Below, piece after piece: positions 1 to 35,293 of a DNA stretch of 35,293 nt (its first letter is position 1; each line of letters opens with the position of its first letter). Both the position numbers and the translations under genes were made by a program. A model generated the notes under the pieces. The model was not told where the DNA came from and did no database searches. It was given only the letters and a program-made list of their open reading frames with translations. The stretch is from a virus. The stretch is taken from positions 1 through 35,293 of IMG/VR virus record IMGVR_UViG_3300047157_000149. The stretch is one strand, 5' to 3'.

Positions 1-21
1 CGCACTACTATCCGCACTCAT
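1..21 (-). CDS. Probable first seven codons of the small gene cut by the window edge
   Basis: On the minus strand, positions 21 to 1 read ATG followed by six sense codons (MSADSSA). If the right edge (35293) is joined to position 1, this runs without a stop into the open frame ending at 35090, giving a 74-residue protein. GGAGG lies directly against the ATG with no spacer, which is unusually tight, and an in-frame TAG lies further upstream at 51-49 with no other start between. The join is inferred, not seen, because no terminal overlap is present in the window. Confidence 0.45.
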
Positions 22-162
22 CCTCCATGTGTATCGCTGGTAGTTACGCTAGTCCTCTCTAGTCGATAGGGTATTAGCCACCCGCGATTAGCGCCCACCC
101 CGGAGGGGGGGTCAGTCTGCTATTCCAGAAGGAGGTGCCGCTCTAACTTACTAGAAAAACGT
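22..162. promoter_or_regulatory. Divergent intergenic region upstream of the terminase genes
   Basis: This gap separates the start of the edge-spanning minus-strand gene from the small terminase gene. It holds a CTAGTC direct repeat (about 49-65), two ATTAGC-containing GC-rich segments, and a G/C hairpin at 97-112 (ACCCC pairing with GGGGT). A strong ribosome-site-like GGAGGTG lies at 131-137 but is 25 nt from the first ATG. By position it should carry promoters for one or both directions and may include packaging signals, but I could not identify a convincing -35/-10 pair. Confidence 0.35.
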
Positions 163-582
163 ATGCTAGAGCTTACCAATCAAAGAAGAAGGCTCTTATC
201 TATGGGGTATGTACAGGAAAGATCAAAGGAATTGAAAGAGACCAAGAGGCAGTTAGCTCATAAGGCTAAGTATTCTACTAGGCAGGAGATGTCTGTTAGG
301 GAACAGAAAGCAAAGTTGCATGATCTGAAGGCTCAGTTCCTCAATCATAATAAGCTTGGGCCTTTTGTTAACAAGATCTTTGATATTGCTATGGATGATG
401 ATCACAAGGATCAGATGTCTGCTGTTAGGTTGATTGCTGACAGGGTATTACCCAATCAGTCATTTGCTCATACTTCTAAAGGTTCTAATGCTGTACAGAT
501 AAACATCTCTGGCTTGAATGTTGAAGTTAAGGAAAAGGAAGTCAATCAAGAAGAGGATGATAGAGGACATAGAGGGACATAG
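163..582 (+). CDS. terS: Small terminase subunit (probable)
   Basis: Encodes up to 139 residues immediately before the large terminase gene, the usual place for the small subunit that recognises phage DNA and directs the packaging motor. The N-terminal half is strongly basic and predicted helical or coiled-coil. The segment around residues 65-100 (FVNKIFDIAMDDDHKDQM, then a conserved-looking DRVLP) has the pattern seen in small podovirus terminase subunits. The first ATG lacks a well-spaced ribosome site; the in-frame ATG at 202 is preceded by GAAGAAGG at a better distance and may be the true start, giving 126 residues. The C-terminus is acidic. Assignment depends mainly on position and size, and the family match is by eye. 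Confidence 0.65.
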   Translation: MLELTNQRRRLLSMGYVQERSKELKETKRQLAHKAKYSTRQEMSVREQKAKLHDLKAQFLNHNKLGPFVNKIFDIAMDDDHKDQMSAVRLIADRVLPNQSFAHTSKGSNAVQINISGLNVEVKEKEVNQEEDDRGHRGT

Positions 583-597
583 AGGGTGAAGTCATAG

Positions 598-1845
598 ATG
601 GCTGAATTAAACCTAGAGCTTTTACCTTGGCAACAAGAAGTCATGGCCTCAGAAGCTCGGTTTAAGTGTATTGCCGCCGGTCGAAGAACAGGTAAGTCCT
701 ATCTAGCCGCCATATCCTTAATACTTGCCGCCTTGAATGAAAAGGAAGGTAAGGTGTTTTATGTAGCCCCTACACAGGGTCAGGCAAGAGATGTCATGTG
801 GCACTCTATCTTTGACATAGCTGGGGACATCATAGAAAGATCCCATGTTAATAACCTTGAAATCACCCTAGCTGGCGGGAACACCATTTTCCTAAAGGGG
901 GCTGATAGACCAGATACATTAAGAGGGGTATCTCTTAAACACTTGGTCTTGGATGAATATGCCTTTATGAAGCCAGATGTCTGGGAGGCCATCCTAAGAC
1001 CTGCACTGGCTGATAGGAAAGGTTCCATGATGGCTATAGGAACCCCAGAAGGCCGTAACCACTTCTATGAGCTATTTACTGGTGCTGACGAGTGGCCTGA
1101 TTGGGATAACTTCCACTACACCTCTTTTGATAACCCATTAGTAGATCCAGCAGAAATAGAACATGCTAGACAAACCCTACCCGCCTTTGCCTTCCAACAG
1201 GAATTCATGGCTAGCTTTGATGCCAGAACATCAGGCAACTTCAATCCTGACAACTTTGATTACTATGAAAAGAAACCCCCAGAAGGCCAATACTATATAG
1301 CTGTGGATCTGGCCGGTTTTAAGATGCAGGGCCAAAGAAGGGCCAAGAAAAGAGATAACTCCGCTATCGCCTGCGTCAATGTCTGTCCAGATGGTAACTG
1401 GTATGTAGAAGAAATCATCTATGGACAGTGGAGCCTTGAGGAGACCGTACAACACATTTTCAAGGCCGTTGAGAAGTACCGCCCCTACCGTATAGGGATA
1501 GAGAGAGGCATTGCTCAGCAGGCCGTTATGAGTCCCCTACAGGATGTGATGAGAAGAACCTCTCGGATGTTCCATGTGGAACTATTGACTCATGGCAATA
1601 AAAACAAAGAGAATAGGATACTTTGGGCATTGGCTGGTCGCTTTGAAAATGGTTTAATCCATTTAAAGAAGGCTGATTGGAATGATGCCTTTGTGGATGA
1701 GGCCGCTAATTTCCCTAGCACCTTAGTCCATGATGATCTATTAGATGCGCTGTCTTATATCGATCAGATAGCACAGGTGGCTTACTTGGATGGTATTGAG
1801 CTAGCTGACGAATGGGAGCCGTTTGACGCGGCAATAGGATACTAA
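598..1845 (+). CDS. terL: Terminase large subunit (packaging ATPase and nuclease)
   Basis: The 415-residue protein is the DNA-packaging motor. Its ATPase half shows a Walker A loop at residues 27-34 (AGRRTGKS), a Walker B at 116-120 (LVLDE) and a coupling-type GTPEG at 149-152. The C-terminal RNase H-like nuclease half has the expected acidic residues: D237 in YIAVDLAG, E302 in RIGIERG, and the D379/D380/D383 cluster in HDDLLDALSYI. Size is normal for terminases of compact podoviruses. It follows the small subunit after a 15-nt gap, and its stop codon directly abuts the portal ATG, so packaging genes are translated as a unit. All key motifs are intact. This is the most secure call in the window. 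Confidence 0.96.
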   Translation: MAELNLELLPWQQEVMASEARFKCIAAGRRTGKSYLAAISLILAALNEKEGKVFYVAPTQGQARDVMWHSIFDIAGDIIERSHVNNLEITLAGGNTIFLKGADRPDTLRGVSLKHLVLDEYAFMKPDVWEAILRPALADRKGSMMAIGTPEGRNHFYELFTGADEWPDWDNFHYTSFDNPLVDPAEIEHARQTLPAFAFQQEFMASFDARTSGNFNPDNFDYYEKKPPEGQYYIAVDLAGFKMQGQRRAKKRDNSAIACVNVCPDGNWYVEEIIYGQWSLEETVQHIFKAVEKYRPYRIGIERGIAQQAVMSPLQDVMRRTSRMFHVELLTHGNKNKENRILWALAGRFENGLIHLKKADWNDAFVDEAANFPSTLVHDDLLDALSYIDQIAQVAYLDGIELADEWEPFDAAIGY

Positions 1846-3984
1846 ATGGCTGAGTTAGAGCATATTCTTGTAGAAAAGGGCTTGGCTGAGTGGGTTGAAG
1901 AGCTTACTCAGGAGTGGCGCGACCACTATTCATCTAATTATGAAACTAAGCAGGACGAATATTACCGACTCTGGCGTGGCATATGGGCCGAAGATGACAA
2001 AACCCGCCAATCAGAGCGTTCTAAGATCATTGCTCCCGCCTTACAGCAGGCAGTAGAGTCCGCTGTAGCGGAAATAGAGACAGCTTCATTCAGTCAGGCG
2101 TTTATGTTTGACATTGATGACTCTCAAAAGACTCCACCCCCGCCCCCTCAAGGTCAACCTCCTCAGATGATGCCCCCCGAGGCCATGCAGGGGATGGGTG
2201 GTGGTCAACAAATGCCCCAAATGCCACCCCAAATGGCACAAGGCCCGCAAAATCAGCCAACACAGCAAGAATCTTTGGCTGTTAGGGATCAATTGCACAG
2301 GGATTTAGAACGCGCTAACTACCGAGCGGCTATTGGGGAGATATTAATCAATGCCGCAGTGTACGGTACTGGTATTGGCGAGATTGTCATTGAAGATTCT
2401 AAGGAATATGTGCCTTCTACAATGCCATTAGACGGTATGCCGCAAGAAGCTAACCTTGTTGAGTATGGCACAGAAACAAAAGAGCGCCCCCTTGTTAAGC
2501 TACACCCTATACAACCTAAAAACTTCCTTATTGACCCCAATGCCACCTGCATTAGCAGTGCTATGGGTGTTTGTGTAGAGGAATTTGTTGGTATACATGC
2601 TATTGAGCAACTACAAGAGGCTGGTGTTTACAGAGATTTGGATTTACAAAACTCTCCTAGTGATGCTGACATTGATGCTGACTCTGAAATCACTCATCAG
2701 CCAGTTAGGAAGGTAAGAGTTAAGCGATATTACGGGTTAGTGCCTACTGACTTGTTAAAAGAAGAGGGTGTTGACTCCGAATTACTGGAAGACGGCAAGT
2801 ACACAGAGGCGGTTATTGTTGTTGCTAACGGAGAGATCCTCAAAGCACAGGCTAATCCGTATATGTGCCAAGACCGGCCTATTGCGGCCTTTCCTTGGGA
2901 CGTAGTTCCTAGCCGGTTCTGGGGTAGGGGTGTCTGTGAGAAGGGTTACATGTCTCAGAAGGCACTTGATGCCGAAATGAGAGCAAGGATTGACGCCTTA
3001 GCACTGACCACGCACCCAATGATGGCTATCGATGCTACCCGAATACATAGAGGGGACAAGTTTGAGGTACGTCCGGGCAAAGTCTTACTGACTAACGGCG
3101 CACCACAAGAGTCTGTTATGCCCTTTAAGTTTGGGCAGGTAGATCAGATCAGTTTCAGCCAAGCTCAGAACCTACAGATGATGGTACAGCAGGCCACAGG
3201 CTCACAGGACGCCGCTGAGATGGCGAAAGGCCCATCAAGCGACACAACGTCCGCTGGTATCTCAATGAGCATGGGCGCGGTTATGAAGCGTCAGAGAAGG
3301 ACGCTGGTTAACTTCCAAGAATCCTTCTTTAAGCCATTAATCAAGAAGACTGCTTGGCGTTATATGCAGTTTGATCCAGAGAAGTACCCATCAAAGAACT
3401 ATCACTTCTCAGTTATATCTAGTTTGGGTGTTATTGCTAGGGAGTATGAGGTTCAGCAGTTAGCCCAGATATTACAGGTGATACCGCCACAGTCACCGGC
3501 TCATGGGGCCATGATTAAGGCCATCATTGAACACATGAATGTCACTAGCAAAGAGAAACTGCTGGAAGTTATAGATCAATCTGGTCAGCCCAACCCTCAA
3601 GCCATGGAGATGCAACAGCAACAGGCTCAAGCGCAGATGCAGTTACAGCAAGCCCAGACTGCTGTACTTATGGCGCAGGCCAAGGAAGCTGAAGGTCGAG
3701 CGGCTAAGTACGCTATGGAAATTGAGATGATGCCGAAAGAGGCTGTACTCAAATACGCCGATCAAGACAAAGACGGCAAGGTTGATGATGACTTCGAGAA
3801 GAAGATTCAGCTAGCCAATATGCTCATGCAAGAAGACAAGTGGAATCTTGAGAAGGAAGAGCGCCAGCAAAACATGCAGAACAAGATGGGCGAGCAACAA
3901 ATGCTTCAGCAGATGCTCCAGCCTCAACAGCCTGAACAGCCACAGCAAATGCCTCCTATGGGTGAGGAACCTCAACTGCAATGA
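1846..3984 (+). CDS. Portal protein
   Basis: At 712 residues and directly after the large terminase, this is the dodecameric portal at the capsid vertex through which DNA is packaged and ejected. The N-terminus (residues 1-90) is helical and acidic like portals of P22-type and related podoviruses. A proline/glutamine/methionine linker at about 95-140 looks like a disordered insertion. The C-terminal roughly 130 residues are glutamine-rich and coiled-coil, resembling the barrel or crown extension of long portals such as P22 (725 residues). The gene starts with no gap after the terminase stop and overlaps the following fibre gene by ATGA. The exact portal subfamily cannot be fixed by eye, but context and length are convincing. 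Confidence 0.88.
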   Translation: MAELEHILVEKGLAEWVEELTQEWRDHYSSNYETKQDEYYRLWRGIWAEDDKTRQSERSKIIAPALQQAVESAVAEIETASFSQAFMFDIDDSQKTPPPPPQGQPPQMMPPEAMQGMGGGQQMPQMPPQMAQGPQNQPTQQESLAVRDQLHRDLERANYRAAIGEILINAAVYGTGIGEIVIEDSKEYVPSTMPLDGMPQEANLVEYGTETKERPLVKLHPIQPKNFLIDPNATCISSAMGVCVEEFVGIHAIEQLQEAGVYRDLDLQNSPSDADIDADSEITHQPVRKVRVKRYYGLVPTDLLKEEGVDSELLEDGKYTEAVIVVANGEILKAQANPYMCQDRPIAAFPWDVVPSRFWGRGVCEKGYMSQKALDAEMRARIDALALTTHPMMAIDATRIHRGDKFEVRPGKVLLTNGAPQESVMPFKFGQVDQISFSQAQNLQMMVQQATGSQDAAEMAKGPSSDTTSAGISMSMGAVMKRQRRTLVNFQESFFKPLIKKTAWRYMQFDPEKYPSKNYHFSVISSLGVIAREYEVQQLAQILQVIPPQSPAHGAMIKAIIEHMNVTSKEKLLEVIDQSGQPNPQAMEMQQQQAQAQMQLQQAQTAVLMAQAKEAEGRAAKYAMEIEMMPKEAVLKYADQDKDGKVDDDFEKKIQLANMLMQEDKWNLEKEERQQNMQNKMGEQQMLQQMLQPQQPEQPQQMPPMGEEPQLQ

Positions 3985-5645
3985 GTGCGGACTCTATTAG
4001 CTTAGTCACGATCATTGCTCTTATACGCAAGGAGATTGCTGAGTCTCGCGGTACTGCTCAGCCCGGAAAAGATGGGAAGCAGGGGGCCACAGGTGAGCGC
4101 GGTGCAAAAGGTGACACCGGCCCTCAAGGTAAGGTTGGCCCGAAAGGTGGTGATGGCAAGCAGGGCAAATCCGGAAAGGATGGGAAAGTTGGTAAGGATG
4201 GTAAGGATGCTGAAGAAGCTGTAGGCATTGCCAACATAGAACAGGATGTTGATAACGCCATCATTATCACTATGACTGATGGTGAGACCTACACCATTGA
4301 AATGCCGCTAGGCAAGAACACTACAGAGGTTCACTACAAAGTAGGTGGTGGCTCTGGTGGCTCTAATGGCGGTGGTGAGTCAGGATCTATAGACCTATCT
4401 AACTATGTGCAGAAGCCTACCAACAACACAGCTTGGATGGTTTACAAGAAAGGCACTGGCTGGTCACCTGTTACCACTGACCTAGTAGCCACTAACTCCG
4501 ATGTTGTGTTTCGAGATGCTAAAGGGCGATTTAAGTCCACCGAGGACATTCCTGAGCTTAACAATCAGCTTGAGGTAAACCGCTGGTTCCTTGAGCAGTT
4601 AGAGGCTTCTGGCCTTCCTGTTCACATACAGCCTGATGCGCCAGATAGAAAGTTAGATGGCGATCTCTGGTTTAACAATGATGAAGATGTCATGCAGTTG
4701 TTTGTATGGCACGTTGATTCTGATGCTTGGATTCCCGTTGCTCCTCCTACAACCTTGGAAGGTAGGGTGACTACTGGCGAAGCAACACAGCAGGCCATCA
4801 TTGATCAGATACAAGAGAGCCTTGCTGATCAGGAAGAGATAAAGAACAAGGTCAGGGCGCTAGAGGGCGCTGTTGGAAACCACAGCCTAGTGTTCACGAT
4901 GCTTAACGCTAACGTCAGAGAGGGTGAGTTCAACCTCAAAGATGGCGCAATGCAACTAACAAACACGATCTCATCTGCTAGTTACATTAGTCTTTCTGGC
5001 ACTGACCGTAACGGCAACACTATTGACCTTGACCGCATTACAGATGGTGATGTTTTGCGGCTGGCTGATATATCTGGTCAGGTAGCGGAGCTGAAGATAA
5101 ACAGCGGTACGAACGGGGTATTTGAATTTACTAAGTTAAGTGGCGATCTGGACAGGCTTTCAGACTACCCACATGACTTTATTCTGTTGAGTAGCTTTGA
5201 CCCTGCTGGCCTTGCAACGATTGACTATGTAGACATTCAGTTAGAGTCACTGCGAGCAGAAATCGCATACATGAAGAACAAGCCTCCGGGCAATCCGTTC
5301 TTGTACACAACCTCTTCTCTTGGCACTGGAGAATTTTCCTATACGGACTCTGGTGGGAAAAAGCGCATGAGGCTTAACAAGACTGATGCGGATGGTTTTG
5401 CTTGGATGAACAACAGCGGAGTGCAAGACGCCAACACAAGCGATCATTACAGCACTGCCTTCACAGTCAGGTACTGGGATGAAGTCTCAAAGACTTGGAA
5501 GATGAAAATGACGGGGTTCCTAACGAGGATTGATTGGCACTCAGATGATGCCTATTTCTACATAAAGCTCGACTACAGCAAAGATGGGGTGGCAGGCTTT
5601 AGCAGTGGCCTTAAATACTACATCACCGTTGGGGGGATCATCTAA
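3981..5645 (+). CDS. Collagen-like tail fibre or appendage protein
   Basis: A 554-residue virion protein. After a short helical N-terminus (1-25) there is a collagen-like Gly-X-Y tract at about 29-76 rich in Lys, Asp and Glu (for example GKDGKVGKDGKD), which in phage fibres forms a trimeric stalk. A glycine/serine hinge near 120-135 is followed by a globular region with WF/VW-rich short repeats and an intramolecular coiled coil near 265-295. No enzymatic motif was seen. It overlaps the portal by ATGA and the next fibre gene by TAATG. Its place between portal and scaffold suggests an early-assembled head or tail appendage, but receptor binding is only an inference. Confidence 0.6.
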   Translation: MSADSISLVTIIALIRKEIAESRGTAQPGKDGKQGATGERGAKGDTGPQGKVGPKGGDGKQGKSGKDGKVGKDGKDAEEAVGIANIEQDVDNAIIITMTDGETYTIEMPLGKNTTEVHYKVGGGSGGSNGGGESGSIDLSNYVQKPTNNTAWMVYKKGTGWSPVTTDLVATNSDVVFRDAKGRFKSTEDIPELNNQLEVNRWFLEQLEASGLPVHIQPDAPDRKLDGDLWFNNDEDVMQLFVWHVDSDAWIPVAPPTTLEGRVTTGEATQQAIIDQIQESLADQEEIKNKVRALEGAVGNHSLVFTMLNANVREGEFNLKDGAMQLTNTISSASYISLSGTDRNGNTIDLDRITDGDVLRLADISGQVAELKINSGTNGVFEFTKLSGDLDRLSDYPHDFILLSSFDPAGLATIDYVDIQLESLRAEIAYMKNKPPGNPFLYTTSSLGTGEFSYTDSGGKKRMRLNKTDADGFAWMNNSGVQDANTSDHYSTAFTVRYWDEVSKTWKMKMTGFLTRIDWHSDDAYFYIKLDYSKDGVAGFSSGLKYYITVGGII

Positions 5646-7621
5646 TGTCTTATTCATTCCCTAAAGGTGAGGCTGATGGCTTTGAGGTAACTCTTTCTAA
5701 TGGTGTCACTTATAGGTACAACAAGGATAACAATCTCTGGCAGGTAGCCTCTGTTGAAGGCACTGGGGCAGGTGAGGTTGATCTGCCACCAATGACTAGC
5801 AATCCAACTGCGGACACGCTGGTGCTAAGGGATGAAAACGCTAACGCTAAGTTTAGGCAAATCACCTGCAACAACATGACGTTTAACCAAGACATCGTTT
5901 TTACCAACACGGCTGAAACATGGTTCCTCTCTGGTGGTGAGCTTAGCAATCACGGCGTTAAGAAGAACACCGCTGAAGGTATGCGCGCTAGTCTGAATAT
6001 CTACAGTAAAGATGAAGTAGATGCTCTGTCAGGCGGTGGCGGTGGCGGTGGCGGCGAGGCGGCGTGGACGTACTACCCCGACGAATATAGATTCGGCAAC
6101 ATGGGCATAGGTGGATACGACCTGAAAGAGTTTTGGGTTTTAAGCGCCGAAACCATAGAAGACTTTGAGGGTACTGGGGGCGACCCAGCCAACCGAGTAA
6201 CAGAAAAGGTACTGGTTCACGATCTTAGAGCAGACAGAATTTGGGGCCACGATCTAAGAATAACCGCAAAAGACCTTGTTCTTAGGACTGAAACCGATGG
6301 ATACGGAACGCTTGAGGTTCACGGTCAGTCGTATTTTCGCCACTCTTTCTCTGCTGAACACACAGTATTGGGTGGTATCAATATCACCGGCCTTGACGCA
6401 GACCGACCGGATGAATTGCCTTATAGCGCAGATGAGAAGAGCGTTCAGTATGCACTGTCCGTAGACCATCAGGATTTAGGGCGAACGGTAGAGATCACCA
6501 AAGAAGGTACGATCCGCGCTAATGCGTTTACCGATATGGAAGGTAATCCTATTGGTGGTGGTGGTGTAGAAGAGGCTCCTGAAGATAACTCATGGTATGG
6601 GCGAAAAAATGCAGGCTGGACGAAAGCACCGGCTTACTCAAAGGCACAGGCCCAAAGGATGGCCAACCTTCACACCGCTGTTTTTAGGCAACCAGCAGTC
6701 GCAGGCGCAACCTCAAACGACTTTGAGCTTTCTAATGGGCCGCTAACAAGGGCTGGCTATGTTGAAAATGAGGTTGGTCAAACGGCGACAGTTACAGCCA
6801 AATGGATTGATTACGACACAATTACATTTAACAAAATACAGTTCTCTCTGAGGCATACGGAGGTTGGCGACCTCATAGAAATTGGCGATGCTGACGGTGC
6901 AGATAAAACAGGCGTCATCCTCAAGGTAACCTCTGTCCAGATAGAGGAAGCTGATGGATTATTTTCTGGCTCCCTTTGCTACGAGTTAATTGGCAGACAA
7001 ACTGCAAACGATTTCGTGCAGAAAAACAAAAGCTACATGCTCCACCTGCACAAGATGGGTCTTGCCCCCGCCCCTTCTGATAACAAGCAGTACGTTCAGA
7101 AGAATGGCGAGTGGGTTGAGTTTGATCCTGCTGATGCCATGAAGGGGCCAACCTATAGCTATGCTTGGCAGGGTTGGGATGGCGCTGTTTCTAACCGTCC
7201 CGGCCATCTTAATACAGATGCTGAGTGTACTGAAGACGTTGAGTTTTTGAGCTTCTATCCACAAGACTCAAACAGTGTCGGAATACCGGCAGAGGTTGAT
7301 AATACATGGATCATAGAGGTAACAAGCCCAGATGGTAAATGGGCTAAGTATCGTCCCAGAGGCGGTTCAAACACCAACTACATTCAGTGTGATCGTATTG
7401 AGGCCAGTGATCTGGGTGTTTGTGCGATGTTTTTTCAGACAGAATCATACGAGTTCAGGATGTATGAAGAACCCGCCGCAACAAGGCAGATTGGACGCTC
7501 TGATTTAGTCCAGACGTTCACTGAATTACAACACGCAATTGCCGATGAGAAGACCATGAAGGGTCTTAAAGAAGCGTTACACAACGCTCTCGGTGGTTTG
7601 ATAGAGAAATTTGAAGGATGA
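5645..7621 (+). CDS. Tail fibre-like structural protein
   Basis: A 658-residue protein that begins with a pattern common in phage fibres (FEVTLSNGVTYRYNKDNNLW, residues 13-32) and has an uninterrupted poly-glycine hinge at about 130-137. Further modules include NSWYGRKNAGWTK and KQYVQKNGEWVEF, short aromatic repeats typical of fibre shafts and of proteins that carry exchangeable receptor-binding modules. The C-terminus ends in a helical segment. No catalytic motif is apparent. Its ATG overlaps the stop of the preceding collagen-like fibre by one base, suggesting coupled translation and possibly a shared appendage. Adsorption function is inferred from architecture. Confidence 0.55.
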   Translation: MSYSFPKGEADGFEVTLSNGVTYRYNKDNNLWQVASVEGTGAGEVDLPPMTSNPTADTLVLRDENANAKFRQITCNNMTFNQDIVFTNTAETWFLSGGELSNHGVKKNTAEGMRASLNIYSKDEVDALSGGGGGGGGEAAWTYYPDEYRFGNMGIGGYDLKEFWVLSAETIEDFEGTGGDPANRVTEKVLVHDLRADRIWGHDLRITAKDLVLRTETDGYGTLEVHGQSYFRHSFSAEHTVLGGINITGLDADRPDELPYSADEKSVQYALSVDHQDLGRTVEITKEGTIRANAFTDMEGNPIGGGGVEEAPEDNSWYGRKNAGWTKAPAYSKAQAQRMANLHTAVFRQPAVAGATSNDFELSNGPLTRAGYVENEVGQTATVTAKWIDYDTITFNKIQFSLRHTEVGDLIEIGDADGADKTGVILKVTSVQIEEADGLFSGSLCYELIGRQTANDFVQKNKSYMLHLHKMGLAPAPSDNKQYVQKNGEWVEFDPADAMKGPTYSYAWQGWDGAVSNRPGHLNTDAECTEDVEFLSFYPQDSNSVGIPAEVDNTWIIEVTSPDGKWAKYRPRGGSNTNYIQCDRIEASDLGVCAMFFQTESYEFRMYEEPAATRQIGRSDLVQTFTELQHAIADEKTMKGLKEALHNALGGLIEKFEG

Positions 7622-7622
7622 T

Positions 7623-7847
7623 ATGGCAAGCGATCCAATACAGATTGGGGGCATTACTTGGCCCAACCAATTCCAGAAACCTACAGGCATTGTTGCAGGT
7701 GCGGCCAATCCAGCTATGGATCCGCAAAACCTTAACAACAGTCAAATCCCTGCTGACTCATCAAAGGTTCCTTATGCCGCCAAAGGCATTGACACAGTAC
7801 CTAGCACTGATTCAACCAAGGGGCGCGTCATTGACGTGCGAGTGTGA
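7623..7847 (+). CDS. Small virion-block protein, unknown function
   Basis: Encodes 74 residues (MASDPIQIGG start) rich in Pro, Asn and Ala and probably without compact fold. The ATG at 7623 is chosen over the in-frame ATG at 7611 because AAGGA lies five bases upstream of it and it follows the fibre stop (7619-7621) by one base. Another overlapping frame here gives a protein of similar length, but its start lacks a good site. The gene lies between a fibre gene and a coiled-coil small gene, so a minor head or tail role is possible. No family was recognised. Confidence 0.6.
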   Translation: MASDPIQIGGITWPNQFQKPTGIVAGAANPAMDPQNLNNSQIPADSSKVPYAAKGIDTVPSTDSTKGRVIDVRV

Positions 7848-7850
7848 GAT

Positions 7851-8021
7851 ATGAAGCCAGTAGATCAGAACACATTTGATGAACTCCGCTCTAATGCCGA
7901 GCGTTTGTTTACAGAGATGAAGGTGAGGCTAGACAAGGCTGACCAGAAGCTACTGAAGACAGAGAAGAAGCTGAAGGAGCTAGAGAAGTTTATAGCTTCA
8001 TTGGCAGAGGAGGCCGCTTGA
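7851..8021 (+). CDS. Small coiled-coil protein
   Basis: A 56-residue protein starting MKPVDQNTF and continuing as one charged amphipathic helix rich in Lys, Glu and Leu, ending IASLAEEAA. The heptad-like spacing of Leu and Ile suggests an oligomerising coiled coil. Its ATG follows the preceding stop by three bases, and its TGA overlaps the TTG start of the next gene. Short helical proteins in this position, before scaffold and capsid, are common in podovirus assembly blocks, but no named family was recognised. Frame integrity and tight packing are the main evidence that it is real. Confidence 0.65.
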   Translation: MKPVDQNTFDELRSNAERLFTEMKVRLDKADQKLLKTEKKLKELEKFIASLAEEAA

Positions 8022-8254
8022 TTTCAGAAAGAGAAGAAGAGCAGGCAAGAGATCTATTTAATATGCCGGGTTGGAAGAACTTGGTAGATGAGTGGGAAGA
8101 GCAGATACAGATGTGTAATCTGGATTCATGCAACACCCTTGAAGATCTGCACTTTCAAAAGGGTAGGTTAGCTGTCCTTAGAATGATGCTGAACTTTGAA
8201 AACTATATTAAGAATATTACGGAAGATGATGATGAAGATCCCACCTTCCAATAA
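8018..8254 (+). CDS. Small acidic protein with TTG start
   Basis: A 78-residue acidic, helical protein (ISEREEEQARDLFNMPGW near the N-terminus, EDDDEDPTF at the C-terminus). A TTG start at 8018 is supported by a strong GAGGAGG five bases upstream (8007-8013) and by overlap with the preceding TGA. The pattern of a short N-terminal helix, a central GW, and a second helix with LHFQKGRLAVLRMML recalls small phage proteins encoded next to scaffold genes that count or cap head proteins. I do not recognise a named family. Function unknown; a role in head assembly is inferred from neighbours only. Confidence 0.7.
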   Translation: MISEREEEQARDLFNMPGWKNLVDEWEEQIQMCNLDSCNTLEDLHFQKGRLAVLRMMLNFENYIKNITEDDDEDPTFQ

Positions 8255-8342
8255 TTTGCCTCATCCGGGGGCAAAAGCAGGGGAACCAGATGGACAACCC
8301 TCTGTTCAACTTTCCGACAACCCTTTTAAGGAACGGAGATAA
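8226..8342 (+). CDS. Small proline-rich overlapping gene (38 residues)
   Basis: An open frame begins at three consecutive ATG codons (8226, 8229, 8232) inside the end of the previous gene and reads to TAA at 8340-8342, two bases before the scaffold ATG. The protein is proline-rich and polar (IPPSNNLPHPGAKAGEPDG). It fills an 88-bp interval that would otherwise be the only non-coding gap in this part of a densely packed operon. The ribosome site is weak (ACGGA close to the first ATG), though coupling to the upstream gene could compensate. A translated gene is plausible but not proven. Confidence 0.45.
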   Translation: MMMKIPPSNNLPHPGAKAGEPDGQPSVQLSDNPFKERR

Positions 8343-8344
8343 GC

Positions 8345-9166
8345 ATGGCAGAACTATTTGACGAAGAGCAAGGGTCAGAACTGGAACTTCAAGAAGGCGA
8401 AACTCTTGGCAATTTACAGGAGGACAACCCCGCAGATTATGAGTCTGTAGAGGAACCCCCTGTTGAACAAGAACAGCCCACTGAAGAGAACCCAGATAGA
8501 TTTAGCGGTAAGTCACATGATGAACTATTGGAGATGGTGCGCGAGCAGGATCGACGAATAGGCCAACAAGGAAACGAGTTGGGCAACATGAGACAGACCT
8601 TTGAAGCTATGACTCGCGTTCAGTCTGTTCCAGCACAACCGGAACCACAGCCTGTCCAAGAAGAAGCAGACTTTTTTGTTGATCCACAGAGGGCAGTTGA
8701 CTCTAGGATTGATAATCATCCTGCTTTGCGGCAAGCCCAAGAGATGGCGAAGCAATTGCAATACGCGCAATCGTTAGCCTCTCTGAAGCAACGTCACCCT
8801 GACTTAGAGCAGGTTGTTGGGAGCGATGGATTCAAGCAATGGGTGGAATCTAGCCCAGCAAGGATCAAACGCTTTCAATCAGCCGATCAAAGTGGGGATA
8901 TTGATGAAGCAGATGATCTGATTAGCACCTTTAAACAGCTAGCTCAGACCGTTAACACTGCTAAAGCCGCAGAAAAACAGGCTACCAAGAAGGCCGTGAG
9001 AGCCGCCGCTGTTGGTGGAACTCGTGGCAATCCAGACGCGGCATCGTCAAAGCGGATCTACCGCCGTGCCGACATCATTGCGCTCCATCAAGAAGACGAA
9101 GCCCGATATATGGCGCTACAGCCAGAGTTAATGCTGGCATACGCCGAGGGTCGAGTCCGTGATTGA
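8345..9166 (+). CDS. Scaffolding (capsid assembly) protein
   Basis: A 273-residue, very acidic and glutamine-rich protein directly before the major capsid gene, the standard position for the internal scaffold that templates procapsid assembly and then leaves. The N-terminal 70 residues are disordered and Glu-rich. The middle is helical coiled coil (QEMAKQLQYAQSLASLKQRH). The C-terminus turns basic and ends with a segment of type RRADIIALHQEDEARYMAL followed by AYAEGRVRD, a signature seen at the C-terminus of many podovirus scaffolds, where it binds the coat protein. The start has GGAGA at a good distance. Confidence 0.82.
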   Translation: MAELFDEEQGSELELQEGETLGNLQEDNPADYESVEEPPVEQEQPTEENPDRFSGKSHDELLEMVREQDRRIGQQGNELGNMRQTFEAMTRVQSVPAQPEPQPVQEEADFFVDPQRAVDSRIDNHPALRQAQEMAKQLQYAQSLASLKQRHPDLEQVVGSDGFKQWVESSPARIKRFQSADQSGDIDEADDLISTFKQLAQTVNTAKAAEKQATKKAVRAAAVGGTRGNPDAASSKRIYRRADIIALHQEDEARYMALQPELMLAYAEGRVRD

Positions 9167-9203
9167 GTTAGCAATATACTTACTACCTTAAAGGAGAGTC
9201 ATA

Positions 9204-10097
9204 ATGGCTTTAGATGGAACATACGCTACTGGTTCAAGCGTAAATAACACGAACCACGCAACATTCATTCCGAAGTTATGGAGTGATGAGATCATTTCCG
9301 AGTACGAGAAGTCCTTGGTAATGAAGCCACTCGTTAAGTCGCTGAAGATGGCTGGCAAAAAGGGAGATACTATTAATATCCCTATGCCACTGCGCGGATC
9401 GGCTAATCAGAAGGTAACAGAGACTCAGGTAACACTGGTTGCTGACACTTCTGGTAACAAGCAGATCGTTGTAGATCAGCATTGGGAGTACAGCCGCTTG
9501 ATTGAGGACATTACCTCAGTACAGGCACTGGCTTCTATGCGTAAGTTCTACACGCAGGACGCTGGCTACGCATTAGCAACCAAGGTTGATGCTGACCTGA
9601 TTGCTACTGCTATTGCTAACTTCACTAGTGTAGGCATGGCATCAGATACAGGGCTTGTTGTTCCTGCTGTTGCTGGTTCTGCTGGTGATTTCAACGACCA
9701 AACCTTCCGAGATGCTATTCAACTCTTGGATGATGCAGACGTACCTATGGATAACCGTAAGTTAGTTATCCCACCAGCCGCTCGTAACCAGATCATGGGC
9801 ATTGATCGCTATGTATCTAGTGACTTTGTTAATGGTAAGGGCGTAGTTAACGGCAAGATCGGTGAGCTATACGGCATCAATGTATTTGTCTCTACCAACC
9901 TGCCTGCTAACGGCTCTGGTGAGAAGCCCTGCTTGTTGTTCCACACAGATGCTCTGGTAATTGCTGAGCAGATGGCTGTGCGAACACAGACACAGTACAA
10001 GCAGGAATACCTCGCAGACTTGATGACTGCTGACACTCTCTACGGTGAAGATGTATACCGTGAAGATTCAGGTGTAGTTATCTACGTTGCTGGTTAA
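9204..10097 (+). CDS. Major capsid protein
   Basis: A 297-residue coat protein of the HK97 fold as found in T7-like and other compact podoviruses. The N-terminus ATFIPKLWSDEIISEYEKSL is a recognisable coat-protein pattern, followed by a beta-rich segment (GDTINIPMPLRG), then the helix and domain containing RLIEDITSVQALASMRKF. No N-terminal prohead delta domain is evident, consistent with a separate scaffold gene just upstream. It has a strong AAGGAG ribosome site and is followed by a perfect intrinsic terminator, the arrangement expected for the most abundant virion protein. Exact coat subfamily is not resolved. Confidence 0.88.
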   Translation: MALDGTYATGSSVNNTNHATFIPKLWSDEIISEYEKSLVMKPLVKSLKMAGKKGDTINIPMPLRGSANQKVTETQVTLVADTSGNKQIVVDQHWEYSRLIEDITSVQALASMRKFYTQDAGYALATKVDADLIATAIANFTSVGMASDTGLVVPAVAGSAGDFNDQTFRDAIQLLDDADVPMDNRKLVIPPAARNQIMGIDRYVSSDFVNGKGVVNGKIGELYGINVFVSTNLPANGSGEKPCLLFHTDALVIAEQMAVRTQTQYKQEYLADLMTADTLYGEDVYREDSGVVIYVAG

Positions 10098-10105
10098 GTA
10101 ATACC

Positions 10106-10131
10106 GCCCCTCGAAAGAGGGGCTTTTATTT
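10106..10131 (+). terminator. Rho-independent terminator after the capsid gene
   Basis: GCCCCTC (10106-10112) pairs perfectly with GAGGGGC (10117-10123) around a GAAA tetraloop, followed by TTTTATTT (10124-10131). It lies nine bases after the capsid stop and before the next fibre gene. It probably reduces transcription into the downstream genes so that capsid mRNA is most abundant, and it may stabilise the capsid mRNA 3' end. Confidence 0.92.
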
Positions 10132-10142
10132 AGGACTGAGAC

Positions 10143-11921
10143 ATGGCTTACGACTACGATCCAGAAGATAAGTTCGGTTACAAGGACACGCTACCGGAAA
10201 GTCACCCTGAAAAGGTGATAACTGGCGTAGAGTTTGATGAAGAATTTAAAAAGATTGAGCAGGCTGTACAGGGCTTGCAAGACACCCTTGATGGAAAGCT
10301 GGATGTAATTACTGCTGGCTTGGTAATGGGTGGCACTTACAGCTTAGTGAGCAACATAGTTGTTCGCTCTCTTAAACCTGAGCTAACAGAAGGACAGCCT
10401 TTGCCAACACCGGCAGATTGTCCTGACACATTTCTTATCTGTATTGATGACGGCCCTTTTGAGGGCGAGGATTTAGTCCGATCTGATTGGATAGTCTCCT
10501 CTGAGCTTGAAGGTGCTTGGATACCTCTGGCTTACGCAAGACAAAAGACAGCGCCCGGAGACCCCGGAGCAGACGGAGAGGACGGCAAGGGCTGGACTTC
10601 CGGTAATTACAACCCCTCAAACGGCGTGGTGACCTTCTTATCTAATGATGGGCTAGGGTTTAACACTGATGATATACGCGGTGATGATGGCGATGATGGA
10701 GACAATGGAGAGAACGGCCCCGGCTGGACAGGTGGATCTTACAGTGATCAAACTGGCGTTGTTACCTTTACCTCAGATGACGGGCTAGGCTTTGCTACTG
10801 GTGATTTAAGAGGAGCAAACGGAACAAACGGCAATCACGGGATTAATGGTAAGGGCTGGACATCTGGCTCATACGATGAGCTTACTGGAATAGTCACGTT
10901 TACCAGTGATGACGGCCTTGAGTTCGCTACTTCTGACCTTAGAGGGGAAGATGGAAAGAATGGCACAAGTGCTTCTGGCACTGTCAATAGCGTTAACGGT
11001 AACTTCCCTGATCCTGATGGTGCGGTGTCACTTAATGCACTAGACGTTGGGGCTATAAGTCAGGAGACAGACCCAACAGTTCCAGCTTATGTAAAAGCAA
11101 TATCCCAAGCAGACATAACTAGATGGGACTCTGCTGGCGGCAGTGACTTTAGTGGCAACTACAATGACCTAACCAACAAGCCTACCATCCCAACTTACAC
11201 TAGCCAGTTAAGCAACAACTCAGGTTATATCACCACAGCTAACCTAGCTGGTTATTCAACTACAAGCCACAACCACAACGGCGTATACGCCCCTGCAAGC
11301 CACACACACTCATATCAAGCTGTCGGTTACTCATATAGTAAAGCTGAGAGTGACGCAAAGTATCAAGCGAAGGGGGGAGGTGGTGGAACCTCTGATCCCC
11401 TTGCACTCCAAAACGGTATTTCATTGGCGAGAGGTCAAGCGCAAGGCACAGAATACTTGACAAGAAATGTCCTTGAGATGATGTCAACTACCGGTGCTTT
11501 GCCAAATCACACAGGCTTTCTACTGGAATGCAGTATGGCTGGTGGATGGGGAGGACAGGCGGCTCTCTTTCGCATGGGTAATAACTGGGGTAAATACAAC
11601 ACTTCCCCTGCTCTCACTGTCAAAGAAGAAGGTTGCTATGCCCTCGACTTCCTTGCTACTTCAGATATAAAGCTGAAGGAAGATATTGTTACTGCAAAGT
11701 CAGATGTTATTAAGCAATTGCAGGGAAGGGAATGGAACTGGAAAGATGGTGGCAATAAAGGATCTGGTGTTATTGCCCAAGAGTTAGAGAAGGTTCTACC
11801 TCACCTAGTAACAGAGCAGGATGGCACGAAGCACGTTACTTATAGTGGCTTAACTGCTTACTTGATAGAGGCCGTTAAAGAGTTATCTGCAAGAGTTGAA
11901 GAGCTAGAGGGGGCAAAGTAA
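10143..11921 (+). CDS. Tail fibre or spike with S74 self-cleaving chaperone
   Basis: A 592-residue fibre. Residues about 149-270 hold three copies of a roughly 44-residue unit of type GxGWTxGxY then VTFTSDDGLGFATxDLRG, each joined by short collagen-like Gly-X-Y stretches. A histidine-rich segment near 375-395 (SHNHNGVYAPASHTHSY) resembles metal-binding HxH repeats of phage fibres. From about residue 507 (SDIKLKEDI) to the end is an intramolecular chaperone of peptidase family S74. This has the Ser-Lys motif at its N-edge, the central VIAQELEKVLP, and a C-terminal helical coiled coil. In this family the chaperone trimerises the fibre and then cuts itself off before the serine. Host recognition is the likely role. 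Confidence 0.82.
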   Translation: MAYDYDPEDKFGYKDTLPESHPEKVITGVEFDEEFKKIEQAVQGLQDTLDGKLDVITAGLVMGGTYSLVSNIVVRSLKPELTEGQPLPTPADCPDTFLICIDDGPFEGEDLVRSDWIVSSELEGAWIPLAYARQKTAPGDPGADGEDGKGWTSGNYNPSNGVVTFLSNDGLGFNTDDIRGDDGDDGDNGENGPGWTGGSYSDQTGVVTFTSDDGLGFATGDLRGANGTNGNHGINGKGWTSGSYDELTGIVTFTSDDGLEFATSDLRGEDGKNGTSASGTVNSVNGNFPDPDGAVSLNALDVGAISQETDPTVPAYVKAISQADITRWDSAGGSDFSGNYNDLTNKPTIPTYTSQLSNNSGYITTANLAGYSTTSHNHNGVYAPASHTHSYQAVGYSYSKAESDAKYQAKGGGGGTSDPLALQNGISLARGQAQGTEYLTRNVLEMMSTTGALPNHTGFLLECSMAGGWGGQAALFRMGNNWGKYNTSPALTVKEEGCYALDFLATSDIKLKEDIVTAKSDVIKQLQGREWNWKDGGNKGSGVIAQELEKVLPHLVTEQDGTKHVTYSGLTAYLIEAVKELSARVEELEGAK

Positions 11922-12595
11922 TGGCTGTTTCTACAGGGATAGTTTCTCTTGGGGCAGTCGGTACTGATTTGGGCCTTGGCACTGGCGTGAATCTTAGTTT
12001 GAATCATGTAAGGGCTAGAGTTGCAGGCAAGAAAACCGGCATTATTCAGATGAGTCAGCTAAGAGGCACAGCCACCTCAATGTGCGTCGATCACTACCCT
12101 AGTTGGAATATTAACCCTACTAACGTTATTCAGGGGTTCAAGGAGTATACCAACGGGAAAGACTACAGTATTACCTCGCCAAGCAACGACACTACTAAAG
12201 ACGTAAGGATAGGAGTCACAGGTTATATCAGTGAAACTGATGCCACATGCGAGCTAATGCAAGGTGGTTATTGTGACCGTGGAAGTTACAACCTCACTGG
12301 ACACTTTAAGAGTGACTTTTCTAGTAGCAGTGGAGGATCTCCGTTTTCTGTTTCAGTGGTCTGTAATGCAACTAGCTGGCTTAGAGGGTCGCAAACGCTT
12401 GTCTTTAATCAAACAGAATCCGATCGTAACGGTTTGCTGATAAATCAAAGCTTTAACATACCTGATGGCTACCCTTATTTAACTCTGGTTGTTTATCAGT
12501 TTGTGTATCTACACCCTAACCACCCATACAGAGCTAATTATAACACCCCCTATAAAACTGACTTCACAGACGTAAGAGTAAGGAAAATATCATAA
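11921..12595 (+). CDS. Probable tail-associated structural protein
   Basis: A 224-residue protein starting one base before the end of the S74 fibre stop (TAATG) and ending the same way into the next gene. Residues 41-50 (IIQMSQLRGT) resemble the short motif found near the start of small phage tail or appendage proteins. The rest is predicted beta-rich with four cysteines and many Asn, Ser and Thr. No catalytic motif or signal peptide was seen. Being translationally coupled to the S74 fibre suggests a fibre-tip or adhesion partner. I do not recognise a specific family. Confidence 0.45.
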   Translation: MAVSTGIVSLGAVGTDLGLGTGVNLSLNHVRARVAGKKTGIIQMSQLRGTATSMCVDHYPSWNINPTNVIQGFKEYTNGKDYSITSPSNDTTKDVRIGVTGYISETDATCELMQGGYCDRGSYNLTGHFKSDFSSSSGGSPFSVSVVCNATSWLRGSQTLVFNQTESDRNGLLINQSFNIPDGYPYLTLVVYQFVYLHPNHPYRANYNTPYKTDFTDVRVRKIS

Positions 12596-12870
12596 TGTTT
12601 ATTGCACTAGTCCAAGACCATCAAACCATGATGAGAGCAGTTAGGCTTGATGCTGATAATGAGACTAAGGCTCTGGCAGAGTGTGCAGGTCTAGATGGCA
12701 GTGATGAGGCAGAAATGCTCCGCGTTCATTTTCTTATCACTAAAACTGGAGACATTCAAAGGGTCTACTGCGACAAGGATGGCTTTAAGTTGCACCGATC
12801 TGCTTACAAAGTATTAGGTAAATACACAATTGCCGAAGATTTTAAAGTAGAAGAGGAGGAGGAATTATGA
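12595..12870 (+). CDS. Small acidic protein, unknown function
   Basis: Encodes 91 residues with a predicted mixed alpha/beta fold ending in an acidic tail (FKVEEEEEL). The glutamate codons at its end (GAGGAGGAGGAA) also supply the ribosome site for the following lipoprotein gene, and the two genes overlap by ATGA, so their translation is probably coupled. It sits between a presumed tail protein and a lipoprotein. Such small proteins after fibres are often chaperones or tail-assembly helpers, but nothing in the sequence proves this. Confidence 0.6.
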   Translation: MFIALVQDHQTMMRAVRLDADNETKALAECAGLDGSDEAEMLRVHFLITKTGDIQRVYCDKDGFKLHRSAYKVLGKYTIAEDFKVEEEEEL

Positions 12871-13688
12871 AGCTATTGGTACTGGCTATGACTTTAGCTG
12901 TGACAGGCTGTGCAACATCCAAGGGTAATGACCGTCATGCACAACATGCGGCAGACCAAGTTCGCATTGTAGCTGTTCAGAGAGAGGCAATGGTGCAGGA
13001 AGCCAAAGCTGAAGCAAGCACTCAACTGGCGCTCATGGAAGCCCTTGCACGGGTCGCTGAGGCTAACCCACAGGAAGCCTCAAGTGTGGCCGTAGCGTTG
13101 GCTGTGATAGGAACCAGAGCCTCTCAGCAGGACAAGTCAAATACTCCTGTAATTGGGCTACAGAGACAGAGTAATGAAGCACTGGAATGGACTAAAGCAC
13201 TTGCCCCAACAGTGGGTGGGCTAATAACTGGCGTAGGGATCGCGGCTATCAATGCAGAAACACAAAGGAACGCATCGGATAACAACAGGGAGATCCTATT
13301 GGGGGATCAAACGGCTGACACAAAGATCGTTCAAGCAGTTGCAGGATTGGGTAGTGTTGCGGCGGCTCAAACTGGAATTGAAGTTAGTGGTGATTACTAT
13401 GATATGGAAGATTCGTCTTCTGTTGATAACAGCACAGCTACGTCAACAAGCCAAGATACTACGACTACGACTACGTTCTCTCTTGCAACGACCTTAGATT
13501 ATCAAGGTGAGGGCATGACCCTCAAAGAGTTAATCACTGAATTGAATAACGCTGGTGCCGCCTACTCTATTGACCTAGATGGGGATGGAACACCAGATGT
13601 AGAGGGTGGCTCTGATGCTACCAGTACAGCCAAAGTAGATGTGAGTTGTGCGGTCACGTTTGGCCCAACGCCACCACAGTGTAAATAG
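12867..13688 (+). CDS. Phage lipoprotein with repeat-like C-terminus
   Basis: A 273-residue protein with a signal peptide and lipobox (MKLLVLAMTLAVTGC, cysteine at 15), so it should be lipid-anchored in the host envelope. The mature part begins with an Ala/Glu/Gln helix, then a glycine-alanine hydrophobic segment around 110-125 (APTVGGLITGVGIAA), and ends with a Ser/Thr-rich region and an EF-hand-like IDLDGDGTPDVEG. Size and layout do not match short Rz1 spanins. Alternatives are a superinfection-exclusion lipoprotein or part of an unusual lysis system. It lies in the virion block, overlapped by ATGA with the upstream gene. Confidence 0.68.
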   Translation: MKLLVLAMTLAVTGCATSKGNDRHAQHAADQVRIVAVQREAMVQEAKAEASTQLALMEALARVAEANPQEASSVAVALAVIGTRASQQDKSNTPVIGLQRQSNEALEWTKALAPTVGGLITGVGIAAINAETQRNASDNNREILLGDQTADTKIVQAVAGLGSVAAAQTGIEVSGDYYDMEDSSSVDNSTATSTSQDTTTTTTFSLATTLDYQGEGMTLKELITELNNAGAAYSIDLDGDGTPDVEGGSDATSTAKVDVSCAVTFGPTPPQCK

Positions 13689-13699
13689 GAGACATATAA

Positions 13700-14767
13700 A
13701 TGGGAATGCTTACTCAAGGGCCGTCAGCCGCCTATATAGCAGACAAGTCAGCAAAGTATCCGGGGCAGGGAGTTCCGGGGAATCCTAGACCTAGTGAATA
13801 TCATTGGTGGATGCCGGGCTTTGGCTGGCATTTTATACCCGAGTACGATGAAGGCAATAACCTGAATCAGCAGTATGCGGCCATGACTCCTGTAGAGCTT
13901 GATAAGGCTTTAAGCCAAGGTTACACACATCAGATGAGTGCTGGCGCTCAAGCAATAGCAGATCAATTCGGCACTACCGTTACAACAGGGTCACAGTATG
14001 GTTACACAGCCCAGTATCCTGAGAACCAAGTTACTAGCACTGCTACAGCCGCACCTGCCACACCTGCCACACCTCAGTACACGCTTTCTGACATTAATGC
14101 GCTATACCTCAAGCATTTAGGCAGGAATGGAAATCCAGACAATATGCAGTATTGGCTTGATGACATTCTAATCAATGGGCAGACCATAGAGCAGGTGGAA
14201 GCCAACATCATGCGGAGCGAGGAGTACCTAACCAATCAAGAAAATGCCACCAATACCACCACCACAACCACAACTACGGGCACCACTGAACCAACACTTT
14301 CTGGTTACTACTGGGGGTTAGGCGCAAACAACGGATGGCAGTGGCTAGCTTATTACAGCAATGAAGCGCCACCCTCTGGAGCAATTACATGGGGCACAGA
14401 TACAGATCTTCCTGACGTACCTCCGGGATGGGTAAATCCTAATGCAACTACGGCACCAGTAGAACCAGTAGATCCGGTAGTAGAAGAGCCAACGCTATAC
14501 ACGCCAGATGGCAGTCAGTTTTATCAGGGGATGTTTACTGCTAACGATATGCTGTTTAGAGATGGCGGGACTATAGACAGTAGCTTCTATAACGGTTTGC
14601 GAGCAAACATTTTAGCTGGCTTAGCTCAGACAGCCGCAGACAATGGCAGGACGCAGAACACTGCTGAAGAGATTGCTTTAGCTCAGGGTAACTACAATGG
14701 CTACTCAGCTAGTGGCATGTTAAGCCCATCTGTATCAAACACAGCCAGATCATTAGGGCTGTATTAA
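13700..14767 (+). CDS. DUF4214-containing low-complexity protein
   Basis: A 355-residue protein, Trp- and Tyr-rich at the N-terminus (HWWMPGFGWHFIPEYD) and containing, at about residues 126-175, a DUF4214-like domain: LYLKHLGRNGNPDNMQYW then IMRSEEYL. This domain is common in large secreted and surface proteins. A Thr run follows, then another aromatic segment (GYYWGLGANNGWQW). It has no signal peptide or membrane segment. It follows the lipoprotein by 11 bases with AGGAGA upstream and precedes a related-looking mucin-like gene by one base. A virion surface or adhesion role is the best guess; DUF4214 itself has no fixed biochemical function. Confidence 0.6.
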   Translation: MGMLTQGPSAAYIADKSAKYPGQGVPGNPRPSEYHWWMPGFGWHFIPEYDEGNNLNQQYAAMTPVELDKALSQGYTHQMSAGAQAIADQFGTTVTTGSQYGYTAQYPENQVTSTATAAPATPATPQYTLSDINALYLKHLGRNGNPDNMQYWLDDILINGQTIEQVEANIMRSEEYLTNQENATNTTTTTTTTGTTEPTLSGYYWGLGANNGWQWLAYYSNEAPPSGAITWGTDTDLPDVPPGWVNPNATTAPVEPVDPVVEEPTLYTPDGSQFYQGMFTANDMLFRDGGTIDSSFYNGLRANILAGLAQTAADNGRTQNTAEEIALAQGNYNGYSASGMLSPSVSNTARSLGLY

Positions 14768-14768
14768 T

Positions 14769-17150
14769 ATGAATGCCCTAGCCAATCCATTGACGGCAGA
14801 AAATAGCGGATTGGAAAATCAGCTAACTGCACCTCAAGGTAATCCTCGCCACTGGTATCAGCAAGGTGGTGATGGGAACTGGTACAACTCTAATGGTGAT
14901 CAGGTTTACTACTGGGTGCCACCTTCAGAGACTGATAGCACTATTTCAGGCGGTGGTGACACTCAAGGAATTGGGCAAGACCTTGGTGGCTACTATACAG
15001 AATCAGAGATTGCACAGGCATATAACGCTGATGAGGGCATGGGCTATCTTTCTGAGAAGGTTAGCTGGAATGACTACTGGGGTTTTATATCAGAGCGTCA
15101 AGGAGAGCTTCAAGCAGGCACCTTGGTTGATCCTATACAAGGTGAGTTTGCAAAGATAGCTCACCAGCAGGCACTAGAGAATACAGATCCAGATGCAGAG
15201 ATAGCCAATGATGGCAGAGATGAAGAGATTTATTACGGTCAGGTAGGAGCTAACACTCAGGGTTCTCAGACAGAGCAGATGAGTGCTTGGGTTAGCCAGA
15301 ACTCTGCGTTAATGAACAAGTATGGAATTGAAACATCCTTTCAAAACAATGACGGTGACTACTTTGTTTTTAACGGTAGTAGCTACACAAAAGCGTTTAA
15401 GGTTGATGATGGCTCTGGTCTATATAGTGACTATCTTGGAGTTATTGGCGAGGCTGTAAAAAGCTGGATGATGACAGGTGGCCTTGCCGCTCTTGCTGGT
15501 GGAGCAATGGGAGCTATAAGCGAAGGCATTGGGGCAATTTCTAATGCAGTTGGCTACAACAAAAACTGGCAGGGTTTTATTAGTGGCATTAACAATATGC
15601 CTGCTGGCCTTCAGGAGATCTTAGTAGACCTACCAAAATTTGCGGAAGCCATAGCAGGCGGTACTGTTACATGGGGTGGCCCTACTTCTGCCGCCGCCGC
15701 CGCAGGCGCCGAAGCCGCCGCAGGCGTATTATCTGGCACCAATGTCATAGTTAACTTAGCCAACACAGACCCCACCCTTAATAGCCCATATCAAGGAGAT
15801 GGAGAGGGTGTAGATCCTGATGGGAATCCTGTGTGGAATACCAAAAACCTCCCTTCTATATACAGCATTATTAATGGAGACATTGTTCATACAGAGTCTG
15901 GAACTGTGATGTCTGAAGGAAACTACAGTCCTGACAGAACACAGTATGTGTCCTTTCCTCCTTATGTAGATCCTGACAAGGATGATGAAGATGGTGGTGG
16001 TGCTGAATCGGCTAGTTCTGCTAGCGAGACTGCCGCTACTGCCGCCACTAACAGCACTACTTCCACTACGGCCAGCACAGTAGCTGGATCAAGCGGAGAT
16101 ATTGACAACAGTGGTGGCGATCCAAATACAACTGTACTGACTGACGCAAATGACCCAGACAAGACCAGCCCATATTTAAATGTCCCTGAGATATGGGATG
16201 AGAATCAAGAGTACGGTGATTGGGTAGTGGTCGAAAACACTGATGGCGGTATATGGGGTCAGTCTGGAAGATGGGTTGTTCGCAATACTAGAACCGGCCA
16301 ATGGCAAACAATTGATTGGGATGACAAGACGTTTGATAAGAAGGATGAGGTAGAGCTAGGAGTTAATCCGTGGATAGTGGCCTCTACTGCCAGCACCAAT
16401 ACTGAGACCAGTGGCTCAGAGGTTGATACATCAGCTAGCACTTCAACTACATCAACACCCACAGCAGTCAATCCTCCACCAATACCTAAGCCCGGAGATG
16501 CTTGTGAGCTTGCCGGTGGCGAGATAGGGGTAATAAACCCTGAAGGAATGTGTGTACCTAAAGTTGGCAGTAACAACCTGCCTACCTTTACTGGCACATG
16601 GCAAACCCCTAGCAATACATCTAGCAGTTCATCTAGCAGTTCATCTAGCAGTTCAGCCTCTACTACTGCCAGCACAACGGCTTCTACAACAGCTAGCACT
16701 ACAGCCTCCACCACTGCTACTGGCGGCCCTGTTGCAGGAAACCCATGTCAGCTAACTAATGGGGCTAACGGGGTTACTAATGGCGCTGGTATCTGTGTAG
16801 CTATAGCAGTAGGCGCGGCCTGTGTATTAGCCAATGGTCAGTCTGGAACTTTAGACCCAACTGGACAGTGTGTTGCAAACGGCGCTGATACTAGCGGAAC
16901 TGAGGGTAATGATGGCGTTGATAATGGCGGCAACGGGCCGGGCAGTAACGGTAATAATGGCCCCAGTGATGGCGGTAATGGCGGCCTTCCAAATGGCGGG
17001 ACTAAGAAGCCTGATGCTCGCAAGCCTTACGTTAACAAGTGGACAGGGTTAAATGAGGTAGATCCCGGCCCCGGATATGTTAAGAAGACCAAACAAAACG
17101 CCCCAGCTACTGGCCTATTGAGCGGAACATGGAGAGACTTAGAAAGATGA
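14769..17150 (+). CDS. Large mucin-like protein with Cys repeats
   Basis: A 793-residue low-complexity protein. The N-terminus has the aromatic type NPRHWYQQGGDGNWY seen in its neighbour. A Gly/Ala hydrophobic segment lies at about 233-256 (MMTGGLAALAGGAMGAIS), possibly a membrane or fusion-like helix. After an acidic linker comes a Ser/Ala/Thr tract (near 615-650) resembling mucin or stalk regions. Three copies of a Cys module of type GxxCxLxNGxxGxxNxxGxCV start near 575, 657 and 682, followed by an Asn/Gly-rich C-terminal region. No enzyme motif was found. It ends by ATGA overlap with the tail tube gene, so it is part of the virion operon. A long tail-associated fibre or an ejected protein is possible. 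Confidence 0.55.
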   Translation: MNALANPLTAENSGLENQLTAPQGNPRHWYQQGGDGNWYNSNGDQVYYWVPPSETDSTISGGGDTQGIGQDLGGYYTESEIAQAYNADEGMGYLSEKVSWNDYWGFISERQGELQAGTLVDPIQGEFAKIAHQQALENTDPDAEIANDGRDEEIYYGQVGANTQGSQTEQMSAWVSQNSALMNKYGIETSFQNNDGDYFVFNGSSYTKAFKVDDGSGLYSDYLGVIGEAVKSWMMTGGLAALAGGAMGAISEGIGAISNAVGYNKNWQGFISGINNMPAGLQEILVDLPKFAEAIAGGTVTWGGPTSAAAAAGAEAAAGVLSGTNVIVNLANTDPTLNSPYQGDGEGVDPDGNPVWNTKNLPSIYSIINGDIVHTESGTVMSEGNYSPDRTQYVSFPPYVDPDKDDEDGGGAESASSASETAATAATNSTTSTTASTVAGSSGDIDNSGGDPNTTVLTDANDPDKTSPYLNVPEIWDENQEYGDWVVVENTDGGIWGQSGRWVVRNTRTGQWQTIDWDDKTFDKKDEVELGVNPWIVASTASTNTETSGSEVDTSASTSTTSTPTAVNPPPIPKPGDACELAGGEIGVINPEGMCVPKVGSNNLPTFTGTWQTPSNTSSSSSSSSSSSSASTTASTTASTTASTTASTTATGGPVAGNPCQLTNGANGVTNGAGICVAIAVGAACVLANGQSGTLDPTGQCVANGADTSGTEGNDGVDNGGNGPGSNGNNGPSDGGNGGLPNGGTKKPDARKPYVNKWTGLNEVDPGPGYVKKTKQNAPATGLLSGTWRDLER
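16620..16655 (+). repeat. Three tandem 12-bp repeats in the Ser/Thr tract
   Basis: Three perfect copies of TCTAGCAGTTCA occur at 16620-16631, 16632-16643 and 16644-16655, encoding Ser-Ser-Ser-Ser units. They are followed to about 16720 by degenerate repeats encoding Ala-Ser-Thr-Thr. The exact copies look recent and could change number by slippage, altering stalk length. Confidence 0.85.
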
Positions 17151-17782
17151 ATTACTTACAGCTAGTAAATGGCGTATTGACTCGGCTCAGAGAGCCAGTG
17201 GTTACTACTGTCAGGACACAAGATGATCCTGTAGTTAACCTTGTTAAGCAGTTTGTTAATGATGCTAAGCGGCAGGTTGAAAGCGCACATGCGTGGAATG
17301 CGACTAGAAAGGTGTGGTCATTTGGCACTGAGGAGAATCAAGCTTCCTATGTGCTAGATGAAACAGATGGAGGGTGTCGGGTTACGGCAGTCTGGAATGA
17401 CACAAACCGCTTAGATCAGTGGGATCTAACAGTAATCCTTGGACACAGAGCATCTTTTGGAAATCCATTCCGATATGCTTTTGAAGGAACCAATGATTCT
17501 GGTGATGTCATGCTCAGGCTAGATCCTATACCGAATGACGTTTTTCCCATGCAGATACTGGGGCATAGGAACCTGCCAGATTTTGATTTAGATACAGACA
17601 TAAACAGACTCCCAGATCAGCCCGTCCTATACTATGCTCTTGCACTAGCGGCTAGAGAAAGAGGAGAGGTTGGAGGTCAAACGGCAACGGAGCTTTTCAA
17701 CATGGCTCAGCAGTATATATCTGATGCCATTGCTCTTGATGCTAACTTGAGTGAGACAGAACATACTTGGGCGGTAGTCTAA
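17147..17782 (+). CDS. Tail tubular protein A / head-tail adaptor
   Basis: A 211-residue protein resembling T7 gp11-type tail tubular protein A, which forms the adaptor ring under the portal. The N-terminus MNYLQLVNGVLTRLREP and the following VKQFVNDAKRQVESAHAWN match the helical start typical of this family, and the length is close to T7 gp11 (196). The ATG at 17147 is chosen over an upstream in-frame ATG because it overlaps the previous stop as ATGA and has GGAGAG upstream. The next gene begins inside its stop and looks like the tube B protein, the usual A-B order. Confidence 0.75.
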   Translation: MNYLQLVNGVLTRLREPVVTTVRTQDDPVVNLVKQFVNDAKRQVESAHAWNATRKVWSFGTEENQASYVLDETDGGCRVTAVWNDTNRLDQWDLTVILGHRASFGNPFRYAFEGTNDSGDVMLRLDPIPNDVFPMQILGHRNLPDFDLDTDINRLPDQPVLYYALALAARERGEVGGQTATELFNMAQQYISDAIALDANLSETEHTWAVV

Positions 17783-19551
17783 TGGCGCAACCAGTAAATC
17801 AAGTAGGCATAAGAAGCCCCGGTTATCAGGGGTTGAACACTGAGCTATCTCCTATTAACGGTGACCCTGAGTTTGCCCTTGTTGCTGATAACTGTGTGGT
17901 AGATCAGATAGGCAGGCTCACTACTAGGCAGGCATTTGCGGACTACATTAAGTTTGAAGACCGCAACAACCTAGAAATCATCAAGATCAAGTCTCATGTC
18001 ATATCAGATGACCCTACACATGGCACTCACAGAGAAGCCCCTGTATTTGTGTACCGAGAGGGCAATGTAGAGGAGGTTTCTGTCACCAATATGGTGCCTG
18101 TAGGGGGCCACAGAAAGCTCCCTGTGAAGCGTGGTAGAGCCTTAGAAATCACTGGCGAGACCAACTACGGAGTGGGTATAGAGGCTGATGATGGCTCTAT
18201 AACAGACATTATCTTGCCTAATGACTATGGCAATGACCTGATCACTGCTGAGCTAGTGGACTTCAAGGATGAGCTATACCTATTCAGCAAGGGTAAGGCT
18301 GTTGTAAAGCTGGAGGACAATGAGTTTAAAAACTTTGGCGCTCAGTGGATGGACTTGCTAGGAAACGAAAGTGATATTGATGGTGACATTGCTATCTCTG
18401 CATACGGCAGGCTCTGGGTTAGTGGGGTAGGTGGTGATTACCACGTCATCCATTACTCTAGTTTGCTTAACGAAAACCAGTGGTATGACGGACAGGCAGA
18501 TGCAAACACAGCCAATCTAGGTGGACTAATTGATGTACGAGAATACTGGCCTGTTGAGTCTGACACGATTGTTAATATCCATGCCCATAATGGTTTTCTG
18601 TATGTGTTTGGTCGCAACAGCATTCTTATTTACTCTGGCGCTGACTCCGCTGATCCTGCTGGACAGGACGGGTTGGTGCTACAAGATACGATTTCTAATG
18701 TAGGTCTGGTTAGACGGGATGCAATCTGCAACATAGGTACTGATGTGCTGTTTGTAGATGAGTCTGGTGTCAGGGCTATGGGCAGGGTAATACAAGAGAA
18801 GTCTTCCCCCCTTACTGAGCCTTCTATGAACATCCGTAGAGAGATTCAAGAAGTCATCATGCAGGAGCTAACCCTAGACCCTAAGTGGTCAGGGATAAAG
18901 ATGGAGTATTGGCCCTCTAAATCACTGGCTTTAATGGTCTGTACTGGCCTTAGAATTGCCTATGTTTTCCACCTAAATATGCCCTCTAAAACAGGGGGAT
19001 ATAAGGTCACACGCTGGACTAATTGCTTCTGGATAGATTCCACAGAATGCAAGATGGATGAGGGTGATGTGGTCTACATGGGTGGTAAGGCACAGCATGG
19101 ATTACTGCGCTATGAGGGCTATGTAGAGGGTGATGAAGAGGGTGTCCCTAACCCCTACATTATGAAGTATGAGGGCATGGCTATGGCCCTTGGTCAGAAC
19201 CCAATGCAGACCGTTATCCCTAAGTCTATCTACTATGTGTGCATGGGTGAGTATGTTCCCGGCATGGCTAATGCAATGTGGGGATTCAGCGACAAGCTGG
19301 TAGCTAGCAGAGAGTTTCAGATAGATGTGGAAGGCAGGTCACGATATTCAATCCACGAATTCAGCGATGACGGAGAAGAAGAGATGGCAGGTTATTACTC
19401 TGACGGTGGCCCTCATTACGCTGGTTACAAAGTTAACACTAACGGATCTGGCGCGTTGTTCCGCGTTGGGTTAGAAATCAAGGTACAGGGTGGTAGGTAC
19501 GCCCTTCAAGAATACGACATCAATTCCGCTGTCGGGAGGATTACAGCATGA
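17782..19551 (+). CDS. Tail tubular protein B / nozzle
   Basis: A 589-residue beta-rich protein. The start GYQGLNTELSPINGDPEFAL then VADNCVVDQIGRLTTRQAF follows the pattern of podovirus nozzle (tube B) proteins, in which a GLNT..PI segment precedes N..VD..GRL..R. Propeller-like segments with DxxxFxDESGVR occur in the middle. The start at 17782 makes a TAATG with the upstream tube A stop; an earlier in-frame start would lengthen the overlap without a better site. It is shorter than T7 gp12 (794) but matches the compact form in other podoviruses. The next gene overlaps by ATGA. Confidence 0.75.
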   Translation: MAQPVNQVGIRSPGYQGLNTELSPINGDPEFALVADNCVVDQIGRLTTRQAFADYIKFEDRNNLEIIKIKSHVISDDPTHGTHREAPVFVYREGNVEEVSVTNMVPVGGHRKLPVKRGRALEITGETNYGVGIEADDGSITDIILPNDYGNDLITAELVDFKDELYLFSKGKAVVKLEDNEFKNFGAQWMDLLGNESDIDGDIAISAYGRLWVSGVGGDYHVIHYSSLLNENQWYDGQADANTANLGGLIDVREYWPVESDTIVNIHAHNGFLYVFGRNSILIYSGADSADPAGQDGLVLQDTISNVGLVRRDAICNIGTDVLFVDESGVRAMGRVIQEKSSPLTEPSMNIRREIQEVIMQELTLDPKWSGIKMEYWPSKSLALMVCTGLRIAYVFHLNMPSKTGGYKVTRWTNCFWIDSTECKMDEGDVVYMGGKAQHGLLRYEGYVEGDEEGVPNPYIMKYEGMAMALGQNPMQTVIPKSIYYVCMGEYVPGMANAMWGFSDKLVASREFQIDVEGRSRYSIHEFSDDGEEEMAGYYSDGGPHYAGYKVNTNGSGALFRVGLEIKVQGGRYALQEYDINSAVGRITA

Positions 19552-20951
19552 GCTTAACCCCAATTTCTACATCCCACCTTAGCTATGTACAGCCAACACC
19601 AGCAGGCACTCCATTTGGCAATGCCGTTCAGAATTTTGGGGGTTGGCTTGGCAGTAACGCTCAAGGGCTGGGGTATGCGGCCAATGCTGTTGGTGCTGGG
19701 CTGTCTATTGACCAAGCACTGAGTGAAGCTAGCAGGATTAGCAACCTTGGTACTTATCTTAATGATTGGTCTACTCAGCAGGGCAATCTACTAGATACCA
19801 ACTCTCAGTTTAAAGGGTATGGGATTACCACTGGCCTTGGAACAACCACTGCTGGTCTTGATGAAAACGGTGCTTTCAATGCCACGTTCGGGGCTAGTCC
19901 TGACATTAACCTGAATGCTCAGGGCAATGCTTACAGAACTGCTGGCAATAGTCAGATGGGATCAGCCGCTAACTACTATGGCAATGCGGCAGGTATGGTT
20001 AACGGTGTTGACTATATGAACTCAAGCAATCAGGCCATTAGTAACTCACTGGCTGATCCGCGATTAAGACAGCAAGAAATCTACGATCAGATGATGGCTA
20101 TTCAGAACCCTGAGCTAGACCGTCAGCAAGCAATGCAACAAGCCCAAGAGTACCAGATGGGCAGGGGTGGCATCAGAGGCTCACAGTACGGCGGCACAGC
20201 AGAAGATGCGGCTATGGCTAGAGCTAGGGTACAGGGTTCTAATGAGGCTGTGATGGCGGCTATGAAGCAGGCTGATGCAGAGCGCACAATGTTTAGTCAG
20301 ATGGGCGCTAACTATGGTGGCTTGTACAACCAGCAAACTGGCAATCTAGCTCAGATTGGTCAGGGCATGGGTCAGCTAGGAGATCAGAGAACACAGCTAG
20401 GCATGGAGATGGAGAAGCTGAAGTACCTGCCAATGGATATGCAACAGAAGATCTTGCAGACCATGAACAACTCTCTGGATCAGGCTCAGACAGGCCAGCT
20501 AACAGGTCAGGGATACTTGAGCCAGATGCTACTGGGTGGCATGGGCAACAACACCAACCTTCAGAAGATCTCCAGCGAACTGCGCGGCAATGTATACAAC
20601 GCCGTACTCAACAACCTTGGTGGCGCTACTGGATCGGATGGTTCGTCTACCAGTGGATTCTCTGGGTTGCTTAGTGGAATTGCTGGTGGCCTTGGCACAC
20701 TTGGTGGCTGGCTTGGTGGCACAGTGAAACCGGGAACTACCTCAGACGTTAGGCTGAAGCAGAACATTACTCCTGCCGAGAAGATAGGTGACATCCAGTA
20801 TTACAACTGGGATTGGACTGAAGATGCCAAGGCAATGGGCATCAATGATCCTACTTACGGTGTCCTTGCTCAAGAGATGCTGACACAGCGGCCAGAAGCT
20901 GTAATGGTAGGTGACCACGGTTACCTCATGGTTGATTACTCAAGGATTTAG
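19548..20951 (+). CDS. Ejection-type virion protein with S74-like C-terminus
   Basis: A 467-residue protein immediately after the tail tube genes. It is glycine/glutamine-rich and helical, with a central QMGRGGIRGSQYGGTAEDAA motif of a kind frequent in podovirus proteins encoded before internal virion proteins. From residue 399 (SDVRLKQNITP) a short S74-like chaperone domain follows, containing YNWDW, YGVLAQEML and ending LMVDYSRI, about 69 residues. It keeps the Ser and Lys of the self-cleavage motif but lacks the C-terminal coiled-coil helices of the full domain in the fibre at 10143. Role in tail-tip assembly or DNA ejection is inferred. Confidence 0.65.
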   Translation: MSLTPISTSHLSYVQPTPAGTPFGNAVQNFGGWLGSNAQGLGYAANAVGAGLSIDQALSEASRISNLGTYLNDWSTQQGNLLDTNSQFKGYGITTGLGTTTAGLDENGAFNATFGASPDINLNAQGNAYRTAGNSQMGSAANYYGNAAGMVNGVDYMNSSNQAISNSLADPRLRQQEIYDQMMAIQNPELDRQQAMQQAQEYQMGRGGIRGSQYGGTAEDAAMARARVQGSNEAVMAAMKQADAERTMFSQMGANYGGLYNQQTGNLAQIGQGMGQLGDQRTQLGMEMEKLKYLPMDMQQKILQTMNNSLDQAQTGQLTGQGYLSQMLLGGMGNNTNLQKISSELRGNVYNAVLNNLGGATGSDGSSTSGFSGLLSGIAGGLGTLGGWLGGTVKPGTTSDVRLKQNITPAEKIGDIQYYNWDWTEDAKAMGINDPTYGVLAQEMLTQRPEAVMVGDHGYLMVDYSRI

Positions 20952-20961
20952 GAGATACACA

Positions 20962-22776
20962 ATGGCAGGACGTAATGCGTCAGCAAGATTAACTGGCCTG
21001 TTTTCAAACATGCAACAAGGGCTGATGGATGAGGGTCAAGCAGGCAATCAGTTTGTAGATACATTCAGGCGGTCAATGGCTCCCAAGGTAGATAATGAGG
21101 ACTCTGAAAGCATCATGGCTTACTCAGAGTGGGCGCGGCGTAACGGCTATGAGGAAGAGGCTAGGCAGTACATGGCCCTGTCACTTGCACAACAACAAAG
21201 ACAAGACAAAGAAAAGGAGAGGCTGGAGGCAGAAGCCAAGGACGCGGCAAGAGCAAAGGCAGTCTCCCTGTCAGCCAATACATTTAGTGATGGGTCTGCT
21301 GGAGCAGATGGCGGCGACCCGACTCAACTTGAATACAATATTAAAAAGGTAAAGGAGCAGATAGCAGAGGCAGGTGCTAAAGGAGACTTGCCGTTACTTG
21401 GACAGCTTAGGACGGATCTTAAAGAGCTTACAGGTATGCGGTCTAACGCAGTTTCTAATAAGGTTGTTAAGCAGGCTCAGGCAATTCCTTATTACGAGGG
21501 GCTTCTCAAAGATTATCCTGAAGGAGATCCAAGAAGAGAGCCGTTGCAGAAAGCATTGCGATACCTAAAGAACGATCCAGCTATATCCGAAGCATATAAG
21601 CAGATAGAGGCTAAAGATCTAGCTCTAAAAGGCTCCCGTCTACAGGTTGAAGGTCTTGAGTATTCTGCTGGTCGCCGACCATTTCAAGAAATACTAGATG
21701 AACTTCAAAGGCAAAACGCCCAGTACACACTGGCCGCTAAAGAGGCACAGGCAATAGCAACCAGAGATATAAGAACCGCTAATGGAGTAGCCGCCTCTAA
21801 TATAAGTGCTGGGCAGTGGATTTTAACTGAAGAGCAGACAAAAGGAATGTCTGGTGCCGCCCAAGCAGAAGCCAGAAAGATCATGGGTGATGAGTTTAAA
21901 AGACGGGAGGACATGGACAAGGCTAGATCAGAGGCAACTGTGGGTACATCAACACTAGCCGCCGCCGAGAAACTTGCGCTGACTAATCCGGGCATTGCCA
22001 CAATGCTTGCTGACTATAAAACCTCCAAGGCAAACGCATTAACTTTAGGCGATCAAAAGAGAACTGCTACTCAATTAACAGCCGCAGTGCATAATCTTCA
22101 GCTAGCAAACGCAGACAACAATATTGTTATGGAGTCTGCTGTTGGCGGTCAAATGAAAGCAATGATAGATCTAGGCTCACAATCTAGCCTCTTTGAAGGT
22201 GAGGATTATGTTGATGTAATGAGTGACCCTGACGCTTATCTCTCTATGCGTAAAGATGTTGCCAAGCTTGCTACTAGTCAGGGCTTAACACCGGAAGATC
22301 TTAACTCTGAAACCATATTAGAATTAATGGATGTAGCGGCAGGTCAGTCCACTGAAAAAGCTTGGATTAATGCCTATGATAAGGCTAGTCGCAGAAGAAG
22401 AGCCGTTGAAAAAGAGTGGAGGACGGCAATTAGCGAACCTCAAGATGAGTGGATTGCATCCGTTGTTGCTAGAAACAGCGGAAAGACTGCTTGGGATGAT
22501 AATGAGATTTACGAAGAGGCTGAAAACTATTATGAGGACGCCGTTAATCAGGTAAGGGCTCTTGTTTTACAGCCAAGATCATTGCAGATACAGACACTAA
22601 GCAGGATGATGAATCAAGACACGGACTCTCTCTTCAGGGATAGGGAGTTTGGCCCACCACATAATCCAATGATAATGCCAAGGATGTTTTCAATGGAAGA
22701 ATATGAGGCAATGCTGGAGCTTGCAATGTCTGGGAGAAAGATCACCTATCAAGACTTCATAGCGGATCAAGAATGA
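20962..22776 (+). CDS. Putative internal virion / DNA-ejection protein 1
   Basis: A 604-residue, predominantly helical protein rich in Ala, Gln, Lys and Glu with long coiled-coil stretches and no membrane segment or catalytic motif. The ATG at 20962 is preceded by AGGAG at seven bases and follows the previous stop by ten bases; an upstream in-frame ATG inside the preceding gene has no such site. Position after the tube proteins and before two very large proteins parallels the order of T7 gp14-15-16 ejection genes, although clear sequence similarity cannot be established by eye. It overlaps the next gene by ATGA. Confidence 0.55.
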   Translation: MAGRNASARLTGLFSNMQQGLMDEGQAGNQFVDTFRRSMAPKVDNEDSESIMAYSEWARRNGYEEEARQYMALSLAQQQRQDKEKERLEAEAKDAARAKAVSLSANTFSDGSAGADGGDPTQLEYNIKKVKEQIAEAGAKGDLPLLGQLRTDLKELTGMRSNAVSNKVVKQAQAIPYYEGLLKDYPEGDPRREPLQKALRYLKNDPAISEAYKQIEAKDLALKGSRLQVEGLEYSAGRRPFQEILDELQRQNAQYTLAAKEAQAIATRDIRTANGVAASNISAGQWILTEEQTKGMSGAAQAEARKIMGDEFKRREDMDKARSEATVGTSTLAAAEKLALTNPGIATMLADYKTSKANALTLGDQKRTATQLTAAVHNLQLANADNNIVMESAVGGQMKAMIDLGSQSSLFEGEDYVDVMSDPDAYLSMRKDVAKLATSQGLTPEDLNSETILELMDVAAGQSTEKAWINAYDKASRRRRAVEKEWRTAISEPQDEWIASVVARNSGKTAWDDNEIYEEAENYYEDAVNQVRALVLQPRSLQIQTLSRMMNQDTDSLFRDREFGPPHNPMIMPRMFSMEEYEAMLELAMSGRKITYQDFIADQE

Positions 22777-25559
22777 GATTTAATCCTAAAGCTAGAGATA
22801 TTGATCTTCCTGATCTTCCTCTCTCTGACATTGCGAGAGGGGAGCAGAAGGCTAAGAAATACAGGGATGACAAGGCAGAGGGTGGACGCAATGCGTTGCT
22901 CTCTGGCGCTAGTCTAGGTCTGTTTGACAATGCCGCCGCACTGATTGACTCATTTGAATCTGGAGACTATGAGCTAGAGCTTCTGAGAAGGAAGAGAAAT
23001 CAGGAGCAATTCTCAGACCTTAACCCTACTGCCTCACTTATTATGGAACTGCTTGGCTCTGTGCCATCAGGAACAGCCACCTTCTCTGGTATCAAATCTG
23101 TTCTAACAGCGGGAAGTAAGATAGGGAAAACTAGTGACCTTATAGCTGGTCAAGGTAAGGCTATATATAAAACCAAGAAGGGTAAGTTGCTTGATGTTGA
23201 GATCAAAGGAACGAGTCCTAGCGGGAACGTCATAGTTAGTGATGGGGTTAAAGAGTTTGCCGTCACAAGAAAGGCGCTCACTGCTAGGACATCTATTAAA
23301 GGAGACACTCCCAGCAATGCCCTAGTCGGTTCAATAGAGGGAGCGGCGTGGGGGTTTGCCTCTGGTGAAGATGGAGACAGAGCGCAGTCTGCTGTGATTG
23401 GTGGGATGCTGGGCCTGTCTTTAGGTACTGCACTAGATGTATTTACTCGTCCCGGATCTGCTGGGAATCTAGTTGGAAACAGAACGCCTGTTGATAACGT
23501 AATAGACAAAGACCTGATTGACCTGTCTGAAGATTTCGTAGCCAAATCAAGAGAAGTTAATGACCAATCTCTTAGGGGTGTTCAGAGTTTAGAAGAAGCT
23601 GATAGGGCATTGATGGGGCCAACCAGACCAAGGCAGTCATACCTAGACCCCTATGAAAATGCTGTTGGCTCTAATCTTTACAGCCAGAAAGAGGGTATCT
23701 GGAGATCTGTTAGAGAGGGCTACGATAAGTGGCTAACTGGTACATCAGATTACCTCATGCGCCGCATCAGTCCTCAGATAGGGGCGCTGGCACAAAGGGC
23801 TGACGAGACAGCAATCAGGAAAATTGGCAATGACGTTGTTGAGTACGTCGATCCCATTACTGACGTGCTAAAGCTAGAGCTTGATGACAGACAATTCAAA
23901 GGAATGCTACTTGATTACGCAAAGGGGTCGGCAACAAAGACTGATCTGTTTAGGTATGTGTCTACGCGTTTGGGTAAAGAACAAGCCCAAGCACTTATTC
24001 GGCATCTCCAGTGGAGCGATCGTAAAAACTTTGAGCATATCAAGAGAGTTACTGGTCGCTCTTATCAGTTTAAATCCTACCTTCATACTCAGAGGATAAA
24101 GAAGAAACGCAACGACACGACCGAACCTGACTTTGATTACCCAACAGATCCCGGCCTTGAGAAAAGAAGCAGGGCTGACTTTAAAAATAATGGTGTTGAA
24201 CCTGATGACTACCAACCAATACTAGCCACTAACCTGCGAAGAATAATGAACAATGAAAGACTTGTTCAGCTAGCAGATAAGTTTGGAATGCCTAGAAGTG
24301 CTGGGATGAAAGAGCCTGCTGAGTTCTTTAGGGCTATGCAGAAGCACTTTGTATCAAAGGGGATTGACCCAGATATAGCAAAGCGTGGCGTTGAAGCCAT
24401 CAGAGAAAACTTGATAGGCCAAACAAGATCACCTAACCAATGGTTGCAGGCTCTCAACTCATTTGGATATGCCACAACCTTGGCTGGCCCCAAGTCTGCT
24501 TTGCTTAACCTTCAAGATCCAATGGTAGGTTCAGTCAAGTACGGGTTGGGCAATGTTCTGAAGGGAATGACACAGCCTAATTACAGTGTCACTGAGCGCG
24601 GCATCCGTCAGAATGTTGGCGAATTCCTTAACGCATACAACGACGCTTTTGCTGACCAGAGAACAGTAGGAAAGCGTGTTGCTGATGTAATGAGGAACAC
24701 TACAGATTGGTTAATGAAAGGCTCTGGCTTTGCCGCCGCTGATTCTATTGGTAAGGGCTGGACAATTAAAGGAATACTGAACCACGCTAATGAAGCGGCC
24801 TCAAGGCCCGGAGGATTAGAAGATGCTTGGGGATTCTATTTTACAAAGGCAGAGCTAGGTCAGATAAAGAGACAGTTGAAGGAGCATGGCACAAACTTTG
24901 ACAGGTACTCAGGGAAGGGTGGAGAGTTGTTAGAGGAGCTTGCCTTTGCAGGGCTGGGCCAACAGCAGTTGATCTCTGGTATGGGCAGGCCGGTAGGCTG
25001 GGCTAGGCATCCTAATGCTAGACCTTTGTGGGCATTACGAGGGTTTGCTATTAAACAGCAGGCTTTATTGATGAGAGAGATTGTCGATAACATTAGAGTC
25101 GGCAAGATGGATGAGGCGCTGAAGTACTTTACAAGATATGTTGCTTTAGCCGGTGGCTCATTTGGACTACTCAATGAGGCTAGGCAGTGGATGTTTGGTG
25201 ATGGCGAGGCAACAATAGAAGGGGTAGTTCAAGGCACTGCCGACCAAGTTGTATCTGCCCTAACACTTAACACCATAGGGCTTAATGACTATCAGTATGG
25301 CTCTCTAATGCAGAATGGATTGTTCTACACAATGGCTCAGGGTTCTGTGCCTATTGCCGCTGACAGACCATATGAAGTAGTTAAGGGGATATATGATTCT
25401 GTTCAAGCCCCACAGGGTCAGACATTAGCCCCATTAATAAAGCAGGTTCCATTCATTAACCAGCCACTCAACTTGATTCAGAACCTTGGTGAAGACAATT
25501 TAATTCCCCAACCGTTAGAGAATTTAGAGCGTCAGATTAGACCGGGAGAGCAACGCTAA
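22773..25559 (+). CDS. Putative internal virion / DNA-ejection protein 2
   Basis: A 928-residue protein, among the longest here. Residues 42-60 (LLSGASLGLFDNAAALIDS) and 84-100 (NPTASLIMELLGSVPSG) form a glycine/alanine pattern common near the N-terminus of very large phage internal or polyvalent proteins. Later segments such as GYATTLAGPKSALLNLQDP are also typical of those proteins. Hydrophobic helices near 785-800 could interact with membrane. No lytic transglycosylase or peptidase motif was recognised. It lies between an Ala-rich helical protein and an ADP-ribosyltransferase-like protein, both coupled by short overlaps, so co-packaging and ejection are plausible. Confidence 0.58.
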   Translation: MRFNPKARDIDLPDLPLSDIARGEQKAKKYRDDKAEGGRNALLSGASLGLFDNAAALIDSFESGDYELELLRRKRNQEQFSDLNPTASLIMELLGSVPSGTATFSGIKSVLTAGSKIGKTSDLIAGQGKAIYKTKKGKLLDVEIKGTSPSGNVIVSDGVKEFAVTRKALTARTSIKGDTPSNALVGSIEGAAWGFASGEDGDRAQSAVIGGMLGLSLGTALDVFTRPGSAGNLVGNRTPVDNVIDKDLIDLSEDFVAKSREVNDQSLRGVQSLEEADRALMGPTRPRQSYLDPYENAVGSNLYSQKEGIWRSVREGYDKWLTGTSDYLMRRISPQIGALAQRADETAIRKIGNDVVEYVDPITDVLKLELDDRQFKGMLLDYAKGSATKTDLFRYVSTRLGKEQAQALIRHLQWSDRKNFEHIKRVTGRSYQFKSYLHTQRIKKKRNDTTEPDFDYPTDPGLEKRSRADFKNNGVEPDDYQPILATNLRRIMNNERLVQLADKFGMPRSAGMKEPAEFFRAMQKHFVSKGIDPDIAKRGVEAIRENLIGQTRSPNQWLQALNSFGYATTLAGPKSALLNLQDPMVGSVKYGLGNVLKGMTQPNYSVTERGIRQNVGEFLNAYNDAFADQRTVGKRVADVMRNTTDWLMKGSGFAAADSIGKGWTIKGILNHANEAASRPGGLEDAWGFYFTKAELGQIKRQLKEHGTNFDRYSGKGGELLEELAFAGLGQQQLISGMGRPVGWARHPNARPLWALRGFAIKQQALLMREIVDNIRVGKMDEALKYFTRYVALAGGSFGLLNEARQWMFGDGEATIEGVVQGTADQVVSALTLNTIGLNDYQYGSLMQNGLFYTMAQGSVPIAADRPYEVVKGIYDSVQAPQGQTLAPLIKQVPFINQPLNLIQNLGEDNLIPQPLENLERQIRPGEQR

Positions 25560-27664
25560 TGGGAAAGAGGAATTACAGCATCCTTGGTTATGATCGTCAG
25601 TTAAATAACCACATCATTAATGATAAGGGCGAACCTGTAGTAGAGGTATGGCATGGCGGCCATCCTAAGATTGAAAAGTTTGATATGTCTAAGATGGGTA
25701 CTGGGGAAGGCGCTCAAGCATACAGTCCCGGTCTCTATAATGCAGAGCGTAAAGGTGTTGCGGGTGATTACAGAGATGCAATTACTGCTAGGCTTAAAGC
25801 TCAGATGGCGCGTGAGTATGGTCTCGTCACTATAGGTGGCACAACAATTCCTGTCTCAGCAAGAAACTGGATAAGGATAGAAGATACAGGGAAGGCTAGC
25901 AAAGAAGATATATATGAATCACTGACAAGCCATATCAAGTTTGAAAGGGACATGTATGAAAATAATTCTCAGGCGTTTGATTGGGATAGCGCAAGGGAAA
26001 GAATGGAAGCGGATAGATTAGAAATTCAGCGTGACAAGGATATGGAAAGGCTGGCTTCTGGAGAAGCGAGCTATGAAGAAGAGATGCTTTATTTGCATGG
26101 GCCTGATTGGGAGAATGCAGTTGGTTATGAAGTGCCTGATGAAAGCGAATTTAATATCAATCCGGGCGGCTTCTTTATGCAAGACCCAGCAAGCGGCGAA
26201 GATGTATATGTCAGGATAGAAGACAACAAAACATTTTACGATGATCCCACCTCTGGTGAAGAAGTAGTCACTGAGTATCCTGTAGGAACCAGCCATGATT
26301 TTATGGAGTTTGACCATGAGGCGTCTGCTTGGTTAGGCGATGCAGAAGATTCCTTTTGGATTACTGATGACCCTAAATTAGGGGAGGTAGGTGAGTCTTA
26401 TCAATTAGCCTATGAGTTTGCTTACCTTGGTGAAGAAATACATCCCATGGGGGGCAAGAGAAGATTCGCGTTTATGAAACCAACTGATGTCGCACCTAAT
26501 AATCCTTTTGGGCCGACGCCAGTTAGCACTAGGAGGATGAACAGGGAAGGCACCATCATTGACGAGCTATCTCCTGCGTATTACGCACACATGAAAGAAG
26601 GACATGAAGAGCTTGCAAACGCGACGGCTTCAAACATGAACGATGTTGCGGGAGAGATTGCTAACGGAAGCCTGCCTGTTTGGGATCAGCAATACATGCC
26701 ATTACCAGACTCCTCAAACATGAGAGGAGGGCTATATAAAAATCACCTGCATGTTAATCCTGATGAGCTTCTTGATTGGTTTGAGCCTATTGGGAAACAG
26801 CCAAAGAAATTACAAGACATAATCAGGAAGTATTGGGATAGCAAAGACCATGATTTATCTGTATCCCGTGGGAGATTCTTTCCTCCAGACGACGACAATT
26901 TCACTGATGACGTCCGTCCTATAACTAAAGAAGAATTGTGGCAAGACAATCTACAAATGACCGGCCAAGAATTTTTCTCAAAGTTTAGTAAGAGATTTGG
27001 AGGGCGGCACCAGTTTAGAGAAGACATGGACGCTGTTGGAATGCCGGGTGTTATCTATCAGGACTACACCAGAAATAGCGGGAGAGGTGATCCGACGTAC
27101 AACATTGTTATGTACTCAGATGATCCAATAGAAATTATAGAGCGTGGTGCGGCCACTGCTCCAATGCTGGCATCTGTGTTTGGCATCACGTCTGCGGTAC
27201 TTGCATCAGCAGTAGCTGGTAAGAAGGCTGGGTTCTTTGACACTGTACTAGATCCAGACATTGCAGAAAGATTCCCCATGCCTGAAGAACCAGACAATAG
27301 AACTGGGCTAGATAAAGTATTAGACCATGAAGGATTCTTAACTCCTTATCTTGCAGATGCACTGCAATCAGATACTGCTCAGCAAATCTGGAACCACCCA
27401 GTGACTGAGCATGTCAGGGGAAACCTATCAGATGTTATGAATCAGATGGAGATACCCGCCCGAGCCTTAGCTTCTGGCTGGGAGGGTCTCTACAATCTAT
27501 CTCAAGACATGCCTGCATCTGAAACGCTTGGCGGTATGTGGGATAGATTAAACACTCCCCTTGATGAAACCGCATATGAAGCAGGTCAGGCTACCATGAA
27601 AGCTACAGGTAGCCCTGTACTGGGGGCTGGCGCAAACGTCGGCCTTCTCTTAATGGGGCCATAG
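25559..27664 (+). CDS. ART-PolyVal-like ADP-ribosyltransferase, split by insertion
   Basis: A 701-residue protein. Residues 29-72 match the start of ART-PolyVal domains: EVWHGGHPKIEKFDMSKMG, then GTGEGAQAY and GLYNAE with H32 and Y60 in the usual places. The second half resumes only near 390: GGLYKNHLHVNPDELLDWFE, then AVGMPGVIYQDYTR and PTYNIVMYSDDPIEII to about 530. About 300 acidic residues lie between the two halves. A hydrophobic helix at about 533-560 could be membrane-spanning, followed by a helical tail. The family transfers ADP-ribose from NAD+ to proteins. Being last in the ejection-protein run suggests delivery with the DNA, as T4 Alt is, but that is inference. An acidic catalytic residue was not assigned with confidence. 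Confidence 0.72.
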   Translation: MGKRNYSILGYDRQLNNHIINDKGEPVVEVWHGGHPKIEKFDMSKMGTGEGAQAYSPGLYNAERKGVAGDYRDAITARLKAQMAREYGLVTIGGTTIPVSARNWIRIEDTGKASKEDIYESLTSHIKFERDMYENNSQAFDWDSARERMEADRLEIQRDKDMERLASGEASYEEEMLYLHGPDWENAVGYEVPDESEFNINPGGFFMQDPASGEDVYVRIEDNKTFYDDPTSGEEVVTEYPVGTSHDFMEFDHEASAWLGDAEDSFWITDDPKLGEVGESYQLAYEFAYLGEEIHPMGGKRRFAFMKPTDVAPNNPFGPTPVSTRRMNREGTIIDELSPAYYAHMKEGHEELANATASNMNDVAGEIANGSLPVWDQQYMPLPDSSNMRGGLYKNHLHVNPDELLDWFEPIGKQPKKLQDIIRKYWDSKDHDLSVSRGRFFPPDDDNFTDDVRPITKEELWQDNLQMTGQEFFSKFSKRFGGRHQFREDMDAVGMPGVIYQDYTRNSGRGDPTYNIVMYSDDPIEIIERGAATAPMLASVFGITSAVLASAVAGKKAGFFDTVLDPDIAERFPMPEEPDNRTGLDKVLDHEGFLTPYLADALQSDTAQQIWNHPVTEHVRGNLSDVMNQMEIPARALASGWEGLYNLSQDMPASETLGGMWDRLNTPLDETAYEAGQATMKATGSPVLGAGANVGLLLMGP

Positions 27665-27666
27665 CA

Positions 27667-27885
27667 ATGCCACTTTACTTTTTTGAAGGTCGTAACACTG
27701 GTATCTATGCTGACTCAGCTAAGGCGGCGCGGGCTAAGTGCAAGCGTGGCTGTGGCAAGTTAGTTAAGACATTGAACAAATCCCCACCTGCTGGGGGTGG
27801 ATGGGATCGCACACGCAGTGATGGTAAGTCCCCTGCCAAATCCAGTGTAGGAAAAGGCAGAGGTAAAGGGCCACCTAGAAAGTAG
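27667..27885 (+). CDS. Small basic protein
   Basis: A 72-residue, highly basic protein (Lys, Arg, Gly) with a small CKRGCGK motif and a C-terminal region rich in Pro, Gly and Lys (GKGRGKGPPRK). It could bind nucleic acid or act as a packaged DNA-binding protein. It starts two bases after the ADP-ribosyltransferase-like gene and is the last plus-strand gene of the morphogenesis block. Its TAG stop directly abuts the TAA of the converging minus-strand gene with no spacer. No family was recognised. Confidence 0.6.
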   Translation: MPLYFFEGRNTGIYADSAKAARAKCKRGCGKLVKTLNKSPPAGGGWDRTRSDGKSPAKSSVGKGRGKGPPRK

Positions 27886-28125
27886 TTAGTGCTGTACCCA
27901 GCTAGTACCTTGTGGATCTAGCTTGTCTAACAGATCTATATCTTCCTGTCGCAAAGCAAAACTTTTGAGCATTGCACATGGGTCATCAGAGTAAAGCGTG
28001 TATCGCTCTACTTCGTGTCCTATCCAGACAAGCCTTAGCAAATCATTCTTTTCTTCTTGAGTTATGTCTGCCCATTCCTTTGCTTTGATTCTTTCAAGTT
28101 CCTTCTCTACTAAATCACTAATCAT
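27886..28125 (-). CDS. Small acidic helical protein
   Basis: Encodes 79 residues (MISDLVEKELERIKAKEW...) that are acidic and helical with no recognised motif. It is the last gene of the minus-strand replication/recombination operon. Its TAA abuts the stop of the converging plus-strand gene, so the two transcripts must overlap or end inside coding sequence. Gene start is one base after the next upstream gene. Function is unknown. Confidence 0.6.
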   Translation of the reverse strand: MISDLVEKELERIKAKEWADITQEEKNDLLRLVWIGHEVERYTLYSDDPCAMLKSFALRQEDIDLLDKLDPQGTSWVQH

Positions 28126-28126
28126 T

Positions 28127-28318
28127 TTAATGACCCTCTGCGTGGTTAACTCTAAAACCTATGGCGTGTAACTTAATCAGCCGCTCAAGGTTCTTGTCGG
28201 TGTGTCCATCTTTATAGTTAATGGTCAGTGTCATGAGCGCATCTCCATCAGCGTTATAGAAATGCCATGTCTTTATAGTTTCATCTGGTTCATAGGTCAG
28301 TTCGCTAAGGTTATCCAT
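28127..28318 (-). CDS. Small protein, unknown function
   Basis: Encodes 63 residues with alternating hydrophobic strands (WHFYNADGDALMTLTINY) and a C-terminal helix. Its ATG overlaps the TGA of the HNH gene by one base (TGATG), so translation is likely coupled. The predicted beta-beta-alpha outline is compatible with a small inhibitor or adaptor but I recognise no family. It lies between the HNH nuclease and an acidic small protein within the recombination operon. Confidence 0.6.
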   Translation of the reverse strand: MDNLSELTYEPDETIKTWHFYNADGDALMTLTINYKDGHTDKNLERLIKLHAIGFRVNHAEGH

Positions 28319-28701
28319 CAGTTGTAACTCACTATCTTGTAACTGGGATCTGCCTCTGCCGCCCTGACTTCTTCCCTGTAGTGCTTGCTAATCTCTGCTC
28401 TCAGTTCTTTGTTAGTCTTCATGATTGCACTCGCCTTCTCTCTTAGTATGTCCATGTGTCCTTCTCCCCACAGCTTTGTTAGCCAATCAGTAAATGCTAC
28501 TGGGTTCTCTCCAAAGTAACGGTGATGATACCGACACAGGCACAAAGCATTATCCATACTCCACCTTGTAGACTTCCTAGCCCTGCCATATATATGGGCT
28601 GAGTCAGTACCCTCCTGCCCACAATACTGGCACAGGTGCTTGTCTCTATGCCTGACTGCCTTGCTAAACCAGATGTCTGCTTGATCTCTTTTGACTCCCA
28701 T
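28318..28701 (-). CDS. HNH nuclease, phage recombination type
   Basis: A 127-residue HNH nuclease. A first zinc knuckle at residues 19-22 (CQYC) is followed by DSAHIYGR with D29 and H31, then RWSMDNALCLCRYHHRYF, which supplies the central Asn and the later Cys-x-Cys and His-His of the zinc/nuclease centre. This arrangement (CxxC, AHIxGR, NxLCLCxxHH) is seen in phage NinG/Rap-like and related HNH proteins that act on recombination or packaging intermediates. It directly follows the NinB-like gene, as ninB and ninG group in lambda. TAATG and TGATG overlaps bind it to both neighbours. Confidence 0.78.
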   Translation of the reverse strand: MGVKRDQADIWFSKAVRHRDKHLCQYCGQEGTDSAHIYGRARKSTRWSMDNALCLCRYHHRYFGENPVAFTDWLTKLWGEGHMDILREKASAIMKTNKELRAEISKHYREEVRAAEADPSYKIVSYN

Positions 28702-29114
28702 TACACATGCTCCCCCATAGATGGAAAGGGTACGAATACACCCAGTTTCATATTGATTGAGTCGATCATTGCATTAGCAGATTCAGATAGCTGGGTAGTA
28801 GACAGGCTTCTAGTGCTGGCAATGCCATACATACTGGTAATGATGGGCTTGAAGAACAGTTCTTTAATGGAGTTCTCTGACCACGGCACCTCAAACTCCT
28901 CATTGAATGGGTGCTTCTGCATAAACCCTGCATCATTTAAAGCACTAGCCATGTTCCTAAAGAAAAGGTGAAGGGCATTAGACTGCCTGCTAGATCTATT
29001 AGACCTGACCACACTGTATGTCCTGTCTATCCCTTCCTCTGCTTGCTCAGATACATACTGGCAAAACATCTTGGCCTTATGCTTATCAGTTACATCCCAA
29101 GTGATAGCACTCAT
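28701..29114 (-). CDS. NinB-like recombination protein (probable)
   Basis: A 137-residue protein starting at 29114, where ATG overlaps the upstream TGA as ATGA; a longer in-frame start would overlap the upstream gene by more than 50 bases. The last part (STRSLSTTQLSESANAMID then GVFVPFPS) follows the C-terminal pattern of NinB/Orf-type phage proteins, in which STxxLT..E....ID is followed by a hydrophobic GVxxPxPS end. Lambda Orf/NinB binds single-stranded DNA and helps annealing during recombination. The adjacent HNH nuclease and the annealing protein across the control region support this role. The match is by eye. Confidence 0.5.
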   Translation of the reverse strand: MSAITWDVTDKHKAKMFCQYVSEQAEEGIDRTYSVVRSNRSSRQSNALHLFFRNMASALNDAGFMQKHPFNEEFEVPWSENSIKELFFKPIITSMYGIASTRSLSTTQLSESANAMIDSINMKLGVFVPFPSMGEHV

Positions 29115-29359
29115 GGCACCCACCTTTGAGTTATCCACTTCTTTCTCCAAGCTACGTTCTCCCACCTCATATCATTGGTAGCATTAGTGAACCTAGCCGC
29201 AGGCATGAGCCTGTCTTGAGATGTCCCCATTATGATTGCCTGCCTTACCTTACCCTTGTCCCAGCCTGTGCTTTGAACAGCCATCTTCATATCAAATACT
29301 CTAGGTAGAATCTCTAGCAACTCACCCAAGTCTGTCTCAGCAGTGCCAACAAATGTCAT
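29111..29359 (-). CDS. Small protein in the replication operon
   Basis: An 82-residue protein (start MTFVGTAETDLGELLEIL, end WRKKWITQRWVP). The ATG at 29359 is preferred over one six bases earlier because GGAG is at eight bases and the ATG overlaps the upstream TGA as ATGA. Trp- and Arg-rich C-terminus and a central GKVRQAIIMG may suggest nucleic-acid contact, but there is no clear family. It is embedded between the helicase-loader-like and NinB-like genes, so a replication or recombination accessory role is possible. Confidence 0.55.
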   Translation of the reverse strand: MTFVGTAETDLGELLEILPRVFDMKMAVQSTGWDKGKVRQAIIMGTSQDRLMPAARFTNATNDMRWENVAWRKKWITQRWVP

Positions 29360-29826
29360 GCCCATATCTCCTGTAGTTTGTGTGTCTCTGGTATTGAATC
29401 CGGTAGGTTAAACTTCTTAGCTTCTTGGTTAATCAAGATAAGCCATGCTTCTGCTTGACTGTCATCAACCTTTACGTCTGCATCAACATCATTAAAGGGA
29501 AGGGGGTCACCCCAGAACTGAGGTATCCAATAAGACCAAGCCTTCCTAATTTCTGGAGGACAGGTATCAACTATCTCTGGCTCTGAGTAATTAGATCTAG
29601 CTGGCTTGGTTTCTAGCATGATGGTGTATATATCTGCTGGCTTGGGGCAGAACCTCCCGGTGTTTGGATACAATCTCAGTGCATCCAGCACCACCTCTGC
29701 ATCTCTCTGCTGTCTAACCCACTGCCTCCAGAACTGTCTGGTCAGGTCATCCCATGGTTTGTTATAGAACCTCACTGTCTTCTGCACTGCACCCAGTACC
29801 CTCTCCTCATCTTCACTGGTCATCAT
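29356..29826 (-). CDS. Helicase loader-like replication protein
   Basis: A 156-residue protein. Residues 5-60 (ERVLGAVQKTVRFYNKPW, FWRQWVRQQRDAEVVLDALR, GRFCPKPADIYTIML) have the layout of phage helicase loaders and primosome proteins: an N-terminal helical bundle with ...L..W...L...D...V..AL......GRF.PKPADI. Proteins of this type bind and load DnaB at the phage origin in phages lacking their own helicase. No helicase or polymerase gene was recognised here, in agreement. A strong GGAGGAG precedes the ATG. It overlaps the small zinc-ribbon gene upstream. Family assignment is probable rather than certain. Confidence 0.62.
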   Translation of the reverse strand: MMTSEDEERVLGAVQKTVRFYNKPWDDLTRQFWRQWVRQQRDAEVVLDALRLYPNTGRFCPKPADIYTIMLETKPARSNYSEPEIVDTCPPEIRKAWSYWIPQFWGDPLPFNDVDADVKVDDSQAEAWLILINQEAKKFNLPDSIPETHKLQEIWA

Positions 29827-29971
29827 TGTTCTTCTCCTCCCTTCTGTTAGTTACTAGAGTCCTGCCACAACTGGTGCATTCACTCCACTCTATAATTATT
29901 CTCACCCCCCTCTCTTTATCTAGCTTGTTGCTGGACTTGTCCCTTGTCCCTGCACCACAACTACATTGCAT
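29813..29971 (-). CDS. Mini zinc-ribbon protein
   Basis: A 52-residue protein starting MQCSCGAGTRD, with a second pair CTSCGR about 30 residues later, giving a CxC...CxxC zinc ribbon. A longer frame is open upstream but the ATG at 29971 has GAGGAG seven bases away and yields the compact form. It is the first gene of the leftward operon and overlaps the helicase-loader-like gene. Small ribbons of this kind occur widely in phage early regions without known function; a DNA or nucleotide-binding role is possible. Confidence 0.65.
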   Translation of the reverse strand: MQCSCGAGTRDKSSNKLDKERGVRIIIEWSECTSCGRTLVTNRREEKNNDDQ

Positions 29972-30178
29972 AACGACTCTCCTCTTTCTTACGGACACAC
30001 TTAACCCACCCGATGTGGGATTAATAAAAAAATGACGAGCTAACACACACACAAATCCAGCCGAAGCTTTCCCCTATCTCACTGCTCTCGCATGATAGGC
30101 AGGGTGGGTCACCAGTGTTAGGCGGCTCCCGTAATTAACGGGCCTAATCCTCGTGCTGTGTCAACAGTGTTAGTTAGG

Positions 30179-30206
30179 TTGGAGTTATGGCGGGTTATGG
30201 TACAAT
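30179..30206 (+). promoter_or_regulatory. Candidate extended -10 promoter
   Basis: TACAAT at 30201-30206 is preceded by TG at 30198-30199 and one base, making a good extended -10. TTGGAG at 30179-30184 with 16 bp spacing is a weak -35. The GTTATGG double repeat overlaps the spacer and could be an operator. Transcription would run toward the annealing-protein gene, leaving a leader of about 210 nt. Confidence 0.5.
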
Positions 30207-30390
30207 CCTACTCGGACGGTAAGGACTGTACTTCATATCCCTGCATACTCCGGTTCTCAGTTAGTAAGGTTCTCCCCTTGACTAACACCGTCCATCCACT
30301 TTACTCCTCTCTCTCTGCTTGTCAACTACTACACAAACAATGTGCATTTTCACACTGGCATTGTGCATCCCATTACCCTATCATCCCTAA

Positions 30391-30406
30391 TGTACTATGA
30401 AGTACA
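30391..30406 (+). promoter_or_regulatory. Perfect inverted repeat before the annealing-protein gene
   Basis: TGTACT (30391-30396) and AGTACA (30401-30406) form a perfect 6-bp dyad around ATGA, ending only four bases before the AAGGAG ribosome site (30410-30415). It also overlaps a TACTAT that could be a -10. It may be an operator or, in RNA, a small hairpin affecting translation. Confidence 0.5.
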
Positions 30407-30423
30407 GCAAAGGAGATAATGAT

Positions 30424-31041
30424 ATGAGCAAAGACGATGGCGTGGTATCTATCCACGGCAAACAATACAAGACTGTTGCATTGAGGGTTAATGAGTTCCG
30501 ATCTGCTTACCAAGATTGGGGCATCCACACTGAAGTTGTTAGTGTTAGTGATCAGTCTGTTGTTATGAAGGCATGGATCACTGATCCTGATGGCAGGGTT
30601 AGAGGTGTTGGTCACGCTGAAGAATGGCGAGCCGCATCTAAGATTAACTCTACCTCTGCTCTCGAAAACTGTGAGACCTCTGCACTGGGCAGGGCGCTTG
30701 CCGCTATTGGCTTGGCTGGTACTGAGTATGCCTCTGCTGATGAGGTAGCTGGTGCTATCCACCAACAGAAAGTGGCTGAGTCTACTGACTACCTGCTTGA
30801 CCACATGGAAGCAGTCCGCAACAACTGGGAATCTATCACTGCTATCAAGCAATCTATTGCTGATAACGATATGACCTATGGTTGCCAACTGTACTCTGAG
30901 CTTAGCCATGAGACACAGGAGAGACTGTACAAAGCACCTACCAAAGGTGGCATCTTCACTACTGAAGAGCGCAACTACATGAGATCCAATGAATGGAACA
31001 CCACTATGAAAGAAGTCATCAAGGAGACTGCTAATGGATAA
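30424..31041 (+). CDS. Single-strand annealing protein (Rad52/ERF-like)
   Basis: A 205-residue protein beginning MSKDDGVVSI. The ATG at 30424 has AAGGAG eight bases upstream; an earlier in-frame ATG at 30397 lies inside an inverted repeat and has no site. The sequence KQYKTVALRVNEFRSAY (residues 13-30), then GHAEEWRAASKINSTSAL, ENCETSALGRALAAIG and YASADEVAGAI matches a widely distributed phage annealing protein family that includes Rad52/ERF-like recombinases. These pair complementary single strands during phage recombination and replication restart. It overlaps a downstream 106-residue gene by eight bases and opens the only rightward early operon. Confidence 0.78.
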   Translation: MSKDDGVVSIHGKQYKTVALRVNEFRSAYQDWGIHTEVVSVSDQSVVMKAWITDPDGRVRGVGHAEEWRAASKINSTSALENCETSALGRALAAIGLAGTEYASADEVAGAIHQQKVAESTDYLLDHMEAVRNNWESITAIKQSIADNDMTYGCQLYSELSHETQERLYKAPTKGGIFTTEERNYMRSNEWNTTMKEVIKETANG

Positions 31042-31354
31042 GGTATATGACAAGCCACTGCCCGAGACAGGCATCCGAACCTTCGTACCTAGTGACCAAG
31101 TGTATGCCTTTGCTGGCACACCACAGCAGGAAGGGAAGTCAATCATTGCTAACATGGTCGTACACCCTAAAGAGTTATGGGAATTTGTTAAGACCTACAA
31201 GGCCCAGTACGGTGCTGAAGTAGAGAAGGTTCATCTCAACATAAAGCTTAGTCGTGGTGGTAAGTACTACATCACTGTTGATGAGCGCATGTCAGAGCGT
31301 GAAGGTGGCGCACCTCAAGCCCCAGCTAAATCAACACTGCCTTGGGAGAATTGA
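31034..31354 (+). CDS. Possible single-strand DNA-binding accessory protein
   Basis: A 106-residue protein coupled by an 8-base overlap to the annealing protein. It has a beta-rich core (VEKVHLNIKLSRGGKYYITVD at about 65-85, shown in parts: VEKVHLNIKL, KYYITVD) and a polar linker with a short C-terminal tip ending LPWEN. This tip is reminiscent of the hydrophobic-acidic tails by which single-strand binding proteins recruit partners, though it is less acidic. No OB-fold could be confirmed by eye. Pairing with an annealing protein in one operon supports a recombination accessory role. Confidence 0.5.
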   Translation: MDKVYDKPLPETGIRTFVPSDQVYAFAGTPQQEGKSIIANMVVHPKELWEFVKTYKAQYGAEVEKVHLNIKLSRGGKYYITVDERMSEREGGAPQAPAKSTLPWEN

Positions 31355-31357
31355 TAC

Positions 31358-31555
31358 ATGTTTGACTTTGTAAAGTATGAAGAGCTAAAAGAAATCTTCC
31401 AGTGTCGCAAGATCAATATCCTCTGCGACATACTGGATAAGGAGAACATTCCTTACATGATGAACAGCAAGAACAGACCAATGGTGTCACGTCAGGAGCT
31501 AGCTAAACGGCTGTCACAGACAAAGCCTGTAGACCCTACCATACCTACCTCTTAG
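31358..31555 (+). CDS. DUF4224-like small protein
   Basis: A 65-residue protein with the pattern of DUF4224-type phage proteins: an N-terminal helix (YEELKEIFQCRKINILCDIL), a short turn with NIPYMM, and RPMVSRQELAKRL. These small helix-turn-helix-like proteins occur next to recombination or integrase genes and may bind DNA. It follows the previous gene by three bases and is the last gene of the rightward early operon. The family match is tentative because key positions cannot be aligned without a search. Confidence 0.5.
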   Translation: MFDFVKYEELKEIFQCRKINILCDILDKENIPYMMNSKNRPMVSRQELAKRLSQTKPVDPTIPTS

Positions 31556-31573
31556 TCCTGTTCTTTGCTCTCC

Positions 31574-31611
31574 GTGGCGCATGTGGCTCGTAGTAGCTAC
31601 CTCTGTGCCAC
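31574..31611 (+). repeat. Stem-loop, 8-bp stem
   Basis: GTGGCGCA (31574-31581) pairs with TGTGCCAC (31604-31611), one pair being G-T, and an inner GTAG-TAG-CTAC helix (31590-31600) fits inside the loop. It lies just after the last gene of the rightward operon, so it may protect or end that transcript, though it lacks a T-run. Confidence 0.6.
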
Positions 31612-31720
31612 ATCCCCCTCTCTCTGTCCTAGTAATTAGGCTGTCGCCTCTCTCTTTTCCACGTTGTGTGCTAGCCCCGACACTTTCCCCTTATTCTCTG
31701 ATTCCACCTACAGAACCAGT

Positions 31721-31793
31721 GCGCGGCAGGGTTTATACATTGTGCAGTGCCGGTAAGTGATGACAGCTAGCGGTGCCATCCGAGGAGCCGCGC
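31721..31793. repeat. 73-nt segment closed by a 7-bp perfect inverted repeat
   Basis: GCGCGGC (31721-31727) and GCCGCGC (31787-31793) are perfect inverted copies bounding 59 bases, the overall span of a tRNA. Inside, CGG/CCG (771-773 with 780-782 in the last three digits) and GCTAGC palindrome are visible, but no tRNA arms. On the minus strand it starts seven bases after the last stop codon of the right-hand operon. Confidence 0.5.
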
Positions 31794-31800
31794 CTATGAA

Positions 31801-31998
31801 TTAGCTAAATGCCTCTCCATGCAAGAACTCTAGGTGTTCAAGTGCATCATCTTCAATCTTGAAGTCAATGACCTGACCCTGATACTTGCAGTCATCTAGG
31901 TAATAGTCATACAAACCATTGCCTACTGGAGTGATAGAGGATTTACCCCAATCAATATCATCTGTGCTTACCTTCATAACAATCCGGATCTCTCTCAT
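31801..31998 (-). CDS. Small acidic protein, end of right-hand operon
   Basis: Encodes 65 residues (MREIRIVMKVSTDD... ending LEHLEFLHGEAFS), acidic with alternating strands then a C-terminal helix. ATGA overlap with the upstream gene and GGAGAAGG before the ATG support it. It is the last gene of the right-hand leftward operon. No family was recognised. Similar tiny acidic proteins encoded in phage early operons often target host proteins, but nothing here identifies a partner. Confidence 0.6.
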   Translation of the reverse strand: MREIRIVMKVSTDDIDWGKSSITPVGNGLYDYYLDDCKYQGQVIDFKIEDDALEHLEFLHGEAFS

Positions 31999-32198
31999 TT
32001 GTCCTTCTCCTCTAATGCAGTCCTTATCATGTGACTAATAGCTTGCCTGTTATTGACAGTAAACTTTAGCTCGTCACTCAGCCTGTCCTTATATATCTTC
32101 AGCATATCTAGTATCTCGTTGGTTACTCCTATTGTTGTTAGCTTTTCACCACGGGCTGTCGCAGAGAATATTGATTCTGAATCTATTTCGTCGCTCAT
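31995..32198 (-). CDS. Possible ribbon-helix-helix small protein
   Basis: A 67-residue protein. The segment KLTTIGVTNEILDMLKIYKD followed by NNRQAISHMIRTALEE has an outline of a short strand then two helices, compatible with ribbon-helix-helix DNA-binding proteins of the Arc/MetJ type. It overlaps its neighbours by ATGA on both sides. If it is a regulator, its location in an early operon would suit control of the neighbouring control regions. The fold is a by-eye guess and other small helical folds remain possible. Confidence 0.55.
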   Translation of the reverse strand: MSDEIDSESIFSATARGEKLTTIGVTNEILDMLKIYKDRLSDELKFTVNNRQAISHMIRTALEEKDK

Positions 32199-32413
32199 GT
32201 ATTTGATACCCCTGTAATGTCAGTGTATGTAGTGCCTTTGCTAGTCAGTATCTCTGTCATTAGCTCCATGTCTTCATCATCTAATGTGCGGAGTACCATG
32301 CTCTTAGCATCAGCCTCCCCACTAGCTAGCACTGTTGCTACATAAGAAGTAGACCTGTTAAAAGACACCTTGTATGTACTCCATACTTTAAGTTGTACAA
32401 CATTACTGCTCAT
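32195..32413 (-). CDS. Small protein, unknown function
   Basis: Encodes 72 residues (MSSNVVQLKVWSTYKVSFNR...) with a beta-rich N-terminus and acidic middle (LDDEDMELMTEIL). It overlaps both neighbours by ATGA. The repeated short strands with Ala/Gly turn suggest a compact alpha/beta fold, but no family was recognised. It belongs to the run of very small proteins in the right operon. Confidence 0.6.
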   Translation of the reverse strand: MSSNVVQLKVWSTYKVSFNRSTSYVATVLASGEADAKSMVLRTLDDEDMELMTEILTSKGTTYTDITGVSNT

Positions 32414-32589
32414 GCTCGCTCCTTAGCTAACTGCAACTCTTCATCTGCTATGACCTCATCCCAACACCACTTATGATAGGTCATCTCGTCCGTTTTATCT
32501 GGCACAGGTATGTGACTAGGCAAGTCATCAGGCCAGTACTTAGTATCTTCATCGCTAGTGATAGCTTCACAACACCACTCACATTTCAT
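32410..32589 (-). CDS. Mini zinc-finger protein
   Basis: A 59-residue protein starting MKCEWCCEAI at an ATG that overlaps the upstream TGA as ATGA, with GAGGTG six bases away. An upstream GTG in the same frame lies within the ribosome site. Metal ligands CEWC near the start and HKWCWDE near residue 44 make a plausible CxxC...HxxC zinc site. The rest is acidic. Similar one-finger proteins occur several times in this operon. Function unknown. Confidence 0.65.
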   Translation of the reverse strand: MKCEWCCEAITSDEDTKYWPDDLPSHIPVPDKTDEMTYHKWCWDEVIADEELQLAKERA

Positions 32590-32771
32590 GATGAACACCT
32601 CGCTCTTGCTATTGCCATACTCTCCTCATACATCTGATCTAGCTTGCCCCATCTATCACTGTTGCCAAGCCACTCATCAAATGACTTGGGTGGAGTGTCA
32701 TCAGTACAGGACAAGTAGATGTCATACTCATCTTCATTAGACCCACGGGTTTGTGTCTGCCAATCACTCAT
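32586..32771 (-). CDS. Small acidic protein
   Basis: Encodes 61 residues (MSDWQTQTRGSNEDEYDIY... ending IARARCSS), acidic and probably helical in the second half (FDEWLGNSDRWGKLDQMYEE). It overlaps the upstream gene by eight bases and the downstream gene by ATGA. No recognised motif. Its reality rests on tight packing and frame integrity. Confidence 0.6.
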   Translation of the reverse strand: MSDWQTQTRGSNEDEYDIYLSCTDDTPPKSFDEWLGNSDRWGKLDQMYEESMAIARARCSS

Positions 32772-32997
32772 CTTCTGTCTCCTTCTGAAACACTGGCACG
32801 TATTTGTAGAGTTCAGTACCTACTGTTGTCCTTACCAATCGGCACTGCTCCTTGCCGTAGGTAGATATATGCCGAGCATACATATCTAATGCGTCAGCTT
32901 TCTCTGGGTCAGAGTAGTAATGTCTCCAGCCTTCACTCATCTCATGCCGGTACTCCACTCTGTATATAACCTGATTTGAATTGTAGTCTTCGCTCAT
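32764..32997 (-). CDS. Small protein, unknown function
   Basis: A 77-residue protein starting MSEDYNSNQV at 32997, where GAGGAG is seven bases upstream; a longer in-frame start would enter the preceding gene. It is rich in Tyr, Arg and Glu (VIYRVEYRHEMSEGWRHYY), ending in an acidic tail. The pattern YRVEYR...W..YYSDPEKA resembles small phage proteins that wrap as strand-helix units, but no named family fits. It follows the zinc-ribbon gene by one base. Confidence 0.62.
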   Translation of the reverse strand: MSEDYNSNQVIYRVEYRHEMSEGWRHYYSDPEKADALDMYARHISTYGKEQCRLVRTTVGTELYKYVPVFQKETEDE

Positions 32998-32998
32998 A

Positions 32999-33157
32999 TT
33001 AAATCTCCTCAATGATTGTTACTTGATGGTCTGATACTTCTGACTCATACAGCATGTGCTTACATGGATAACAGGCCCATGTATCTCCTGACTTCTTCAT
33101 CTCCTCACCACAAATGTCACAGCTAACTTCAATCTCATTGCTTGCTACTATCTCCAT
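32999..33157 (-). CDS. Mini zinc-ribbon protein (52 residues)
   Basis: Starts MEIVASNEIEVSCDICGEEM and ends TIIEEI. Cysteines in CDIC (residues 13-16) and CYPC (29-32) form a CxxC...CxxC zinc ribbon spaced like common phage mini ribbons. GAGGAG stands before the ATG at 33157, directly after the hairpin that follows ArdC. Its TAA is one base from the next gene start. Function unknown; small ribbons may bind nucleic acids or host proteins. Confidence 0.7.
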   Translation of the reverse strand: MEIVASNEIEVSCDICGEEMKKSGDTWACYPCKHMLYESEVSDHQVTIIEEI

Positions 33158-33171
33158 CTCTATCTCCTCGG

Positions 33172-33216
33172 CTGAACCGGATGCGCCCCCGAAGAATGAG
33201 GGCGCAACGGATTCAG
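33172..33216 (-). repeat. Intercistronic hairpin after ardC
   Basis: Arms of 17 bases (33172-33188 and 33200-33216) pair with three mismatches; the inner seven pairs (TGCGCCC/GGGCGCA) are perfect. In the minus-strand mRNA the 5' arm contains the TGA stop of ardC and the 3' arm ends a few bases before GAGGAG of the next gene. There is no T-run, so it is not an ordinary terminator; RNA processing or translation control is possible. Confidence 0.8.
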
Positions 33217-34070
33217 GCTGCTTCCTTCATCTTCACTGACACTGCCTCATTGCAATACCTAAGCACCTTGTTAGCCGCAGTACTGGCCTTGATGAACTTG
33301 TTACTGTCATCCTTTAATAGCTTGGCCCAATGCCCTAAGTAACTAGCATGATGCTCAATGTCATAGTCAATGCCATGCTCAGCACACAAGAACACTGCTG
33401 ATAACTCTGCTACTAGCTCTTCAAAAGCATACTCAGGTGTACCAAACCTACCTGTCATGTCACGCTTGAGTCTTTTCTCATGCCCGGTACTGTGTGCTAA
33501 CTCATGAAACATGGTGGATAGGTAACCCTTTACTGTCTTGAACTGGCACAGGTCAGGCATTGCCACCTCATCTGTTAGTGGCCTGTAACTAGGCTCGCCT
33601 TCCCGCATCTTCACACCCAGTGCTACTTGTAACTGAGTAGCTGGTGTTAGATCAGCACCATCATGTACAAACACCTCATCTTTAACATCCTCAATGCCCT
33701 CGAACTGCTCTATGTTGGCGTTGTTAGTAACAATCATGAATGGATGTTGGGTAATGTCACCTGCATCATTGCGTTCCATCTTGCTAAAAAAGTAAATGGG
33801 AAATGACTTACGCACATCATCTCCCTTCTCACCCTTGAACTGGAACCCAAGCTTGATTGCCTTCTTGACTGAGATGTATCGGTTAGATGTATACCCATAC
33901 TTCTCGTTGTGTACCCAACAGTTAACAGCATTGCCAATACCATATTGATAATCACTCAGATGGTTCTTTGGCATACCACCCTTAGAGATCCACCCCTTTT
34001 GCCAAGGGGCAGTACCATTTTCAATGGCCTCTAGTATTGGCCTAACAACTAGGTCTGACTTAGCTGACAT
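33213..34070 (-). CDS. ardC: ArdC-like antirestriction protein with metallopeptidase domain
   Basis: A 285-residue protein. The N-terminal half (residues 6-130) has the ArdC ssDNA-binding pattern: IENGTAPWQKGW, then GIGNAVNCW and VKKAIKLGFQFKGEKG. The second half is a zincin-like domain with HELAH at 189-193 (FHELAHSTGH) and a downstream glutamate in FEELVAELSA (218-222). ArdC proteins protect entering single-stranded DNA from host restriction and are widespread on plasmids and phages. The gene lies in the right-hand operon, likely early, overlapping the preceding gene by 11 bases, with GGGAGGT before the ATG. Intact key residues argue for activity. Confidence 0.88.
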   Translation of the reverse strand: MSAKSDLVVRPILEAIENGTAPWQKGWISKGGMPKNHLSDYQYGIGNAVNCWVHNEKYGYTSNRYISVKKAIKLGFQFKGEKGDDVRKSFPIYFFSKMERNDAGDITQHPFMIVTNNANIEQFEGIEDVKDEVFVHDGADLTPATQLQVALGVKMREGEPSYRPLTDEVAMPDLCQFKTVKGYLSTMFHELAHSTGHEKRLKRDMTGRFGTPEYAFEELVAELSAVFLCAEHGIDYDIEHHASYLGHWAKLLKDDSNKFIKASTAANKVLRYCNEAVSVKMKEAA

Positions 34071-34404
34071 AAGATGTACCTCCCATTGCTACTTGAGTCT
34101 CTGCCTGACGTATCCGCTGAGCATCAAACTGCTGATGCACATTGGTATAGTCCTGTTGCATCCTCTCGAACGAGGACATCACTATCTGATATAGCTGTGA
34201 ATGATCTGCATCTTCAAATATAAACTTCAACACATCATCCATATCAAGGCCGTCACTTGCATCTAGATACTGCATCACCTCATCACTGCTAATGTCATTG
34301 TGTTCCATCAATTCAAGGATGCCTCTCACATCTGTGTGTACCTCTATCTCACCACAATAATCTTCAGCATCAATCGTTAGATAACCTTTCACTTCGTATG
34401 TCAT
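34060..34404 (-). CDS. Acidic protein coupled to ardC
   Basis: A 114-residue acidic protein (MTYEVKGYLTIDAEDYCGEI...), with several short Asp/Glu-rich helices (ISSDEVMQYLDASDGLDMDD) and a C-terminal Gln-rich helix (FDAQRIRQAETQVAMGG). It has GAGGAG upstream, overlaps the mini zinc-ribbon gene before it and ends 11 bases inside ardC. Acidic phage proteins next to antirestriction genes may act as DNA mimics, but no such fold could be shown. Function unknown. Confidence 0.62.
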   Translation of the reverse strand: MTYEVKGYLTIDAEDYCGEIEVHTDVRGILELMEHNDISSDEVMQYLDASDGLDMDDVLKFIFEDADHSQLYQIVMSSFERMQQDYTNVHQQFDAQRIRQAETQVAMGGTSYVS

Positions 34405-34540
34405 TTAAACTCTCCTCATTAGTAGTTAATGGCACGTCATCACAAATAAAACATGCCTCATCTGGTTGCCATAACGCACCACACCCAGTGCATGGCACCA
34501 ACATTACAGGTGTGAGTTCTACCCAATCGCTAGTCTCCAT
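34370..34540 (-). CDS. Mini zinc-ribbon protein (56 residues)
   Basis: Starts METSDWVELTPVML and carries CTGC (residues 17-20) and CFIC (30-33), a CxxC...CxxC zinc ribbon. Its ATG overlaps the TGA of the upstream gene (TGATG) and is preceded by GAGGT. Its C-terminal 11 residues are encoded inside the start of the next gene in another frame, a 35-base overlap, which is larger than other junctions here. Frame, ribosome site and conserved-looking cysteines support it. Confidence 0.65.
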   Translation of the reverse strand: METSDWVELTPVMLVPCTGCGALWQPDEACFICDDVPLTTNEESLNDIRSERLSND

Positions 34541-34761
34541 CAGAACCTCATTACAAATTCATCTTTTGATTTCTTTAACTTGTCTCCTACCCCATAATAA
34601 ATAGGGACAACCATGCCCAGATCCTTCTCCTTCTTGCCTTTAAACACACGGTACTTCACACCATCCTCTGCTTTGAAATCCTTTAGCCGTTTAACAACAC
34701 GGTAAATAACTATGTCACCTACCATTAAGTTCTCACTCTGTGGTGCTATGTAATAACTCAT
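34540..34761 (-). CDS. Small basic protein, unknown function
   Basis: A 73-residue protein starting MSYYIAPQSENLMVGD at 34761 with GAGGAGGC eight bases upstream; an upstream in-frame ATG would overlap the previous gene without a site. The sequence VGDIVIYRVVKRLKDFKAED then VKYRVFKGKKEKD is strand-rich and basic, compatible with a small SH3-like or KOW-like barrel. No family is certain. It overlaps its neighbours by ATGA and TGATG. Confidence 0.62.
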   Translation of the reverse strand: MSYYIAPQSENLMVGDIVIYRVVKRLKDFKAEDGVKYRVFKGKKEKDLGMVVPIYYGVGDKLKKSKDEFVMRF

Positions 34762-34913
34762 GCCGCCTCCTCTTTTACTGGTGTATATCCAATGGCACCT
34801 ACACACTCACACATATCCTGTAAGTACACTGCTATCAGGTCATCATGGATCCTGCTATTGAACCTAACCTCTGCTACCAAGAACCCACTCTCATCTATCA
34901 ATTGATACTTCAT
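34758..34913 (-). CDS. Small protein, unknown function
   Basis: A 51-residue protein starting MKYQLIDESGFLVAEV, with a strand-turn-strand start, then a helix (RIHDDLIAVYLQDMCECVG) and an acidic end. The ATG at 34913 follows AGGAGG by seven bases, just downstream of a long hairpin; a longer frame would include the hairpin and is rejected. ATGA overlap with the next gene. No family was recognised. Confidence 0.62.
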   Translation of the reverse strand: MKYQLIDESGFLVAEVRFNSRIHDDLIAVYLQDMCECVGAIGYTPVKEEAA

Positions 34914-34927
34914 CCTCCAACCTCCTA

Positions 34928-34972
34928 GTTGGTAAGTGATCCCGCACTTGGGCGGGGGATCACGCAACCAAC
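34928..34972 (-). repeat. Intercistronic hairpin upstream of 34913
   Basis: GTGATCCC (34936-34943) and GGGATCAC (34956-34963) are perfect inverted copies; GTTGGT (34928-34933) and ACCAAC (34967-34972) extend the helix after a small internal loop. In mRNA the 5' arm carries the TGA of the 24-residue gene and the 3' arm ends one base before the AGGAGG of the next gene. Confidence 0.82.
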
Positions 34973-35034
34973 GAGTAAATTATTATTAATACACTCAGTA
35001 CTATCAGTGCTTGCAGGTGTTCGTCTTTCCACAT
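34960..35034 (-). CDS. 24-residue single-pass membrane peptide
   Basis: The sequence MWKDEHLQALIVLSVLIIIY followed by SLVA is one short open frame preceded by AAGGAG at seven bases. A charged start then about 16 strongly hydrophobic residues predict one membrane helix. Its stop lies in the hairpin before the next gene. Peptides of this size are known as small membrane regulators or lysis helpers in phages, but nothing shows which. It was found by reading the gap, because it is shorter than usual gene-calling limits. Confidence 0.6.
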   Translation of the reverse strand: MWKDEHLQALIVLSVLIIIYSLVA

Positions 35035-35052
35035 CTCCACTCTCCTTATCAA

Positions 35053-35092
35053 TGATTAATACACATCGTATCACATTAGAATACATCAATCA
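35053..35092 (-). repeat. Weaker intercistronic hairpin upstream of 35034
   Basis: In minus-strand RNA, UGAUUGAU (35092-35085) pairs with AUUAAUCA (35060-35053), with one G-U pair, and an inner GUAU/AUAC can form. The 5' arm begins exactly at the UGA of the edge gene and the 3' arm ends five bases before AAGGAG of the next gene. It is A/U-rich and less stable than the other two. Confidence 0.5.
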
Positions 35093-35293
35093 AGATAACC
35101 CATCAAGTGCTACAGTAACACCGGCTATCTCATCACATGCACCACACCAGAAGATCCCTGTCCTTGCTCCAATCAGTGCCTCCCTTTCATCTCTATCTAA
35201 ATCTGGGTACACCTTCTGCACCAGTTCACCACCCATGTACCTATTCAAATCAGACTGAGTGGTTTCCACTACTTGCTCATGCTTACAACGAAC
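35090..35293 (-). CDS. Small zinc-motif protein cut by the window edge
   Basis: An open frame enters from the right edge and reads 67 residues to TGA at 35092-35090. It contains RCKHEQ near its beginning and FWCGACDEIAG further on, a possible zinc site, and a charged middle (YPDLDRDEREALIGA). Joined to positions 21-1 it would be 74 residues beginning MSADSSAVRCKH. It is then the first gene of the right-hand leftward operon. No named family was recognised. Confidence 0.65.
   Translation of the reverse strand, partial: VRCKHEQVVETTQSDLNRYMGGELVQKVYPDLDRDEREALIGARTGIFWCGACDEIAGVTVALDGLS

What the first reader, a model, noticed from the sequence alone, without database searches (positions are those of the whole stretch)
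25559..27664. ADP-ribosyltransferase fold split by a 300-residue insertion, encoded last in the ejection-protein run
N-terminal HG, GTGEGAQ and GLY motifs at 32-60 and the complementary part (LLDWFE, GMPGVIYQDYTR, NIVMYSDD at 404-520) are typical of ART-PolyVal domains but are about 330 residues apart, where these parts are usually adjacent. The gene sits after two candidate internal virion proteins and has a C-terminal hydrophobic helix. It may be an effector that is packaged and ejected into the host, comparable in idea to T4 Alt.
Basis: partly seen in the sequence, partly recalled or inferred. Interest (0 to 1): 0.75.

Follow-up and report, generated by a model that had tools for sequence, protein, structure and literature searches.

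The report
Phage ADP-ribosyltransferase with large insertion
The last gene of a phage's DNA-ejection gene run encodes a real ADP-ribosyltransferase-fold protein of a known phage family (ART-PolyVal), unusual in that about 240 extra residues are inserted into one loop; it is probably carried in the particle and delivered into the bacterium, but that step is inferred and not shown.

Summary
25559-27664 (+) is an intact 701-aa gene. A profile built from 56 viral relatives, without the window, finds both halves of one ADP-ribosyltransferase (ART) domain in order: residues 25-134 (E=1e-19) and 377-529 (E=2e-17); the best of 2000 shuffles scored 5.4 bits. Two AlphaFold2 models (window; a 43%-identical relative, L005) bring the halves together into one ART fold. 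It matches cyanophage A4 pre-ejectosome gp27 (Z 10.2-10.4), diphtheria toxin, tankyrase and PARPs.

One correction: the halves are not normally adjacent. The usual GEGAQ-to-LLDW distance is about 116 residues (66-205); here it is 355, so about 240 residues are extra. The linker varies across the family and this is the extreme. The insert has no relative beyond L005. T4 Alt belongs to another ART clade.

The ejection-run context is supported: the upstream 928-aa protein shares PHROG 5880 with phage phiGT1's annotated injection protein, and the ART start overlaps its stop codon. Syntenic relatives L003/L004/L006 lack the ART there, so it is accessory.

NAD-site residues H32, Y60, Y71 and family-invariant N515 are present, so activity is plausible. 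Packaging, ejection and target are inferred. Verdict: new variant of a known kind.

The parts
25559..27664 (+). Whole gene: 701-aa ART-PolyVal-family protein; ATG overlaps the stop codon of the upstream 928-aa gene by one base (TAATG)
25631..25807 (+). N-terminal half of the ART domain (residues 25-83): strand with H32, GTGEGAQ, strand with Y60, helix 65-83 with Y71
   Evidence: HMM i-E 1.2e-19; AF2 pLDDT about 90 for most of it
25808..26722 (+). Long linker/insertion (residues 84-388), about 240 residues beyond the family norm: hairpin and helices 101-180, then a low-confidence beta part
   Evidence: no relatives other than L005
26201..26359 (+). Small beta-meander plus helix module inside the insertion (residues 215-267); its L005 counterpart (230-286) is predicted better, pLDDT about 80 over the strands
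   Evidence: generic fold matches only, best Z 6.0 over 66 residues
26723..27148 (+). C-terminal half of the ART domain (residues 389-530): GLYKN strand, LLDWFEPI, GVIYQD strand, YNIVM strand, IEIIER strand
   Evidence: HMM i-E 1.6e-17; AF2 pLDDT about 90-95 for most of it
25652..25654 (+). H32, first NAD-site residue of the H-Y class (H in 118 of 119 relatives)
25736..25738 (+). Y60, second NAD-site residue (121 of 121, but the search pattern required it); Y71 at 25769-25771 is 11 residues later (120 of 120)
27101..27103 (+). N515 at the start of strand 5, where E stands in PARPs/diphtheria toxin (109 of 109 relatives have N); D502 at 27062-27064 (106 of 110)
   Evidence: equivalence to E is inference
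27158..27217 (+). Hydrophobic helix (residues 534-553; peak mean KD 1.82 over 536-554), followed by about 148 mostly helical low-confidence residues
22773..25559 (+). 928-aa putative injection (ejection) protein; N-terminus matches PHROG 5880, shared with phiGT1_19
20911..22776 (+). 621-aa candidate internal virion protein, by position only
   Evidence: synteny in L003-L006
19548..20951 (+). 467-aa protein with C-terminal Peptidase_S74 chaperone domain; PHROG 4287 (named DNA ejection protein)
17129..17782 (+). SU10-type head-tail adaptor that opens the conserved tail/ejection block
   Evidence: Pfam PF24175 E=1.4e-11; synteny

Best explanation
The gene encodes a phage accessory effector of the ART-PolyVal family. 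Residues 25-83 and 389-530 fold together into one NAD-binding ART domain. About 240 extra residues, a helical section plus a small beta-meander-and-helix module, are looped out between the helix after strand 2 and strand 3. The gene is translationally coupled to the last ejection protein, so the protein is most likely made late, put into the head with the ejection proteins, passed into the cell with the DNA, and there uses NAD to modify a host macromolecule (or to consume NAD) at the start of infection. The insert most likely chooses the target or docks the enzyme to the ejection proteins. Shown by computation: the split ART fold, the retained NAD-site residues, the gene order and the accessory distribution. 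Inferred: packaging, ejection, catalysis, target and the role of the insert.
For: Both halves match an independent family profile in order. Two models give one ART fold spanning both halves; top matches are A4 pre-ejectosome gp27 (Z 10.2/10.4), then tankyrase 2, diphtheria toxin, PARP1/2 and RES toxins; ART-PolyVal proteins in BFVD. H32, Y60, Y71, D502, R505 and N515 are kept. EP928 shares PHROG 5880 with phiGT1's annotated injection protein. Start overlaps the EP928 stop in both window and L005. The precedent 9k3a_B is A4L_27, a pre-ejectosome component. Literature: about 44% of phage ARTs lie in contexts suggesting packaging (PMC9503650); polyvalent proteins are predicted to be injected (PMC5512222). 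The ART is less conserved than EP928 (43% versus 71% identity) and absent after EP928 in L003/L004/L006, as expected of an effector.
Against: No direct evidence of packaging or activity. Window and L005 depart at positions the family usually keeps: HGS/T to HGG, YF to YN/YM, LDWD to LDWF. The strand-5 'FD' aspartate, which may be the D of the published H-Y-D set, is S520 in the window (D518 in L005). Foldseek against PDB gave nothing significant for the whole window model; the ART matches come from re-alignment, and apart from A4 their Z (5.5-7.4) is in the range a chance arrangement can reach. The A4 ART-like domain is not detectable by the family profile (hhalign 8.6% probability).
Confidence: 0.55

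Rival explanations
1. The ART fold serves as a structural or anchoring part of the ejection apparatus and is not catalytic: the protein is an ejectosome component that happens to use an ART scaffold, with the insert making contacts.
For: The nearest solved structure is an ART-like domain in the A4 pre-ejectosome. Departures at HGS, YF, LDWD and FD. Long insert and helical tail.
Against: H32, Y60 and Y71, the NAD-pocket residues, and N515 are all kept in both members. Relatives L003/L004/L006 keep the ejection block without the ART after it, so it is not an obligatory structural part.
Confidence: 0.2
2. An active ART made late inside the infected cell and acting there (host takeover, lysis timing, blocking of superinfecting phages or NAD depletion), without being packaged.
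For: It is near the end of the late operon and an accessory gene; ART-fold NADases exist (RES toxins appear among the matches, Z 6.2), and N in the acid's place occurs in RES ARTs, which split NAD (PMC9503650).
Against: Coupled by overlapping start/stop to an ejection-protein gene in both members; many family members lie near terminase (17 loci by the window's TerL alone) or inside large proteins of over 1000 aa (35 of 120 ORFs).
Confidence: 0.2
3. Degenerate, inactive remnant: the insertion broke the domain and the gene is decaying.
For: Several family-typical residues are changed; accessory distribution.
Against: Two members 43% identical both keep a full-length 701-aa frame and all invariant residues; ART halves are 47% and 55% identical against 36% for the linker; both model as a well-formed core.
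Confidence: 0.05

Closest known systems
ART-PolyVal (Pfam PF18760; ARTs of phage and plasmid polyvalent proteins, Tox-ART-HYD2 clade)
   Same: Both halves of the domain, order of motifs, all invariant residues; phage late-gene context
   Different: About 240 extra residues in the linker; HGG, YN/M, LDWF and S520 in place of usual residues; just below the Pfam cut-off
phiGT1_5 (Sulfitobacter phage phiGT1, QLB38217.1)
   Same: Nearest annotated phage relative by sequence; free-standing ART-PolyVal protein of a podovirus
   Different: 387 aa with the ordinary short linker; encoded between portal and scaffold, not after the ejection proteins
Cyanophage A4 gp27 (A4L_27, PDB 9k3a chain B)
   Same: Best structural match (Z 10.2/10.4); ART-like motifs at 1424-1593; solved as part of a podovirus pre-ejectosome
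   Different: Domain of a 1717-aa protein; not detectable by the ART-PolyVal profile
T4 Alt
   Same: Idea only: an ART packaged in the head and injected with the DNA
   Different: R-S-E active site and a different ART clade (PMC5512222, PMC9503650)
PARPs / diphtheria toxin catalytic domain
   Same: H-Y-class ART fold, Z about 6.4-7.4; two tyrosines 11 residues apart (their spacing from my own knowledge)
   Different: N515 where these have the catalytic glutamate; low sequence identity (8-19%)

Membership tests
ART-PolyVal (PF18760) | Significant match of the whole domain to the family | tested here: met
   Own profile of 56 members: 131.7 bits over two stretches. Pfam's own model: 29.3 bits against a cut-off of 31.2, N-terminal part only; the compact member phiGT1_5 also scores just below it (30.0)
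ART-PolyVal (PF18760) | H in strand 1 and Y in strand 2 | tested here: met
   H32 in strand 26-34, Y60 in strand 59-62
ART-PolyVal (PF18760) | D in strand 5 (as published for this family, PMC5512222) | tested here: inconclusive
   Which D is meant is not certain. 'FD' column is S520 in the window, D518 in L005, D in 75 of 108 relatives; N515 is invariant (109 of 109); D502 after strand 4 is kept
ART superfamily, H-Y-[EDQ] clade | Two halves form one split-sheet ART fold | tested here: met
   Two AF2 models; structural matches spanning both halves to A4 gp27, tankyrase, DT and PARPs
ART superfamily, H-Y-[EDQ] clade | NAD-dependent ADP-ribosyl transfer or NAD cleavage | not testable with these tools
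   Needs purified protein
T4 Alt (R-S-E clade) | R-S-E active site | tested here: not met
   First site residue is H32 and second is Y60, aligned with the H-Y family throughout
Virion-packaged, ejected effector | Present in the particle and delivered into the host | not testable with these tools
   Only context: coupled to and following a PHROG 5880 injection protein
Polyvalent protein (multi-domain) | Several unrelated effector domains in one polypeptide | tested here: inconclusive
   No other Pfam domain found in the insert or the tail; the insert's small module has no identified family

The most novel reading that the evidence does not exclude
The insertion is a docking module that fixes the ART to the ejection proteins, so that the enzyme works as part of the ejectosome at the cell envelope during DNA entry, modifying a host protein there before any phage gene is expressed.
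Probability: 0.12. Interest if true: 0.65.

Novelty: new variant of a known kind. Interest (0 to 1): 0.38.

Why it matters
If packaged and active, it would be a podovirus with an enzyme delivered alongside its ejection proteins, with an insert that could tell what such enzymes are aimed at. It also links the sequence family ART-PolyVal by fold with a solved ejectosome protein (cyanophage A4 gp27), which makes it testable whether ART domains in ejectosomes are enzymes or structural parts. The finding itself extends a known family rather than opening a new kind.

Tried and rejected
Relatives of the whole protein or the insert: apart from L005, none in viral contigs, genome contigs or plasmids, and in phage records only the ART part of phiGT1; pattern prefilters were narrow, so distant relatives of the insert are not excluded. 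Pfam on the insert and the tail alone: nothing convincing. PDB by sequence: no real match for P0001 or the family alignment (the gp41 hits are chance matches). Foldseek PDB with the full window model: no significant match, attributed to length and low-confidence parts. Matches of the insert's small module to phiKZ Dip (Z 6.0, 66 residues) and to Ego3/profilin/capping protein (Z about 4-5): treated as a generic beta-meander-plus-helix and not used. Comparison of the insert with ART members that have longer linkers (L040, L051, L094): no similarity. Idea that the MAKR* stub after EP928 in L003/L004/L006 is a remnant of the ART start: undecided, since the next gene in L005 also starts MAK. Neither the virion mass spectrometry table of phiGT1 (in a supplement) nor the A4 structure paper could be read here. 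EP928 and the 621-aa protein had no solved relatives by sequence. Promoter and terminator scans around the gene were at chance level.

Full report
The window is a whole IMG/VR virus record of 35,293 bases. Genes from 598 to 27,885 run on the + strand and include terminase, portal, major capsid protein, an SU10-type adaptor and the block considered here; the rest is mostly small genes on the - strand.

Observation. Pfam sees only the N-terminal part, at 29.3 bits against a cut-off of 31.2, and PHROG 873 (a 1277-position head-and-packaging family named endolysin) matches in two stretches at E=5.7e-10. To test both halves fairly I collected viral contigs with the family motif GEGAQxYGxxGLY, which the window itself does not carry (it has YSPGLY), and built a profile from 56 of them. 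The window protein matches that profile twice and in order: residues 25-134 (68.4 bits) and 377-529 (61.5 bits). Tested alone, the C-terminal part scores 60.8 bits; the best of 2000 shuffles of it scored 5.4.

How unusual the split is. They are not: GEGAQ to LLDW spans 66-205 residues in 56 relatives, median 116. The window has 355. Aligning 117 members to the profile, the excess linker has a median of 4 residues; apart from L005 (+250) only L051 (+121), L040 (+91) and L094 (+76) exceed +60. So the position tolerates insertions and the window and L005 are the extreme. Their inserts resemble each other (linker 36% identical) and nothing else found. The ART halves are 47% and 55% identical.

Structure. 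AlphaFold2 on the window protein (44-sequence alignment, no templates) gave a core at pLDDT about 90 from strands 26-34, 59-62, 391-397, 497-501, 514-518 and 524-529; insert helices at 101-180 at about 62-80; the beta part and the tail mostly lower. The relative from L005, residues 1-554, gave the same core and a better-predicted three-strand-plus-helix module at 230-286. For both models the best structural match, spanning both halves, is chain B of the cyanophage A4 pre-ejectosome (Z 10.2 over 165 residues and 10.4 over 163), ahead of diphtheria toxin, tankyrase 2, PARP1/2 and RES-type ARTs at Z 5.5-7.4. Those lower values alone could be a common arrangement; that nearly all of the top rows are ARTs makes chance unlikely. 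In BFVD the best named matches are ART-PolyVal and polyvalent-protein entries; the top E-values are 6e-7 and 5e-9. Chain B is A4L_27, 1717 aa; it carries LYHGT at 1424, GSGTYF at 1444 and TTLVINP at 1587, yet our family profile does not detect it, so it is a cousin by fold and not shown to be a family member.

Active site. Over the relatives, H32 is H in 118 of 119, Y71 is Y in 120 of 120, N515 is N in 109 of 109, D502 is D in 106 of 110 and R505 is R in 108 of 108; the window keeps all. Y60 is kept, but its conservation was imposed by the search pattern. The 'FD' aspartate is D in 75 of 108, S520 in the window and D518 in L005. Window and L005 both have HGG for HGS/T, N or M for F61, and LDWF for LDWD (112 of 114 have D there). 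From my own knowledge, PARP1 has H862, Y896, Y907 and E988 and diphtheria toxin H21, Y54, Y65 and E148; the 11-residue spacing of the two tyrosines is the same here (60 and 71), and N515 falls where the glutamate stands. PMC5512222 describes this family as H-Y-D with D in strand 5; which residue that is could not be settled. N in place of the acid does not exclude activity: RES ARTs have N there and split NAD (PMC9503650). Whether the product is a modified macromolecule or free ADP-ribose cannot be told.

Context. L003, L004, L005 and L006 share the block adaptor, 594-aa protein, S74-domain protein, 621-aa protein and 928-aa protein in that order. The N-terminus of the 928-aa protein matches PHROG 5880 (E=1e-9), as does phiGT1_19 (E=1e-17), which its depositors call an internal virion/injection protein with weak similarity to P22 gene 16 injection protein. 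The S74 protein matches PHROG 4287, named DNA ejection protein, and phiGT1_17 over the S74 part. So 'ejection-protein run' is supported by profile for the 928-aa protein, by family name for the S74 protein, and by position only for the 621-aa protein. The ART start overlaps the stop of the 928-aa gene (TAATG) in window and L005. In L003, L004 and L006 that stop is followed by a four-codon ORF and then an unrelated small gene; those contigs end soon after, so an ART elsewhere in those genomes is not excluded. The ART gene's base composition matches its neighbours. EP928 is 71% identical between window and L005, the ART 43%.

Interpretation. An ART domain at the end of an ejection operon, translationally coupled, accessory and less conserved than its neighbour fits a packaged effector. 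Phage ARTs are often in such contexts, and polyvalent-protein ARTs are predicted to be injected (PMC5512222, PMC9503650); the A4 pre-ejectosome shows that an ART-like domain can sit among ejection proteins in a particle. Against this, nothing here shows packaging or activity. T4 Alt is a parallel in idea only, since it belongs to the R-S-E clade. The insert's role is unknown; target choice or docking are the likeliest guesses.

Verdict. The protein is a member of a known family with an extreme insertion: a new variant of a known kind, of moderate interest.

Noticed in passing
window 33213-34070 (-): ArdC-type antirestriction protein: ArdcN (PF08401, E=2e-15) plus MPTase-PolyVal metallopeptidase (PF18818, E=8e-37). 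A second gene of polyvalent-protein type in the same genome.
   Followed up: no
window 28318-28701 (-): Small HNH endonuclease-like protein (PF13391, E=8e-6).
   Followed up: no
window 10143-11921 (+): Tail-fibre-type protein with a strong C-terminal match to fibre/baseplate families, lying directly after the major capsid gene.
   Followed up: no
L003:7994-8182, L006:12834-13022: In ART-lacking relatives the 928-aa gene is followed by a four-codon ORF (MAKR*) and a 62-aa protein with CPKC and CARC pairs, possibly a zinc ribbon.
   Followed up: partly
L133:20116-25269 (-), A4L_27 residues 1424-1593: The cyanophage A4 pre-ejectosome protein carries ART-like motifs although Pfam and the ART-PolyVal profile do not detect them.
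   Followed up: partly
L012, L037, L085, L070 (ART fragments): Other family members carry short inserts at other loops of the ART domain, some looking like small beta-beta-alpha modules; the family seems generally tolerant of loop insertions.
   Followed up: no
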